From: Bacteroidota bacterium
GTDB taxonomy: Bacteria; Bacteroidota; Bacteroidia; M30B66
Assembly (NCBI GenBank): GCA_947460255.1
Contig: CANHIS010000010.1
Span: forward strand, 1 to 64,000
Reading direction: 5' to 3'
DNA: 64,000 nt
In this document: one piece after another, positions 1-64,000 of the stretch
How the letters are laid out: each line of letters opens with the position of its first letter
How positions within the stretch are numbered: the stretch's first letter is position 1
The notes under the pieces: generated by a model
Databases searched by the model: none
The model's input: the letters and a program-made list of their open reading frames with translations, nothing else
Told to the model about the DNA's origin: nothing
Translations under genes and position numbers: made by a program

Positions 1-1434
1 AAAGGCAGCGGTGATCCTTCTTTTGGAAGCGGTTTAGCTGGCTCAATTCCAGGTGATTCAGTTTTGCATTCGATTCTAAAAATGTTGCGAGATTCTGGAA
101 TTACTAAAATAAAAGGAGATTTAATTCTTGATCCATTTATTCTTCCATATAATGAAACAGTTACACCACGTAATTATATTTGGGAAGACATTGGTAATTA
201 CTACGGAGCTGCAGCATGGGGATTGAATTGGCGAAACAATGAATTTACAATTCAATTTACACCAGGAAAAACAAATTCCGACAGCACCAAAGCAACAATC
301 ACCTCCAGTTGGGCAAGTTATTTAACGCTTAAAAACAGCATTAAAAACGCCTATAATTATTCAAGAGAGATTTATGTGTTTAGTGCTCCTTTTTCCCAAT
401 CTGTGCTTGTTGAAGGTGAAACGTTGGCAAACAGTGCTGGTTTTTCAGAAAGAGCCTCATTACCAGATCCTCCGTTGGCCTTTGGTAAAGAACTGAAAGC
501 ATATTTAGAGGCGAATGATATTCAGATTGAAGGAGAATTAAAATTTGAATCAAAAAGAGGTGCAGTTTGGAAAACAATTTATTCTCCGCAACTCTTTGAA
601 TTGGTGAAAGAGACCAATTTTACTAGCAACAATCTTTTTGCGGAAGCAATAGCAAAAAGGATCGCCTTCAACCAAATTGGGCAATCAGCAAATCCAACTG
701 GAGATTACCTTACAACAGAACTTAATGTTTACAAAGCGAACGCTGATAGTGCACTGCATCTGGTAGATGGCTCAGGTCTTTCGCGAAACAATCAAATTTG
801 CACTGCTTTTCAATCACAGTTCCTACGTAATCAAACAAAATCATCAATCTCAGCGCCCTATTTTATCGGTTCTATCCCTAAAGTTGGAGAAGAAGGCACT
901 ATGAAAAACTTTCCAAGAGTTGAAAACATGCGTGCCAAAAGCGGCAGCATGAACAAAATAAGGGCATACGCAGGCTATTTCTACGACAAAAACAATCATC
1001 AAATTGCCTTTTCAATAATTTCCAATAATGTTCCAATTTCGAATGTTAAACAAAAAGAAATGATGATAGAACTGTTGGCATCAGCTGCAGAGAACAAATT
1101 TGAACTTCCCTTTCCTTACGCATTTATTGGAACATTCACTGATACCCTTAAAAGCCTCCCAGAAATAACCAATCTCAAAAATGAGATTAAACGAGAACCC
1201 GATGCTTTCTTTAAGGAAGAGGAAGTATACAGCGATGAAATTAAATTCACCTTTTCTGAGGAACCGTCTATTGAACAGCCATATTTCAAGGCAATTGCAA
1301 GAGGCGGAGGTAGTGTAAGAGAGGTGAAATATGAATACCGAATTCACGCACAAACTCGTTTTGCTGAACGCTGGAACCCTATCAAAAATGAATGGGAAAT
1401 GATTTGTTGGGGTGATGTATTCATGAAAAAATAG
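1..1434 (+). CDS. dacB: D-alanyl-D-alanine carboxypeptidase/endopeptidase (PBP4, family S13), 5' partial
   Basis: The reading frame is open from base 1, so the N-terminus and its catalytic SxxK motif lie outside the window. The visible 477 codons begin with KGSGDP, the signature that precedes the inserted domain of class C penicillin-binding proteins. The SxN motif is seen as S-R-N at residues 261-263 (window numbering) in SGLSRNN, and the KTG-type motif as K-S-G at 313-315. PBP4 enzymes act in the periplasm, trimming the terminal D-Ala of peptidoglycan stem peptides or cutting cross-links. The C-terminus (about residues 400-477) carries an extra stretch of roughly 60 residues rich in Glu and Lys that I cannot assign. 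The next gene starts 84 bases downstream on the same strand. Confidence 0.9.
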   Translation, partial: KGSGDPSFGSGLAGSIPGDSVLHSILKMLRDSGITKIKGDLILDPFILPYNETVTPRNYIWEDIGNYYGAAAWGLNWRNNEFTIQFTPGKTNSDSTKATITSSWASYLTLKNSIKNAYNYSREIYVFSAPFSQSVLVEGETLANSAGFSERASLPDPPLAFGKELKAYLEANDIQIEGELKFESKRGAVWKTIYSPQLFELVKETNFTSNNLFAEAIAKRIAFNQIGQSANPTGDYLTTELNVYKANADSALHLVDGSGLSRNNQICTAFQSQFLRNQTKSSISAPYFIGSIPKVGEEGTMKNFPRVENMRAKSGSMNKIRAYAGYFYDKNNHQIAFSIISNNVPISNVKQKEMMIELLASAAENKFELPFPYAFIGTFTDTLKSLPEITNLKNEIKREPDAFFKEEEVYSDEIKFTFSEEPSIEQPYFKAIARGGGSVREVKYEYRIHAQTRFAERWNPIKNEWEMICWGDVFMKK

Positions 1435-1446
1435 CTCGAAAGGCCC

Positions 1447-1500
1447 CAATGTTAAATTTTCTTTGAGGTTTATCAAGGGCTTAATTTTTACTTAACATTG
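1447..1500. repeat. 9-bp inverted repeat flanking the dacB-sixA gap
   Basis: CAATGTTAA at 1447-1455 is matched exactly by its reverse complement TTAACATTG at 1492-1500, with a 36-base AT-rich spacer. It fills the space between the dacB stop and the sixA start. It could be an operator-like site or the base of a stem. No T-run follows it, so it is not a standard intrinsic terminator. Confidence 0.4.
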
Positions 1501-1518
1501 CACCTGAACACAAATGCA

Positions 1519-2013
1519 ATGAAATCACTTTGTTTGATAAGACACGCGAAATCGAGTTGGGCAGAGGAAAATACCGAGGATTTTGAACGATTGTTAAATG
1601 ATCGTGGAGCGAACGATGCACCTAAAATGGGGCGTAAATTGTTCGAAGCTGGGTTCAAACCCGACCTCATAATTAGTAGTCCTGCCTTTAGAGCCATATC
1701 CACGGCTCGAAGATTTTCTCGTGAATTGGCTTACGACCCAGATTTTATTGTTGCAGATATGCGCATTTATGATGCCCATGAATCCACACTTCTTGATTTG
1801 ATTCGGCATATTCCTGAACAATACAAAAAAGTGGTCTTGTTTGGGCACAATCCAGCTCTTCATCAATTGACGCATTATTTCACTTCAAACGGACCTTTAG
1901 AATTCCCAACCTGTGCAGTTGCATGGTTCGATTTCAACATCGAAAACTGGAAAGACATCAATGCCGGAAACGGAAAACTAAGTTATTATGATTACCCGAA
2001 AAATATTAGCTGA
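1519..2013 (+). CDS. sixA: Histidine phosphatase family protein, SixA-like
   Basis: This 164-residue protein has the RHG-type active site as R8-H9-A-K-S-S-W near the N-terminus and a second catalytic His in the FGHNPALHQL motif. That pattern and the short length fit the SixA branch of the histidine phosphatase superfamily. SixA in E. coli removes phosphate from phosphohistidine, but the substrate here is not known. I chose the ATG at 1519, which puts RHA at the usual distance from the start; an upstream TTG at 1498 would add seven poorly fitting residues. The gene ends 4 bases before the preferred ppk1 start, so the two are probably cotranscribed and may share a role in phosphate or stress metabolism. 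Confidence 0.85.
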   Translation: MKSLCLIRHAKSSWAEENTEDFERLLNDRGANDAPKMGRKLFEAGFKPDLIISSPAFRAISTARRFSRELAYDPDFIVADMRIYDAHESTLLDLIRHIPEQYKKVVLFGHNPALHQLTHYFTSNGPLEFPTCAVAWFDFNIENWKDINAGNGKLSYYDYPKNIS

Positions 2014-2017
2014 GATT

Positions 2018-4081
2018 ATGCCTAAAATCTTTTTCAATAGAGATATAAGCTGGTTAGCTTTTAACCACAGGGTGCTTCAAGAAGCTGCCGACGTTCGCGT
2101 TCCATTGTACGAGAGAATGAAATTTCTTGCCATTTTCTCATCCAACTTAGATGAGTTTTACAGGATCCGAGTGGCCGAATGGAAGCGCTTGAATTTACTA
2201 ACACTGAAGACAAAAAAAGTTTTAGCTGAAAATCCAAAAGTAATTCTCAAGAAAATCAATTTAATTGTACAAAAGCAGCAAGAAGAATTTAATGAGATAT
2301 TTTGGAATCAGATTTTAGGAGAATTAGAAGCGCGCAATATTAAGCTTGTCAACGAAAACCAACTCAGTGCTAAACAAGAACAATTTGTTAGAAAATATTT
2401 TGAAGAACAAGTAAAGCCGTTAATCAAGCCAATTACTTTATCTGATAAAAAAGGAATTCCACAACTTGATGAAAAATCGATTTATATGTCGATTAAATTG
2501 TGCGATTTCGATCGACCAGGACCGCGTACATTCGAATTCGTTATTACCGAAATTCCATCCAGAAAGTTAACGCGCTTTTTAGAATTGCCTGAAGAAAATG
2601 GTTATCACCATGTAATGATTTTGGGAGATGTATTGCGCTTATGTCTTCAAAAACAAATGTTTCCAGAATACGAAATTGTTGAAGCTTACAGCATTAAACT
2701 CACTCGAGATGCAGAATTGGTGCTCGAAGATGAGTTTTCTGGAAGTCTACTAAAGAAAATTAAGAAAGGTATTTCGGCTCGACAAAAAGGGGTTCCAACG
2801 CGACTTTTGTATGACAGAGCGATGCCTCAAGATTCGCTGAATCATTTAAGAAAAGTATTCGGAGTTAATCGCCAAGATTTAATGCCTGGAGGCCGTTATC
2901 ACAATTTTGGCGATTTAATGAACTTTCCAAAATTTGATCAAAAAGGAATTTTATATGAAGAATTACCAGCGCTTCGCATTAAAGAATTAGACAACAGTGC
3001 AAAGTTATTTGATGCGATTTCTAAAAGAGATTATCTACTACATTTCCCTTATCATTCTTACGATTATGTTATTCGTTTGCTAAACGAAGCTGCTGAGGAT
3101 GAAAAAGTTCGTTCTATCAAAATAACCTTGTATCGCGCAGCACCAAATTCAAAAATAATTCAGGCACTTTTAAATGCAATTGCAAATGGCAAACAAGTAA
3201 CAGCCTTTATGGAGTTAAAGGCCAGATTTGATGAGGAGTCCAACATCAATTATGCAAAAGAATTGGAACAAGCTGGAGCAACTGTACTTTATTCTTTCCC
3301 AATTTTGAAAGTACATTCAAAAATGGTTTATATCGAAAGAATTGAGGATGACAAACTTCGTAGATACTCTTATCTGAGCACAGGAAATTTTAATGAAAAT
3401 ACCGCCAAACTCTATGGAGACTCTTCTCTTTTAACACGCGACAAATATATTGGCCGCGAAGTGGCTTCGGTGTTCGATATTCTTGCCGATACGAGAATTA
3501 AAAGAGAGTTTAAACACTTATTGGTAGCGCCAGATCACATGCGCCATGATATTTACGCAATGATCGATCGTGAAATAAAGAACGCATTGAAAGGTCTGCC
3601 AGCCTATATTTTCTTAAAACTAAATAGCCTTCAAGACAAAAGCATCATTGAGAAACTATATGAAGCAAGTCAAGAAGGTGTAAAAATCAGATTGATTATT
3701 AGGAGTATTTGTTGCCTAATACCTGGTGTAAAAGGTTTGAGTGAGAATATTCGTGTAATTTCAATTGTGGATAGATTCTTAGAGCATTCTCGTGTGTTAA
3801 TTTTCTGTAACAACAACGAACCTCGTGTATTTCTATCAAGTGGAGATTGGATGGAAAGAAACCTTAGTCGTCGTTACGAAGTTGGTTTTCCAATTTATCA
3901 AAAGGATCTCAAAAATGAAATCATCGAAATGATGAAAATTCAATGGAGCGATAACACTAAGGCCCGAAACATCAATAAAATTCAAAACAACACCTTTAAA
4001 AAATCCCAAGCACAATCACGACGCCGTGCTCAATTAGATCTTTATCAATATCTTAAGGATAAAGAGGAGAACACCGAATAA
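2018..4081 (+). CDS. ppk1: Polyphosphate kinase 1
   Basis: PPK1 reversibly transfers the gamma phosphate of ATP onto inorganic polyphosphate through a phospho-histidine. The protein opens with FFNRDISWLAFNHRVLQEA, the family's N-terminal signature. It contains the autophosphorylated histidine motif KVHSKMVYIER and the second catalytic His in FLEHSRVLIF. At 687 residues it is of normal length. The ATG at 2018 is preferred because the PKIFFNRD sequence follows directly; an ATG at 1988 would overlap sixA by 26 bases. The C-terminal tail is basic and Gln-rich. The neighbouring sixA and rel genes suggest a stress and phosphate-metabolism block. Confidence 0.96.
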   Translation: MPKIFFNRDISWLAFNHRVLQEAADVRVPLYERMKFLAIFSSNLDEFYRIRVAEWKRLNLLTLKTKKVLAENPKVILKKINLIVQKQQEEFNEIFWNQILGELEARNIKLVNENQLSAKQEQFVRKYFEEQVKPLIKPITLSDKKGIPQLDEKSIYMSIKLCDFDRPGPRTFEFVITEIPSRKLTRFLELPEENGYHHVMILGDVLRLCLQKQMFPEYEIVEAYSIKLTRDAELVLEDEFSGSLLKKIKKGISARQKGVPTRLLYDRAMPQDSLNHLRKVFGVNRQDLMPGGRYHNFGDLMNFPKFDQKGILYEELPALRIKELDNSAKLFDAISKRDYLLHFPYHSYDYVIRLLNEAAEDEKVRSIKITLYRAAPNSKIIQALLNAIANGKQVTAFMELKARFDEESNINYAKELEQAGATVLYSFPILKVHSKMVYIERIEDDKLRRYSYLSTGNFNENTAKLYGDSSLLTRDKYIGREVASVFDILADTRIKREFKHLLVAPDHMRHDIYAMIDREIKNALKGLPAYIFLKLNSLQDKSIIEKLYEASQEGVKIRLIIRSICCLIPGVKGLSENIRVISIVDRFLEHSRVLIFCNNNEPRVFLSSGDWMERNLSRRYEVGFPIYQKDLKNEIIEMMKIQWSDNTKARNINKIQNNTFKKSQAQSRRRAQLDLYQYLKDKEENTE

Positions 4082-4178
4082 TTAATTTTCACCAACATTC
4101 ATTTGGTAATAAATTCCTAAATCATTCTGATTTGAAGTAACATGTTGACTAATTTTACAAGTCATCAACAGATTCAGC

Positions 4179-6422
4179 ATGCCTGCCGTTACTATCGATC
4201 TGGAAGCAGAAAAAAAGGAAATTCTTAAACGATACAGCGCGCTTTTGCGTGCTCTCGGCGAAAAGGCCGATAAAAACGATCGTAAGCAGATTCGTGTAGC
4301 CTTCGATTTAGCTCTCGATGCGCATAAAGACATGCGCCGAAAATCTGGCGAACCCTACATTTATCATCCAATTGCTGTTGCACAAATTGTAGCCTCAGAA
4401 ATTGGGCTTGGTGCAACTTCTGTAATCTGCGCCCTATTACACGACACAGTTGAAGATACAGATGTTACCCTTGAAGACATCAGAAATTTATTTGGGGAAA
4501 CAGAAGGAAAAATCATTGATGGCCTCACGAAAATTGAGAATGTTTTCGACCAGAGTTCTTCTATCCAAGCCGAAAACTTTAGGAAAGTTCTGCTCACACT
4601 GAGCGATGATGTTCGCGTTATCCTGATAAAACTTGCCGATCGTTTGCACAATATGCGAACACTCGAAAGTATGGCGCGTGACAAACAGTTAAAAATCGCT
4701 TCCGAAACATTGTTTCTTTATGCTCCACTAGCGCATCGACTTGGCTTGTATAACATTAAAACTGAGATGGAAGATCTCGGCCTGAAATACACACAACCTG
4801 ATGTTTACGAGGAAGTTACAACCAAGTTAAAAAACACCGATGAAGTAAGAAAGCGTTTCATCTCAAGGTTCATTTACCCAATTAGAACCAGCTTGATGAA
4901 TGGCGGTCTCCATTTCGACATCAAAGGCCGTCCAAAGTCGATTTACTCGATCTATAACAAGATTAAAATTAAGGGAATACCCTTCGAAGAAATCTTCGAT
5001 ATTTTTGCCATTCGTATCATTATTGATTCTCCACAAGAAACAGAAAAATCTGATTGTTGGAGGGTTTACTCAATGATCACAGATATTTATCAGCCCAATC
5101 CCGATAGGCTCCGCGATTGGATTTCTACCCCTCGGGCCAATGGCTACGAATCTTTGCATACAACAGTGATGAGTCCAACTGGAAAGTGGGTAGAAGTTCA
5201 GATCCGCTCAAAAAGGATGGATGAAATTGCAGAAAAAGGGTATGCTGCCCACTGGAAATACAAGGAGAAAAACGATTATGAATCTTCCATCGATGATTGG
5301 TTAGGAAGAATTCGAGAAATGATGGAAAACACAGATGCTTCTGCACTTGATTTCATCAACGATTTCAAATTAAATCTATTCTCGGAAGAAATATTTGTCT
5401 TCACACCAAAAGGAGAACTCAAAACGCTTCCATCTGGATCTTCAGCATTAGATTTTGCTTTCGACATTCATTCTGAAGTTGGCCTTTCTTGCATTGGAGC
5501 CAAAGTCAACAATAAACTTGTTCCACTCAGCCATCAGCTTAAAAGTGGCGATCAAATTGAAATCCTTTCTTCTAGCAAGCAAAAGCCAAAAGAAGATTGG
5601 CTAAACTTTGTTGTAACAGCAAAAGCGAGAAGTAAAATCAAATCTTCACTCAAAGAGGAAAAGCGTGCTATAGCAGATCAAGGGAAAGAAATTCTCGACA
5701 AAAAACTCAAAGCAATCAAAATTCCTCTAGATCAATCAACTATTGGAAATCTTGTGCGACATTACAAAATGCCTAGCGCGCTCGACTTGTTCTTTAACAT
5801 CGGCGAAGGCATTGTTAAACTTGAAAATCTCGCCAAAATTGCAAGGGGTGAACAAAGCTCGAGTTGGTACAAAATTCTTCGCAATAAATTTTCACGAAGC
5901 GGCGATAGCGAGAAAAACAATGAACCTGCAACGCTCGAAACGATTGTTAAAGAAATCCGAGGCAAAAGCGACATGCTTGTTATTGGCGAGGACATGGACA
6001 AAATCGACTACAAGCTTTCGCCATGTTGTAATCCAATTCCAGGTGACGAAGTTTTTGGTTTTGTGACTATCAACGAGGGTATCAAAATACACAAATCGAA
6101 CTGCCCGAATGCCATCAGCTTAATGTCGAATTACGCCTACCGGATAGTTAAAGCGCGCTGGACAAATCAACAGCAAATTGCATTCATGGCAGGGATTCGT
6201 GTAAATGGGATCGATGATGTTGGAATCGTAAATAACATCACCCGAATTATTTCCAACGAGCTCAATGTAAACATGAGATCAATCAGCTTCGATAGTTTGG
6301 ACGGTGTTTTCGAAGGAACAATTATGGTTTTCGTTCATGACACCCATCACCTCACCGAATTAATGGGCAAAATCAAACAAGTAAAAGGAGTAACCTCAGT
6401 AATTCGTTTCGATACAAATTAA
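4179..6422 (+). CDS. rel: Bifunctional (p)ppGpp synthetase/hydrolase (RelA/SpoT family)
   Basis: This 747-residue long RSH protein makes and degrades the alarmone (p)ppGpp. The hydrolase HD domain looks intact, with H63 in YIYHP and H88-D89 in LLHDTVEDTD, which argues for a bifunctional Rel rather than a synthetase-only RelA. The synthetase domain follows at about residues 230-370, with FDIFAIRIIID and the substrate-binding TPRANGYESLHTTV. Next come a TGS domain near 405-465 (IFVFTPKGELKTLPSG) and a C-terminal ACT domain. Stringent-response regulation is expected from the family; no control site was recognised in the 97-base gap upstream. Confidence 0.96.
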   Translation: MPAVTIDLEAEKKEILKRYSALLRALGEKADKNDRKQIRVAFDLALDAHKDMRRKSGEPYIYHPIAVAQIVASEIGLGATSVICALLHDTVEDTDVTLEDIRNLFGETEGKIIDGLTKIENVFDQSSSIQAENFRKVLLTLSDDVRVILIKLADRLHNMRTLESMARDKQLKIASETLFLYAPLAHRLGLYNIKTEMEDLGLKYTQPDVYEEVTTKLKNTDEVRKRFISRFIYPIRTSLMNGGLHFDIKGRPKSIYSIYNKIKIKGIPFEEIFDIFAIRIIIDSPQETEKSDCWRVYSMITDIYQPNPDRLRDWISTPRANGYESLHTTVMSPTGKWVEVQIRSKRMDEIAEKGYAAHWKYKEKNDYESSIDDWLGRIREMMENTDASALDFINDFKLNLFSEEIFVFTPKGELKTLPSGSSALDFAFDIHSEVGLSCIGAKVNNKLVPLSHQLKSGDQIEILSSSKQKPKEDWLNFVVTAKARSKIKSSLKEEKRAIADQGKEILDKKLKAIKIPLDQSTIGNLVRHYKMPSALDLFFNIGEGIVKLENLAKIARGEQSSSWYKILRNKFSRSGDSEKNNEPATLETIVKEIRGKSDMLVIGEDMDKIDYKLSPCCNPIPGDEVFGFVTINEGIKIHKSNCPNAISLMSNYAYRIVKARWTNQQQIAFMAGIRVNGIDDVGIVNNITRIISNELNVNMRSISFDSLDGVFEGTIMVFVHDTHHLTELMGKIKQVKGVTSVIRFDTN

Positions 6423-6520
6423 AAGTGTTAAGAAGTTTGGATAAATTCCCACTTCGTCGCTATCGTGCTCTGCTGGGCACTTCCAGAAGTCCTTGCTTGA
6501 TTTCAACGATTTCGTTCAAC

Positions 6521-6548
6521 TTGCACTAACGATTCTTTGTTACTTTTG
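6521..6548 (+). promoter_or_regulatory. Bacteroidota-type promoter for fur-STAS-purA
   Basis: TTG at 6521-6523 and TACTTTTG at 6541-6548 are separated by 17 bp, matching the -33/-7 consensus of the Bacteroidota primary sigma factor. Transcription would start around 6553-6556, which supports the ATG at 6568 as the fur start. Confidence 0.65.
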
Positions 6549-6567
6549 CCGCTCTTCAATAAGCAGC

Positions 6568-7047
6568 ATGTCTGACCAAGAAACCAAAGACACAGTAAAG
6601 CAAATCTTTTCGGATTATCTGGAACAGAATGGTCATAGAAAAACGCCTGAACGTTTCGCCATTCTGGATGAGATTTATTCTCATACTGGACATTTCGATA
6701 TAGAGTCGCTTTACGTTTATATGAAGAACAAAAAGTATCGTGTGAGCCGCGCTACACTTTACAATACAATTGAATTGCTGCTTACTTGTAATTTGGTAAC
6801 AAGACATCAATTCGGAAAGAACCAAGCGCAATTCGAAAAATCCTATAAATACCGCCAACACGATCATTTGATCTGCTCAGATTGTGAAAAGGTATTTGAA
6901 TTTTGCGATCCAAGAATTCAGCAAATTCAAAAAATGGCAGGCGAATTACTCAATTTCACTATTTCTAGTCACGCCCTTACTTTTTTCGGGAAGTGCAACA
7001 AATTGGCAGAAAATGGCCAATGTGAAAATAAAAACATCACGGAATAA
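6568..7047 (+). CDS. fur: Fur family metal-responsive transcriptional regulator
   Basis: A 159-residue Fur-type repressor. The winged-helix DNA-binding domain (about residues 10-80) contains [15 protein letters not shown]. The metal-binding half has H98-D-H100 (RQHDHLIC) and a first zinc pair C103-x2-C106. The second cysteine pair is spaced C143-x8-C152 rather than the common CxxC. The upstream promoter lies inside a longer in-frame reading that starts at 6493, so the ATG at 6568 is the likely start. Whether it senses iron, zinc or peroxide cannot be told from the sequence. Its stop overlaps the start of the STAS gene (TAATG). Confidence 0.9.
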
Positions 7048-7427
7048 TGGGATTTTCGTTCGAAATAGACCAAATTTCTCAAGCCACCATAATTTTCTTT
7101 CAGGGAAGCCTGATGGAGAAATATGAAGCTAAAGACTTACTCACTGAAATTGAAGAAAGTATTGCGGAAAACGAATGTGATTTCATTCTTGATTTTGAAG
7201 GATTAAATTACCTTGGTAGTTCTGGATTGGGCGTTCTACTTGGAATACTCACAAGAAGTCGAAGTGCGGGAGGAGACGTTGTGTTGGTGAATGTGAATGA
7301 GAAACTGAAAAAACTTTTAATCATAACTCGACTCGACAATGTCTTCACGACAGCCGAGAGTCATGAGAAAGCTGCACTGATTTTATCAGAAAGTAAATCA
7401 AAAGAAAAAACTGAAAATGGCAATTGA
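7047..7427 (+). CDS. STAS-domain protein (anti-sigma factor antagonist type)
   Basis: A 126-residue single-domain STAS protein. The diagnostic segment LNYLGSSGLGVLLGI (about residues 52-66) includes the Ser that is phosphorylated in SpoIIAA-like antagonists. In other bacteria such proteins bind an anti-sigma kinase and release a sigma factor. No anti-sigma kinase or phosphatase gene is seen nearby, so its partner is unknown. It overlaps fur by 1 base and purA by 11 bases, which suggests translational coupling. Confidence 0.88.
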   Translation: MGFSFEIDQISQATIIFFQGSLMEKYEAKDLLTEIEESIAENECDFILDFEGLNYLGSSGLGVLLGILTRSRSAGGDVVLVNVNEKLKKLLIITRLDNVFTTAESHEKAALILSESKSKEKTENGN

Positions 7428-8685
7428 TGTTTTACTAGGCCTTCAATGGGGCGACGAAGGAAAAGGCAAAATAGTTGATGTTTTAACGCCGCATTACCAA
7501 GTAATTGCGCGTTTCCAAGGCGGCCCAAATGCTGGCCACAGCCTCGAATTCAACGGCAGTAAACACGTGTTGCACACAATTCCATCTGGCATTTTTCATT
7601 CTGGCACAATAAACATTGTTGGAAACGGCGTCGTTATCGATCCAGTAATTTTTAAAAAGGAAACAGACGCCCTATTTGCTAAAGGAGTCGACATATATCA
7701 GAATCTCCAGATCTCCAAAAAAGCACACCTCATTCTTCCTTCTCATCGTTTGCTCGATGCGGCCTCTGAAGCAGCAAAAGGGCTTTCGAAGATTGGCTCA
7801 ACCTTAAAGGGCATTGGACCAACATACATGGATAAGACAGGAAGAAACGGAATCCGAGTTGGAGATATCCTTCGTCCCGATTTTAAAGAACGTTATGGAT
7901 TCTTGGTGAAAAAGCATGTTGAAATGCTCGGTCATTACGGCTTTGAATATAATTTAGACGACCACGAACCTGCATTTTTTGAAGGCATTGATCACCTTCG
8001 AAAATTTATGATGATCGACAGTGAGCATGTTATCAATGAACACAACAAAGCAGGAAGAAAAGTACTTGCTGAAGGTGCTCAAGGATCGATGCTCGACATT
8101 GATTTTGGATCCTATCCATTTGTTACATCATCAAACACCATTGCTGCTGGAGCTTGCACCGGACTTGGCGTTGCACCGTCATCAATCGGTGAAGTTTATG
8201 GGATATTCAAGGCATATTGCACAAGGGTTGGAAGTGGACCATTTCCAACTGAACTTGAAGACGAAACAGGCGAAGAAATACGAAGAATTGGTCGTGAATT
8301 TGGCGCCACAACAGGCCGTCCACGACGCTGTGGTTGGGTAGATTTACCTGCACTTCGATACAGCATCATGCTAAATGGTGTTACCAAACTCATTATGACC
8401 AAAGCCGACGTTTTGAGCGGCTTCGAAAACATTAGTGTTTGTACAGCTTACCAAACTGCGGAAGGAGCAACTCGCGATTTGCCATTCGATATTCATCCTG
8501 ATTTCGTACAACCAATCTACCAAGAAATGAAAGGATGGAATGAAGATTTAACAGGTGTGCGGAAATACGACGATCTCCCTGAAAACCTGAGAAACTACAT
8601 CGATTTTCTTGAAAAAGAATTGGAAGTTCCAGTGGCTATCGTTTCGGTTGGACCAGACAGAGATCAAACAATCGTTAGAGGTTAG
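7417..8685 (+). CDS. purA: Adenylosuccinate synthase
   Basis: PurA joins IMP and aspartate using GTP in the first committed step to AMP. The 422-residue protein starts with the GTP-binding signature LLGLQWGDEGKGKIVD. It also contains the conserved FQGGPNAGHS, GSTLKGIGPTYMDKTGRNG and ATTGRPRRCGW segments. Its length is normal and its start lies 11 bases inside the STAS gene. The stop (8683-8685) abuts the stop of the convergent ilvE gene with no space for a terminator. Confidence 0.98.
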   Translation: MAIDVLLGLQWGDEGKGKIVDVLTPHYQVIARFQGGPNAGHSLEFNGSKHVLHTIPSGIFHSGTINIVGNGVVIDPVIFKKETDALFAKGVDIYQNLQISKKAHLILPSHRLLDAASEAAKGLSKIGSTLKGIGPTYMDKTGRNGIRVGDILRPDFKERYGFLVKKHVEMLGHYGFEYNLDDHEPAFFEGIDHLRKFMMIDSEHVINEHNKAGRKVLAEGAQGSMLDIDFGSYPFVTSSNTIAAGACTGLGVAPSSIGEVYGIFKAYCTRVGSGPFPTELEDETGEEIRRIGREFGATTGRPRRCGWVDLPALRYSIMLNGVTKLIMTKADVLSGFENISVCTAYQTAEGATRDLPFDIHPDFVQPIYQEMKGWNEDLTGVRKYDDLPENLRNYIDFLEKELEVPVAIVSVGPDRDQTIVRG

Positions 8686-9738
8686 TTAAACTTTAACTAC
8701 CCATCCAAAAGGATCTGCAATTTTTCCTGTCTTTATTCCATCGAGAAATTGTAATGCTTTTGTGGAGAATGAGTTTTCATTCGGCTTAGGAATTACGAAG
8801 TCTTCTCCTTCGTGCCCAATGATCGAAATGGGTGCAATATTTGCGGCGGTTCCTGTTCCAAACGCCTCAGTTACAGAACCATCACGCAATCCAGCAACAA
8901 CTTCTTCCACAAATACGTCGCGCTCTTCCACTGGAAATCCCCAATAACGGGCAATTTCAATAATTGAATCACGTGTAATTCCAGCCAATTTACTTGGACT
9001 CAATGAAGGCGTTACCAAAACATTGTTGATCACGAACATCAAATTCATCGTGCCAGATTCTTCAACTTTGGTATTTGTTGCAGCATCGGTCCAAATTACT
9101 TGATTGTATCCAGCTTGCTGGGCCAACTGAGTAGGATATAAAGCGCCTGCATAATTTCCAGCAGCCTTTGCATAACCTGTTCCACTGCGACTTGCACGCG
9201 AATAAGTTTTTTCAATCCTTACCTTCAATTCTGCAGTGTAATATGCACCTGTAGGGCTTGTTATTACAAGGAAAGTATACAGTTCAGAAGGATGTACACC
9301 TATCACAGGGTCGGTTGCAAAATAAACTGGGCGGATATAGAGAGATTTACCATCGCCTGAAGGCACCCAATTGGCATCCACCTTAATCAATTCCATGATT
9401 CCATTCATGAATATGTCTTCAGGGACGAGCGGCATACTTAGTCGTATAGATGAATTTCGCATCCGCTTGAAATTCTCAATGGGTCTGAATAAAAGCAATT
9501 CGCCTTCATCACTTCGATAAACTTTCATCCCTTCAAACACCGATTGCCCGTAATGAATAACAGCTGAAGAGGGCTGTAACTCCAACGGTGCATATGGACG
9601 AATCCCAGCATTAATCCATTGATTACCATTGAAATCAGCTTGAAACATGTGATCAGAAAATATGCGACCAAATGGTAAGTGATTGAAATCCGTTTCACTT
9701 AAACGGGATTTAGCTGTGTGTTTGACGGGAAAACTCAT
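8686..9738 (-). CDS. ilvE: Branched-chain amino acid aminotransferase
   Basis: A 350-residue fold-type IV PLP enzyme that transfers the amino group between Leu, Ile or Val and 2-oxoglutarate. The motif SGTGYAKAAGNYAGALYP holds the PLP-binding lysine. GQSVFEGMKVYR near residue 65 and AFGTGTAANIAPI near 295 are typical of the eukaryote-like BCAT group common in Bacteroidota. The gene is divergent from the OstA-like gene and convergent with purA, so it is probably monocistronic. Confidence 0.95.
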   Translation of the reverse strand: MSFPVKHTAKSRLSETDFNHLPFGRIFSDHMFQADFNGNQWINAGIRPYAPLELQPSSAVIHYGQSVFEGMKVYRSDEGELLLFRPIENFKRMRNSSIRLSMPLVPEDIFMNGIMELIKVDANWVPSGDGKSLYIRPVYFATDPVIGVHPSELYTFLVITSPTGAYYTAELKVRIEKTYSRASRSGTGYAKAAGNYAGALYPTQLAQQAGYNQVIWTDAATNTKVEESGTMNLMFVINNVLVTPSLSPSKLAGITRDSIIEIARYWGFPVEERDVFVEEVVAGLRDGSVTEAFGTGTAANIAPISIIGHEGEDFVIPKPNENSFSTKALQFLDGIKTGKIADPFGWVVKV

Positions 9739-9846
9739 CTTTCTGAAATAGGCAGTAAATCTAATACAATCCGATATACAGTTTGCAGCAAATCATCTTG
9801 AGCTTAATCGAGGATCGAATTATTAGACGCACTGAAATTATTCCTC

Positions 9847-9854
9847 TATTTTTG
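9847..9854 (+). promoter_or_regulatory. -7 promoter element for the OstA-like gene
   Basis: TATTTTTG fits TAnnTTTG. Transcription would start at about 9859-9861, so an ATG at 9860 would be the first base of the transcript. This favours the next in-frame ATG at 9878 as the start. No clear TTG lies at -33. Confidence 0.45.
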
Positions 9855-9877
9855 CACCGATGCCTGAAAAAACACGA

Positions 9878-11401
9878 ATGCTCAAGCACTTCTGCCTGTT
9901 GTTTATGTTGCTGTTTCTGTGTACCGTATTGTACAGTCAAACGGGAAAGAAAATTCGCATTGTTAGCGCAAATTCACTCGAATTTGATGAAAGGGTTCCA
10001 GATGCAAGAAGGCTTATTGGAAATGTAATTTTTGAACATGAGGGAGCCATGCTTTATTGTGATTCTGCGTACTTTTTCGAAGGAACAGACAGAATGGAAG
10101 CATATTCTAACGTAAGAATCGTTAGCGATAGTGTTACCGTTTCAGGGAATAGATTGAGTTATGACGGGAAAAACAAAATTGCAGATATCATTGGAAATGT
10201 AAGATTAAAGGATCCATCGAGTGTTTTAACAACAAATCAATTAAAATACAATCTTCAAACAAAAGAAGCAGTTTATACCACTGGAGGCAAAATCATAAGT
10301 AACAAAGATAAAAATGAATTAACGAGTGTTTTCGGGCAATACAAGTCGGTTAAGCGGATGTTTTACTTTAGAAAAAACGTAAAACTTGTAAATCCGCAAT
10401 ACACTATGGATTGCGACAGTTTACAGTACAATACAACCACGGAAACAGCCTATTTCACTGGGCCAACTTGGATTAGATCAGAGGAAAATACCATTTATTG
10501 TGAAAATGGATTTTACAATACGAAAAAAGACAATTCCGAATTTGGAAAGAATGCCAAAATCACCAGCAATGGCCAAGAAGTAATGGGCGATGAGATAAGA
10601 TATGATCGCAAAAAGCAACTTGGAAATGCGCGTAAAAATGTAACCATTAAAGATTCGGTTAATCAAGTCACCTTAACGGGGAATTATGCTGATTACTTCG
10701 AAAAAGAGCAAGTAATTCTTATCACAGATAGTGCAGCAATGCAGAAAACTTTCGGTAAAGACACCTTGTTTTTGCACGGCGACACACTAAGATCTGTTAC
10801 AGATACAATTGCAGACAAACGAACATTCTACGCATTTCATCATGTTAGATTCTTTAAAAAAGATTTTCAAGGAAAATGTGATTCATTAACCTATTCCGAA
10901 AAAGACAGTTTAATGCGCTTGTTTGGAAGGCCTGTTTTGTGGAATGAAGCGAATCAGCTTTTAGGTGATTCTGTTTACATTCAACTTGCAAACAATGAAT
11001 TGAGTACTTTATATTTAAAAAATTCTGCATTCATTATTTCTGAAGTCGATTCATTAAACTTCAATCAAATAAAAGGGCGGGATATCACCGGGCAATTCAT
11101 TAATAGTGAACTGAAAAAGGTAAATGTAAAAGGGAACGGCCAATCAGTATATTTTGCAAATGACGAAAATGGCAAATACATTGGTGTTAATCGAGCAGAC
11201 TGTAGCGACATGCTAATATATTTGGATTCTAATGAAGTGAGTAAAATCACATTTTTAAAGAAACCTGATGCAAAATTAATTCCTGTAAATAAAACAAGTC
11301 CAAAAGAGTTACAACTCAGAGGCTTTAAGTGGTTTGGCGCATTAAGACCAAGAAAAAAAGAAGACATTTTCCTTCGTCCAGAAGAACCAATCATCAAGTA
11401 A
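9878..11401 (+). CDS. OstA-like (LptA/LptC-fold) LPS transport protein
   Basis: A secreted 507-residue protein made of repeating OstA-type beta strands, as in LptA and the N-domain of LptD. Examples are ANSLEFDERV followed by LIGNVIFEHEGAMLYCDSA, then further GNVRLKD and FRKNVKLV repeats. Such proteins form the periplasmic bridge that carries LPS to the outer membrane. With the start at 9878 the N-terminus is a clean signal peptide ending at LYSQ; an ATG at 9860 adds six residues. The protein is much longer than E. coli LptA and lacks the LptD barrel, matching the OstA_2-type proteins of Bacteroidota. Confidence 0.85.
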   Translation: MLKHFCLLFMLLFLCTVLYSQTGKKIRIVSANSLEFDERVPDARRLIGNVIFEHEGAMLYCDSAYFFEGTDRMEAYSNVRIVSDSVTVSGNRLSYDGKNKIADIIGNVRLKDPSSVLTTNQLKYNLQTKEAVYTTGGKIISNKDKNELTSVFGQYKSVKRMFYFRKNVKLVNPQYTMDCDSLQYNTTTETAYFTGPTWIRSEENTIYCENGFYNTKKDNSEFGKNAKITSNGQEVMGDEIRYDRKKQLGNARKNVTIKDSVNQVTLTGNYADYFEKEQVILITDSAAMQKTFGKDTLFLHGDTLRSVTDTIADKRTFYAFHHVRFFKKDFQGKCDSLTYSEKDSLMRLFGRPVLWNEANQLLGDSVYIQLANNELSTLYLKNSAFIISEVDSLNFNQIKGRDITGQFINSELKKVNVKGNGQSVYFANDENGKYIGVNRADCSDMLIYLDSNEVSKITFLKKPDAKLIPVNKTSPKELQLRGFKWFGALRPRKKEDIFLRPEEPIIK

Positions 11402-11407
11402 TTTACA

Positions 11408-11793
11408 ATGCTAGTTAAAGGTGCATGGTTGATCATTTTGCTCAATATTTCAAATGTTTTCATGACATTGGCTTGGTATAAGCATCTTTACTTAGACAAA
11501 GGATCGCCAATCTAACATATGGATTTCCTGCCATTATTCTGATGAGTTGGGGCTTAGCATTCTTTGAATATTTGTTTCAAGTTCCAGAAAATAGAATCGG
11601 GCACGATCAACAAGGAGGCCCATTTAACCAAATACAGTTAAGGATTATTAAGAAAGTTATTTCGCTAACTATTTTCACATTTATTGCTGTTTTTGTTTTC
11701 AAAACAGTTAAGCTTAATTGGAATCATTTGGCTGCAATTATTTGCTTATTGCTGGCTGTGTGGTTTGTTTTTTTTGAAAACAATCCAGTTTAA
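11408..11793 (+). pseudogene. DMT family / DUF486 small membrane protein, frameshifted
   Basis: The first part runs in frame from ATG 11408 to a stop at 11513-11515 and encodes NVFMTLAWYKHLYLDKG. The second part continues in the -1 frame from about 11512 (LTYGFPAIILMSWG, then AFFEYLFQVPENRIG) to the stop at 11793. Joined, they give about 128 residues that match the whole DUF486 family pattern of four membrane helices, usually 110-120 residues. One base appears to be missing between about 11490 and 11515. No long homopolymer sits at the break, so a real mutation is as likely as a sequencing error. The function of the family is unknown. Confidence 0.75.
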
Positions 11794-11825
11794 ATTCGTC
11801 TATCTTTCGTTTTTAATTTTCAACC

Positions 11826-13895
11826 ATGATAAAACCAATAACAACCATTGCATTCACCATAATTTGTTGCATTAGTTTAATGGGACAAAAGAAAACACCT
11901 GGAATAATAAAAAAAGAAACAGCAATCGAAGTTCCTTTCAAGGTTGAAGCTGATCGCTTTGCCGATATTCAGGTTTTACGTTACCAGGTTCCAGGATTCG
12001 AAACACTCAGTCCCAAACAAAAAGAATTATCCTATTATTTATATGAAGCCGCGCTTTGTGGTCGAGATATTATTTGGGATCAGAAATATAAAAACAACCT
12101 AATTATACGCCGAACAATAGAGGCTATTTGGTTAAATTATTCTGGAGATAAAAACTCAAAGGATTATTTGGCATTTGAAGAATATACAAAGCGTGTTTGG
12201 TTTTCAAATGGCATTCATCATCACTATGCGAGTGAAAAAATAATACCACAATTCAGCCAAGATTTCTTTTCAAAAGCAGTTAGTCAAACACCCGACGATA
12301 AACTTCCAATTGAAAAAGGGATGGATAAATCGTCATTTTTGAATTTTCTACTACCTATAGTTTTCGATCCAAATATTGACTCAAAAACGGTAAATCTTGA
12401 AGCTGGAATCGATAATATCAAGGGATCTGCAAACAATTTTTACGAAGGAGTGACTCAAAGCGAAGTAGAAGCATTTTATCAATCTAAATCGGATGCAAAT
12501 GACCAAACACCCATCGAATATGGTTTGAATTCAAAACTAGTTAAGGTTGATGGAAAAGTAGTTGAACAACAATGGAAGGTAGGTGGAATGTACACCCAAG
12601 CCATAGAGAAAATTGTGTTTTGGCTTGAGAAAGCTGCAGGTGTTGCAGAGACCCCTGAGCAAAAAAAATCGCTCGAACTCTTGGCCGAATATTATAAAAC
12701 TGGAGACCTTAAAAAATTTGACGAATACAACATTGCATGGGTTAGTGATGTGAATTCTACGATCGATAATGTAAATGGATTTATTGAAGTTTATCAGGAT
12801 GCACTTGGCAAACGAGGCAGTTTCGAAGCTATAGTTTCAATTAAAGATTTTGAAGCTACGAAAATGATAGAGGTAATTGCGAAAAATGCCCAGTGGTTCG
12901 AAGACAATTCTCCACTATTTCCGAATCACAAGAAAAAAGAAGTAAAAGGAATTATTGGAAAATCAATCAATGTGATTGTAGAAAGTGGCGATTCGGCTCC
13001 ATCAACTCCGGTTGGAATTAATTTACCAAACAGCAATTGGATTCGCCAAACACATGGCTCCAAATCTGTTGCGTTGGGTAATATTGTGGCAGCCTATAAC
13101 ATTGCAGGTGCAAAATCTCCCTCTTCTTCGGAATTCGCCTTGAATGAAGAAGCCCTAACAAGAGCAGTGAAATATGGCAATTTAGCATCTGCCTTGCATA
13201 CTGATATGCATGAAGTAATTGGCCATGCTAGCGGGCAATTGGAACCTGGAGTTGCAACACCCGATATTACACTAAAAAATTACCAAAATGCTTTGGAAGA
13301 AGCCCGTGCAGATTTGGTAGCACTGTATTTTATCTATGATCAGAAACTCGTAGATATTGGCGTTATGCCTTCTTTAGAAGTAGGAAAAGCTGAATATGAA
13401 AGCTATTTACTCAATGGTTTAATGCTACAATTAAATCGTGTTGAATTAGGCAAATCTATTGAAGAGGCACACATGAGAAATCGTCAGCTTGTTGCAAAAT
13501 GGGCGATGGAAAATGGCGCGAAAGACAAGGTTGTTGAATTTGTAAAAAGAGATGGAAAAACATTTATACAAATTAATGATTACGTCAAACTTAGAAACCT
13601 TTTCGGCGAACTGCTTCGTGAAATTCAGCGAATTAAATCTCAAGGTGATTTTGCAGCTGGGCAGGCATTAATCGAAAATTATGGTGTTAAAGTAGATGAA
13701 CAAATCCATAAAGAAGTAAAAGAACGTTTTGCAAAATTAAACGTAGCTCCTTACAAAGGATTTATTCAACCACGATTAATTCCAGTATTTAAGGATGGGA
13801 AAATATTGGATGTAAAAATTGAATACCCAACCTCCTTCAGTGAACAAATGCTTGAATACTCTTCAAAATATTCATTTTTACCAAATAGGAATTAA
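11826..13895 (+). CDS. Secreted dipeptidyl-peptidase III-like zinc peptidase (family M49)
   Basis: A 689-residue protein with an N-terminal signal peptide (about residues 1-20). The zinc site is H462-E-V-I-G-H467, the HExxxH-type motif specific to M49, and the third ligand lies in EEARAD at 491-496. DPP III enzymes remove dipeptides from the N-terminus of peptides. Most M49 members have a Cys in the second motif (EECRA); here it is Ala. The signal peptide points to the periplasm or outer membrane, unlike the cytosolic eukaryotic enzyme. A near-consensus TATCTTTC precedes the start. Confidence 0.9.
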   Translation: MIKPITTIAFTIICCISLMGQKKTPGIIKKETAIEVPFKVEADRFADIQVLRYQVPGFETLSPKQKELSYYLYEAALCGRDIIWDQKYKNNLIIRRTIEAIWLNYSGDKNSKDYLAFEEYTKRVWFSNGIHHHYASEKIIPQFSQDFFSKAVSQTPDDKLPIEKGMDKSSFLNFLLPIVFDPNIDSKTVNLEAGIDNIKGSANNFYEGVTQSEVEAFYQSKSDANDQTPIEYGLNSKLVKVDGKVVEQQWKVGGMYTQAIEKIVFWLEKAAGVAETPEQKKSLELLAEYYKTGDLKKFDEYNIAWVSDVNSTIDNVNGFIEVYQDALGKRGSFEAIVSIKDFEATKMIEVIAKNAQWFEDNSPLFPNHKKKEVKGIIGKSINVIVESGDSAPSTPVGINLPNSNWIRQTHGSKSVALGNIVAAYNIAGAKSPSSSEFALNEEALTRAVKYGNLASALHTDMHEVIGHASGQLEPGVATPDITLKNYQNALEEARADLVALYFIYDQKLVDIGVMPSLEVGKAEYESYLLNGLMLQLNRVELGKSIEEAHMRNRQLVAKWAMENGAKDKVVEFVKRDGKTFIQINDYVKLRNLFGELLREIQRIKSQGDFAAGQALIENYGVKVDEQIHKEVKERFAKLNVAPYKGFIQPRLIPVFKDGKILDVKIEYPTSFSEQMLEYSSKYSFLPNRN

Positions 13896-13915
13896 ACCAA
13901 CTTAATTCCATAAAA

Positions 13916-13946
13916 AACGCCCGAAGAGTTTAAATCATCGGGCGTT
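13916..13946. terminator. Bidirectional terminator between the M49 gene and pruA
   Basis: A 9-bp stem (AACGCCCGA at 13916-13924 with TCGGGCGTT at 13938-13946) encloses a 13-base loop. It is flanked by A-runs on one side and T-rich sequence on the other, so it can end transcripts from both convergent genes. Confidence 0.8.
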
Positions 13947-13968
13947 ATTTTATTTCACTTTATGCAAT

Positions 13969-15600
13969 CTAAGCTTCGTTTAAGAAGGGATAGCGATAAT
14001 CAGTAGGTGGAACAAACGTTTCTTTAATGGTTCTTGGAGAAACCCAACGCAACAAATTAATCATCGATCCAGCTTTGTCGTTGGTTCCAGAACCTCTGGC
14101 ACCCCCAAATGGCTGCTGACCAACTACGGCACCTGTTGGCTTGTCGTTGATGTAAAAGTTTCCAGCTGCATTTCTCAACGCATAAGTTGCCTCATCCACT
14201 GCATATCGATCGTTCGAGATGATCGATCCAGTAAGCGCGTAAATCGAAGTTTTATCTGCGATAGCTAAAGTCTCTGAGAACTGATCTGCAGGATAAACGT
14301 AAATGGTTACAACCGGACCAAACAACTCCTCGCACATTGTTGTATAGTGAGCGTTTTTTGTTACAATAACAGTTGGTGAAACAAACCATCCGTTTGTTTT
14401 GTCGTAGGAACCGCCAGCAACAATTTCTGCGTCTGGATCTTGCTTCGCTTGATCAATGTAGGCAGCCAATTTGTTGAATGATTTCTCATCAATCACCGCA
14501 TTAATAAAGTTGCTGAAATCATCCACTGGCCCCATTTTAAATGAAGCAATATCCCGAATAAGTTGCTCTTTAACTGCAAGCCAGATATTGTCTGGAATAT
14601 AACATCTGGAAGCGGCTGAACATTTTTGACCTTGATATTCGAATGCGCCTCTTGCAATGGCAGTAGCCACAACTGCAGCATCAGCAGATTTGTGCGCGAA
14701 GATGAAATCCTTTCCTCCTGTTTCACCAACAATCCTTGGATAGGTTTTGTATAAATGAATATTCTCTCCAATGGTCTTCCAAATATTTTGAAAAACGCCT
14801 GTTGAACCAGTAAAATGAATTCCTGCAAAATCAGGATGCGAGAAAATCACCTTTCCTGCAGTTGGTCCACTAACAAAAACAAGATTAATCACTCCATCTG
14901 GAACACCTGCGGCTTTAAAAATCTCCATCAGTACATGCGCAGAATAAATTTGAGTATCAGCAGGTTTCCAAACCACAACATTGCCCATCATTGCAGCAGA
15001 AGTTGGCAAATTTCCAGCAATAGCTGTGAAGTTGAAAGGCGTTAATGCAAACACAAAACCTTCCAAAGGTCTTTGCTCGAGACGATTCCATATACCTGGC
15101 GACGACGCTGGTTGCTGAGCGTAAATTTCGGTCATGTATTGAACATTGAATCGCAAAAAATCAATAATCTCACAGGCTGAATCAATTTCCGCTTGATATA
15201 CATTTTTTGATTGGCCAAGCATTGTTGCGGCATTCAATCTTGCACGATATGGTCCAGCTATTAATTCAGCAGCTTTAAGAAAAATCGATGCTCTATTTTC
15301 CCAACTCATGCCTTCCCAAGCCGACTTTGCAGATAGTGCTGCTTCAATAGCCAACTTAACATGGTCTTCATTTCCGCGGGAAAACGACCCAATAACATGC
15401 GCTCTTTTGTGTGGTTGACGGAGTTCTACCTTATGTTCGGTAAAGATTTCTTTACCACCGACTATCATTGGAATATCAATTTGACGAGCCTGCAAATCAG
15501 CAAGCATTTCCTTTAGTTCTTTGCGTTCAATACTACCAGGCAAATAAGACTTAACAGGCTCATTTATAGCTCGGGGAACGTTAAAAAATCCTTTCAACAT
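13969..15600 (-). CDS. pruA: L-glutamate gamma-semialdehyde dehydrogenase
   Basis: PruA oxidises glutamate semialdehyde (from proline) to glutamate with NAD. The catalytic Cys is in YQGQKCSAASR and the general base in VGETGGKDF. The protein starts with LKGFFNVPRAINEPVKSY, the usual N-terminus in Bacteroidota. I therefore place the start at the ATG at 15600 (543 residues). An in-frame ATG at 15681 would add 27 low-complexity Ser/Lys residues, and a -7 promoter element lies within that extension. No proline dehydrogenase is adjacent. Confidence 0.95.
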   Translation of the reverse strand: MLKGFFNVPRAINEPVKSYLPGSIERKELKEMLADLQARQIDIPMIVGGKEIFTEHKVELRQPHKRAHVIGSFSRGNEDHVKLAIEAALSAKSAWEGMSWENRASIFLKAAELIAGPYRARLNAATMLGQSKNVYQAEIDSACEIIDFLRFNVQYMTEIYAQQPASSPGIWNRLEQRPLEGFVFALTPFNFTAIAGNLPTSAAMMGNVVVWKPADTQIYSAHVLMEIFKAAGVPDGVINLVFVSGPTAGKVIFSHPDFAGIHFTGSTGVFQNIWKTIGENIHLYKTYPRIVGETGGKDFIFAHKSADAAVVATAIARGAFEYQGQKCSAASRCYIPDNIWLAVKEQLIRDIASFKMGPVDDFSNFINAVIDEKSFNKLAAYIDQAKQDPDAEIVAGGSYDKTNGWFVSPTVIVTKNAHYTTMCEELFGPVVTIYVYPADQFSETLAIADKTSIYALTGSIISNDRYAVDEATYALRNAAGNFYINDKPTGAVVGQQPFGGARGSGTNDKAGSMINLLRWVSPRTIKETFVPPTDYRYPFLNEA

Positions 15601-15620
15601 ATAGATTGGTTTTGAATCCT

Positions 15621-15628
15621 CAAAAGTA
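15621..15628 (-). promoter_or_regulatory. -7 promoter element for pruA
   Basis: TACTTTTG on the minus strand fits TAnnTTTG exactly. A transcript starting near 15615 would leave a leader of about 15 bases before the ATG at 15600. No TTG is seen at the -33 position. Confidence 0.5.
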
Positions 15629-15720
15629 ACAAACCATTTTTGTTTTGATTGTGATGGTTTTGATTTCGAAACATGAATCATTTGTGTATTTTAGATGCGC
15701 AGTTGTAAAGCATCGAACTC

Positions 15721-15942
15721 ATGATCCAAGCTATATCGAATTACTTTGAGCGTCAAGCGTTTGGAGTGTGCACTTGGTTGGGCGACAAACTCAACATGCG
15801 TAGATCAAATATCCGTTTGTTTTTCATTTATGCATCCTTTTTAACACTCGGCTCTCCTCTGATTGTTTACCTGCACATGGCTTTCATCCTTAAACTTAAG
15901 GAATACGTCCAAAATAGCAGAACAAGGGTTTGGGATCTTTAA
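15721..15942 (+). CDS. PspC-domain small membrane protein
   Basis: A 73-residue protein that is almost entirely a PspC domain. GVCTWLGDKLNMRRSNIRLFF, with its Gly, Asp and Arg landmarks, is followed by a hydrophobic helix. In enterobacteria PspC senses membrane stress. Lone short PspC proteins are common in Bacteroidota and their role is unknown. It overlaps the start of the channel gene by 13 bases, so the two are probably made together. Confidence 0.8.
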   Translation: MIQAISNYFERQAFGVCTWLGDKLNMRRSNIRLFFIYASFLTLGSPLIVYLHMAFILKLKEYVQNSRTRVWDL

Positions 15943-16976
15943 GATTTTACGCACTCCTTCGTCATCCCGATTTCAAATCGATTAGAATTTCAATTATTCT
16001 GATCGCTTTAATCATCATCATCGGAACATCTGGATATCAAGCACTTGAAGGCTACGGTTTTCTCAACGCCTTTTACATGACTGTTATCACGGTTGGTACG
16101 GTTGGTTTTATGGAAGTAGAACCGCTGAGTGCAACAGGGCGATTGTTTACTGCAATTCTGATTCTTTTCAGTTTAGGTACTTTTGCATACAGTCTAAGCG
16201 CCATCACTTCTTCAATTGTTGAAGGTCAAATTCAAGCATTCTTAACAGGTTTTAAGGTGAATACTCAAATCGAAAAATTACATCAGCATGTTGTTGTCTG
16301 CGGATTTGGAAGAAACGGAAGTCAAGCCGCAAAACGACTATCAGAAAGCCAAACGCCTTTTGTAGTAATTGAGCAAAATCCAGAAATCTGTAAAAAAATT
16401 GCAGCCGAAGGAAACATACTTTATATCGAGGGCGATGCTACCGACGACAAAATACTTGAACGTGCTTGTATTGGAAAAGCAAAAGCATTAATCACTACGC
16501 TTGATAAAGACACGAACAATTTATTTGTAGTGCTTTCAGTAAGAAACCTGAATTCTAAGATTCATATCATATCGCGAGCTACTGAAGAAAGTAGCGACAA
16601 AAAACTTAGAATCGCAGGAGCCGACAATGTGATAATGCCTGATAAAATTGGTGGAGTTCATATGGCTGCACTTGTTTCTCGACCTAACCTGCTCGAGTTT
16701 ATAGATTTTCTAACAGCTCATGGCCAAAATGGCAGCACAAGGCTAGAAGAATTTTCTGCTATCACATTAAAAAATATGTATGTTGGAAAATCACTTAATG
16801 ACCTTGCAATTCAAACCACAACTGGAGCAAATATCATTGGAATTCGAGATAATCAGGGGCTTTTTATCTTAAACCCTCAAACTGCAATGGTATTGCAAAA
16901 TGGTTACAAGTTGTTTGTCCTTGGAGATTCATCGCAATTAAACGCTTTTAAAGACATTTACCTCTCTGAATTATGA
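15930..16976 (+). CDS. Potassium channel with RCK/TrkA-N and TrkA-C domains
   Basis: The 348-residue protein has two membrane helices (about residues 18-38 and 72-98) around a pore loop, then an NAD-binding RCK domain with VVVCGFGRNG near 117 and a TrkA-C domain near 265-340. This is the architecture of MthK-like channels gated by cytoplasmic ligands. The filter reads T57-V-G-F-M61 where canonical channels have TVGYG. The start is the TTG at 15930, because no ATG occurs before the pore; it lies inside the pspC coding region. The next gene overlaps by ATGA. Potassium is the expected ion, but the changed filter leaves selectivity open. Confidence 0.87.
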   Translation: MGSLRFYALLRHPDFKSIRISIILIALIIIIGTSGYQALEGYGFLNAFYMTVITVGTVGFMEVEPLSATGRLFTAILILFSLGTFAYSLSAITSSIVEGQIQAFLTGFKVNTQIEKLHQHVVVCGFGRNGSQAAKRLSESQTPFVVIEQNPEICKKIAAEGNILYIEGDATDDKILERACIGKAKALITTLDKDTNNLFVVLSVRNLNSKIHIISRATEESSDKKLRIAGADNVIMPDKIGGVHMAALVSRPNLLEFIDFLTAHGQNGSTRLEEFSAITLKNMYVGKSLNDLAIQTTTGANIIGIRDNQGLFILNPQTAMVLQNGYKLFVLGDSSQLNAFKDIYLSEL

Positions 16977-17884
16977 AAATTCTAATCACTGGAAGCAACG
17001 GCTTACTTGGCCAGAAAATCGTTTACGCCTGCTTAGGTAACTATTTGAACGAGGTTGAATTGGTTGCTACCGCACGAGGTGAAAATCGGCTAATTGAGCA
17101 GAATGGATATACCTACCATTCAATGGATATATCTAGTAAAATTGATACTCTAGAGGTAATTGAAAAATTTCAACCCGAAGTTGTTATTCATGCAGCGGCG
17201 ATGACAAATGTGGATGCTTGTGAGACAGACAAAGAAAGCTGTTTGATTAACAACGTACATGCTGTTGAATTCATCGTTGAAGCTTGTAATAAAATTGGAG
17301 CTCATTTAGTACATGTTTCAACAGACTTTATTTTTGACGGACTAGGAGGACCTTACGCAGAAGATGCTGAACCTAATCCTATTTCATATTATGGTTGGTC
17401 GAAAGCAGAAGCAGAAAAAATTGTGAAGGAGAAATCTGATAGCTGGGCAATCCTTAGAACCATCTTGGTTTATGGTGTTGCCGATCATATGAGCAGATCG
17501 AATGTTGTACTTTGGGCTAAAGGAGCTTTGGAAAAAGGAAACCCCATCAACGTAGTCGACGATCAGTATAGAATGCCAACGCTTGCTGAAGATCTTGCTG
17601 AGGGATGCCTTTTAGCTGCTACAAAAAAAGCAAATGGGATCTTCAATATTTCTGGACCTGATTACATGAATATTTTCGAATTGGTAAATCGAGTTGCCGA
17701 TTATTTCGGTTTGGATAAATCCATTGTGCATCGAACTGATTCGTCAGGCTTAAATCAGCCAGCAAAGCGGCCACCAAGAACTGGTTTCGACCTCTCGAAA
17801 TCGAGGAGTATTCTTGGGTACAGACCTCGCTCTTTCGAGGAAGGATTGGCAATACTTGAGGGGCAGCTGAAAGTGCAATCCTAA
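16973..17884 (+). CDS. SDR family sugar-nucleotide reductase, RmlD-like
   Basis: A 303-residue extended short-chain dehydrogenase of the RmlD_sub_bind family. It has the NAD(P)-binding TGSNGLLGQK at residues 6-15, a catalytic Tyr/Lys pair in YYGWSKAEAEK, and VHVSTDFIFDG. RmlD makes dTDP-L-rhamnose. However, no other rml genes are nearby, and many family members act on other substrates, so the exact reaction is uncertain. It overlaps the channel gene by 4 bases (ATGA). Confidence 0.8.
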   Translation: MKILITGSNGLLGQKIVYACLGNYLNEVELVATARGENRLIEQNGYTYHSMDISSKIDTLEVIEKFQPEVVIHAAAMTNVDACETDKESCLINNVHAVEFIVEACNKIGAHLVHVSTDFIFDGLGGPYAEDAEPNPISYYGWSKAEAEKIVKEKSDSWAILRTILVYGVADHMSRSNVVLWAKGALEKGNPINVVDDQYRMPTLAEDLAEGCLLAATKKANGIFNISGPDYMNIFELVNRVADYFGLDKSIVHRTDSSGLNQPAKRPPRTGFDLSKSRSILGYRPRSFEEGLAILEGQLKVQS

Positions 17885-17961
17885 GCTAAGCGAAAAGAGT
17901 TTCAATTCCCATTTCACAAGAAACTGATTCACTGCGCTTTAAAAGACTCGTGTAACAACAG

Positions 17962-18047
17962 GGTTGATCAACCGCAAAACTCCAGTCCCAATAACCCTAA
18001 CTATCAACGGATTACAACCTATCCGATTTAACCGTTTATAACCGTTT
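17962..18047. repeat. Palindrome and direct repeats upstream of the HhH gene
   Basis: GGTTGATCAACC at 17962-17973 is a perfect 12-bp palindrome. TAACCGTTT occurs at 18029-18037 and again at 18039-18047, 10 bp apart, which is one turn of the helix. They lie in the 208-base gap before the HhH gene and could be a regulator-binding region. No gene is seen in the gap. Confidence 0.4.
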
Positions 18048-18092
18048 CATTGCCGGATAATTCAACTTGCATCGATTTCCTTTGCAAGGATC

Positions 18093-18986
18093 ATGAAGCA
18101 ATACCTGAAAGATTTCTTCAATTATTCGCGCACCGAACAGCGTGGGATTTTCCTACTAGTCATTCTTATAGTTTCCTTCGAAACACTAAGAATGAACTGG
18201 CAAAGGCTTTCTCCCCCAGATCCTCCAGCAGAAATCCTATTTGCTGAAATACCCCAACAATGGATGAACGCCAAGTTGCAAGAAGAAGACAGTCTTTTTG
18301 AACGAAGGATTCAGGGTCGAAAACAACAAAGTATCCCTAGCTTGCTTTCACCTTTTGATCCAAATCGGCTGGATTTGAATGGCTGGCAGGCTATGGGATT
18401 CTCTCCTCGAGAAAGCGTCGCCATCCTTAAATACACGCAAAAAGGAGGACGATTTAGAAAAAAGGAGGACCTCAAAAAACTTTTCTGCATGACTGAAAAA
18501 CGTTATGCTGTTTTAAGTCCTTTCGTGAAAATTGATACAACAACCAGCCAGCAAAATCAAACCAAAAAGAATAGCTTCAAACGTGCTGTAATTATTGAAT
18601 TAAACACAGCCGACTCTTTGGAACTCATTCAAGTAAAGGGCATCGGTAAATTCAGGGCTTCTCAAATACTTAGAAGAAGAAAATTGCTCGGTGGATTTTG
18701 GAACACCAAACAGTTGTTGGAAATAAAAAACTTCCCCGACAGCACTTATCAGCAAATACTTCCTTTCATCAATCTTGATACATCGCAGATTCAAAAAATC
18801 AAAATTAATGTTGTTGGATTTGATGAATTACAAAAGCATCCATATTTCTGGTACGGTGTAGCAAAAAGCATCGTAAATTACCGCAATAAACACGGCCCCT
18901 TCCGACAGCCTTCGGATCTGCAGGCAATTTATGCGATCAAGCCGGAGCAACTGGAGAAAGTGGTTCATTACATAACCTTTGAATGA
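18093..18986 (+). CDS. ComEA-like helix-hairpin-helix membrane-anchored protein
   Basis: A 297-residue protein with a short cytoplasmic start (MKQYLKDFFNYSRTEQRG), one membrane helix (about 20-35), then repeated HhH motifs. The motifs include LDLNGWQAMGFSPRE, ELNTADSLELIQVKGIGKFRA and NVVGFDELQKHPYFWYGVAK. HhH motifs bind DNA without sequence specificity, and ComEA homologues take up DNA during transformation. The multi-HhH form is common in Bacteroidota and its role is unproven. The stop overlaps the apt start (ATGA). Confidence 0.85.
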   Translation: MKQYLKDFFNYSRTEQRGIFLLVILIVSFETLRMNWQRLSPPDPPAEILFAEIPQQWMNAKLQEEDSLFERRIQGRKQQSIPSLLSPFDPNRLDLNGWQAMGFSPRESVAILKYTQKGGRFRKKEDLKKLFCMTEKRYAVLSPFVKIDTTTSQQNQTKKNSFKRAVIIELNTADSLELIQVKGIGKFRASQILRRRKLLGGFWNTKQLLEIKNFPDSTYQQILPFINLDTSQIQKIKINVVGFDELQKHPYFWYGVAKSIVNYRNKHGPFRQPSDLQAIYAIKPEQLEKVVHYITFE

Positions 18987-19513
18987 CCATACAAGAAAAA
19001 GTAAAAGCCTCAATAAGAGATGTTGCAGACTTTCCTAAACCAGGAATTTTATTCAAAGACATCACGCCAATTCTTGAAAACCCAGTCTTATGCAGGGAAA
19101 TAACTTCAGCGCTCTGCGAACCATTTAAAAATCAAGAAATCAATGCAATTGTAGGTGTAGAGAGTAGAGGTTTTTTATTTGGAATGCTCATGGCGCAGCA
19201 ACTTAACGTTCCTTTTATCCCAGTAAGAAAAGCAGGAAAGCTACCTTACCAAACCGTTTCTTGGTCGTATGATCTAGAATATGGAAGTGCTACAATCGAA
19301 ATGCATGCCGACGCTATCAAGCCAAATTGGAAAGTAATCGTTCATGACGACCTTTTAGCCACGGGCGGAACCGCAGCTGCAGCCGCAGAACTGATTAAAA
19401 GTCAAGGTGCGAATGTTAACGCATTCTCGTTTTTGGTTGAATTGTCATTCTTGAATGGCAAAGAGGTACTTAATCAATATTGCTCCGAAGTAAAAAGCTT
19501 AGTCACTTATTAA
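18983..19513 (+). CDS. apt: Adenine phosphoribosyltransferase
   Basis: Apt salvages adenine with PRPP to AMP. The 176-residue protein has the N-terminal FPKPGILFKDITPIL and the PRPP-binding motif VIVHDDLLATGGTAAAA near residues 115-131. Length and motifs are standard. The start overlaps the HhH gene by 4 bases. Confidence 0.97.
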   Translation: MTIQEKVKASIRDVADFPKPGILFKDITPILENPVLCREITSALCEPFKNQEINAIVGVESRGFLFGMLMAQQLNVPFIPVRKAGKLPYQTVSWSYDLEYGSATIEMHADAIKPNWKVIVHDDLLATGGTAAAAAELIKSQGANVNAFSFLVELSFLNGKEVLNQYCSEVKSLVTY

Positions 19514-19515
19514 TT

Positions 19516-21705
19516 TTGAAACTGCTAATTCCTATTTGCACCTTCCTTTTCATTGCATGTTCATCATTTGCACAGGTGCTTCCTATGGGATTTAGCTTCA
19601 ACAATAATGTTCCACTTGTAGGCAAAAATCTTCAAACCAGTTACACCAACGGCTGGTTCGGAGGAATGAACGCACCACAGGTTCAACAAACGGATATTAA
19701 CAATGACGGAAGCCTAGACTTAATTATCCTTGACAGAGCAGGTGATAAACTATCGGCATTTGAATCGTTAGACAATAGATTAACATGGACTTACAATCCG
19801 AACCTCATTCAAGGCTTGCCTAAGATTGATGATTGGTTCATTGTTCGCGACTACAATAACGACGGTTTAGATGATTTTTTCGTGTCGGCCGGCAACGGAA
19901 TTCGCGTATATAAAAGACTTCCTAGCAATGGCAATTTGCCCGTTTTCGAATTGGTAACCGATCTTTTGCTGTCGGAGTACTTCGGAAACGACCTGAATTT
20001 ATTTGTGAGTAGAGTCGACATACCTGCTATTGATGATATAGATGGAGACGGGGACTTAGATATTCTTACGTTTTATATTCTCGGCACTTGCGTCGAATAC
20101 CACAAGAATTTAAGCCAAGAACTGCATGGCAACAACGAACATTTAATTTTCAAATTAGAGTCGGATAACTGGGGAAGATTCACTGAAGACGCTCAAACAA
20201 ACGCCATAAACTACAACGATTCTTGCGGAAGAGCTGCAGATGGTGAAAGGCACAGTGGATCAACTTTACTGATCGACAATTTAGATCAAGACAATGATGT
20301 TGACCTAATGCTCGGTGATATATCATACGCTGAAGCGTTGTTTCTCATCAATCAGCCAATCGAATCTATAGATGTAATCGTTCCAACACCTCAAAACTAC
20401 CCTCTAGTATGGAACAACATAAGCGTGCCTGTTTTTCCTGGACTATTTAAAGTACAAACCAACAATGATCAATTGCCTGATTTAGTAGTCGCTCCTAACA
20501 CAGAAAGTGAAGCAATTAATTCGGGCAGATTGATGAAACGGTACAACACAGTAACAGGAAGCTCTTTTCGTTATACAGGCTCTGAAACTCCATTTTTATG
20601 TCATGAAATGCTCGACTTAGGGAAAAATTCAATTCCTTTTTTAGCCGATTTAGACAATGATGGAGACCAGGATTTGCTGGTTGGAACTGGCGGAGAATAT
20701 GAACTTCCAGTTCCGCCACTTACCTCTGGAAATTACCGATCTGCCTTATGGTTATTTGAAAATATTGGCACTCTTGAAAATCCATCTTTTATTTATCGAG
20801 ACGATGATGTAGCAGAATTAAAATCGCTTAATTTGAAACACTTATCCCCAACTGCCAGTGACTTAAATGGCGATGGGAAAGTGGATATTGTTGTTGGTCT
20901 TTTAAATGGAAAGTTTCGACAGCTGAACAACGTTAGTGAGAACGGCAACTTCAACTTTGAGCTTACCACTGAAACGACGATTTCATCCGATGCTGGAGAA
21001 TCGTCTGCACCTGGATTTTTCGATGCAAACGAAGATGGGATAATCGATCTAATTTCTGGATCGAGAGAGGGAAACATCAAGGTGTTTTTAAATTCCGGCT
21101 CTAATTCTAATCCAATATTCGCATCTGCTCCAGACATAAACCAATGGGGCAATGTAGAAACTGTTCAAGAAGGAGTTAGCAATAACGGATTCTCTAATCC
21201 TGCAGTAACCAATTTTTTAGGTCAAAACTATTTGCTTTGCGGCACTGAACGAGGAACTATTCAATCATGGCAGATTACCGAAGGTAACTTCATTAGTTTA
21301 GATTCGGTTGTTTCAAACATCGATGAGGGAAAACTATCTGGAATAACAATTGGTTCTTTGAACAACGACCAATATCCCGACATGATTACAGGAAACTCTA
21401 GAGGAGGATTGAATTTATATTTAGGTGGAGAGCCTGTTTCGATAGAAAAATTGAACGCAGAACTTCCTTTGGAAATCTATCCAAACCCAGCAAAGAACCA
21501 AGTTTATCTTTTCTTTAAAACTGCGAATACAGCGACAAAGGATATTTTCATTTTCGACATTCGCGGCAATTTAGTCATCTATGATTCTTCCAAAGAAAAA
21601 GCCGGAGTAGAAATCAATCTATCCGGCTTGAGTAATGGAATTTATATCCTTCAGGTTCTTGATAACGGAGCATCAAGCCACGCGAAGCTGGTTATTTCAC
21701 GTTGA
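19516..21705 (+). CDS. T9SS-secreted protein with FG-GAP/VCBS repeats
   Basis: A secreted 729-residue protein. FG-GAP-type calcium-binding repeats recur (DINNDGSLDL, DYNNDGLDDF, DIDGDGDLDI, DLDNDGDQDL, DLNGDGKVDI, DANEDGIIDL), which suggests a beta-propeller. The last 80 residues start with LPLEIYPNPAKNQ and form a type A sorting domain for the type IX secretion system, so the protein should be exported to the surface. No ATG precedes the signal peptide. The TTG at 19516 gives MKLLIPICTFLFIACSSFAQ, a good signal peptide, and lies just after the apt stop. The ligand is unknown. Confidence 0.87.
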   Translation: MKLLIPICTFLFIACSSFAQVLPMGFSFNNNVPLVGKNLQTSYTNGWFGGMNAPQVQQTDINNDGSLDLIILDRAGDKLSAFESLDNRLTWTYNPNLIQGLPKIDDWFIVRDYNNDGLDDFFVSAGNGIRVYKRLPSNGNLPVFELVTDLLLSEYFGNDLNLFVSRVDIPAIDDIDGDGDLDILTFYILGTCVEYHKNLSQELHGNNEHLIFKLESDNWGRFTEDAQTNAINYNDSCGRAADGERHSGSTLLIDNLDQDNDVDLMLGDISYAEALFLINQPIESIDVIVPTPQNYPLVWNNISVPVFPGLFKVQTNNDQLPDLVVAPNTESEAINSGRLMKRYNTVTGSSFRYTGSETPFLCHEMLDLGKNSIPFLADLDNDGDQDLLVGTGGEYELPVPPLTSGNYRSALWLFENIGTLENPSFIYRDDDVAELKSLNLKHLSPTASDLNGDGKVDIVVGLLNGKFRQLNNVSENGNFNFELTTETTISSDAGESSAPGFFDANEDGIIDLISGSREGNIKVFLNSGSNSNPIFASAPDINQWGNVETVQEGVSNNGFSNPAVTNFLGQNYLLCGTERGTIQSWQITEGNFISLDSVVSNIDEGKLSGITIGSLNNDQYPDMITGNSRGGLNLYLGGEPVSIEKLNAELPLEIYPNPAKNQVYLFFKTANTATKDIFIFDIRGNLVIYDSSKEKAGVEINLSGLSNGIYILQVLDNGASSHAKLVISR

Positions 21706-22399
21706 TAAAAACTTGTTGAACATCTTCGTCCTCCTCAATCTTTTCAACCAACTCATTGATCTCTTCTTCTTGTTCCTCGGTAAGCTCTACTGTGGTTAAT
21801 GGGATTCGAACCAATTCAGAACCAGAAATATTCAAGTTTCTCCGCTCAAGTTCAGTTTGCATCTTGTGATAATCGGTAAATGCAGAGTACACATAAATTG
21901 TGTCATCTTCCAAGTGGATTTCTTCCAATCCATGATCGATAAGCTCCAATTCCAACTCTTCTACATCAAGCCCTTCGGCATGCAACTTAAACAAAGCTTT
22001 TCTTTCGAAGATAAAATCTAAAGAACCTGTTTTACCTAAAGTTCCGTCTCCCCGATTAAGGTGCATTCTAATATTTGCAACAGTTCTGGTGGTGTTATCA
22101 GTAGCTGTTTCAATCAAGATCGCAACACCATAAGGGCAGTAACCTTCATAAACAACTTCTGCAAAATCTCCTGCATCTTTCGACACAGCGCGCTTAATTG
22201 CTGCCTCTATCCTGTCCTTAGGCATATTCACTGCCTTAGCATTTCGCATAGCCGCTCTTAATCTTGGATTGCCGTCTGGATCCGGACCACCTTGCTTAAC
22301 TGCTATGGCAATCTCTTTTCCAATACGCGTAAATGCCTTAGCCATTTTGTCGTAGCGGGCAAACATTTTATGCTTTCGTTTTTCGAAAATACGTCCCAT
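21692..22399 (-). CDS. yebC: YebC/PmpR family protein
   Basis: A 235-residue YebC family member, with the MGRIFEKRKHKMFARYDKMAKAF-type N-terminus (wild-type family form GRxFExRKxxxxAR) and PYGVAILIETATDNTTRT. Family members are described as transcription regulators, and some help ribosomes through polyproline stretches. The 3' end overlaps the convergent T9SS gene by 14 bases. The C-terminus is strongly acidic. Confidence 0.92.
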   Translation of the reverse strand: MGRIFEKRKHKMFARYDKMAKAFTRIGKEIAIAVKQGGPDPDGNPRLRAAMRNAKAVNMPKDRIEAAIKRAVSKDAGDFAEVVYEGYCPYGVAILIETATDNTTRTVANIRMHLNRGDGTLGKTGSLDFIFERKALFKLHAEGLDVEELELELIDHGLEEIHLEDDTIYVYSAFTDYHKMQTELERRNLNISGSELVRIPLTTVELTEEQEEEINELVEKIEEDEDVQQVFINVK

Positions 22400-22420
22400 C
22401 TAATTGAATATTCTGTGTCG

Positions 22421-22428
22421 CAAATCTA
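22421..22428 (-). promoter_or_regulatory. -7 promoter element for yebC
   Basis: TAGATTTG on the minus strand fits TAnnTTTG and lies 22 bases before the yebC ATG. No clear -33 TTG is seen. Confidence 0.45.
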
Positions 22429-22512
22429 TGATTTTAACCTTAAATTAATCTAGATTTTCGCCTTGTTGAGTTGGAAAAGAAAATCTGTTCAAAGTCGAAA
22501 TTGAATTTAAAG

Positions 22513-22586
22513 TCGGGATGGCGGGATTCGAACCCGCGGCCTCTCGCCCCCCAGACGAGCGCTCTACCGGGCTGAGCCACATCCCG
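22513..22586 (-). tRNA. tRNA-Pro (anticodon GGG)
   Basis: The minus strand folds into a 74-nt cloverleaf. The acceptor stem CGGGATG pairs with CATCCCG, followed by discriminator A. The D arm is GCTC/GAGC, the anticodon arm is CTCGT/GCGAG with loop CTGGGGG, and the T arm GCGGG/CCCGC carries TTCGAAT. The anticodon GGG is at 22550-22552. The CCA end is not encoded. GGG reads CCC and CCU proline codons. Confidence 0.97.
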
Positions 22587-22595
22587 CAATGGTGT

Positions 22596-22603
22596 CAAAC
22601 CTA
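22596..22603 (-). promoter_or_regulatory. -7 promoter element for tRNA-Pro
   Basis: TAGGTTTG on the minus strand fits TAnnTTTG. Initiation would fall at about 22590, just ahead of the mature tRNA 5' end at 22586. Confidence 0.5.
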
Positions 22604-22670
22604 CAAATTTTTCAATTTAAGCGAGAGCCGTCATTCCAATTTCATCAATCATTACCTTTACAATTACAAA

Positions 22671-23150
22671 ATGCCACAACAATTTATGAGAAGCATCCAA
22701 GAGTGGCTCGATGAATACGCTTTAAGTCACCAAAATTCAACCAACAAAGGGATCCATTGGATTTGTGTTCCGTTGATTGCTTGGAGTATTGTATTGCTAT
22801 TTACATCCATTCCAGTTCCTAGCACCCTCAAGATACTTAATCTAAATTGGGCATGGATTGCTTCATGTCTTGCAATAATTTGGTATTTCTTTCTTTCAAC
22901 TTCACTAGCATTTGGAATGATGATCTTCTTGGGCGCCTTAAATTTTTTAAGTGCTCAAGTGCAACAAACTACGTCATATCCGGTTTGGACAATTGGAGTT
23001 TCAATCTTTGTGATTGCCTGGATAGGGCAGTTCTTTGGTCATCATATCGAAGGGAAAAAGCCATCCTTTCTCAAAGATCTTCAGTTTCTCCTCATCGGCC
23101 CATTGTGGTTAATGCATTTCATTTACAATAAAATAGGGTTAAAATACTAG
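22671..23150 (+). CDS. DUF962 / Mpo1-like membrane protein
   Basis: A 159-residue protein with the DUF962 pattern: WLDEYALSHQNSTNKGIHWI at the N-terminus, then four hydrophobic helices, and a His-rich FFGHHIEGKKP near residue 120. Yeast Mpo1 of this family is an iron-dependent dioxygenase that alpha-oxidises 2-hydroxy fatty acids; the bacterial role is not established. The frame stays open upstream through the tRNA, but that part is unlikely to be translated. The ATG at 22671 fits the family N-terminus. The MbnP-like gene starts 15 bases after the stop. Confidence 0.82.
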   Translation: MPQQFMRSIQEWLDEYALSHQNSTNKGIHWICVPLIAWSIVLLFTSIPVPSTLKILNLNWAWIASCLAIIWYFFLSTSLAFGMMIFLGALNFLSAQVQQTTSYPVWTIGVSIFVIAWIGQFFGHHIEGKKPSFLKDLQFLLIGPLWLMHFIYNKIGLKY

Positions 23151-23165
23151 ACTGCACCAAAAAAC

Positions 23166-23951
23166 ATGAAAACATTTCTTCTCTCCTCGATGTATGTTTG
23201 TTTGATTGCTTTCGTCACGACTATCATTTCCTGCGAAAAAGATCAACCTATTCCAGATCCTAAAGAACCCACAAAAGGGACTGTTGAAATTAGATTTGTA
23301 CCAACAATGAATGGGCAGGCATTTCAACCCAATTCGAATTTCACCGGTCCCAATAATTTTCGGATGAGTATCGAAACACTCAAGTTTTATCTCTCCGATA
23401 TTCAACTGAGTAACAATTTTGGAGCGCAACTATTGTCGGAGATTTCGCTAATCGACCTCACCCAATCCGACAAATCGATTTCGTTTGAAACCGATCCTGG
23501 AACATTCCAGCAATTGAAGTTTTTTCTGGGCGTTAAGAAACCCTTGAATGGAACTGGAAATCCTGATTTTGATGAGGCACAATTTCCGATCAATCATCCA
23601 CTCAGCATCTACAACGGAATGTATTGGAGTTGGGCTACAGGATATATCTTCTCTAAAATTGATGGAAGAATCGACACATCACAAACGCAAGATCAAACCC
23701 CCACTTTCACTTGGTTTTACCATTCGGGAATGGATACTTGCTACACCGAAAGAAACATCGATAATTTGAACATTGAAGTAAACGCTGGTAAAACAACTGT
23801 AATTGAACTTGGACTTGAAATCAACAGCATTTTCATAAGTCAAAACGATACCATCAATATGGTGGAGGATTATTTTACCCATACCACCGACAATATTGCA
23901 CTTGCTAGAAAAGTAGCACAGAACCTTGCCGCTGGAATTAGGAAACTATAG
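23166..23951 (+). CDS. MbnP-like lipoprotein
   Basis: A 261-residue lipoprotein with lipobox TIISC (Cys23). It has the features of MbnP family proteins: VEIRFVPTMNG, FYLSDIQLSN, MYWSWATGY with Trp154 and Trp156, and FYHSGMDTCY near 185-193. MbnP from methanotrophs is a periplasmic copper protein. Its partner MbnH, a diheme MauG-like enzyme, oxidises one of its tryptophans. A diheme peroxidase starts 2 bases after this stop and a second follows, which supports the same pairing. Metal binding here is an inference. The methanobactin genes themselves are absent. Confidence 0.83.
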   Translation: MKTFLLSSMYVCLIAFVTTIISCEKDQPIPDPKEPTKGTVEIRFVPTMNGQAFQPNSNFTGPNNFRMSIETLKFYLSDIQLSNNFGAQLLSEISLIDLTQSDKSISFETDPGTFQQLKFFLGVKKPLNGTGNPDFDEAQFPINHPLSIYNGMYWSWATGYIFSKIDGRIDTSQTQDQTPTFTWFYHSGMDTCYTERNIDNLNIEVNAGKTTVIELGLEINSIFISQNDTINMVEDYFTHTTDNIALARKVAQNLAAGIRKL

Positions 23952-23953
23952 TC

Positions 23954-24958
23954 ATGCGAATAATTCTGGTGATTTTAGGTTGCTGTTTATTGATTTCTTG
24001 CAGCAAAGATCCTGTTCTGGCAGACAATAAAATTATTGAGATCACTGTCCCTACTGGTTTCCCACCAATTCCACCTGCACAAAACAACGCATTCACAGAA
24101 GCTCGGATTGATCTTGGGAAAAAGTTGTTTTTCGAGAAGCTTCTATCAGAAAACAATAGCATTAGCTGTGGATCTTGTCATTTTCAAGAACTTGCATTTT
24201 CCGATCCAGCACAGGTGAGCACTGGCGTGGATGGGAGAGTCGGATTTCGAAATGCTCAACCGCTTTTCAACCTTGCTTACAAAACCCTTTTCTTTCGGGA
24301 TGGCGGCGTAAAAAACCTACGCTTGTCGAGCTTGAACCCGATATCAAACCACGATGAAATGAACTCCGACATTGTGCGTGTTATCCAGCGTTTGAAAAAT
24401 AGCGGAAAGTACACCAATGATTTTCAACGTGCTTATCAAGATACGATTAGCGCTTTATCGATACTTAACGCATTGGAATGTTTCCAAAGAACACTTATAT
24501 CCGGAAACTCAAAATACGACCAATGGAAACGTGGAGAAACAACACTAAGTAGCTCCGAAGAACTCGGTAGATCACTATTCTTTTCAAGCCGAACAAATTG
24601 TGCTCAATGCCATGGGGGCTTTAACTTTAGCTTCGAAGAGATTCGTGCAAACGGACTGTTTGAAACCTACGCTGATAGTGGCAGACAACGGATCACTACT
24701 TTGCCTGAAGACCGTGGAAAGTTCGTTGTGCCATCATTGAGAAACATCAGCGTTACAGGCCCATACATGCACAATGGAAGCATTACAACACTCGATGAAA
24801 TCATCAATCTTTATGATGCAGGTGGTGCAAATTTCGAAAACAAAGACAGTTTAATTCTGCCGCTGAACCTCAGCAATAATGAAAAACAAGCCTTGATTGA
24901 TTTTTTGAAATCACTCACAGATGACTCGTTCTTAAATAACCCCGCCTTTAAACAATGA
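23954..24958 (+). CDS. Diheme cytochrome c peroxidase / MbnH-like (MauG superfamily), first copy
   Basis: A 334-residue lipoprotein (lipobox LLISC, Cys16) with two heme c sites, C72-G-S-C-H76 and C216-A-Q-C-H220. The family motif GPYMHNGS is near residues 269-276. Family members reduce hydrogen peroxide or, like MauG and MbnH, use a high-valent diheme state to modify a protein substrate. The segment FFRDGG (R115) replaces the FWDGR of ordinary peroxidases. The gene is 2 bases after the MbnP-like gene and so is almost certainly co-expressed with it. Confidence 0.88.
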   Translation: MRIILVILGCCLLISCSKDPVLADNKIIEITVPTGFPPIPPAQNNAFTEARIDLGKKLFFEKLLSENNSISCGSCHFQELAFSDPAQVSTGVDGRVGFRNAQPLFNLAYKTLFFRDGGVKNLRLSSLNPISNHDEMNSDIVRVIQRLKNSGKYTNDFQRAYQDTISALSILNALECFQRTLISGNSKYDQWKRGETTLSSSEELGRSLFFSSRTNCAQCHGGFNFSFEEIRANGLFETYADSGRQRITTLPEDRGKFVVPSLRNISVTGPYMHNGSITTLDEIINLYDAGGANFENKDSLILPLNLSNNEKQALIDFLKSLTDDSFLNNPAFKQ

Positions 24959-24963
24959 TGCCT

Positions 24964-24971
24964 TATATTTG
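24964..24971 (+). promoter_or_regulatory. -7 promoter element for the second diheme peroxidase
   Basis: TATATTTG fits TAnnTTTG and lies 27 bases before the ATG at 24998. It suggests the second peroxidase can be transcribed separately. No -33 TTG is obvious. Confidence 0.45.
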
Positions 24972-24997
24972 TAATGTATTATTTGTGACAGGTTGAA

Positions 24998-26050
24998 ATG
25001 ATGTATCGCGCACTCCTTCTTATTACCGTTTTCATAGCTTCCATTGCATCCTGTAAAAAGGACGAGGAAAAAGAACCCTACACCCCTACTCCATTAAAAA
25101 TCACAAGACCTGCAGGTTTCCCAGAAATGGTAATTCCAGCAGACAATCCAACGACCGTTGAAGGTGTTGCGCTTGGAAGAAAGCTATTCTATGAAACTCT
25201 GCTATCGGCTAACAATACTATGTCTTGCGGTAGTTGCCACAATCAATCTCTAGCATTTTCTGACAATGGAACGAGATTTAGCACTGGGATTGATGGCGTC
25301 CAAGGAACTCGAAATGCTCAAGCTATTATAAACTTAGGTTGGAATCGCTTTTATTTTTGGGATGGAAGAGCCGCTACGCTCGAAATACAAGCTTTGGAGC
25401 CGATAGAAAACCCAATTGAGATGCACAATACTTGGGCAAATGCAATTTCAAAATTGAAATCTGCAAAAACCTACAAAGACGATTTTTATAAAGCATTTGG
25501 CACCGAGGAATTTACGAAAGAACATGCCGCAAAGGCATTAGCGCAATTCATGAGAACCATGATTAGCTACAATTCTCGCCTCGATAAAAGATTGAGGTCG
25601 GAAATAAATTTAACTGCAAGCGAACTAAACGGATTATCAATTTTCATTTCCGAAAAAGGCGATTGCTTTCACTGCCACAATATTGATGCAGGAAGATTGC
25701 TCACTGATAACCAATTCCACAACAACGGTCTTGATTCGATTTTTACAGATCTTGGTTTGGCTGAAGTTACTGGGAATCCAAGCGACATTGGAAAGTTCCT
25801 CACGCCTACTCTAAGAAACATTGCACTCACAGCACCTTACATGCACGATGGTCGCTTCCAAACATTAGAGGAGGTAGTTGAGCATTACAATACTGGAGGC
25901 AAAGCTTCTGCCACTGTTGACCCGTTGATGAAGCATGTTGGAACTGGCCTGAGTCTTACTAACCAAGAGAAAATAGATTTGGTGGCCTTTTTAAGGACTT
26001 TTACCGACGAAACGTTTATCACCAATCCAGATTTCAGCAATCCTTTTTAG
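24998..26050 (+). CDS. Diheme cytochrome c peroxidase (MauG/CcpA superfamily), second copy
   Basis: A 350-residue lipoprotein (lipobox IASC, Cys19) with heme sites C77-G-S-C-H81 and C223-F-H-C-H227, and APYMHDGRFQTLEEVVEHY near the C-terminus. It keeps FYFWDGRAATLEIQ (W121), the usual form in bacterial cytochrome c peroxidases, and so is closer to a standard peroxidase than the first copy. The two proteins share the same layout and are diverged paralogues. It is expected to act in the periplasm, anchored to a membrane. Confidence 0.9.
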   Translation: MMYRALLLITVFIASIASCKKDEEKEPYTPTPLKITRPAGFPEMVIPADNPTTVEGVALGRKLFYETLLSANNTMSCGSCHNQSLAFSDNGTRFSTGIDGVQGTRNAQAIINLGWNRFYFWDGRAATLEIQALEPIENPIEMHNTWANAISKLKSAKTYKDDFYKAFGTEEFTKEHAAKALAQFMRTMISYNSRLDKRLRSEINLTASELNGLSIFISEKGDCFHCHNIDAGRLLTDNQFHNNGLDSIFTDLGLAEVTGNPSDIGKFLTPTLRNIALTAPYMHDGRFQTLEEVVEHYNTGGKASATVDPLMKHVGTGLSLTNQEKIDLVAFLRTFTDETFITNPDFSNPF

Positions 26051-26051
26051 G

Positions 26052-27734
26052 CTAAAATGAATAGCTCACGCCACCTAACAAATTGAAGCGCTGCGTTGGG
26101 TAATACAGATATCTTGAATATCTAACATTTAGGATGTTGTTCAATTGAAGAAACATTCCTAATCTTTTGTTATAACGATATTCGGCTCCCAAATTTACAT
26201 CGGCTAAACCCTTGATTCTTTCTGTATTTTCAACTTGCAAAAAAGTGCCATTATCAGCGAAAGTCCTTGCGAACTGACGGTTCAAACCAATCACCGTTGC
26301 AGTAAGCCAAATCTTGTCTTTCAAATTGTACTTTCCAGTGAAATTTAGTCTTAATGACGGAACATGCCACGCTTCTGTGAGAGCATCCATTCCATAACCT
26401 AGATAATCTAAACGAGCAATCAAACGCAGTTTTTCATGTTTCTGCCAAGTGAGTTCTCCATTCACTTCGAACAAGTTCGGATTGTCGTAAACAACAGTCA
26501 GCTTATTCCAATTCCCTTCACTGGTATCGTTTACAAAGAAATGCTGATTGGTTAGTTGAACATAACTTGCACGAACATTGAACGACAGTTTCGAGCTAAT
26601 AGCACCACGCAATCCGGCGTACCATCTAAATGGTTTCCATGCGTTTCGAAGTTCTACTGTATTGATTAAGAAAGGGTTTTCGGTTGTTAAAGCCCGATAG
26701 GAAGTTCTTTCGTAGCGCGTGTCTGTTCCAACGTTCAAAATGATGATGTTCTTGAACAAATGAAGATCAAAATCTAATTCTGGAACTACTTTAAAATCGC
26801 TAGTGTTTCCAAATGCACCAATTACCGCCAAACCAGCATTCAATCTCCAAAGATCCTTTTTGAATCTTATTCCTGGTCTTAGATTAACAATCGTATTGTT
26901 TTCTGAAACAAGCTCGTTTTCATTCTTGAAATAATCTACCGAACCCTTGACATACAAATCGTAGGTTTTGTAGTAAAATGAAACATCGCCAAATGCTTTA
27001 AAATTATTTTCCTCAACATTAAATCGGTCGCGGTAATTGTAATAACTCAAGCCTGTCTTGTACTTCGTAGCATGCGAATCTACAGGGTAATTGTCGCTCA
27101 ATCCTACTTGAATACCCACCAATTGATAGCGTTGCTTAATGCCATCTCGCTCAAGATTTACATCCGACGAGTCCCAAAATGGAGCGTATGGATTGGTATT
27201 AAAACCATAATAATGCATCACGTTTCGGTCATAATCCAAAGCGCCCGACAACGTAGATTTTTTGATAAACGATTTACCATTCAAGTTCAAGGTGTTTCGG
27301 CTAAAACCCGAATATCCAACATCTGCAATCTGACCTGACGACGACAAATGTCGGTAATGCACACCTGAAGAGTGTTTTTTAGATCTCGACGAATTGTAAA
27401 AAAGCTCCGCGTAAGGTGTCATATAGGTGCCAAAACCACCCTTTGCATAACCATTGTAAAGCTTCTTCAACTTTTCGCCTCGCATATTAGCGGCCTTGAT
27501 AGGATCAACTTCGTATACCGTATTGATTCTCCGACTGTTTAGTTCATACTCGATGTTCAACTTCTCCGTAACACTGTCTTCAATGGAAGGTTGTTCGGTG
27601 ATTTTCTGAACATCTGGAACTTTAGGTTTGTAAGAACCAATAATGTCCATAGAAGTGTTTCCTGGCTGTGCAAAACCAGTTTTCCCGAACAATAAAAGCA
27701 GGCTTATCGAAATAATAAACAATAACTTATTCAT
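26052..27734 (-). CDS. Outer-membrane beta-barrel protein of unknown function (TonB-receptor-like barrel)
   Basis: A 560-residue protein with a signal peptide (residues 1-23, ending GKTGFAQ) and then about 500 residues of alternating strands rich in Tyr, Asn and Arg, ending in a typical outer-membrane C-terminus (GGVSYSF). The barrel resembles TonB-dependent receptors but lacks a plug domain. The ATG at 27734 is preferred. It follows the Shine-Dalgarno AAGGAGG and overlaps the TPR gene stop by 8 bases, whereas an upstream in-frame ATG at 27797 would add a lysine-rich stretch. The pairing with a periplasmic TPR protein suggests a joint role at the outer membrane. Confidence 0.75.
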   Translation of the reverse strand: MNKLLFIISISLLLLFGKTGFAQPGNTSMDIIGSYKPKVPDVQKITEQPSIEDSVTEKLNIEYELNSRRINTVYEVDPIKAANMRGEKLKKLYNGYAKGGFGTYMTPYAELFYNSSRSKKHSSGVHYRHLSSSGQIADVGYSGFSRNTLNLNGKSFIKKSTLSGALDYDRNVMHYYGFNTNPYAPFWDSSDVNLERDGIKQRYQLVGIQVGLSDNYPVDSHATKYKTGLSYYNYRDRFNVEENNFKAFGDVSFYYKTYDLYVKGSVDYFKNENELVSENNTIVNLRPGIRFKKDLWRLNAGLAVIGAFGNTSDFKVVPELDFDLHLFKNIIILNVGTDTRYERTSYRALTTENPFLINTVELRNAWKPFRWYAGLRGAISSKLSFNVRASYVQLTNQHFFVNDTSEGNWNKLTVVYDNPNLFEVNGELTWQKHEKLRLIARLDYLGYGMDALTEAWHVPSLRLNFTGKYNLKDKIWLTATVIGLNRQFARTFADNGTFLQVENTERIKGLADVNLGAEYRYNKRLGMFLQLNNILNVRYSRYLYYPTQRFNLLGGVSYSF

Positions 27735-30700
27735 TTTTTCCTCCTTCCTTAATTTCTTCTTTTTGTTGATCAAACAGCTGATCGTCCTGTCCATCATTCA
27801 TGCGCAATTCATTGGGCTGATCAGGTGTATCCATGTTTTGCTTTTCTGCGCCTTCTTGGAGGTTGATCGATTCGAGGCGACGAATGGCGATGCTCTTTAG
27901 CTCTTCTCCTTCGTGATTATCAATAACACTTTGAAGTGTACGTTTTGCTTGGAAAATATTGCCAAGTTTCACATAGTTATCGGCCAGCAAAATGAATGAT
28001 TTCGCCAACCAATAATCATAGGATGGCATTTCGTCGACTAGCTCAAAAACTGCTTTCTCGCACTTTTTAAAATCTCCCCGGTTATGATGAATCTGCGCAA
28101 TGTAATACCTTGATTCAGCACCAATTTCTGAGTTAACTTTTCTCAACTTGCTGAATTCTTCCATCGCCTCAACATCATTCCCATTGTCGAATAGATAACG
28201 GCCAATGATCATGCGTGCTTCTTGACGGAGGTCGATATTCGCTTTATCAGCTTCTACAAGCTTTCTAGCGTACTGTTCGGCTGTAGTGAAATCTTTGATC
28301 TTATTAGACAAGCGCATTATGTTGCTTCTTGCTTGCAAGGTTTGATCGGCATTTTCGGCAGTTAACTCTAGCTGCTTGAAATATTTGATAGCTTCTTGAG
28401 GTTGATCTTTTTGGCGGTTGTAAATCCCCAATACCAAGTTGGCTTCTGCAGTATATTGACTTTTCGGGCGATCAAGAATGAGCTGATAAGAAGCAGCTGC
28501 TTCATCGATCCGCTTTAGTTTCATTTCGCAATCGGCCTTCATACCAAGCGCTTTGAGCGAGAAGATACCATTGGGAAAGTTTTTCAAATAGGTTTCAAAT
28601 TGAGGAATCGACTTTTCACAATTGCCTTCTTTTAGATAGATGTTTTCTGTTGATTCCCACGCAGTTGAATCGAATTCCGCTCCTTTTAGTTGTTCTAAAC
28701 CTTTTTCCTTGGCCATCTCTTGGAATCCAATCACGTCTCCACCATCGGTGTAAATACGCTTCAAACCAATTTGGGCATCTCTAAATTGTGGGGTTCCTGG
28801 ATGCTTTTCAACCACTTCCAAAAAAAGCGTTTTGGCTTCGTCATCGCGGTTTTGTGTGTATCGAATTCCAGCCATTTGAAGCTTAGCCATCGGCACGTAA
28901 GCAGATTCGGAGTGATTAAGCAAAATGCCATTGTAGGTAGCAAAGGCCTCTTCATAACGCCCTTGATTTTCATATGTTTTAGCCATTTCCCATTTAGCAT
29001 CATCCACATAAGCGGAACTAGGATAATCGGAAAGAATCAATTGATGCGTTTTTACCTGAGCATCCGACTTCCCCATCACGGCTTGAGCCATTCCTTTCTG
29101 AAAAAGTGCATAATCAGTTTCTACTTGTTTCAACGCGATGGCTTTTTCGTAGCTCTCGGCTGCACCAGAATAATCGCCTTTCAAAAAGAAGCAATCACCA
29201 CTGCGTACGAATGCATCTGCAGCTATTTTCACTTCCGGAGCAGCATAATTTGCAGTGTATTTTCTAAACCAAACCAATGCATTCGTGTAATCGCGTTGCT
29301 TGAAAAACGCATAGCCCAAATTGTAATTGGCACGGTTGAACTGCTTCATATTGAACGCATTCAATCCATAGATGAAATTTTGGTAGCCTTTTACAGATTC
29401 TGCATACAATCCAGAACGATATTGCGCTTCTGCTTTCCAGTAATTCGCAATCGCTGTTTGTTCCTTGTTCACAGGATATTGCAAAGACAAATCAAAGTGA
29501 CGAATTGCTTCAGCATTGTTCTTGTCGTTCAACAGCTCGATTGCACGGTAGAAGGCTACACGTTGATAGGCCTCTTTAAGTTTATTGTTTTTATTTTTGA
29601 TTCTATCGAGCGACATTAAGGCTATCCGATAGTTCTTGGTCGTCATATAAATATTCGCCAGAAATGCATTTGCCTCATCCATGCGCTTGCTTTCGGGGTA
29701 CACATTCATGTAATCCTGCAATGCACGAACAGCCTCATCATAAGGATCATAGCCTAGTTCATAGGCCAATTTTGCATAATCAAACAGCGCTTGCTCTTTA
29801 ATCAAAGTATCAAATGAAGCTTTTGCGGCCTCCGACCAAGCATTTCGTGCAAACTTTTTTTGTCCGAGTTGTAACTGACACCAACCAAGGTGGTACCAAG
29901 CACTTTGTCCGAGGGCATCTTCATTTCCAGTAGCTTTCTCAAATGCTGGAACGGCTGCAGAATGGTTACCGGTTTTGAAATACGCGAAGCCCAATTGATA
30001 TTCGTCTTCTCGAGTTCGATTTGAGCCTCCTAAATCTCTATACTTCTCTAGATAAGGAAGCGCTTCTTTGTATCGATTGGTATTGTAATAAGATTCGCCA
30101 ATTAAGCGAGCTATTTCGGGGCCTCGTTTACTTTGGGTTGTGTCTAAAATTGGCTGAGCGTAAGTGATTACTTGGTCATAACGTTTCTGCAAGTAATAAA
30201 TCTGAGAAATGTAGAAAGGGACAATTCTTCCAAAAGTTTCATCAGCCGAAAGCTTCGTAAAATGCTCAAGTGCCGATTCAAAATTCCCTTGGTTGTATTG
30301 AATGTGGCCATAGTAATAGATTGCCGTGGTGGCATAAGGTGAGTCTGTATCTTTTACCTCTGCTAATTCGGCAAGCGCCCGATCAAAATTGTCAAGCTTA
30401 AAGTATGTGTATCCCAGTTTAAAGTGAAACTCTTGCTCCTCTTCTTCAGTGAGTAAAGTTGGATCTACCTGTCGAAGCCACTCTTCGGCCTTCTTGTACT
30501 TTTTATCTCGAAAGAAAAACTTACCAAGCTGAAACCAAGCTTGTTTCACCAATGGACTTTCAGGATGTTGAGCAATAAATTGAGTTAATAGGAATTCTGC
30601 ATCAGGATTAAATAATTCAATGGCACAGAGTGCTCCATAATACTGAGCAATCTTTGCTGCTTCAGCATTTTTGAAGGGTTCCTGTTGGTACGCGAGATCG

Positions 30701-30849
30701 AAATTCTTCTGCGCTGCTCCAAATTTTTCTTTGTCGAAAAGTTCAAAACCCTCTCGGAGAGGAAGGTCAGAATCAGTCCAGATGTTCGACTGCTGGGCGT
30801 AGATGCCGGAAGACAACAGCCAGAGCAGCATTAATGCCGGTTTACGCAT
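27727..30849 (-). CDS. Large periplasmic TPR-repeat protein
   Basis: A 1040-residue protein with a signal peptide (residues 1-19, ending GIYAQ) and TPR or TPR-like repeats along nearly its whole length, for example ALAELAEVKD, FNRANYNLGYAFFKQ, AESYEKAIALK and EAIKYFKQLEL. TPR arrays form scaffolds for protein binding. Similar long TPR proteins in Bacteroidota often sit next to an outer-membrane barrel, as here. The C-terminal 30 residues are acidic and Gln-rich. The final codons contain the ribosome-binding site of the downstream barrel gene, so the two are translationally linked. Confidence 0.85.
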   Translation of the reverse strand: MRKPALMLLWLLSSGIYAQQSNIWTDSDLPLREGFELFDKEKFGAAQKNFDLAYQQEPFKNAEAAKIAQYYGALCAIELFNPDAEFLLTQFIAQHPESPLVKQAWFQLGKFFFRDKKYKKAEEWLRQVDPTLLTEEEEQEFHFKLGYTYFKLDNFDRALAELAEVKDTDSPYATTAIYYYGHIQYNQGNFESALEHFTKLSADETFGRIVPFYISQIYYLQKRYDQVITYAQPILDTTQSKRGPEIARLIGESYYNTNRYKEALPYLEKYRDLGGSNRTREDEYQLGFAYFKTGNHSAAVPAFEKATGNEDALGQSAWYHLGWCQLQLGQKKFARNAWSEAAKASFDTLIKEQALFDYAKLAYELGYDPYDEAVRALQDYMNVYPESKRMDEANAFLANIYMTTKNYRIALMSLDRIKNKNNKLKEAYQRVAFYRAIELLNDKNNAEAIRHFDLSLQYPVNKEQTAIANYWKAEAQYRSGLYAESVKGYQNFIYGLNAFNMKQFNRANYNLGYAFFKQRDYTNALVWFRKYTANYAAPEVKIAADAFVRSGDCFFLKGDYSGAAESYEKAIALKQVETDYALFQKGMAQAVMGKSDAQVKTHQLILSDYPSSAYVDDAKWEMAKTYENQGRYEEAFATYNGILLNHSESAYVPMAKLQMAGIRYTQNRDDEAKTLFLEVVEKHPGTPQFRDAQIGLKRIYTDGGDVIGFQEMAKEKGLEQLKGAEFDSTAWESTENIYLKEGNCEKSIPQFETYLKNFPNGIFSLKALGMKADCEMKLKRIDEAAASYQLILDRPKSQYTAEANLVLGIYNRQKDQPQEAIKYFKQLELTAENADQTLQARSNIMRLSNKIKDFTTAEQYARKLVEADKANIDLRQEARMIIGRYLFDNGNDVEAMEEFSKLRKVNSEIGAESRYYIAQIHHNRGDFKKCEKAVFELVDEMPSYDYWLAKSFILLADNYVKLGNIFQAKRTLQSVIDNHEGEELKSIAIRRLESINLQEGAEKQNMDTPDQPNELRMNDGQDDQLFDQQKEEIKEGGKNE

Positions 30850-30973
30850 GGATACACTTTTTCAGAGTGTAAAATTATGTCGATACGAGAGGGCAGATTT
30901 TATTGGTTGATGAACTTATGAACGCTGCCATGTTCATTGGAATTGTGCAAGCCGAATTATTGATGCAAAATAG

Positions 30974-31615
30974 TTACGCTTGGCGTCTTTTTTTGGCGCT
31001 GATGTAGGTTCGAACCACTGGAATTGCGGTAATAAGGATGAGGGCAAGTATGATCCATCCAAGATACTTTTCAGCATCAGGCCATACTTTTCCTAAATAA
31101 TAGCCGATAGTAACCAAAGAACCAACCCAAGCGGCAGCTCCAGCGACGTTTGCCATCATGAATGTTCCGAAAGGCATTTTAATTATTCCCGCCACAATGG
31201 GCGCAAAGGTTCTTACAACTGGGAGAAATCGCCCTATGATCAATGTGCGAATACCGTATTGGTTATAGAATTGCTCGGCGGTTTGAATGTGACTTTTCCG
31301 AAAAAAGAAGGTGTCTTTTCTGGTGTACAGCGATCTGCCAGCTTTGGCTCCAAAATAATAGCCGAAAATGTTCCCTAAGACAGCGGTTATAAAAACCGAA
31401 GAAATCACTACTACAAAAGGATGATCCAGAACTCCTGTAGCGCAAAGTAACCCTGCCGTAAACATTAGCGAGTCGCCAGGCAGAAAAAAACCAAAGAACA
31501 ATCCATTCTCAATAAAAACAACCGAAAGGAGTAAAATCAAACCTCCATACCGAATGATATTCTCCGGTTGAAAGAAAATAAAAAACTCCTTGATTGCTTC
31601 CCAAATCTCGTTCAA
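30974..31615 (-). CDS. DedA family membrane protein
   Basis: A 213-residue integral membrane protein with the DedA/SNARE-associated signature: FFLPGDSLMFTAGLL, FGYYFGAKAG, and the conserved arginines in GRFLPVVRTFAPIVAGI. DedA proteins are proton-dependent transporters, some of which flip polyprenyl phosphate or phosphatidylethanolamine; the substrate here is unknown. The metallophosphoesterase gene lies upstream on the same strand with a 78-base gap. Confidence 0.93.
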   Translation of the reverse strand: MNEIWEAIKEFFIFFQPENIIRYGGLILLLSVVFIENGLFFGFFLPGDSLMFTAGLLCATGVLDHPFVVVISSVFITAVLGNIFGYYFGAKAGRSLYTRKDTFFFRKSHIQTAEQFYNQYGIRTLIIGRFLPVVRTFAPIVAGIIKMPFGTFMMANVAGAAAWVGSLVTIGYYLGKVWPDAEKYLGWIILALILITAIPVVRTYISAKKRRQA

Positions 31616-31693
31616 AACGCTATAAAAATCAGGTGAACTATTAACACAAATTAAGCGCTTAATTCGGTCGTTTCCTCAAAAGTCATAAAATAA

Positions 31694-32797
31694 TCATTGG
31701 GTCGTTTCTGATGTTTGTGGAAGACGAAAAAGGGTGCACTGCCAATACTTGCCTCTTTCGCGAACACCATATGCTTCTAGTGTAACAACACCCGACAAGT
31801 GTAAGTTAACGCGAAAAAAACCATGCTGTTGATCGTCCATGAACTTTGCGGGGAACTTATAACGATCCAAAGGAGAAAGTTTAGCACCCGAACCACTTAC
31901 AATATGATGCACTTTTGAATCTTCAAAATACTGCATATTGTGCTCATGTCCAGACGCATAGATAGTATTTGGATATTTCGAAAGCACTTGATTTAGCGCC
32001 CGACTGAACTTCTTGTATCGAGGCTGGGCGATATCTTGACGAAGAGCCCGATTTAAACTCAACCATGAAAAAACATGAAAAGGTGTAAAATTGAGTAAAA
32101 ACCTGATTGGCTCTCGTTTATGGGAATGACTTCCGTTTGTGTAGATCGGGTGATGGCCTACCACCAGTGGAAGCTGATTATTTCTTTCTGCAGACAACAA
32201 CATGCTATCCAATTCATGCAGGAACTTTTCCTTTTCCTCACGGATTGAATTACCATTTCTGGTATCTACTTGGTGAAGAAGATCTGAATGAAGCCACCAC
32301 TGAGAATCAATCATAATCAACTTCACTGAGGAATTGATATCGAACGCATGTGGCCCAGGTTTTCCGGGAGAAGGAAAATACGTTGCACCAGCATTCTTAT
32401 TTATTGAATTCGACTTACTGAACTCATTCGTCAAAAAGGCCTGATGTTTAACAGCTTGAAGTCCTTTCGTTTTACCTGCGCGCCAATCGTGATTTCCTGG
32501 AATCAAAAACAAATCTCCTGTGTAAGTACTCATCAGCTCCAATTGAGAAAGAAGTACTCTTTGTTCAAAGTTCTCGTGTTTACTAGGAAGGTTCCCATCT
32601 GGGTAAACATTGTCGCCCAACAACACAATTGAACTATTTTGATTCCCAATGGCTTCAAAGGCCATCAAAAACATCGCTTCCGAAGGAATTGTATCCTTAC
32701 CGGTGTCGCCTATCAGAAATACAGAGTGAACTATTGGATCTGTTTGCGCCCTTATGATACATCCGAAAAACAAAAATACAATTGCTAGAATCCGCAT
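31694..32797 (-). CDS. Secreted calcineurin-like metallophosphoesterase
   Basis: A 367-residue protein with a signal peptide (residues 1-17, ending IIRAQ) and all the metal-binding motifs of the family in order: LIGDTGKD, LLGDNVYPDG, IPGNHDW, VVGHHPIYTNG and SGHEHNMQY. It should hydrolyse phosphoesters in the periplasm, resembling the acid-phosphatase branch. Its -7 promoter element is only a few bases from the ATG, so the transcript may be leaderless. The neighbouring EEP and PiT genes hint at phosphate acquisition. Confidence 0.88.
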   Translation of the reverse strand: MRILAIVFLFFGCIIRAQTDPIVHSVFLIGDTGKDTIPSEAMFLMAFEAIGNQNSSIVLLGDNVYPDGNLPSKHENFEQRVLLSQLELMSTYTGDLFLIPGNHDWRAGKTKGLQAVKHQAFLTNEFSKSNSINKNAGATYFPSPGKPGPHAFDINSSVKLIMIDSQWWLHSDLLHQVDTRNGNSIREEKEKFLHELDSMLLSAERNNQLPLVVGHHPIYTNGSHSHKREPIRFLLNFTPFHVFSWLSLNRALRQDIAQPRYKKFSRALNQVLSKYPNTIYASGHEHNMQYFEDSKVHHIVSGSGAKLSPLDRYKFPAKFMDDQQHGFFRVNLHLSGVVTLEAYGVRERGKYWQCTLFRLPQTSETTQ

Positions 32798-32801
32798 TTG
32801 T

Positions 32802-32809
32802 CAAAGGTA
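32802..32809 (-). promoter_or_regulatory. -7 promoter element for the metallophosphoesterase
   Basis: TACCTTTG on the minus strand fits TAnnTTTG. It ends 4 bases before the ATG (32795-32797), so transcription would start at or within the start codon. Confidence 0.45.
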
Positions 32810-32883
32810 ATGAAGGCGACAATGCCGTTTAAGGAAGCAAGAAAATATCTTTTACATCTACATTCAAGTGTGGCTCAAAAGGT

Positions 32884-32891
32884 TAATTTTG
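32884..32891 (+). promoter_or_regulatory. -7 promoter element for the EEP-family gene
   Basis: TAATTTTG fits TAnnTTTG and ends 10 bases before the ATG at 32902, leaving a leader of only about 3-6 bases. Confidence 0.45.
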
Positions 32892-32901
32892 CGAGCCTCA
32901 A

Positions 32902-34056
32902 ATGAAAGTCAGCGGAAGAATACTATTCGGTAGGATCATGTTCGGTTTGAACTTGATTGCCATGCTAGGCTTGATTCTTTCCTATTTAGCATTGTTTATC
33001 TCTCCAGAGCATTTCTGGATGTTAGCTTTCATGGGATTGGCTTATCCTGTTCTGCTAATCATAAACTTGTTCTTCTTTTTTTATTGGTTGGTGATTCAGT
33101 GGAAGCGAGCATTATTTTCAGGAGTTCTTTTGCTTATCGGCGTTTATAAAATTAGCGACCTATATCATTTCGGAAAACCCACCGACCGCGACACCATCCT
33201 ATCTTACCGAGCTGCTGATTCTTCATTGCATCTTATGTCTTATAACGTGCGGCTGTTTGATTTATACAATTGGACAGACAACAAACTCACACGCAATAAA
33301 ATCATGGATGTTATCCGGAAAGAGCAAGCCGATATCCTTTGTTTTCAGGAGTTTTTCTATGACGACACAAAGGAATTTAACACCTTGGATACTTTGTTGG
33401 AGATTCAACCTGCGCGATATAAGCATGTTGCACACACAGCCACTGTTAAAAAAGTAAATCATTGGGGAATTGCCACATTGAGTCGGTTTCCGATCATCAA
33501 AAAAGGCACGATTCCATTCAAAGACAGTACCGACAACATCTCAATATTCAGCGACATTAAAGCTTATGGCGATACCTTCAGAATATACAATCTGCATCTC
33601 GAATCAGTGAGATTTAGAAAAGGTGATTATGAAGCGTTAAAAACAATCACCGGAAACGAAGACAAAACTGATCTCGAGGGACCACAAAGAATTATAGAAA
33701 GAATGCGGCGGGCATATATTAGAAGAGCTCGCCAAACGGATGTAATTTCGGAGCATATAGCTCAGTCTCCGCACCCAGTTGTAGTTTGTGGCGATTTTAA
33801 CGATACACCCAATTCCTACACCTATCACCAAATTTCTCAAGGCCTAAAAGATGCATTTCGCGAGGCTGGATCAGGAATCGGAACCACTTACGTTGGGATG
33901 ATACCCTTTTTAAGAATCGATTACATCCTTTATTCCCAAGACAAGTTTGAACCCTTGTATTTTAAAGTGATTCGAAAGAAATTAAGCGATCACTACCCAG
34001 TGGTGAGTACTTTGAAGATCAAGAAATCGAAAGAAAAACGAATCAAGGAGGATTAA
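32902..34056 (+). CDS. Membrane-anchored endonuclease/exonuclease/phosphatase (EEP) family protein
   Basis: A 384-residue protein with two or three N-terminal membrane helices (about residues 10-95) and then an EEP fold. The catalytic landmarks are present: SYNVRLFDLYNW (Asn), the metal Glu in LCFQEFFYD, CGDFNDTPNSYTYH and the final LSDHYPVVSTLKI. EEP enzymes cut phosphodiesters in nucleic acids, inositol phosphates or sphingomyelin; the substrate is unknown. The stop overlaps the convergent PiT gene by 4 bases. Confidence 0.88.
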   Translation: MKVSGRILFGRIMFGLNLIAMLGLILSYLALFISPEHFWMLAFMGLAYPVLLIINLFFFFYWLVIQWKRALFSGVLLLIGVYKISDLYHFGKPTDRDTILSYRAADSSLHLMSYNVRLFDLYNWTDNKLTRNKIMDVIRKEQADILCFQEFFYDDTKEFNTLDTLLEIQPARYKHVAHTATVKKVNHWGIATLSRFPIIKKGTIPFKDSTDNISIFSDIKAYGDTFRIYNLHLESVRFRKGDYEALKTITGNEDKTDLEGPQRIIERMRRAYIRRARQTDVISEHIAQSPHPVVVCGDFNDTPNSYTYHQISQGLKDAFREAGSGIGTTYVGMIPFLRIDYILYSQDKFEPLYFKVIRKKLSDHYPVVSTLKIKKSKEKRIKED

Positions 34057-35459
34057 GCGAACTGGAGAAACAAATAATACAAACCTCCTGCAAGCGTAAT
34101 TGACACTGGCAAAGTCAGCAACCAAGCGATCGCAATGCTTCTGATTGTGGCGCCTTGAAGATTCTTGGTTCCATTCGTAGCCACCATACTTCCTGCAACA
34201 CCCGACGACAAAACTTGAGTCGTACTCACTGGCAATCCAGTGAAAGTTGCCAAACCTATCGTGCTTGCAGCAACCAATTCAGCACTTGCGCCTTGAGCAT
34301 AAGTGAGATGTTGTTTTCCGATTTTCTCTCCAATTGTAACAACAATACGCTTCCAGCCAACCATTGTGCCTATACCTAGCGAAAGTGCCACCATGAGAAT
34401 TACCCAAGTTGGCGCATAGCTGGTGTATGGCTTGATGTCGTTCAAAGAAGTTTCGATCGTTTTCACGGTAGATTTATCAACCTGCTTAAAAGCGCCCTCT
34501 TTTTTTAGTTTATCGAAATTAGAAACAATAAAAAGGATGTCTTTTCTGAGACCTAATCTGTCTTTTTGTGGCACTTCGGCCAATGCTTTATTTTTATCAA
34601 GTGTTTGAAGAATGTCGAAAAACTCGGCACGCATTCTTTCGGATGTCACTTTAAACAACGGGTCTTTCAATTGAGGTTCGAGCGCTTCCATCGCAGTTAG
34701 TGCGTTTCGAGCGGGCTGTTCCATTTGGAAAGGATCTTTTTCCATGTTAAGTGCGAAGTGCATTGGGGCAATGCTGATAAGAATCAACATAATCAATCCA
34801 ACACCTTTCTGCCCATCGTTAGAACCATGCGCAAATGAAACACCAGTGCATGTAAAAATCAAAAGGCCTCTAATCCAAAAAGGAGGAGGTTGGTTGTTTT
34901 TCGGTGATATAAAAACTCTTTGGTCTTTGATGAAATACCGCATCAAGGCGAGTACCCCCATCGTAAAACCAAATCCCATCAGGGGCGAAACCAATAACGA
35001 CAAACCTGTTTCTTTTGCTTTTCCCCAATTAACACCAGATAGAGACATATCGCCACCAACAAGCGAAAAAACGATTCCAACACCTAGAATACTTCCAATG
35101 AGTGTATGCGAAGAACTGCAAGGTATTCCAAGCCACCAGGTGGCCAAATTCCAAACGATAGCAGATAACAACAGTGCCAAAACCATGGCAACATTCTGCG
35201 CAATAGATTGATCTACAAGCGATTCAGGGGGCAGTAGTTTCAATATTCCAGCAGCAACAGATATCCCACCAAGAAAAACACCAAGGAAATTAAAAACGCC
35301 CGACCACACAACTGCCGGAACAGGTTTCATGGAATTGGTATAGATAACAGTCGCCACAGCGTTGGCTGTGTCATGAAATCCATTAATAAATTCGAAGATG
35401 CATGCACATAAAATGCAGAGAATCAGGAGGGCTGTAAGCGAGGGATCTAATCCGAACAT
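34053..35459 (-). CDS. pit: Inorganic phosphate transporter, PiT family
   Basis: A 468-residue integral membrane protein. It carries the two inverted PHO-4 repeats: FINGFHDTANAVATVIYTN near residues 25-43, and GLPVSTTQVLSSGVAGSMVA near the C-terminus. GSNDGQKGVGLIM is in the middle. PiT proteins import phosphate with protons or sodium. A soluble insert of about 120 residues (about 230-350) separates the two halves. A -7 element is upstream at 35515-35522. Confidence 0.95.
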   Translation of the reverse strand: MFGLDPSLTALLILCILCACIFEFINGFHDTANAVATVIYTNSMKPVPAVVWSGVFNFLGVFLGGISVAAGILKLLPPESLVDQSIAQNVAMVLALLLSAIVWNLATWWLGIPCSSSHTLIGSILGVGIVFSLVGGDMSLSGVNWGKAKETGLSLLVSPLMGFGFTMGVLALMRYFIKDQRVFISPKNNQPPPFWIRGLLIFTCTGVSFAHGSNDGQKGVGLIMLILISIAPMHFALNMEKDPFQMEQPARNALTAMEALEPQLKDPLFKVTSERMRAEFFDILQTLDKNKALAEVPQKDRLGLRKDILFIVSNFDKLKKEGAFKQVDKSTVKTIETSLNDIKPYTSYAPTWVILMVALSLGIGTMVGWKRIVVTIGEKIGKQHLTYAQGASAELVAASTIGLATFTGLPVSTTQVLSSGVAGSMVATNGTKNLQGATIRSIAIAWLLTLPVSITLAGGLYYLFLQFA

Positions 35460-35514
35460 GAGGCTAATCTACAAGTAAATAAAGAAGGTACGTAGTCTTA
35501 ACAAAGACTTAATG

Positions 35515-35522
35515 CAAATTTA
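35515..35522 (-). promoter_or_regulatory. -7 promoter element for the PiT transporter
   Basis: TAAATTTG on the minus strand fits TAnnTTTG. It overlaps the stop codon of the recombinase gene and gives a leader of about 50 bases. Confidence 0.45.
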
Positions 35523-36407
35523 TTCTTCCCCACGTGGATGGGCTTTTTTGTAAACGTCGCGTAATTTTTCAATCGAATTATGCGTGTAAACCTGTGTTGC
35601 ACTTAAGTTAGCATGACCCAAAATTTCTTTGATTGCATTTAAATCAGCTCCTTGGTTCAACATTTCTGTTGCAAAAGAATGACGCAAAACGTGAGGGCTG
35701 CGCTTTTTCTGTGTACTCACTTTACTGAGTTGTTTTTTCACCAAACGATAAACCAATTCGGGGTAAAGTGGCCTTCCATTGCTAGTTAAAAACACCAAGG
35801 ACTCAGTACCACAAACGGAGCCTCTTAAAGGTAAATACTGATCGAAGAGCTTTAACAGACCGTCATGTAAAGGGATAATCCTTTGCTTGTTTCGTTTCCC
35901 TGTTACTTTAAGCTGCTTTTGGTGCATATCTAAATCCTCTTCTTTGAGAGTAATGAGTTCAGCACGACGCATACCAGTGCCATAAAAGAGTTCCAGAATT
36001 AACCTGTTTCTAACACCCTCAAAATCAGCAGAAAAATCAGTAGAGTCAAGTAAAAAATCCAACTTGCCGGCTTCTAAGTATATAGGGAGCCTTTTAGGGA
36101 TTTTTGGCGAAACTACTTTGAGCATTGGGTTTACATGAAGCCAATTTGACTTCATGGCATACTTGAAAAACGTTTTCAATGCCGTAATTTTTCTGTTTAC
36201 ACTCCGTGGATCGATTCCTTTCTCCATCAACTTCACCAGCCAGGAACGAATTATCGGAGATGAGATATCGTTGAGTACTTGAATCTGTTCTTCCTCTCTA
36301 AGGAATCGTGCGAACTGTTGTAAATCTGTTCGATAAGCCTTCAAAGTATGACTTGAAAATCTCTTTTCAAATTCCAAATAATCCATGAAATTCCCAATGG
36401 CTTCCAT
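35520..36407 (-). CDS. xerC: Tyrosine recombinase, XerC/XerD type
   Basis: A 295-residue site-specific recombinase. It has an N-terminal SAM-like DNA-binding domain (about 1-90) and a catalytic domain with Arg in GTGMRRAELITL, HVLRHSFATEML, the GHANLSATQVYTH segment and the nucleophile Tyr in VYTH. Xer proteins resolve chromosome dimers at dif. There is no attachment site, integrase partner or mobile-element cargo nearby, so this is the housekeeping enzyme. XerC versus XerD cannot be settled here. rpsU lies upstream, separated by a terminator. Confidence 0.92.
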   Translation of the reverse strand: MEAIGNFMDYLEFEKRFSSHTLKAYRTDLQQFARFLREEEQIQVLNDISSPIIRSWLVKLMEKGIDPRSVNRKITALKTFFKYAMKSNWLHVNPMLKVVSPKIPKRLPIYLEAGKLDFLLDSTDFSADFEGVRNRLILELFYGTGMRRAELITLKEEDLDMHQKQLKVTGKRNKQRIIPLHDGLLKLFDQYLPLRGSVCGTESLVFLTSNGRPLYPELVYRLVKKQLSKVSTQKKRSPHVLRHSFATEMLNQGADLNAIKEILGHANLSATQVYTHNSIEKLRDVYKKAHPRGEE

Positions 36408-36472
36408 CGCTATAAAGTTATATTCAGGGAATTAAATAAAAAAGACAAATTGAATTGGTTATAAACAAAAAA

Positions 36473-36494
36473 GGGGATGCTAAAAAGCATCCCC
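36473..36494 (-). terminator. Intrinsic terminator after rpsU
   Basis: GGGGATGC at 36473-36480 pairs with GCATCCCC at 36487-36494 around a 6-base loop. On the minus strand the stem is followed by a T-run (36472 downward). It would end the rpsU transcript before the recombinase gene. Confidence 0.85.
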
Positions 36495-36516
36495 GACAGG
36501 AATATTTTAAATGCTA

Positions 36517-36711
36517 TTATGCTTCTTGGTTAGTGCGAAACTTAGCGCTGTAAATAGCACGCTTAATTTCTTCACGACGTTCAATCGAAGGTTTTGTAAA
36601 CTTCTGACGAGCACGAAGCGACTTGATGAGACCTGTTTTCTCAACTTTACGCTTGAACTTCTTCAGTGCCTTTTCGATTGATTCGCCTTCTTTTACTGGA
36701 ATGATGAGCAT
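36517..36711 (-). CDS. rpsU: 30S ribosomal protein S21
   Basis: A 64-residue basic protein with the S21 pattern IPVKEGESIEKALKKFKRK and LRARQKFTKPSIERREE. S21 sits at the platform of the small subunit near the anti-Shine-Dalgarno end of 16S rRNA. In Bacteroidota, S21 together with S18 and S6 helps to sequester the anti-SD, which explains weak SD use in the phylum. The gene has its own promoter and terminator. Confidence 0.97.
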   Translation of the reverse strand: MLIIPVKEGESIEKALKKFKRKVEKTGLIKSLRARQKFTKPSIERREEIKRAIYSAKFRTNQEA

Positions 36712-36742
36712 TTTGCGGTTTTTCTATTGGTTTTAAGGGTGG

Positions 36743-36770
36743 CAAATATAAGAACTTTTCAAATCACAAC
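36743..36770 (-). promoter_or_regulatory. Bacteroidota-type promoter for rpsU
   Basis: On the minus strand TTG (36768-36770) and TATATTTG (36743-36750) are 17 bp apart, a full -33/-7 match. Initiation near 36738 would give a leader of about 27 bases. Confidence 0.65.
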
Positions 36771-36865
36771 AACTAATTCTTGCATTTTTCGAGTTCAGAA
36801 TATTCACTTATCGAAATTCTATCAACGGACAAGATTTCCATACATTAGCTTCATAAAACACAAAT

Positions 36866-37354
36866 ATGGCATCATTCGATATTGTTTCAAAAGTTGACGT
36901 GCAAACACTTGATAATGCAATTAATGCAGCAACTAAAGAGATAACAACTCGATTCGACTTTAGGGATTCGAAAACAGAAATCGAACTTGATAAAAAAGCA
37001 CTACAAGTTAAAGTAGTTACCGAGAATGAGATGAGAATCACTGCTATTGAAGATGTTGTGAGGTCTCGATTGATCAAACAAAAAATTGATCCCAATTGCA
37101 TGGATTTCGGCAAGCAGGAGTATGCAAGTGGGAACATGATCAGGAAGGAAATCCTTATTCGACAAGGAATCGACAAGGATGCCTCTCGAAAAATCTTGAA
37201 AGAGATAAAAGATTCTGGAATAAAGGTGCAAGCACAAATGATGGATGATCAAGTTCGTGTAACATCGAAAAAGATCGATGACTTGCAAAAGGTGATGGCT
37301 ATTCTTCGTGGAAAGGATCTTGGAATCCCAATTCAATTCACCAACATGAAATAA
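36866..37354 (+). CDS. yajQ: YajQ family nucleotide-binding protein
   Basis: A 162-residue YajQ/UPF0234 protein. It starts MASFDIVSKVDVQTLDNAIN and has TTRFDFRDSKTEIELDKKAL and LIKQKIDPNCMDFGK, all family signatures. Family members bind nucleotides, and some in Xanthomonas bind cyclic di-GMP. The role in this phylum is unknown. The 154-base gap upstream shows no convincing promoter on the plus strand. Confidence 0.94.
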   Translation: MASFDIVSKVDVQTLDNAINAATKEITTRFDFRDSKTEIELDKKALQVKVVTENEMRITAIEDVVRSRLIKQKIDPNCMDFGKQEYASGNMIRKEILIRQGIDKDASRKILKEIKDSGIKVQAQMMDDQVRVTSKKIDDLQKVMAILRGKDLGIPIQFTNMK

Positions 37355-37380
37355 AAAACCCCAGATTTCTCTAGGGTTTT
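37355..37380. terminator. Bidirectional terminator between yajQ and the TPR gene
   Basis: AAAACCC (37355-37361) pairs with GGGTTTT (37374-37380), and the stem continues with AGA/TCT around a small loop after one mismatch. T-rich tails on both strands let it serve both convergent genes. Confidence 0.7.
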
Positions 37381-37405
37381 CAATTATCCGGCTTCCGTTG
37401 AAGAT

Positions 37406-39010
37406 TTATTTTTTCTTCAGATCTTCCAATACTTTAATTGCTTGTTGATCATTTGGATCAATTGCAACAACTTTTTCCCAGTTGAGAATTGCATTTACCT
37501 TATCCTGGTTTGCCAGGAAATAATATGCACCTAAATACTTGTAGCTTTCAGTGAGTTCCTTCTTGTATTTAATTGAAGAAGCACTATCAACCGATCCGAT
37601 TTCGATCACCCTCTCATAATATGGTTTTGCAAGACCAAGTTTAGAATCAGGATCGAGATTCGCATTTGCCTTGGCTCTCCAAATATGGCCAGTCATTAAT
37701 TTGGGCTGAAGTTCTGTGATTTTAGAGAAAGCTGTATCTGCTTTGCCGAACTTCTGAAGTTGGAAAAGAGATTGCCCCATTCTGAAATAATCGTTCGTAA
37801 TTGCTTTGCCTAAATCAATTTTCTTTTGGTACATCAAAACGGCATCTTCGTGCTTCTTTTGTTTAGCATAAATCGCCGCGATATCGCTGTATAGGTCAGA
37901 ATTTGTTGAATCTTTTGCAAGAGCTGCTTTCAACTTATCTACAGCAATTGAATCTTTCCCCGTTGCAGAAAGCAACTTGCCGTAATAGGCAAAATCGGAC
38001 GCAATCAGCTTGTTTTCAGGTTGTTTCGCAAAGAATTTTTCAATCGCAACAAGCCCCTTATCAAAAGTTTTCGTTTCGAAATATGAATAAGCAGCAAGGC
38101 GATTGTTAATATTGTATGCAGTATCGATTGGCGCTAATTCTTCAAGTTGTTTAATCGCTCCAGCATAATCCTTTGTCTTATACATAAAAGCTGCATATCT
38201 TCTTTTTGCAGAGATATTACCTTTCGATAGCTGCAAGTATTTTGAATAATTCTCTTTTGCGTCTTCAAATTTTTGAGCAAGCGCATACAAGTCGCCTAAT
38301 GCACGGTATGCAGGTGCAAAATCTGGACTCAACTCAATGGCTTCCTTGTAATATTCTAAAGCGCCTTTTTCTCCATCTTTTCCTTGGATATTTCTTGCTC
38401 GTAACCATAACTGCCCGAGGCGTAAAGTAGCAGCTGGCGATTTTGGATCAAGCGATTTGGCTTTTTCATAGTATTTAATCGCTGACGTTCCATCATTGTT
38501 TTCCAAGAACGCATCTCCCTGAAGAATTTGAACTTCAGGATTCTTCGGTTGAAGCTTTTCAGCAGCTTGCAATAATGTAAATGCGGCAGGCAAATTCTTT
38601 TGGTCCAGAGATATATGCGCTTCTGCAGTTCGTGTGAGAACCTCTACATTCTTTCCGTCTCCAAACTTAAGCGCCTTAGCAAACAATTGATCGGCTTCTG
38701 CTTGGTTACCATCTAATTTTGCAACCTTCCCCAATCCAACAAAATTTAAAGGATTTGAAGGGTCGTTTTGTACACCAAGTGTGTAAAGAATTTTGGCAGA
38801 ATCGGCATTGTCCGACTGCAAAAGATTTTCACCGTAGTAAAACCAATAATCTCCCTTCATTGGAAATTTGGCAATAAGTTGCTTGAACATAGAGGATGCT
38901 GCCTCGTTTTGTTCGTTGAGCGTAAGCACTTTCGCTTCATCTAGAGTTTGAGCGTTTACGAAAGGCTGAAAAAATGCGAAAACTGCACTTAAAACAAGTA
39001 TTTTTTTCAT
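37406..39010 (-). CDS. Periplasmic TPR-repeat protein
   Basis: A 534-residue protein with a signal peptide (residues 1-20, ending FVNAQ) and about ten TPR motifs, for example AIKYYEKAKSLDPKSPAATL, ALEYYKEAIELSPDFAPAY and AVLMYQKKIDLGKA. It is the last gene of the exbB-exbD-exbD-tonB-PstS operon, 23 bases after the PstS-like gene, so it probably serves as a scaffold in the same envelope system. The partner is unknown. A terminator follows at 37355-37380. Confidence 0.85.
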   Translation of the reverse strand: MKKILVLSAVFAFFQPFVNAQTLDEAKVLTLNEQNEAASSMFKQLIAKFPMKGDYWFYYGENLLQSDNADSAKILYTLGVQNDPSNPLNFVGLGKVAKLDGNQAEADQLFAKALKFGDGKNVEVLTRTAEAHISLDQKNLPAAFTLLQAAEKLQPKNPEVQILQGDAFLENNDGTSAIKYYEKAKSLDPKSPAATLRLGQLWLRARNIQGKDGEKGALEYYKEAIELSPDFAPAYRALGDLYALAQKFEDAKENYSKYLQLSKGNISAKRRYAAFMYKTKDYAGAIKQLEELAPIDTAYNINNRLAAYSYFETKTFDKGLVAIEKFFAKQPENKLIASDFAYYGKLLSATGKDSIAVDKLKAALAKDSTNSDLYSDIAAIYAKQKKHEDAVLMYQKKIDLGKAITNDYFRMGQSLFQLQKFGKADTAFSKITELQPKLMTGHIWRAKANANLDPDSKLGLAKPYYERVIEIGSVDSASSIKYKKELTESYKYLGAYYFLANQDKVNAILNWEKVVAIDPNDQQAIKVLEDLKKK

Positions 39011-39033
39011 GAAATTTTGTTCTGACTGTAATT

Positions 39034-39969
39034 TTAAAAATCTTCTGAAACTTCTATAAATCTCACTGGAACAACTGCTGGCAGAAGACCAGACTTTAAT
39101 ACGATTCGTTGTCCTTTGTCACTTGCAATGAACGAGGCAAAGCCTGTGCCAAGGCGAGTGCCCACTTCACAATTCACAATGTAGATTTCTCTTTTGAATG
39201 GATAAGAATCGTCGGCAATATATTCTTGGTAAGGTTGGAGATACCCATTCATGGCATCAGGATCGGCTTTTGAAGATATTCCTATCACTTTCACCCGATC
39301 CATGAAAACCTGAGTTAAGGAATCATCAGGATCGGAAATCCAATTTGAACTCACAACACCAATTGCATTGGGATTATTCTCAACATACTTTATTGCTTCT
39401 TCATTCGATTTTGAAGCGAAGCAATTGCTTGGAAGTTCTTTCAGATTAAATGTTTCTCTGAGGAAACGAGCATTTCCACTGCGTGGTGAATCGAAAACCA
39501 CTCGAATTGTGTCAGAAGATCCATTGGGATCCAAATCTTTCCAAGTAATTGGCTTACCCGCAAATAACATCTTCAATTGATTGAATGTTAAAGTAGTGTC
39601 CATCGCAGAGTTATTGCAAATGAACGTTAAGCCGTCGTATGCAATTAGCGTTTCCTTAGGGTTGAGATCTTTGTCTTTAAAAAACTTTTTTTCTTGATCA
39701 TTTAGCTTTCGAGCGATCACAACAAATCGAACAGAATCCTTCATCAAAAGATCTAATGCATCACCTTCAGAGGTATAAACTGCTTTGACCTTAGCGTCTT
39801 TATATTCCGTTTGAAAAATAAAAAGCTCAGCATCCAACATTTGCTTGAATGCCTCATCCGAAGCCACTTGGATGTTGCCTCGAGTTGTGGTCTCAGCAAT
39901 TTGATTGGGCTTTCCGCCGCAGGCTGACAAAAAAGCAGCCACAATTATCAAAAAGATGTGATGTTTCAT
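39034..39969 (-). CDS. PstS-like phosphate-binding-type lipoprotein
   Basis: A 311-residue lipoprotein (lipobox FLSAC, Cys17) with the PstS-type periplasmic binding fold. The motif SDEAFKQMLDAE is near the N-terminus, LIAYDGLTFICNNS near 115, and the phosphate-loop-like SPRSGNARFLRETF near 165-178. No PstC, PstA or PstB gene is adjacent. Instead it is embedded in a TonB operon, overlapping the small membrane protein gene by 4 bases. In Bacteroidota such genes recur at this place. The ligand is not proven and could be phosphate or another anion. Confidence 0.8.
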   Translation of the reverse strand: MKHHIFLIIVAAFLSACGGKPNQIAETTTRGNIQVASDEAFKQMLDAELFIFQTEYKDAKVKAVYTSEGDALDLLMKDSVRFVVIARKLNDQEKKFFKDKDLNPKETLIAYDGLTFICNNSAMDTTLTFNQLKMLFAGKPITWKDLDPNGSSDTIRVVFDSPRSGNARFLRETFNLKELPSNCFASKSNEEAIKYVENNPNAIGVVSSNWISDPDDSLTQVFMDRVKVIGISSKADPDAMNGYLQPYQEYIADDSYPFKREIYIVNCEVGTRLGTGFASFIASDKGQRIVLKSGLLPAVVPVRFIEVSEDF

Positions 39970-40166
39970 GATTCAGAGTTGTTCTTCGCAATAAAAAAGT
40001 ATCTCACTCCACGGAATACACCATAGAGAATACAAATCACACCTATAGTAGTTCGGAGCTGACCTTCGAGCAGATGATCTAGGAAGTTGGTAAAAACGAG
40101 TGATGAGCCTACGATGATATATAAAACTATCACCATCAGACCCATCACCCGCAAGATGCGATTCAA
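39966..40166 (-). CDS. Small two-helix membrane protein of unknown function
   Basis: A 66-residue protein with two membrane helices (about 5-26 and 37-57) separated by a short loop and a hydrophilic KNNSES tail. I do not recognise a named family. It overlaps the PstS-like gene by 4 bases (ATGA) and lies 10 bases from tonB, so it is part of the operon and could be an accessory subunit of the Ton complex. Confidence 0.65.
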   Translation of the reverse strand: MNRILRVMGLMVIVLYIIVGSSLVFTNFLDHLLEGQLRTTIGVICILYGVFRGVRYFFIAKNNSES

Positions 40167-40176
40167 AATATCTTCT

Positions 40177-40974
40177 TTATCTTAATGTGAACTTAACAGG
40201 CAAAGTAAACTGAACACGCACTGGCTTTCCATTCTGACGGCCGGAACTCCAGTTAGGCATCATTTTAACTACACGAACAGCTTCTTCGGTTAATCCTCCA
40301 CCTAAACCACGAAGTGATTTAACATCGGTAATTTTACCATCACCTTCAACTACGAATGTAATGTAAACTGTTCCCGAAATGCCATTCTCCTTGGCCATTG
40401 ATGGATACTTGATGTTTTTCGAAAGAAACTCACGAAGCTTATCCTCACCACCTTCAAATTCAGGCATCTTTTCAACAACCGTGAAGATTTCTTGAGCACC
40501 CAAACCAGCGTCATCATCTCCTCCTCCATCTGTAGGTAAGTCGATGATTTCATTTGAACCTTCTTGTGTCTTGGTTGACACTGTAGTCTCATTTGCAACT
40601 TCTTGCGGTGGTGGAATGTCCTCTTCCTTCACTTCTTCAACAATCACAGGAGGAGTAAACTTGATCGTTTCCTGCACTGGTGGTGGTGGATCTGGTGGTG
40701 GTGGAGGTGGTGGTGGTTCGTCTTTGTCTAATGGTGGCGGATCTGTAAGTTTTAAATCCACCTCTTGAACTTTAACAGCTTCTGCTGCAAGATCGCTTAG
40801 TTTGTCGATGATTGTAGGAATACTCACTGACAATAGAAACACAGATATTGCAATTACGAATGCAATATTCATATTCTTATTGTAACGCTTACGAAGCTCA
40901 TAAGCGCCGTATTCCTTGTTTCGTTTTTCGAAAACAATCTCATCGAAGTCTTTAATCTGAAGTAATTCAGCCAT
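40177..40974 (-). CDS. tonB: Energy transducer TonB
   Basis: A 265-residue TonB protein with a cytoplasmic start (FDEIVFEKRNKEYGAYELRK), one membrane helix (about 33-53), and a Pro-rich linker including eight consecutive prolines after DKDE (about 83-98). The C-terminal domain at about 165-265 has FPGGEDKLREFLS-like spacing, YPSMAKENGISGTVYITFVV and the ending VQFTLPVKF. TonB transmits proton-motive energy from ExbB/ExbD to outer-membrane receptors. It follows the two exbD genes. Confidence 0.94.
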   Translation of the reverse strand: MAELLQIKDFDEIVFEKRNKEYGAYELRKRYNKNMNIAFVIAISVFLLSVSIPTIIDKLSDLAAEAVKVQEVDLKLTDPPPLDKDEPPPPPPPPDPPPPVQETIKFTPPVIVEEVKEEDIPPPQEVANETTVSTKTQEGSNEIIDLPTDGGGDDDAGLGAQEIFTVVEKMPEFEGGEDKLREFLSKNIKYPSMAKENGISGTVYITFVVEGDGKITDVKSLRGLGGGLTEEAVRVVKMMPNWSSGRQNGKPVRVQFTLPVKFTLR

Positions 40975-40991
40975 AATTTTCGTGAGTTGGT

Positions 40992-41657
40992 TTATTGGAA
41001 AGTATTTGCGTTTGCAATCATTTGGTCTTCTACCTCATTTGCTTCAAGAAGCGCATAAGTACCAACATTACAAATGGCCATTTCATCTAAAGCGTCAACG
41101 ATATTCTTGTACTTTGCGTCTTTATCAGGTTTCAAAAGAACTACTAGAATACTGGTTTTGCGAGTTTTATCAGAGAAGAAGTCTCCCTTTTTCTTACCTA
41201 AAGAGTCTTTAGGTAGTTTTCCGGAAGCCACATCTTTCTTCAATTTCTCGATCTCGTCATATGCACGATGGCGTTTGTTGTTCTCTGCAATAAGCACTTT
41301 TCTGAGCCCATTAGGACCATAAGATGCTTTGTTCAGCGCAGGGAGTGCTCCTTTAGAAGGATCAGCCATACCAAAATACCAATAAACAACATTGTCTTTG
41401 GTAAGTAGTACGTTCATTGTATGGTCAGCAGGCACCTTACTTTGGTCATCGAGAGGGATGTCTTTGTCCTTCTTTGGCATAGTAAGCTGCATGGCCTGCG
41501 GCTTGTTGAAAGTGGTAGTGAGGATGAAGAAGGTTAGAAGAAGGAATCCTAAATCTACCATCGGCGTCATATCGATTCGGGTAGAGGATTTTTTTGCTCT
41601 TTTCTTACCATGCTTCTTTTTCCCACCGCCACCATCGTCGGTGTTCATTTCAGCCAT
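40992..41657 (-). CDS. exbD: Biopolymer transporter ExbD/TolR (second copy)
   Basis: A 221-residue protein with a Lys/Gly-rich cytoplasmic tail (GGGKKKHGKKRAKK) and a single membrane helix starting at IDMTPMVDLGFLLLTFFIL. This helix carries the conserved aspartate used for proton translocation. The periplasmic part is longer than in E. coli ExbD (141 residues) because of an insert near 60-150. It lies 18 bases from tonB. Confidence 0.92.
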   Translation of the reverse strand: MAEMNTDDGGGGKKKHGKKRAKKSSTRIDMTPMVDLGFLLLTFFILTTTFNKPQAMQLTMPKKDKDIPLDDQSKVPADHTMNVLLTKDNVVYWYFGMADPSKGALPALNKASYGPNGLRKVLIAENNKRHRAYDEIEKLKKDVASGKLPKDSLGKKKGDFFSDKTRKTSILVVLLKPDKDAKYKNIVDALDEMAICNVGTYALLEANEVEDQMIANANTFQ

Positions 41658-41716
41658 TTCTCTATTTTTTTAACGGTTATGTTAAAACGAAATTTAAAGT
41701 TCAAAAGTGTCCGAAA

Positions 41717-42334
41717 TTAATTCGACGGACCAGTTTCCATATTGGTGATTAAATTGAATTTGTTCACCTTCCCGATGTTGTCATCTTGCAGGTAATTCAT
41801 CACTTTTCTCACCACTGGATAGCTTGTAACTTGATCCCCTTTAATAGCAACACGGAATTTAGGAGCGGTTTTACGAGAAAAGTAAATCCAATCGCAAATT
41901 TCACAGTTCAAGGAATCAATAGGAATACCCTTAGATTGTTCTGCCAGTTTTTTTCTATCTGTAGAACCTGCATCGAGGTATGCGGGAAGTTGTTTCACCG
42001 GAACACCAAAAGAAGCCATGTTTGAGAATTCTTTTTTCTGTTCCGCGTTGAAGACTACTTTATACTTTTCTCCAATTTTCTCCAGCACCTTCACGCGTTC
42101 TTCCTTTCCAGTAAGGTTAAAAAACACACGGTCTTGTTTATCAACAAGAATCATGAGTAGATCTTTTTCTGGAATTTTCAGGTCCGAAACGGAGGAAGGG
42201 ATATCAATCACAGCTGCTTCTTCGGCACGAAACTGTGAGATGAGCATGAAGAACGTAACCAGTAGAAAAGCCAGATCCACCATCGGCGTCATGTCGATGG
42301 AAGGACTGTTTTTGGGCATTTTTATCTTTGGCAT
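41717..42334 (-). CDS. exbD: Biopolymer transporter ExbD/TolR (first copy)
   Basis: A 205-residue ExbD paralogue with SPSIDMTPMVDLAFLLVTFFML at the N-terminus, including the conserved membrane Asp. A periplasmic insert carries two cysteines (LNCEICDW, near 140-147) that could form a disulfide or a small metal site. It is 21 bases from exbB. Two ExbD paralogues may form a heterodimer in the ExbB ring. Confidence 0.92.
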   Translation of the reverse strand: MPKIKMPKNSPSIDMTPMVDLAFLLVTFFMLISQFRAEEAAVIDIPSSVSDLKIPEKDLLMILVDKQDRVFFNLTGKEERVKVLEKIGEKYKVVFNAEQKKEFSNMASFGVPVKQLPAYLDAGSTDRKKLAEQSKGIPIDSLNCEICDWIYFSRKTAPKFRVAIKGDQVTSYPVVRKVMNYLQDDNIGKVNKFNLITNMETGPSN

Positions 42335-42355
42335 CGCCTTCTGTTGCTGGTAAGA

Positions 42356-43171
42356 TTACTTAGATTGAGATGCAAATGACTGAACAAGAGAAAATCCTGA
42401 CTCGTCGATTTTATATGTCAAACTATCAATCTGTGTTGTGAAATAGTTGTACATGATAATTGCGATTGTAGAACCAGTAATTCCAAGAGCAGTGTTGATC
42501 AAGGCTTCAGAAATACCATTCGCTAGAGCAACTGCATCTGGAGCACCTGCCTGAGCAAGAGCCGAGAATGCTTTAATCATTCCAAGTACAGTACCGATCA
42601 AACCAACAAGTGTCGCAATAGAGGCACATGTAGAAATGATTACAAGATTCTTTGATAACATAGGAAGTTCAAGTGCTGTAGCTTCTTCAAGTTCCTTCTG
42701 CATTGCAACAACCTTTTGGTCTTTGTCCATAGACGTATCGTTTTGTAGAAGTCTGAAACGCTGAAGACCTGCTTTCATAACATTTGCAAGAGATCCTTTT
42801 TGCTTATCGCATTCTGCAACAGCTGTTTCAATTTGGTTATTGTTAACCATGTTCTGCAAATTGCGGATGAAAACATTTAGTTTACCGCGACCTTTTGCTT
42901 TGCTTATAGTAAGAAATCTTTCGATAGAGAAAGCAATGATGATTACCACAATCGACATCAAAATAGGTACAATGAAACCTCCTTTGTAAACGATACCTAG
43001 AATATCTCCAGGATGAGGGTGTCCTAATTCTGGATCGCCACCTTCAAAGTGCGAAGGATCGCCCATTACAAACATGAATACTAAAACTGATACGATAATT
43101 GAAGATAGAATTACCGATGCCGCAAAAAAGGCTCCGATACCACTTTCAACTGATTTCTGATTGCTGCTCAT
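42356..43171 (-). CDS. exbB: MotA/TolQ/ExbB proton channel protein
   Basis: A 271-residue membrane protein with an N-terminal helix (about 14-38), a second (about 65-85), a cytoplasmic segment, and two C-terminal helices. Those contain CASIATLVGLIGTVLGMIKAF and ALINTALGITGSTIAIIMY, the TolQ/ExbB signature. It forms the proton channel that energises TonB. It is the first gene of the operon; a -7 element (43235-43242) lies upstream. Confidence 0.94.
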   Translation of the reverse strand: MSSNQKSVESGIGAFFAASVILSSIIVSVLVFMFVMGDPSHFEGGDPELGHPHPGDILGIVYKGGFIVPILMSIVVIIIAFSIERFLTISKAKGRGKLNVFIRNLQNMVNNNQIETAVAECDKQKGSLANVMKAGLQRFRLLQNDTSMDKDQKVVAMQKELEEATALELPMLSKNLVIISTCASIATLVGLIGTVLGMIKAFSALAQAGAPDAVALANGISEALINTALGITGSTIAIIMYNYFTTQIDSLTYKIDESGFSLVQSFASQSK

Positions 43172-43234
43172 TGTTTAGATGAATTAAAGTGAGTGGGGTT
43201 GTGTTTAAAGAGTTGTTTAAAACTTGATTTCGGG

Positions 43235-43242
43235 CAAATATA
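43235..43242 (-). promoter_or_regulatory. -7 promoter element for the exbB-tonB operon
   Basis: TATATTTG on the minus strand fits TAnnTTTG. Initiation near 43229 would give a leader of about 58 bases. No TTG is found at the expected -33 spacing. Confidence 0.45.
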
Positions 43243-43318
43243 CAGAAAGTTGGTTTTAATCTTCACCGAACAAAATTTCCTATTTATCGCAATCTTTCTA
43301 ACAATTCACCTACATTAT

Positions 43319-43340
43319 ATATGAGAGTTGTTACTCATAT
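43319..43340. repeat. Inverted repeat between exbB and rimP
   Basis: ATATGAG (43319-43325) pairs with CTCATAT (43334-43340) around an 8-base loop. It sits between the two divergent promoters in the 288-base gap, where no gene is seen. It may be a regulator site. Confidence 0.35.
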
Positions 43341-43370
43341 TCAACAGTAAAAAATGAGTGAAATGATTTT

Positions 43371-43401
43371 TTGTTCAATTGAATTTCTTGTTATACTTTT
43401 G
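43371..43401 (+). promoter_or_regulatory. Promoter for rimP-nusA-infB
   Basis: TTG at 43371-43373 and TACTTTTG at 43394-43401 are 20 bp apart, matching the Bacteroidota -33/-7 consensus. Initiation would be near 43406-43408. Confidence 0.65.
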
Positions 43402-43420
43402 CAGCGGCTTAAAAAAGGAG

Positions 43421-43443
43421 AAGGGGACAGTGTCCCTTTTTTT
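43421..43443 (+). terminator. Terminator-like hairpin in the rimP leader (possible attenuator)
   Basis: AAGGGGAC (43421-43428) pairs with GTCCCTTT (43432-43439) around loop AGT, with one G-T pair. The T-run covers 43437-43443. It lies between the promoter and the rimP ATG at 43460, so readthrough must occur for the operon to be expressed. Confidence 0.6.
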
Positions 43444-43459
43444 ATTCTTAATCAGTCGA

Positions 43460-43930
43460 ATGATAAAAAAGGATCAACTCATAAAGCTTGCTGAACAATT
43501 TCTAGCAGATTCAGAGAACTACTTAATTGATATTAAAGTAAGTTCTACGAATAAGATCATGGTACTCATTGAAAACGACAACCATGTTTCAATCAGCGAT
43601 TGTATAGCGCTTAGCAGACATATCGAGCACTCGCTTGATCGTGAACAAGAGGATTTTGAATTGGAGGTTTCCTCTCCAGGAATAGATCAACCTTTCAAAT
43701 CAATTCGGCAGTTCAAAAAATATATGGGCCAAGAAGTTGATATTAAACTTCGAGACGGGTTAAAGCATCAAGGAAAATTGACCGCTGCAAACGAATCCTC
43801 GATTTCGATTATTGCTTCAAAAGAAAAGAGAAACAAAAACAATAAAAATCAACCATCGGATGTAAATCCTGATATGACTTTTCAAATGAAAGACATTTTG
43901 GAAACACGACTGGTGATTAAACTTTCATAA
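43460..43930 (+). CDS. rimP: Ribosome maturation factor RimP
   Basis: A 156-residue protein with the RimP pattern: LIDIKVSSTNKIMVLIENDN, ISDCIALSRHIEHSLDR and LEVSSPGIDQPF. RimP assists maturation of the 30S subunit. The ATG at 43460 is chosen because an upstream in-frame reading to 43379 would pass through the promoter and hairpin. It starts the conserved rimP-nusA-infB operon, with 17 bases to nusA. Confidence 0.94.
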   Translation: MIKKDQLIKLAEQFLADSENYLIDIKVSSTNKIMVLIENDNHVSISDCIALSRHIEHSLDREQEDFELEVSSPGIDQPFKSIRQFKKYMGQEVDIKLRDGLKHQGKLTAANESSISIIASKEKRNKNNKNQPSDVNPDMTFQMKDILETRLVIKLS

Positions 43931-43947
43931 TCAACTGCAGCTAAAAA

Positions 43948-45183
43948 ATGGAACACGCCGCACTGATCGAATCATTTGCAGAATTCAAGGAATTCAAAAA
44001 CATTGATAGAGCTACCATGATGGGAATTCTTGAAGATGTTTTTCGCAACATGATTATCAAGAAGTATGGTTCGGATGAAAATTTCGATATCATTATCAAC
44101 ATCGACAAAGGGGATCTTGAAGTATGGAGAAACCGAGAAATTGTTGAGGATAATGCTATTGAAGATCCCAACAAACAAATTGGATACACAGATGCAATTA
44201 AGATCGAACCTGACTTCGAAGTTGGTGAAGCAGTTTCTGAAGAGGTGCACTTAAACGACTTCGGAAGAAGAGCTGTTCTTGCATTCCGTCAGAATCTAGT
44301 TGCGAGAATTTCTGAACTTGAAAAGGACTCTGTTTATCAGAAATACAAAAACCGTATTGGAGAAATTGTATCTGGAGAAATTTATCAAGTTTGGAAAAAA
44401 GAAGTTCTAATCTTAGATGAAGAAGGCAACGAACTTGTAATCCCAAAAACAGAACAGATACCGAGCGATTTCTATAAAAAAGGTGAAAATGCCCGTGCTG
44501 TTGTTTTGCGTGTTGAAATGAAAAACAACAATCCGCAAATAATCCTTTCTAGAACCTCACCGGCATTCTTGGAGAAATTATTCGAGCAAGAAGTTCCAGA
44601 AGTTTTTGATGGTTTGATTACAATCAAAAAAATTGTTCGCGAGCCTGGTGTAAGAGCTAAGGTTGCAGTTGAATCATACGATGAACGTATCGACCCTGTT
44701 GGTGCATGCGTTGGAATGAAAGGTTCGAGAATTCATGGAATCGTTCGAGAATTAAAGAACGAAAACATCGACGTGATTAACTACACCAATAACAACTCCT
44801 TATATATAACACGTGCTTTAAGTCCTGCCAAGATCACTTCGATTAAGTTAGACGAAGCAACTAAGCGTGCTGAAGTTTACCTGAAACCCGATCAGGTATC
44901 GCTTGCAATTGGTAAAGGTGGCTTGAACATCAAACTAGCAAGTCGTTTGGCGGGTTATGAAATTGATGTTTACCGCGATTCTGAAATTGACAGTGAAGAT
45001 GTTGATTTGGATGAATTTGCAGATGAAATCGACAGCTGGATTCTCGATGAATTGAAGAATGTAGGCTGCGATACCGCGAAAAGTGTTCTCGAATTGCCTG
45101 TAGATGATCTCGTGAAACGCACTGATCTAGAAGAAGAAACAATCAAAGAAGTGATGAGAATCCTCAGGTCAGAATTTGAATAA
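43948..45183 (+). CDS. nusA: Transcription termination/antitermination factor NusA
   Basis: A 411-residue NusA with an N-terminal RNA-polymerase-binding domain (about 1-125), an S1 domain (about 130-200, starting YQKYKNRIGEIVSGEIYQVW), and KH1 and KH2 domains (KVAVESYDERIDPVGACVGMKGSRI and LAIGKGGLNIKLASRLAGYEID). It ends with a helix-hairpin-helix-like segment rather than the long acidic repeats of E. coli NusA. NusA controls pausing and intrinsic termination, so it could act on the hairpin in its own leader. Confidence 0.97.
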   Translation: MEHAALIESFAEFKEFKNIDRATMMGILEDVFRNMIIKKYGSDENFDIIINIDKGDLEVWRNREIVEDNAIEDPNKQIGYTDAIKIEPDFEVGEAVSEEVHLNDFGRRAVLAFRQNLVARISELEKDSVYQKYKNRIGEIVSGEIYQVWKKEVLILDEEGNELVIPKTEQIPSDFYKKGENARAVVLRVEMKNNNPQIILSRTSPAFLEKLFEQEVPEVFDGLITIKKIVREPGVRAKVAVESYDERIDPVGACVGMKGSRIHGIVRELKNENIDVINYTNNNSLYITRALSPAKITSIKLDEATKRAEVYLKPDQVSLAIGKGGLNIKLASRLAGYEIDVYRDSEIDSEDVDLDEFADEIDSWILDELKNVGCDTAKSVLELPVDDLVKRTDLEEETIKEVMRILRSEFE

Positions 45184-45220
45184 AGAATGGGTGAAAACCC
45201 GATAAACCAATAAATACCGG

Positions 45221-48200
45221 ATGTCAGAAGCATCAACAGTAAAAAGATTAAGTAAAGTTGCCACCGAACTCAATGTTGGGGTGCAAACAGTTATTGATTT
45301 TCTAGTCGGCAAAGGTTTCGATGATATCAGCCGCAACTCGAAAATCACCGACGACATGTATGGGCTTTTGATAAAAGCCTACGGTGCAGAAAAAGATGCA
45401 AAGGAAGAATCCAAGAAAATCATCCAAACTCGTCTCAAAAGAGAAACGGTTGCATTGGACGATTCTCAACCGACAATCCAACGCCACGATGATTCAGACA
45501 ACGAACCAGAAGAGGTGCTTGTTAAAAATCTCAACAACCCTGTTGCAGAACGATTTAAACCTGAACCTGTTGAACTTAAAAAGGAAGTTGAACCTGAGCC
45601 AATTATCGAAACGGCACCAGTTCCAGCACCAGTGCAGGAAATTGTTTCTGAGATTGTAGTAGAACCAGAACCGGTTAAGGTCGAGATTGAAAAAGCTCCA
45701 GAGGTAATTACTCAAACTTCAGAAGAGCCATTTCGAGCAGAAACTCAAGCTCCAACTGGTCCGAAAGTTCTTGGAACAATCGACTTAAGTGCCTTAAGCA
45801 AAGGGAAAAAGAAAGAAGAGCCCAAAACTAAAGCTCCAGAGAATCTTAAAAAAACAGAGCCCAAAGTTGAAGTTTCAAAACAAACAGAATCCGTTAAAGA
45901 AGTAACTCCGGAAGTTGTTGCCGACGTTCCAAAAAAAGTTGAGGTCCCCTTAGAAATAGTTAAAACAATAGAGGCGGCACCTTCAACTGATTTGCCAGTT
46001 ATTGTTGAACCAACAGCAACTGAAGTAGCTCCAGAAGAGAAACCATCCGACGAGCCATTCAGAATTGAGCGTAAAAAACTAGAAGGTCCTACAATTCTTC
46101 GTAAGATTGAATTAGCTCCACCTACGCCAAAGAAACCAGTTGCTTCATCTTCTAATCCTGGTGTTGGTGGAAATCAGGCAGGAAAGAAAAAGCGCAAACG
46201 CATTGAAAACGGTCCAACACCTGGAACAAATCCTAATGCAGGCCAACCTCAGCAACAATCCCAACAACAACAACAAAGACCTGGTGGAGGATCAGGTGGT
46301 GGGCAATACCAAGGTAACCGACCTCGTCCAGGTGGGCAAGGTGGACGCCCAGCGCCAGCGCCAAAACCTCAATTAACTGAAGAGGAAGTTCAAAAACAGA
46401 TTAAAGAAACGTTGGCTCGACTTAGTCAGGGCAAACAAAAATCTAAATCTGCAAAGTATAGAAAACAGAAACGAGAAGATTTCCGTGCTGCTCAAGAAGA
46501 AGCAGAAATGGATAACATGGAGAAAATCATTAAAGTTACTGAGTTCGTAACTGCTAATGAGTTGGCCAAAATGATGAATGTTCAGGTGAATGAAATTATT
46601 TCAACCTGTATGTCTTTAGGTCTCTTCGTATCCATCAATCAAAGACTTGACGCAGAAACGTTAACAATCGTAGCCGATGAATTCGGTTATAAAGTTGAAT
46701 TCGTAAGTGTAGAAGTTCAGGAAGCAATTCGTGAAGAAGAAGACAATGAGGAGGAGATGATTTCTCGTCCGCCAATTGTTACTGTTATGGGTCACGTTGA
46801 CCATGGTAAAACTTCATTGTTGGATTATATCAGAAAGGCCAACGTAATCGCCGGTGAGGCAGGAGGAATTACCCAGCACATTGGCGCCTACAACGTAATG
46901 ATGGAGAATGGGAAAAAAATCACTTTCCTAGATACTCCAGGTCACGAGGCTTTCACAGCCATGCGTGCTCGTGGAGCGCAAGTAACAGACGTTGCGATTA
47001 TAGTTGTAGCTGCAGATGATAGTGTTATGCCTCAAACAATTGAGGCAATTAACCACGCCCAAGCTGCTCAAGTACCATTGGTTTTTGCCATCAATAAGAT
47101 TGATAAACCTGGTGCTAATCCTGAAAAAATAAAAGAGCAACTTGCTCAAATGAATATTCTTGTTGAGGATTGGGGCGGTAAGTACCAAGTTCAAGAAATT
47201 TCAGCCAAGCAAGGTAAAAATGTTGAATTGCTTCTTGAAAAAGTATTACTCGAGGCAGAAATTCTTGATTTGAAAGCAAACCCTAGCAAACGTGCTATGG
47301 GAACAATTATCGAATCGGAACTCGATAAAGGAAGAGGGTACGTAAGTACATTATTGGTTACATCAGGAACTTTAAGAATTGGTGATGTTGTTTTAGCTGG
47401 TCCTCACAGCGGTCGTGTTAAGGCATTATTTAACGAACGTGGAGCGCCAATTAAGGAGGCAGGCCCTGCACAAGCTGCACAAATGCTTGGTCTAAGTGGC
47501 GCACCTTCTTCAGGCGACAAGTTTAATGTGATGGCTGACGAACGTGAAGCTCGGGAAATCGCAAACAAACGTCAGCAACTTCAGCGTGAGCAAGGAATTC
47601 GAATGCACAAGCACATCACGCTTGATGAAATCGGAAGACGTATCGCTATTGGTGACTTTAAGGAGTTAAACATCATCGTAAAAGGTGACGTGGACGGGTC
47701 AGTTGAAGCACTATCTGACTCATTGCTTAAATTATCAACTGAGAAAATTCAGGTAAATATCATCCATAAATCTGTGGGTCAAGTTACCGAAAGCGACGTT
47801 TTGTTAGCATCCGCATCAAATGCAATCATCGTTGGTTTCCAAGTGCGTCCTTCTTCAAGCGCCAGAAAACTGGCTGAAACTGAAGAGATTGATATGAGAT
47901 TCTATTCAATTATCTACAATGCAATTGAAGAAATCAAATCAGCTATGGAAGGTCTTCTTGCTCCAGAGTTTGAAGAAAAAATCGTGTGCAATGTTGAAGT
48001 TCGCGATGTATTCAAGATCACTCGCGTTGGAACGGTAGCCGGATGTTATGTATTGGATGGAAAAATCAATAGAAATACCAAAATCCGATTGATCAGAGAT
48101 GGCATTGTTGTATATTCTGGAGACCTAGGATCCTTGAAACGATTTAAAGACGATGTAAAGGAAGTGGCAACTGGATACGAGTGTGGTTTGAATATTCACA

Positions 48201-48271
48201 ATTTCAACGACATCAAAGTTGGCGACATCATTGAAGGATATGAAAATGTTGAAATAAAGAGAAAATTGTAA
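45221..48271 (+). CDS. infB: Translation initiation factor IF-2
   Basis: IF-2 places initiator tRNA on the 30S subunit. The 1016-residue protein has an N-terminal IF2_N-type helix, then about 350 residues of low complexity rich in Pro, Glu, Lys and Gln (including [15 protein letters not shown] near 345). A second IF2_N follows near 430. The GTPase domain has GHVDHGKT at 524-531 and DTPGHEAF near 573, with NKID further on, and then domains II-IV. A short GGGT-GAAA-ACCC hairpin lies at 45189-45200 before the start. The C-terminus ends 3 bases from the convergent SPOR gene. Confidence 0.97.
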
Positions 48272-48274
48272 AGC

Positions 48275-48700
48275 TTAGTCGACCTTAATATTGTCTTTAA
48301 CAATATACGAGCCCGGATACTGATAAGAGATTTTCTTCATTAGTTTCCGGGCTTCTGATTTCGATCTAAAGTCGCCACAACGAACTTTAAAATTAGGTTG
48401 CTGATAAGTTAGATAACCTACCTCATCAGGAAAACTTGACAAAAACTCTTGCAGAGCAGACTCTGCTTTACTTTTTGAATCGTTGCCTGCTCCTGTAAAA
48501 ATTTGTACCCTGTATCCTTCAACACCAGAATTCGAATAGTTACTCTTCTTGTATTTTTCAATAAGCTCCTCAATTCCTGAGTCATAAGTAAAGAAGAGAA
48601 CACCGGGCTTCGCTAAGGAATCTGAAAAATTGTTTGAAGGTGCTTGCCCAAAAACTTGGCAACCAGAGAAAATCAACCAGCAAGTGAAAAAAAATTTCAT
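48275..48700 (-). CDS. SPOR-domain protein
   Basis: A 141-residue exported protein (signal peptide about residues 1-18, ending VFGQ) ending in an SPOR domain of about 75 residues (GYRVQIFTGAGNDSKSKAE and PNFKVRCGDFRSKSEARKLM). SPOR domains bind denuded peptidoglycan at the division site. The gene lies between infB and the respiratory operon, facing both, and has its own promoter at 48719-48750. Confidence 0.88.
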   Translation of the reverse strand: MKFFFTCWLIFSGCQVFGQAPSNNFSDSLAKPGVLFFTYDSGIEELIEKYKKSNYSNSGVEGYRVQIFTGAGNDSKSKAESALQEFLSSFPDEVGYLTYQQPNFKVRCGDFRSKSEARKLMKKISYQYPGSYIVKDNIKVD

Positions 48701-48718
48701 TGAAATTGTATTGGACTA

Positions 48719-48750
48719 CAAAAGTAAGACGACATGGTTAACAAACTCAA
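48719..48750 (-). promoter_or_regulatory. Promoter for the SPOR gene
   Basis: On the minus strand TTG (48748-48750) and TACTTTTG (48719-48726) are 21 bp apart, a full Bacteroidota match. It gives a leader of about 15 bases. The rest of the 284-base gap to actA holds no gene that I can see. Confidence 0.6.
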
Positions 48751-48934
48751 CATTCTTGAGAAATCTACAATAGTATCATTATTGTGCTGATTATGAATAC
48801 ATACGAAATACTCTGAAATAACTTCATTCTGCAAATCTTAAAAAGCAGGAATATCAAAAAGAACCTCTCTTATTTAGATTAATTCCAAATTACGATTCAA
48901 GTAAAAAAAACTCATTATCGAATGGGTTAACGGT

Positions 48935-48942
48935 TAAATTTG
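48935..48942 (+). promoter_or_regulatory. -7 promoter element for the actABCDEF-coxBA operon
   Basis: TAAATTTG fits TAnnTTTG and lies 42 bases before the actA ATG. No clear TTG occurs at -33. Confidence 0.5.
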
Positions 48943-48984
48943 CAGCCGTAAAAAAGTGAAATAGGTTACCACACCTTCCTTTCT

Positions 48985-50241
48985 ATGCATCGATTCAAGA
49001 TAAGATTAATTTCTACGTTCGCCATCTTTATGGCGCTGTTTCTGCAGTCATCCGCTATTGAAGCGCAAGACGCAGCTAAGCTATTTAAAGCCAATTGTGC
49101 TTCATGTCACAAGCCTACTGACCAAAAATTAATTGGTCCAGGTTTAAAAGGCGTTAGAAGCAGATGGCCTGATGAGGCTAAATTGATCTCATGGATCAAG
49201 AATTCAACCGCCTTTTTAGCTACGGGTGATGCATATGCAAACAAACTGTTTGAACAATATGGTAAATCAGTAATGCCTGCTCAGAATCTATCAGATGCAG
49301 AAATTATTGCATTGATAGATTGGACAGATAAAGGTGGTGATGCGCCAGCGTCCACAACTACAACCGATGATAAAGCACTTTCAACTGCGCCAACAGCAGA
49401 AACATCCTCGGATACTTATGCTTTTATCCTTCTTGGTGTAGGAATCATTCTTCTCGTTTTAGTTTCAGTATTAGGATCTGTTAAGGGCTCACTAGAATCT
49501 TTAGTAAATGAAAAGAAAGGCCTAATAGTGGAGCCTAAACCAGTTAGAACGCCAGTCGAGAATTTTAAACACTGGGCATCTGGAAATAAGAAGCTGGTAG
49601 CAATTATAAGTCTACTTCTTATCGTGTGGGTTGCAAAACAAGGCTGGGATGGATTGTTGGGTATTGGAGTATTTCAAGGATATGCACCAGAACAGCCAAT
49701 CAAATTTTCACACAAGCTTCACGCTGGAGACAATCAGATTGCGTGTGTTTATTGTCACAGTGGAGTTGAAAAATCAAAACATGCAAACATTCCATCAGCT
49801 AATGTTTGTATGAATTGCCATATGTACATTCAAGAAGGACCAACATACGGCAAAGAAGAAATTGGTAAGATTTACGCTGCGCTCGACTACAATCCAGAGA
49901 CACGCACCTACGGGAAAAATCAAAAACCAATCCAGTGGATTCGAGTACACTCACTTCCTGACCATGCATATTTCAATCACAGTCAACACGTAGCTGTTGG
50001 AAAAATTGAATGTACTGAATGTCATGGTCCAATCGATTCAATGGAAGTAGTACAACAATATTCTCCGCTCACCATGGGCTGGTGTATTGATTGCCACAGA
50101 AAAACTGAAGTCGACTACAAAGACAATAAGTATTACGAAGAACTACATAAGAAATTTGTGAATGACCCTTCTTACAAGAAAGGCGACAAGTTTACAATTG
50201 GTTCAATCGGCGGACTGGAATGCTCTAAGTGTCATTACTGA
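48985..50241 (+). CDS. actA: Alternative complex III subunit ActA, with extra N-terminal heme domain
   Basis: A 418-residue exported multiheme cytochrome c. After the signal peptide there is a monoheme domain (C38-A-S-C-H42), a membrane helix (about 144-164), a second helix near 203-225, and five more CxxCH sites at 254-258, 275-279, 343-347, 367-371 and 413-417. The five-heme part is the ActA subunit of alternative complex III, which oxidises menaquinol and passes electrons to cytochrome c or directly to the oxidase. The added N-terminal heme makes six in one chain. The final CSKCHY ends at the stop codon. Confidence 0.9.
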   Translation: MHRFKIRLISTFAIFMALFLQSSAIEAQDAAKLFKANCASCHKPTDQKLIGPGLKGVRSRWPDEAKLISWIKNSTAFLATGDAYANKLFEQYGKSVMPAQNLSDAEIIALIDWTDKGGDAPASTTTTDDKALSTAPTAETSSDTYAFILLGVGIILLVLVSVLGSVKGSLESLVNEKKGLIVEPKPVRTPVENFKHWASGNKKLVAIISLLLIVWVAKQGWDGLLGIGVFQGYAPEQPIKFSHKLHAGDNQIACVYCHSGVEKSKHANIPSANVCMNCHMYIQEGPTYGKEEIGKIYAALDYNPETRTYGKNQKPIQWIRVHSLPDHAYFNHSQHVAVGKIECTECHGPIDSMEVVQQYSPLTMGWCIDCHRKTEVDYKDNKYYEELHKKFVNDPSYKKGDKFTIGSIGGLECSKCHY

Positions 50242-50273
50242 TCCATATTTATCAAACCGGACTTACATCAAGT

Positions 50274-53200
50274 ATGAGCAATACTAAGAAATACTGGAAA
50301 GGGATTGAAGAATTACAGGAAACACCTGAATTTCTTAACCTAAAACAGAATGAATTCTCTGAAGAACTTCCTGTAGATAAATTTCTAGGGGATGACAATT
50401 TGGTAAACACCAATACAAACCGACGTGACTTTTTAAAGGTACTTGGTTTTAGTGTTACCGCAGCATCATTGGCCGCTTGTGAAGCGCCAGTAAGGAAAGC
50501 AATTCCATACCTAAACAAGCCAGAGGAGATAACTCCAGGTGTTGCAAACTATTATGCATCTTCTTACTGGGATGGTCAGGATTTCGCTAGTGTTGTAATT
50601 AAAACTAGAGAAGCAAGGCCAATTAAAGTAGACGGAAACGAACTTTGTTCAATTACAAACGGAAGTTCAACTGCTAGAATGCAAGCATCTGTTTTGTCAC
50701 TTTATGATTCTAATCGTTTGAGAAAACCTCAAATGAACGGGAAACCAGCAGAATGGATTGCATTAGATAATGAGGTGAAAACCAAACTTGCAGCAATAGC
50801 AGGAAGAGGTGGTAACATTAGAATTTTAACATCAACTATTATTAGTCCTTCATTGAAGGCTGCTGTAGCTGAGTTCACTACTAAATATCCAACTACGCAA
50901 GTTGTTTCTTACGATGCTGTTTCACAAAAGGCAATCGCAGATGCGCATCTTGTAACGCATGGCTCTGCCATGATCCCAACATATAATTTTGACAAAGCAG
51001 ATTTTGTATTGGGTATAGGCTGTGACTTTCTTTCAAATTGGCTTTCTCCAATAGAGTATTCACGTCAATACGCATCAAAGCGCAAGGTGAATAAAGAAAA
51101 GAAGGAAATGTCTCGTCACATTCAGATAGAGTCATTATTATCTCTTACTGGCTCAAATGCTGACAGAAGGATTTCCCTAAAACCTTCACAATTGGGTTTA
51201 GCAGCGATTTCAATCTACAACAAACTAACAGGAAGTTCTTTATCTACAAAATCTACAGACAAAGACAACGCAATTTCTGAAGTGGCTAAAGAACTTGCTT
51301 CATTCAAGGGTAGAGCATTAGTGGTTTGTGGAGTTAACGACCCAGCTATTCAGCAAGTTGTGAACGGCATCAATGCATACCTAGGTGCGTATGGTTCAAC
51401 TATCAACACTTCAATTGTAGATTTCACAAGACAAGGAAATGATGCTGCTGTGTCAAACCTCGTTTCTGAAATGAATGCAGGGAAGGTAGACGCGTTGATC
51501 ATCCATGGAACAAATCCAGTTTATTCTCTTCCGAATGGAGAAGCATTCAAGTCTGCACTTTCAAAAGTAGATTTGAGTATCTCTTTATCTGACGTAGCTG
51601 ATGAAACTGCTTCTTCATGCAAAATCGTAGCACCAAACAGTCATTACCTAGAAAGTTGGACTGACGCTAACCCTCGCACAGGTCATTTCACTCTAGGTCA
51701 GCCTGTAATTAATCCACTTGGTTCCACAAGAGAAGCACTTGAAAGCCTGCTTAATTGGTCAGGAAATCCAAGTAATGCTCATGATTTTATAGCTAAAAAT
51801 TGGGAGGCCACAATGTATCCAACATCTGGAGAAATGGGTGGATTCTCAAACTTCTGGAATAAAACATTAAATACTGGACTCCTAACAAAAAACAGTTCAA
51901 GTGATTCCTTAGTCGCAGAATTAAGTGATAAAACAGTAGCTACTGATGCGAAAATTATTCCCGTTGCAGTTGAATCTAAACCTGTTTCGGATTTGTCGGC
52001 AGCAGCTTCCACTTTAGTAGCATCTGCATCTTCAGCGAATGGTTTCGAAGTAGTTATCTACGAAAAAACTGGAATTGGCTGGGGAGCTCAAGCAAATAAC
52101 CCTTGGCTTCAAGAATTACCTGACCCTGTTACTAAGGTTACTTGGGACAATTACGTGTTGATGAATCCTGATGAAATGAAGGATAAAGGTTTCAACATCT
52201 TAATGGGCCAAGAGCAACTTTCTGATGTAGTAGAAATTTCAGTTGCTGGAAAAAAAATATCATTGCCAACCGTTGCGCAACCAGGCCTACCGAAAGGCGT
52301 AATTGCAATTGCAGTTGGATACGGAAGAACAGCTGCAGGAAAAACAGCAAATGGAATTGGCGCTAACGCCTTTTCAATAATTGGAAATGCGTCAGGCTAT
52401 TTCCAATACAATGTCTCTGGTGCAAGCATTTCGGCAAGCACTGCAAAGTATAGCATCGCAGCAACACAGACCCATCACACAATGATGGGACGCCAGATAG
52501 TTAAAGAGACTACTCTTGAGGAATACAAAAAGGACTCAAGGGCTGGTAATGAAGAGCTTCTCCTAGCAACCAATCTAAAAAATGTTGGTAAAGACGGCAA
52601 GGCGACTCCACAAGAACTAGATCTTTGGCAGAACTTTGAGTACAAGAACCACTTTTGGAACATGGCAATTGATCTCAACTCATGTATTGGTTGTGGATCA
52701 TGCGTAGTAAGTTGTACAGCAGAAAATAATGTCCCTGTTGTAGGTAAAGATGAGGTTCGTAGAAGTCGCGAAATGCATTGGATGCGCATCGATCGTTACT
52801 TCACAAGCAGCATGAACGAAGATGTTGCTGAAAAAGAAGGTGTTGGCGCTATTGACAAATTTCTCAAAATGGAAGTTCCAGCTACTGACGATTCGTTAGA
52901 AGTTGTTTTCCAACCTGTAATGTGTCAGCATTGCAATCAAGCACCTTGTGAAACAGTATGTCCAGTATTGGCAACTACGCATAGTCTTGAAGGTCTAAAT
53001 CAAATGACCTACAACCGTTGTATTGGCACTCGTTACTGCGCTAACAACTGTCCTTATAAAGTTCGTCGATTCAATTGGTTCCGTTACAATGAAAACGAAG
53101 TATTCGATTTCAACATGTACGACGACATGGGCAAAATGGTACTTAATCCTGATGTAACGGTTAGAAGCCGCGGTGTTATGGAGAAATGTTCTATGTGCGT

Positions 53201-53456
53201 TCAAAGGATTCAAGCAGGAAAACTAACTGCTAAGAAGAAGAGTGAACGACCTGTAGATGGAAGTATCAAAACAGCATGTCAACAAGCTTGTCCAACACAC
53301 GCTATTACTTTCGGAGATTTCAACGACGAAAACTCTGCTGTTCGCAAAGCTTGGAACGACGAGAGAAAATATCAGTTATTGGAAGAAGTGGGCACACAAC
53401 CATCTGTTTACTACTTAACCAAGATTAGAAACAAACCTGCAACCTCAAAAGCTTAA
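50274..53456 (+). CDS. actB: Alternative complex III subunit ActB (molybdopterin-type and Fe-S domains)
   Basis: A 1060-residue protein. The N-terminus has a twin-arginine-type motif NRRDFLKVLGFSVTAASLAAC (about 45-65) for export of the folded protein. The middle resembles molybdopterin oxidoreductases, but no molybdenum-binding residue is obvious, as known for ActB. The C-terminus (from C804) carries four Fe-S cluster motifs: CIGCGSCVVSC, CQHCNQAPCETVCP, CIGTRYCANNCP and CSMC with CQQACP. ATG 50274 is chosen over GTG 50229, which lies inside actA. ActB moves electrons within the complex. Confidence 0.93.
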   Translation: MSNTKKYWKGIEELQETPEFLNLKQNEFSEELPVDKFLGDDNLVNTNTNRRDFLKVLGFSVTAASLAACEAPVRKAIPYLNKPEEITPGVANYYASSYWDGQDFASVVIKTREARPIKVDGNELCSITNGSSTARMQASVLSLYDSNRLRKPQMNGKPAEWIALDNEVKTKLAAIAGRGGNIRILTSTIISPSLKAAVAEFTTKYPTTQVVSYDAVSQKAIADAHLVTHGSAMIPTYNFDKADFVLGIGCDFLSNWLSPIEYSRQYASKRKVNKEKKEMSRHIQIESLLSLTGSNADRRISLKPSQLGLAAISIYNKLTGSSLSTKSTDKDNAISEVAKELASFKGRALVVCGVNDPAIQQVVNGINAYLGAYGSTINTSIVDFTRQGNDAAVSNLVSEMNAGKVDALIIHGTNPVYSLPNGEAFKSALSKVDLSISLSDVADETASSCKIVAPNSHYLESWTDANPRTGHFTLGQPVINPLGSTREALESLLNWSGNPSNAHDFIAKNWEATMYPTSGEMGGFSNFWNKTLNTGLLTKNSSSDSLVAELSDKTVATDAKIIPVAVESKPVSDLSAAASTLVASASSANGFEVVIYEKTGIGWGAQANNPWLQELPDPVTKVTWDNYVLMNPDEMKDKGFNILMGQEQLSDVVEISVAGKKISLPTVAQPGLPKGVIAIAVGYGRTAAGKTANGIGANAFSIIGNASGYFQYNVSGASISASTAKYSIAATQTHHTMMGRQIVKETTLEEYKKDSRAGNEELLLATNLKNVGKDGKATPQELDLWQNFEYKNHFWNMAIDLNSCIGCGSCVVSCTAENNVPVVGKDEVRRSREMHWMRIDRYFTSSMNEDVAEKEGVGAIDKFLKMEVPATDDSLEVVFQPVMCQHCNQAPCETVCPVLATTHSLEGLNQMTYNRCIGTRYCANNCPYKVRRFNWFRYNENEVFDFNMYDDMGKMVLNPDVTVRSRGVMEKCSMCVQRIQAGKLTAKKKSERPVDGSIKTACQQACPTHAITFGDFNDENSAVRKAWNDERKYQLLEEVGTQPSVYYLTKIRNKPATSKA

Positions 53457-53479
53457 CTTAACAGCATTCGCGATAAGAT

Positions 53480-54856
53480 ATGTCAAATCATTCTGCATCG
53501 GTTAGGGAACCGCTGATATTAGGAGACAAAACCTATCATCAGATCACGGAAGACATTGCACAGCCAATAGAAGGCAAAGCAAATGGTCTTTTCAAAATTC
53601 TATTTACTATTTCTGCACTGCTTGCTTTGTGGGGAGTTGCTTGTTTTGCTTACACTATCGGAACTGGTATAGGTGTTTGGGGACTCAACAAAACAGTAGG
53701 CTGGGCATGGGATATTACTAACTTCGTTTGGTGGGTAGGTATCGGTCACGCTGGTACCCTTATATCTGCGATCCTATTACTATTTCGCCAGAGATGGAGA
53801 ATGTCGATCAACAGATCCGCAGAAGCAATGACTATTTTTGCTGTAATATGCGCTGCACTTTTCCCTGTTATGCACATGGGTCGTGTATGGATGGCTTATT
53901 GGGTTCTCCCTCTACCGAATACATTTGGATCGCTGTGGGTGAATTTTAATTCTCCTCTTTTGTGGGACGTTTTCGCAATCTCGACATATTTTACGGTATC
54001 ATTGGTTTTTTGGTATACTGGTTTAATTCCTGACTTTGCAACGATTCGCGACCGTCAAGTGAAGCCGCGAATGAAAAAAATATACAGCATTCTTTCATTT
54101 GGATGGTCAGGATCTGCAAAACAATGGTCTCGTTTTGAGGAAGTCTCCTTAGTACTCGCTGGACTTTCAACGCCACTTGTACTTTCAGTTCACACGATTG
54201 TATCAATGGACTTTGCGACATCTGTAATTCCTGGATGGCACACAACAATTTTTCCTCCTTATTTCGTGGCGGGTGCGATCTTTTCTGGTTTCGCTATGGT
54301 ACTTACGCTTTTGATTATTATGCGTAAGGTGCTGCACTTGGAAGATTACATAACAATAGCGCACGTTGAGTCGATGAATAAAATCATCATTATCACTGGT
54401 TCAATCGTTGGTGTAGCTTACTTAACAGAATTGTTTGTATCATGGTACTCTGGTGTTGAATATGAGCAATATGCATTCTTGAACAGAGCGACAGGTCCAT
54501 ATTGGTGGTCATATTGGTCGATGATGACTTGCAACGTAATTACTCCTCAACTTTTTTGGTTTAAGAAGATCAGAAAGAGTTTGCTTGCAACATTCATCAT
54601 TTCAATTTTTGTGAATATTGGTATGTGGTTCGAGAGATTCGTAATCATTGTAACATCACTTCACAGAGATTACCTCCCATCAAGCTGGACTATGTTCCAC
54701 CCAACATTCATTGATATTGGAATTTTTCTCGGTACAATAGGAATATTTTTTACTTTGTTCTTATTGTTTTCAAGAACATTCCCTGTAATTGCTTTGAACG
54801 AGTTGAAGACAATATTGAAATCAACTAGTGAAAATCCTAAACCTCCGCACCACTAA
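53480..54856 (+). CDS. actC: Alternative complex III subunit ActC (NrfD-like)
   Basis: A 458-residue NrfD/PsrC family protein with about ten membrane helices, for example TNFVWWVGIGHAGTLISAIL, VICAALFPVMHMGRVW and LVLSVHTIVSMDFATSVIPGW. It is the quinol-binding membrane subunit of the complex, together with ActF. The gene starts 23 bases after actB and ends 6 bases before actD. Confidence 0.94.
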   Translation: MSNHSASVREPLILGDKTYHQITEDIAQPIEGKANGLFKILFTISALLALWGVACFAYTIGTGIGVWGLNKTVGWAWDITNFVWWVGIGHAGTLISAILLLFRQRWRMSINRSAEAMTIFAVICAALFPVMHMGRVWMAYWVLPLPNTFGSLWVNFNSPLLWDVFAISTYFTVSLVFWYTGLIPDFATIRDRQVKPRMKKIYSILSFGWSGSAKQWSRFEEVSLVLAGLSTPLVLSVHTIVSMDFATSVIPGWHTTIFPPYFVAGAIFSGFAMVLTLLIIMRKVLHLEDYITIAHVESMNKIIIITGSIVGVAYLTELFVSWYSGVEYEQYAFLNRATGPYWWSYWSMMTCNVITPQLFWFKKIRKSLLATFIISIFVNIGMWFERFVIIVTSLHRDYLPSSWTMFHPTFIDIGIFLGTIGIFFTLFLLFSRTFPVIALNELKTILKSTSENPKPPHH

Positions 54857-54862
54857 AAGGTC

Positions 54863-55396
54863 ATGAGCAAACAAATTATATACGGCGTTTTCGACGACGA
54901 AGAAGTTCTGATAAGCAGTGCTAAGGCATTGCGAGGACAAGGAGTAAAGATTCGTGATGTATTTTCACCATTTCCTATTCACGGATTAGATCCTGTTATT
55001 GGTATAAAGCCTACTAGACTCTCAAATGCTGCATTTTTTTACGGCATGTTTGGTACGTCTATGGCGGTATTGATGACATGGTACATGATGATTCATGATT
55101 GGCCAATGAATGTTGGTGGTAAGCCTAGTTTTTCTTGGTTTCAGAACATGCCAGCCTTTATTCCAGTTACATTCGAGTTAACTGTTTTTTGCGCAGCGCA
55201 TGGAATGGTACTCAGCTATCTTTTGGTAAACAAAATTTACCCAGGAAGAAAAGCGCACAATCCTGATCCTCGCTCTACTGATGATAAATTTATCATGGAA
55301 ATTCAAACTGCAGACAATAAAAAGGTTGCAGGAAGTGAGATCATCTCAGTACTTAGAAATACTGGGGCCATTGAAATCAATCAAAAAGAACTGTAA
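54863..55396 (+). CDS. actD: Alternative complex III subunit ActD (DUF3341)
   Basis: A 177-residue protein with DUF3341. The N-terminus (IYGVFDDEEVLISSAKALR) is a small soluble domain, then two membrane helices (about 60-80 and 105-130) follow. FSPFPIHGLDPVIG and the DPRSTDDKFIMEI tail are typical. It stabilises the complex. Confidence 0.93.
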   Translation: MSKQIIYGVFDDEEVLISSAKALRGQGVKIRDVFSPFPIHGLDPVIGIKPTRLSNAAFFYGMFGTSMAVLMTWYMMIHDWPMNVGGKPSFSWFQNMPAFIPVTFELTVFCAAHGMVLSYLLVNKIYPGRKAHNPDPRSTDDKFIMEIQTADNKKVAGSEIISVLRNTGAIEINQKEL

Positions 55397-55407
55397 TAAT
55401 CTTACTG

Positions 55408-56073
55408 ATGAAAAAACTGAGTAAACTGATCTTACCGGTATCTATTGTTTTTGCAGGTGGATTGTTTCTTCAATCTTGTACTGGTGATCCATTAAGTCCT
55501 GGTTTAGAATACATGCCAGATATGTATCGAGGACCTGCCTACGAGGCATATGGAGAAAGTCCTTTCAGCGAAAATGGATCTGCTCTAAAACCTGTTGCTG
55601 GAACTGTACCTAGATTTAATGATGAAACGCTCCCTTATTACGAGCCTTATCAATATCCAAATACAAATGAAGGATATGAAGCGGCTGGATTAAGTTTGAC
55701 TAATCCTTACCCTGTTTCTGAGGCTATCTTAGCAAAGGGAAAAACAGTATATACAAACTTCTGCATTCACTGTCATGGTGAAAAAGGTGATGGAAATGGC
55801 ATACTGGTTCAAAAAGACAAATTTGCAGGTGTTCCCTCTTACTACAGTGAGGCTCTTAAACTTCTACCAGAAGGAAAGATGTATCACACATTGTATTTCG
55901 GTAAGAATATGATGGGCTCTCATGCTTCACAAATTAACTACGCTGAACGTTGGGCAGTAGTACATTACGTGCAGAAACTTCGGGCTGAAGGTTTAGGAAC
56001 ATCAATTGCTTCCGACACAACTGCAAAATCACCAATTGATACTACAGCAACAGCTGCTGTAACTAAAAAATAA
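55408..56073 (+). CDS. actE: Alternative complex III subunit ActE, monoheme cytochrome c lipoprotein
   Basis: A 221-residue lipoprotein (lipobox LQSC, Cys24) with one heme site CIHCHGEKGDGNG near residues 119-131 and the axial Met expected near KNMMGSHASQI. It can accept electrons from the ActA/B part. The C-terminal tail is rich in Thr and Ala and is probably disordered. Confidence 0.93.
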   Translation: MKKLSKLILPVSIVFAGGLFLQSCTGDPLSPGLEYMPDMYRGPAYEAYGESPFSENGSALKPVAGTVPRFNDETLPYYEPYQYPNTNEGYEAAGLSLTNPYPVSEAILAKGKTVYTNFCIHCHGEKGDGNGILVQKDKFAGVPSYYSEALKLLPEGKMYHTLYFGKNMMGSHASQINYAERWAVVHYVQKLRAEGLGTSIASDTTAKSPIDTTATAAVTKK

Positions 56074-56103
56074 TTGACCTACGGACGCTTCAACTGAGTC
56101 ACA

Positions 56104-57285
56104 ATGAATTACACATTCACCTCCAAAACCAAAAACATCTGTTTTATCCTGATGGGTATCGGGCTGTTAAGCCTAGCAGGAGGATTTATCGCAGATTCTC
56201 ATCGCGCTTGGCCTACTCTTTTACACAATGCCTTTTTCTTTATGGCGATTGGTCTTGGAGCTTTATTTTTCATGGCAATTCAATACGCCGCCGAAGTGGG
56301 TTGGTCTGCCACAGTGAAAAGACCAATGGAAGCTATTGCTAGTTTTCTACCATACGGAGCTGGTATTTTCGGAATTGTTGTTATCATGTCGGCCTTGCAC
56401 ATGAATCATATCTACCACTGGGCTGATCCAGCAGTTACAACGGAAGGAAGCCCAGAATATGATGAAATAATTGCAGGTAAATCGGCCTTCTTAAACCCTG
56501 TCTTTTACATCATTAGAACAGTTGTTTACTTAGCTGGTTGGGTGCTTTTTTACAGAGCATTTATGAATAGGTCTGAAATTGAACGTCAAGGATATGATGT
56601 AAAAGCTTGGAAGAAAAGCCAAAGCCTAGCAGCTTACTTCTTAGTATTTTTTGCTGTAACATCATCAACTTCATCTTGGGATTGGATCATGTCTATAGAC
56701 ACGCACTGGTTCTCAACACTGTTTGGTTGGTACACCTTTGCAGGTTTCTTTGTTAGTGCGTTAACAATAATCACTTTACTTGTTCTTCACCTAAAAGAAA
56801 AAGGTTTATTGCCAGAAGTAAATGATAGCCATATTCATGACCTTGGAAAGTTCATGTTTGCTTTCTCAGTTTTTTGGACTTACTTATGGTTCTCTCAATT
56901 TATGTTGATTTGGTATTCTAATATTCCTGAGGAAGTAACTTATTACATGGATCGATTCGAGAATTACAAATTCTTGTTCATTTTTAATCTCTTTTTAAAC
57001 TTCTTCTTCCCCTTCCTTGTTTTAATGAAGAGAGCTTCTAAAAGAAACTTTGCTCTATTAAAGGTGGTTGGAGTTATCATTTTGATTGGACATTGGAGCG
57101 ATAACTTTGTTATGATAACACCAGGTGTTTTAAAAGACCACTGGCATCTTGGATGGGTTGAAATTGGAACTATGCTAGGCTTCCTTGGTTTGTTCGGATT
57201 TATCGTGTTAAAGAAGTTATCAAGTCGTCCAGTTGACAATCCAACTCACATTTTCTACGAAGAAAGTGTTCACCACCACATTTAA
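56104..57285 (+). CDS. actF: Alternative complex III subunit ActF
   Basis: A 393-residue integral membrane protein with about ten helices. It contains the family motifs ALHMNHIYHWADP near residue 100 and SSWDWIMSIDTHWFSTLFGW near 196-215. ActF is related to ActC and completes the quinol-binding membrane domain. A His-rich tail (VHHHI) ends the protein. coxB starts 32 bases later. Confidence 0.93.
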   Translation: MNYTFTSKTKNICFILMGIGLLSLAGGFIADSHRAWPTLLHNAFFFMAIGLGALFFMAIQYAAEVGWSATVKRPMEAIASFLPYGAGIFGIVVIMSALHMNHIYHWADPAVTTEGSPEYDEIIAGKSAFLNPVFYIIRTVVYLAGWVLFYRAFMNRSEIERQGYDVKAWKKSQSLAAYFLVFFAVTSSTSSWDWIMSIDTHWFSTLFGWYTFAGFFVSALTIITLLVLHLKEKGLLPEVNDSHIHDLGKFMFAFSVFWTYLWFSQFMLIWYSNIPEEVTYYMDRFENYKFLFIFNLFLNFFFPFLVLMKRASKRNFALLKVVGVIILIGHWSDNFVMITPGVLKDHWHLGWVEIGTMLGFLGLFGFIVLKKLSSRPVDNPTHIFYEESVHHHI

Positions 57286-57317
57286 TTTTCATCATCACCT
57301 AAAAGAACAGCCTGATT

Positions 57318-58349
57318 ATGACTTTTCTGATTCTTGCAGTTATCGTTTTATTTGTGCTCGCGGGTATTCGCGTAATGTCTATTGCTGCTCTTTCAGCTGA
57401 ACTGCGCAACAATAGAAAAGATGACATCATAACCGATGCAGAAAATAGAAACCAAGGGAATCTTTGGGTAGTATTTCTAATTGCCTTCTTCGGCTTCTGC
57501 GCTTGGCAACTTTATGCTTATGGTGATAAGATTCTTCCAGAAGCTGCTTCTGCACACGGTCCAGCTATAGACAATTTGTTCTACACAACGTTAGCTCTCA
57601 TTACTGTTGTTTTTATCCTTACACACATCGTACTAGTTTTCCAAGCATACAAACACGCTGGAAAAACAGGAAAACGTGCTACATACTTTGCGCACAGTAA
57701 CAAACTAGAACTAATCTGGACAGTTATTCCAGCAGTTGTCCTCACAGGACTTATTGCTTACGGATTAACTGTTTGGAACGATGTGATCTATCCAGGCGAC
57801 AAACAAGCCACTGTAATTGAACTTTACTCGAAGCAATTCGATTGGACTGCAAGATATGCCGGTAAAGACAACACCTTAGGAAGATCAGATTTTCGTACGA
57901 TTGGTGAAGGTAATGATCTAGGTCTAATTGAAGATTCGAAATCAGACGATGATATTATCGTTAAGGGCGAATTCCACCTAGTTAAAGGGGAACCAGTTCA
58001 ATTCAAGTTCAGATCAAGAGATGTTATACACAGTGCATATATGCCGCATTTTAGAGCCCAAATGAATTGTGTACCAGGAATGGAAACAATGTTTGAGTTT
58101 ACGCCAACAATCACAACAGCAGAAATGCGCGAAAAATTGAACAATCCTGAATTCAATTACGTTTTACTATGCAACAAAATTTGTGGTGCTGCGCATTACA
58201 ATATGCAAATGGATATCATAGTTGAATCAAAAGAAGATAATTTGAAATGGCTTGCTGAACAAAAAACCTGGGCTCAAACCAAAGCAGCAGCTACACAAAC
58301 AGCAGCAACAAACCAAGAATCAACCGCTACAGCTACATTAGACAAGTAA
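57318..58349 (+). CDS. coxB: Cytochrome c oxidase subunit II
   Basis: A 343-residue subunit II with two membrane helices (about 1-25, 45-65 and a further one near 90; the exact count is uncertain) and a periplasmic CuA domain. The CuA ligands are H238, C285, C289, H293 and M296, in CNKICGAAHYNM. No fused cytochrome c domain is present, unlike caa3-type enzymes, so electrons should arrive from the complex III heme proteins. The C-terminus is a Thr/Ala-rich tail. Confidence 0.94.
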   Translation: MTFLILAVIVLFVLAGIRVMSIAALSAELRNNRKDDIITDAENRNQGNLWVVFLIAFFGFCAWQLYAYGDKILPEAASAHGPAIDNLFYTTLALITVVFILTHIVLVFQAYKHAGKTGKRATYFAHSNKLELIWTVIPAVVLTGLIAYGLTVWNDVIYPGDKQATVIELYSKQFDWTARYAGKDNTLGRSDFRTIGEGNDLGLIEDSKSDDDIIVKGEFHLVKGEPVQFKFRSRDVIHSAYMPHFRAQMNCVPGMETMFEFTPTITTAEMREKLNNPEFNYVLLCNKICGAAHYNMQMDIIVESKEDNLKWLAEQKTWAQTKAAATQTAATNQESTATATLDK

Positions 58350-58392
58350 CAGTCTAAGATTTAAAAGCAAACAAGAAAACACGGAGGCCGAT

Positions 58393-60279
58393 ATGTCAGC
58401 AATGGATTCAAACAACACACACCCTGAACACGATGTTCAGATTCTACCTGGGGTTCACCAACATGAGCATGCTCATGCTCATGCTCATGCTCATGCTCAT
58501 GCTCATGCTCATGATCATGATGATGAACATGAACATCATGATACATTTATTACTAAATACATCTTCACGCAAGATCACAAAATGATTGCGAAGCAGTTCT
58601 TAATGACTGCTATATTTATGGCTGTTATAGCCATGTTAATGTCAATCGTTTTTAGACTTCAACTTGCTTGGCCTGGAAAAAGCTTTCCTATTTTGGAACC
58701 AATTTTAGGGAAATGGGCACCTGGTGGAGTTCTTAATCCAGACTTTTACTTAGCACTCGTTACAATACACGGAACCATCATGGTATTCTTTGTATTGACA
58801 GGTGGTTTGTCTGGAACTTTCTCCAATTTATTGATTCCATTGCAAATTGGTGCACGTGACATGGCTTCTGGATTCCTGAACATGTTATCCTTTTGGTTCT
58901 TTGCAGCTTCTTCTGTTATCATGTTGTTTTCTGTAACAATTGAATCAGGACCAGCGTCAGGTGGATGGACGATCTATCCTCCTTTAAGTGCGCTAGAACA
59001 AGCTATGCCAGGTTCAGGCTTAGGTATGACACTTTGGTTAATTTCAATGACATTGTTTATTGTTTCCTCTTTACTTGGATCGCTTAATTACATTGTTACG
59101 ATCATCAACCTTAGAACTAAAGGTATGTCGATGACAAGATTACCCCTAACTATTTGGGCATTCTTAGTTACTGCTATTTTAGGTGTTCTATCTTTCCCTG
59201 TTCTCTTTGCTGCTGCACTTTTGTTAATTTTTGACCGCAGCTTTGGAACAAGCTTTTACCTCAGTGATATCTATATTGGAGGTCAGGCATTAGAGCATAA
59301 TGGTGGTAGTCCAATTCTTTACGAACACTTGTTTTGGTTCCTAGGTCACCCTGAGGTATATATCGTATTACTTCCTGCACTTGGTATTACTTCTGAAGTA
59401 ATTGCAACAAACGCTCGCAAGCCAATCTTTGGATACCGTGCAATGATTGCCTCAATTTTGGGTATTGCATTTCTTTCTTTCATTGTTTGGGGGCACCACA
59501 TGTTTATTACAGGTATGAATCCATTCTTAGGATCTGTATTTGTTTTCACAACACTCTTGATCGCTATTCCTTCTGCGGTAAAAGCATTCAACTATATCAC
59601 AACCTTGTGGAAAGGAAACATTCAATTTACACCAGGGATGTTATTCGCAATTGGTCTAGTATCTTTCTTCATTACAGGAGGTGTAACTGGACTGATACTA
59701 GGAGATTCTGCATTAGACATTAATTTACATGATACATACTTCGTTGTAGCTCACTTCCACCTTGTTATGGGCTCTGCTGCAATTTTTGGAATGTTCGCAG
59801 GGGTTTATCATTGGTTTCCTAAAATGTTTGGAAGAGTGATGAATAAAAAACTTGGATTTGCTCACTTCTGGCTAACATTTGCTGGAGCATACGGAGTTTT
59901 CTTCCCTATGCACTTCCTCGGATTGGCAGGTGTACCACGTCGTTACTACTCAAACACTGAGTTTCCAATTTTTAATGACTTAGTAGACATTAATGTACTC
60001 GTTACTTGGTTCGCTATTCTAGCTGCAGTATCGCAAATCATTTTCTTGTTTAACTTCTTCTTTAGTGTTTTCAGAGGACAGAAATCTTCTCAAAACCCAT
60101 GGAAATCAAATACGCTTGAATGGACTACACCAGTTGAGCATATTCATGGAAACTGGCCTGGAGAAATTCCTGAAGTGCATCGTTGGGCTTATGATTACAG
60201 CAAGCCAGATAGAGAAGAAGATTTTGTTCTTCAAACAACACCGCTCACTGAAAAGGAGATTGCCGAAGGCGCTCATTAA
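58393..60279 (+). CDS. coxA: Cytochrome c oxidase subunit I (A1-type)
   Basis: The 628-residue catalytic subunit reduces oxygen to water and pumps protons. H319 of GHPEVY binds CuB, HH at 368-369 completes it, and H454 and H456 in VAHFHLV bind the hemes. GHPEV makes it type A1 with the proton-channel Glu. It is unusual in having an N-terminal extension with a His-rich tract: seven AH dipeptides encoded by tandem GCTCAT units at 58471-58512. A Shine-Dalgarno GGAGG lies at 58383-58387, 5 bases before the ATG. No subunit III gene follows. Confidence 0.95.
   Translation: MSAMDSNNTHPEHDVQILPGVHQHEHAHAHAHAHAHAHAHDHDDEHEHHDTFITKYIFTQDHKMIAKQFLMTAIFMAVIAMLMSIVFRLQLAWPGKSFPILEPILGKWAPGGVLNPDFYLALVTIHGTIMVFFVLTGGLSGTFSNLLIPLQIGARDMASGFLNMLSFWFFAASSVIMLFSVTIESGPASGGWTIYPPLSALEQAMPGSGLGMTLWLISMTLFIVSSLLGSLNYIVTIINLRTKGMSMTRLPLTIWAFLVTAILGVLSFPVLFAAALLLIFDRSFGTSFYLSDIYIGGQALEHNGGSPILYEHLFWFLGHPEVYIVLLPALGITSEVIATNARKPIFGYRAMIASILGIAFLSFIVWGHHMFITGMNPFLGSVFVFTTLLIAIPSAVKAFNYITTLWKGNIQFTPGMLFAIGLVSFFITGGVTGLILGDSALDINLHDTYFVVAHFHLVMGSAAIFGMFAGVYHWFPKMFGRVMNKKLGFAHFWLTFAGAYGVFFPMHFLGLAGVPRRYYSNTEFPIFNDLVDINVLVTWFAILAAVSQIIFLFNFFFSVFRGQKSSQNPWKSNTLEWTTPVEHIHGNWPGEIPEVHRWAYDYSKPDREEDFVLQTTPLTEKEIAEGAH
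58465..58518 (+). repeat. Hexanucleotide tandem repeat in coxA
   Basis: Seven exact GCTCAT units (58471-58512) are flanked by GAGCAT (58465-58470) and GATCAT (58513-58518). The period is 6 bases, so changes in copy number would keep the frame and only change the number of Ala-His pairs. Confidence 0.95.
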
Positions 60280-60300
60280 TCAAATAGATGACATTTAATG

Positions 60301-60330
60301 AAACGTCCCGAAAATCTCGGGACGTTTTTA
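60301..60330 (+). terminator. Terminator after coxA
   Basis: AAACGTCCCGA (60301-60311) pairs with TCGGGACGTTT (60317-60327) in an 11-bp stem with a 5-base loop, followed by a T-rich tail. It ends the respiratory operon. The ruvB ATG at 60370 lies beyond it. Confidence 0.85.
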
Positions 60331-60369
60331 TTTTCCACAAGTCGCTTCCTATCAATACATTTGCTCACA

Positions 60370-61401
60370 ATGAACCCAAATCTAGATCCGGAAGAAACCA
60401 ATTTAAGCCCTAAAGAAAAGGAATTTGAAAAGGTACTCAGGCCCGCTTCATTCGAAGATTTTACTGGCCAACAGCAGGTTCTGGATAATTTAAAAGTATT
60501 TGTTGAAGCTGCACGGATGAGAGAAGAGGCTCTCGATCACGTGTTGCTTCATGGGCCACCTGGATTAGGAAAAACAACATTGGCTAATATTATCGCAAAT
60601 GAACTCGGAGTTGGATTTAAAGTTACTTCAGGACCAGTATTAGACAAACCTGGCGATCTTGCTGGTTTACTTACTAATCTAGAGGCTAATGATGTTTTAT
60701 TTATCGACGAGATTCATCGACTAAGTCCAGTCATTGAAGAATATCTTTATTCAGCAATGGAGGATTATCGGATTGACATATTGATCGAAAGCGGGCCAAA
60801 TGCACGAGCAATTCAAATAAACCTAAATCCATTCACTTTAATTGGGGCAACCACGCGTTCAGGATTACTTACTTCTCCCCTACGTGCCAGATTTGGAATT
60901 AATGCCCGATTAGCATACTACGATGCAGCTCTCCTGACTAAGATCATACGCAGGTCTTCGAAGATTTTGAATGTTCACATAAATGAAGATGCAGCAAAAG
61001 AAATTGCTGGCAGAAGCCGAGGAACACCGCGTATTGCTAATGCATTACTAAGAAGAGTTCGAGATTTTGCAATGGTAAAAGGCGACGGCTCAATCACCAA
61101 AGCAATTACCAATATAGCTTTGGATGCCTTAAACGTAGATAAATATGGTTTAGATGAAATGGATAACCGAATCCTGACCACTATTATTCACAAATTTAAA
61201 GGAGGTCCAGTTGGAGTAAATACCATAGCAACAGCATGTGGAGAAGACCCTGAAACAATCGAAGAAGTTTACGAACCTTTCTTAATTCAAGAAGGCTTTA
61301 TTGTTCGTACACCAAGAGGGAGAGAAGTCACTGAATTAGCATATAAACATCTCGGAATTATTCATCAAGGTCGACAAGGTGGATTGTTTGGCGATACATA
61401 G
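60370..61401 (+). CDS. ruvB: Holliday junction branch migration ATPase RuvB
   Basis: RuvB is the motor that drives branch migration with RuvA. The 343-residue protein has [20 protein letters not shown] at the N-terminus, Walker [13 protein letters not shown] near residue 65, Walker B FIDEIHRL, and [12 protein letters not shown] 60370 is preferred, since an in-frame ATG at 60298 would lie before the terminator stem. queG starts 18 bases later. Confidence 0.97.
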
Positions 61402-61419
61402 ACTCCAGCTAACTACAAA

Positions 61420-62355
61420 ATGACAACTTGCGATATTACAGCTCAGAAAAATACTGATGTGGTGAAGCAACTCGCAAGAAGCTTAGGATTTATGTATTGC
61501 GGTATTTCAAAAGCCGAGCAATTGCAAGAAGAGGCAAGAAATCTCGAACAATGGCTAAACAGAGGAATGCATGGAAAAATGCATTACATGGAAAACCACT
61601 TCGACAAGAGAATCGACCCAAGAATCCTTGTACCCGGAGCAAGATCTGTTGTTTCTCTTTTATTCAACTACCATAATCCTCAAAAACAGATTGATCCTGA
61701 ATCTCCAAAGTTGTCAAGCTATGCGTATGGAGAAGACTACCATTTCGTAATCAAAGAAAAACTGCATTCCCTAGTGGAATCTATCAGAAAAGAAGTTGGT
61801 GATGTGGATGGCCGTGTTTTTGTAGATTCAGCGCCAGTTATGGATAAAGCTTGGGCAGTTAAATCCGGTTTAGGTTGGATGGGAAAAAACACAAATCTCA
61901 TCACAAAGCATTCGGGATCTTGGTTTTTTATCGCCGAAATGATTCTAGACCTACCCTTGATTGCTGATGGCCCAATAAAAGACTACTGCGGATCTTGCAC
62001 AAGATGTATAGATGCTTGCCCAACAAGTGCCATTTCCCCCTACGAAGTGGATGGCAGCAAATGTATTTCCTATTTCACTATCGAACTAAAAGAAGCAATT
62101 CCTGCAGCTATGAAAGGCCAATTCGACAATTGGATGTTCGGCTGTGATATTTGTCAACAGGTTTGCCCTTGGAATCGTTTTGCAAAGCACCATACTGAAC
62201 CAAGGCTGCTTCCTAAGGATGGATTATTGGAAATGCAAAAATCGGATTGGAAAGAGTTATCGGAGGAAGTATTTTCGAAATTTTTCTCAAAATCTGCAGT
62301 TAAAAGAACTGGTATTCTTGGCTTAAAAAGAAATATTGAATTTCTCGAAGATTAA
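61420..62355 (+). CDS. queG: Epoxyqueuosine reductase QueG
   Basis: A 311-residue iron-sulfur and cobalamin enzyme that reduces epoxyqueuosine in tRNA to queuosine. The two 4Fe-4S motifs are [12 protein letters not shown] and [11 protein letters not shown], and [10 protein letters not shown] is typical of the family. The stop overlaps the convergent ubiX gene by 4 bases. Whether other queuosine genes exist is not visible here. Confidence 0.96.
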
Positions 62356-62918
62356 GCATCCAGTTGCCATCTGCTCGTTTGTATAGAGAATCCCGCAAGA
62401 TCAAGCACTCGATCTACTACTGTTGAAGCAAGCTCCTTAAAATCATTTGGACGGCTGTAGAAAGATGGGCTTGCAGGGCAAATAATGCCGCCAGCTTCAG
62501 TAACAGTAGCCATGTTTTTAATGTGAATTAAGCTATATGGAGTATCTCTCAATACACAAATAAGTTTCCTTCTTTCTTTCAAAATTACATCAGCAGAACG
62601 CGTAATTAGATCATCCGATAAACCTGCTGCAATACGGCCAAGTGTGCCCATCGAACATGGGCAAATGATCATCGTATCGAATCCTGCAGAGCCTGATGCA
62701 AAAGGTGCAAAGAAATCATCCTTTCCCCAAATCTTCCATGGGAAATTTTCATAATCCTTGTTTTGAAGTTCATATTCCCAAACATCGCGGGCGTTTGAAG
62801 AAAAAACCAAACCGACTTGATCAACTTGATCTTGAATTTGGAGCAATTTTTCCATCAAAACTTGTGCATAAACCGAACCTGATGCTCCGGTAACCGCGAG
62901 AACAATCCTTCTCTTCAT
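62352..62918 (-). CDS. ubiX: Flavin prenyltransferase UbiX
   Basis: A 188-residue flavoprotein-fold protein. The N-terminus [21 protein letters not shown] and the segments [23 protein letters not shown] and [10 protein letters not shown] are diagnostic. UbiX makes prenylated FMN, the cofactor of UbiD-type decarboxylases; no ubiD gene is in the window. It follows the PorT-like gene by 1 base. Confidence 0.95.
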
Positions 62919-62919
62919 T

Positions 62920-63555
62920 TCAAAATTGGTATAAGAACCTACCCATTACACAATTAGAATATTGACCTCGATTTAAAAATGTTGTGACTTGATTTTGAAA
63001 ATCTCTAACAGGGAAAATACTGTTAATAGACCTTACATTAAATGTCCATTTGTCATCGATCAACCAATTTATTCCAGCATTAAATGAAATGTCCGAACGT
63101 TTAAATTGTTCTACAGGGGCAAAGTTTCCAGTAAGCGGACCATTTTCATCGGCTTCATAAACACCAACCAAGGCACCAAAAGAGAGCCCTGTTTCTAGTG
63201 TGAATCGTTTATGAGCCTTATAGTTGAATACTATCGGAACTTCAATGTAATGAAGGCGCAATCTGTAAAATGAAAAGTCAAGTTCGTTGGGTTTAGGATT
63301 TCGGCGACTCCCTTTAGGGAGATACTCCATCTCCATAACAAGTTTCATTTTCTCATTGATTTGCCTGGAGATCCATAAGCCTCCAATAATTCCAGGCTGA
63401 TTGTATCCAGAAAAATTGTCGCCGGTAATCTGACTTGTATTCAATCCTGCCAAGAGACCAGCCTCGAACTTTTGATTAAAAACTGGCTTCAAAAATGAAA
63501 AGAAAAACCCGGAAACTAAAAGCAACCGGGTTTTAAAAAGTAGGTATTTAAACAT
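62920..63555 (-). CDS. PorT-like outer-membrane beta-barrel protein
   Basis: A 211-residue protein with a signal peptide (about residues 1-28, ending PVFNQ) and an eight-strand-like barrel of the PorT/OMP_b-brl_2 type (KFEAGLLAGLNTSQITGDNF and KMKLVMEMEYLPKGSRR). It is expected in the outer membrane, with unknown cargo. The start at 63555 shares one base with the stop of the Omp28-like gene (TAATG). A terminator-like hairpin lies within the first 17 codons. Confidence 0.75.
   Translation of the reverse strand: MFKYLLFKTRLLLVSGFFFSFLKPVFNQKFEAGLLAGLNTSQITGDNFSGYNQPGIIGGLWISRQINEKMKLVMEMEYLPKGSRRNPKPNELDFSFYRLRLHYIEVPIVFNYKAHKRFTLETGLSFGALVGVYEADENGPLTGNFAPVEQFKRSDISFNAGINWLIDDKWTFNVRSINSIFPVRDFQNQVTTFLNRGQYSNCVMGRFLYQF
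63504..63534 (-). terminator. Terminator-like hairpin inside the PorT-like coding start
   Basis: AAAACCCGG on the minus strand (63534 down to 63526) pairs with CCGGGTTTT (63512 down to 63504) around a 13-base loop. T-rich sequence follows on the minus strand. It lies just after the Omp28-like gene and within codons 8-17 of the PorT-like gene. Confidence 0.5.
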
Positions 63556-64000
63556 TATTCAATGATGTGAACTTCTTCTGCTTGAACAACTTCTCTTGTA
63601 GAAACTTTATATAGTACTGCAACCAATTGAATTTTATTTGCATTCCATTCTGAAGGAAGGTTGAAACTATATTGTGTATTAAATTCTTGACCTGCATTAA
63701 ACGAATTACCAACTGACAAAGGAGTACCCCATGTACCATTCATACTGCCTCTGAAAGCATGACGATGAACATATTCTGGAATATATTGATTAGGGGACGG
63801 AAGTGAGTAATCTGCTTGAGGTCTTACAATACTGTCTTCAGTAATATACACAGCCAATTGCAGAGAATCTGAAATGGAACTCAATATCTTTGAATTAACA
63901 GTGACATCCAACGACCGAGAATCTCCATTATAAGTTGGGTCCATTGTAATCCATGCATCTGCAGGAGTGTTTATGATTTCGTTAACTTTTGAAGCCCAAT
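63555..64000 (-). CDS. Omp28-related outer membrane protein, 5' partial
   Basis: The frame is open from the window edge (WASKVNEIINTPADAWITMD) to the stop at 63555, so only the C-terminal 147 residues are seen. The segment DVTVNSKILSSISDSLQLAV, then YITEDSIVRPQ and FNLPSEWNANKIQLVAVLY, fits the immunoglobulin-like C-terminal part of Omp28 proteins. Such proteins are surface or outer-membrane lipoproteins of unknown function. A methionine at 63944 is internal, because coding upstream continues. Confidence 0.8.
   Translation of the reverse strand, partial: WASKVNEIINTPADAWITMDPTYNGDSRSLDVTVNSKILSSISDSLQLAVYITEDSIVRPQADYSLPSPNQYIPEYVHRHAFRGSMNGTWGTPLSVGNSFNAGQEFNTQYSFNLPSEWNANKIQLVAVLYKVSTREVVQAEEVHIIE

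Follow-up and report, generated by a model that had tools for sequence, protein, structure and literature searches.

The rimP-nusA-infB operon of a Bacteroidota bacterium, analysed here within a 64-kb stretch of DNA (hereafter the window), is preceded by a short G-rich hairpin with a T-run, which probably serves as an early attenuator of the intrinsic-terminator type, through which NusA would restrain expression of its own operon. Both the termination and the NusA control are deduced from sequence comparison and from analogy with the same operon elsewhere. The NusA feedback attenuator proposed elsewhere would thereby be extended to almost all of Bacteroidia and given a defined consensus. Transcription attenuation is poorly charted in this phylum, and the Rfam rimP model misses the leader there. 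Moreover, genomes without detectable RimP offer a natural test of the long-standing, rarely tested idea that the leader controls NusA, not RimP, and they support that idea.

A promoter and a terminator-like hairpin precede rimP

The sequence-only reading of the window had described a promoter followed by an 8-bp hairpin with a T7 run (43421–43443) and then by rimP-nusA-infB, and this order was confirmed by direct inspection of the sequence and by Pfam assignments (Table 1). The promoter carries TACTTTTG, which is a TAnnTTTG box, the standard form of Bacteroidota promoters, and the established spacing for promoters of this type predicts a start at approximately 43407–43409. Because the T-run ends at 43443, the terminated RNA would be approximately 35–37 nt long, in agreement with the leader RNA of about 35 nt expected earlier. 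In the 8-bp stem, 43421–43428 are paired with 43432–43439 across an AGT loop (AAGGGGAC-AGT-GTCCCTT), with a single G-U among the eight pairs (43423–43437), and the stem is extendable to 12 bp (43417–43443) by further G-U pairs. The T7 run occupies 43437–43443 and overlaps the 3′ end of the stem, which reaches 43439. Between the hairpin and the rimP ATG at 43460, the window sequence leaves no room for a second promoter.

Table 1. Coordinates of the leader elements and operon genes in the window
Feature	Position	Strand	Basis
Promoter of rimP-nusA-infB: TTG (43371–43373), 20-nt spacer, TACTTTTG (43394–43401)	43371–43401	+	Sequence read directly
Predicted short leader RNA, approximately 35–37 nt	43407–43443	+	Start inferred from promoter spacing; end = T-run end
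Terminator-like hairpin: core GGGGAC-AGT-GTCCC, then T7	43417–43443	+	Sequence, fold, conservation before rimP
rimP, first gene of the operon	43460–43930	+	Pfam RimP_N (5e-12) and RimP C-terminal domain
nusA, proposed autoregulator (NTD, S1 and KH domains)	43948–45183	+	Pfam NusA_N (3e-30), KH_5 (3e-27), S1
infB (IF-2), downstream in the operon	45221–48271	+	Pfam IF-2 (2e-40), GTP_EFTU, IF2_N

Taken alone, the window hairpin is moderately unusual in its fold (z = −2.9), and four terminator-like sites were counted in 3 kb versus 2.1 expected. The window has 61 TAnnTTTG sites, and that of the rimP leader is the only one followed by a terminator within 75 nt. A divergent cluster on the minus strand (40177–43171) resembles a proton-channel/TonB-type energy system, comprising a MotA/TolQ/ExbB-family gene (Pfam), then two ORFs reminiscent of ExbD and one of TonB.

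The hairpin is conserved in rimP leaders of relatives

The sequence-only reading had also proposed looking for the hairpin in relatives. nusA loci were gathered from genomes ranging from the same genus to the same class, together with others from a public genome collection, rimP was located by profile, and hairpins were scored within 120 nt before rimP, with dinucleotide shuffles of the same sequences providing the expectation. A terminator-like hairpin was found in 120 of 130 Bacteroidota rimP leaders, versus 0.9 expected from shuffles. The set includes some near-duplicates (124 distinct leaders among the 130), and a G-rich hairpin was present in 119 of the distinct leaders. Within the 48 nt upstream of the hairpin, a TAnnTTTG box was sought and found at a distance of 10–35 nt in 96 of these 119 leaders (5.3 expected from shuffles), and thus operon transcripts must cross the hairpin. 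TAnnTTTG sites elsewhere in these loci served as a control, and 10 of 405 had a terminator within 80 nt. Behind the stem, at least 113 of the 119 leaders carry a T-run, L011, L013 and L055 among them, and the median distance from the C-run to the ATG is 19 nt (range 10–138 nt). These comparative data strongly support the terminator-type attenuator that had been predicted from sequence between the promoter and rimP.

In three leaders (L021, L025 and L137) the stem is perfectly kept and the T-run is interrupted (e.g. GTCCCCTCTTGCATT), and the T-run rule missed them; such an interruption is as expected for helper-factor-dependent terminators. No hairpin was found at rimP in the families with divergent NusA (G089, G122 and G152; loci L246, L247 and L248), and in G068/G135 it is weak at most. 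The NusA proteins of G089, G122 and G152 have approximately 40% identity, and a TAnnTTTG-like promoter is kept before rimP in these genomes. Fast evolution is the one explanation offered here for these missing or weak hairpins.

The stem sequence is kept beyond the needs of pairing

The Bacteroidia stem has the consensus GAGGGGAC-loop-GTCCCCTC, with T after it. Pair tallies, made on the stems of the 116 leaders scored by G-run, found exactly four G-C pairs (a GGGG run) in 97 leaders, an A-T pair inside the run in 82, and a C-G inner pair adjoining the run in 97, with C-G and T-A as minority alternatives on both sides. Judged by these tallies, conservation of the stem sequence exceeds what pairing would require, and this suggests recognition by some factor. 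When 149 class genomes were searched for the pattern GGGGAC..GTCCC..TTTT, 73 distinct sites were obtained, 50 of which lie at rimP; 14 motif sites were assigned to rimP via rimP leaders already collected.

Other classes of the phylum carry a different stem at the same position, often GTGGG..CCCAC with a T-run. Two tandem terminator-like hairpins before rimP were observed in three leaders from these classes (L216, L222 and L229), and a tandem hairpin form before rimP is described for some Gammaproteobacteria.

nusA retains its hairpin leader where RimP is undetectable

By profile search, 146 of the 149 class genomes gave a NusA match and 136 a RimP match, and in ten genomes NusA was present with RimP undetectable, an absence scored on incomplete assemblies and repeated in four genomes of one genus. 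Several Bacteroidia genomes apparently lack RimP, among them each of the four sampled of that genus. Upstream of nusA itself, a G-rich hairpin with a T-run was found in nine of the ten RimP-less genomes, which are not independent and represent approximately four lineages. The four genomes of one genus (G023, G066, G102 and G133; loci L243, L236, L237 and L238) carry the nusA leader GGGGGATTGACAAAGTCCCCCTTTT and variants of it, the hairpins of G032 and G146 are GAGGGGAACAACTCCCCTCTTTTTT and GGGGTGAGAACCCCTTTTTTT, respectively, and three genomes of another genus (G053, G091 and G123; L242, L239 and L240) have weaker or more distant hairpins before nusA. An automatic test for promoter and terminator together was passed by seven of the nine leaders. 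The tenth RimP-less genome, the 0.5-Mb G033, lacks the hairpin. Since nine genomes without detectable RimP have the leader before nusA, the leader follows nusA, not rimP. In the seven genomes of the two genera, nusA is the first gene and shows an apparent N-terminal extension that precedes the aligned start (ATGGCTACTAAAAC...).

Proposed NusA autoregulation and alternative explanations

NusA control is the best-supported reading of this leader, considering that the leader stays with nusA and that attenuation of this operon occurs in other phyla. RNA polymerase would start at approximately 43408 and produce the G-rich hairpin and then the U-tract within approximately 36 nt, and a fraction of the complexes would stop near 43443, giving partial termination. 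Polymerase-bound NusA would aid hairpin formation; abundant NusA would cause more stopping and less rimP-nusA-infB mRNA, and with scarce NusA the polymerase would read through. NusA is described to promote the folding of RNA hairpins inside the exit channel of the polymerase, with its strongest effect at suboptimal terminators (PMC12288461). Between the promoter box and the hairpin of the relatives' leaders, where only 10–35 nt are available, no conserved sequence was found, and an antiterminator was rejected on this ground. Because neither room nor conserved sequence is available for an antiterminator, control by the abundance of the termination factor is the simplest model, and without such a competitor the NusA level itself would be the setting. 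A leader peptide was also rejected, as the predicted 36-nt leader of the window contains no ATG; an ATG was counted in 36 of 96 relatives' leaders, a count that includes sequence beyond the hairpin.

Counting against a NusA attenuator are the hairpin-free rimP loci of the divergent-NusA families, the lack of the hairpin in the 0.5-Mb genome, the interrupted T-run in at least three relatives, and the weaker or more distant hairpins of G053 and G123. A stronger version, in which NusA itself would recognise GAGGGGAC..GTCCCCTC in the nascent RNA of Bacteroidia, is conceivable and rather doubtful; the leader would then be a sequence-specific, nusA-tied autoregulatory element of approximately 36 nt that persists after rimP loss, and not a generic NusA-sensitive terminator.

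The leader could also be a real attenuator with another effector: RimP, IF-2 or NusG might set the readthrough, or a growth-rate signal might, for instance the nucleotide levels close to the start site. Several candidate regulators are products of the operon itself, the conserved stem points to recognition by some factor, and intrinsic terminators of B. subtilis are also acted on by NusG and Rho (PMC12288461). In both RimP-less loci checked, infB still lies behind nusA, which therefore keeps IF-2 among the possible effectors. RimP as the sensor, however, is unlikely, weakened as it is by the RimP-less genomes that keep the leader before nusA, and NusA control of rimP-nusA-infB has been established or proposed in two other phyla; on balance, we consider an effector other than NusA unlikely.

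A constitutive terminator, which would hold a strong promoter at a fixed low output with no feedback, has the same anatomy as a regulated one, and anatomy alone cannot tell them apart. This explanation is nevertheless improbable, since a weaker promoter would give the same output, the stem sequence is conserved to a degree well past what pairing requires, and in B. subtilis the homologous site is under regulation. Still less probable is a role of the hairpin in the mature mRNA, in 5′-end decay protection or translation-start tuning, with the T-run being incidental: the short median distance to the start codon and the relatives that keep the stem despite an interrupted T-run would fit such a role, but nearly all leaders have the T-run behind the stem, and the start codon lies at very different distances from it. 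Finally, a chance inverted repeat or a dispersed-repeat copy, for which the moderate single-sequence statistics might speak, has almost no probability left because conservation of the hairpin at the orthologous site extends across the class, with another sequence form in the phylum's other classes, and GGGGACAGTGTCCC has a single perfect copy in the genome.

Comparison with known attenuators of the operon

The Rfam family RF01770 (rimP), a 102-position model with a gathering threshold of 47 bits, has the same operon position as the window leader. It gave no match in the window region at E up to 5, and none of 60 relatives scored above its cut-off; the leader is therefore not a member of RF01770 as modelled. 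Membership in a known Rfam family was rejected, with neither RF01770 nor any other model giving a credible hit at the hairpin site.

The earlier remark that no described case was known in this phylum holds only in part. No paper on NusA control of the rimP leader in Bacteroidota was found among open-licence papers, whereas for Flavobacterium psychrophilum, a member of the phylum, a structured 5′ element ahead of rimP was already listed in 2021 as conserved in Flavobacteriaceae and without an Rfam match; the main text of that paper assigns it no mechanism, NusA link or consensus (PMC9723704). Outside the phylum, NusA had been suspected as the effector of the rimP-leader since 2010.

As described in the main text of Naville & Gautheret (2010), where it is called the most widespread attenuator and Bacteroidetes are not mentioned, the rimP-leader is a short terminator hairpin with a G-rich 5′ arm, a C-rich 3′ arm and a T-run, located 4 to approximately 130 nt before rimP; its stem motif GGGc(...)gCCC is conserved and rare in other terminators, with no visible antiterminator or larger conserved sensor (PMC2965389). 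The window matches this position rule, with the hairpin and T-run at 43417–43443, the ATG at 43460 and the rimP-nusA-infB operon behind them. Similarly, the Bacteroidia leaders lack a visible antiterminator, conserve the stem sequence, and have a motif mostly confined to rimP. Arm polarity and G/C-rich arms also agree, but the Bacteroidia motif is GGGGAC..GTCCCC as opposed to GGGc..gCCC. Unlike the rimP-leader, the Bacteroidia leader is driven by a TAnnTTTG promoter just approximately 10–35 nt upstream. The E. coli element CTGGGCTTTAGGCCCTTTTTTTATG, directly before rimP, resembles the Bacteroidia leader. By its sequence and these likenesses, the window leader is thus best classed as a putative attenuator of the rimP-leader kind with a Bacteroidia-specific stem.

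In Bacillus subtilis, NusA stimulates intrinsic termination within the leader of the operon that encodes it and thereby regulates its own synthesis, which is reported as established in the text of PMC12288461 (citing Mondal 2016), and the rimP (ylxS) leader is given as approximately 180 nt in the text of PMC2965389. That leader is longer and experimentally shown, whereas the window leader of approximately 36 nt is a prediction. In the Firmicute Streptococcus agalactiae, RNA-seq of gbs0413-gbs0418 (rimP-nusA-infB) found premature termination at an intrinsic terminator 31 nt downstream of the start, the short and the long RNAs having a common start, and NusA feedback was proposed (PMC4448216). 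This RNA-seq-backed arrangement has almost the geometry that is predicted for the window.
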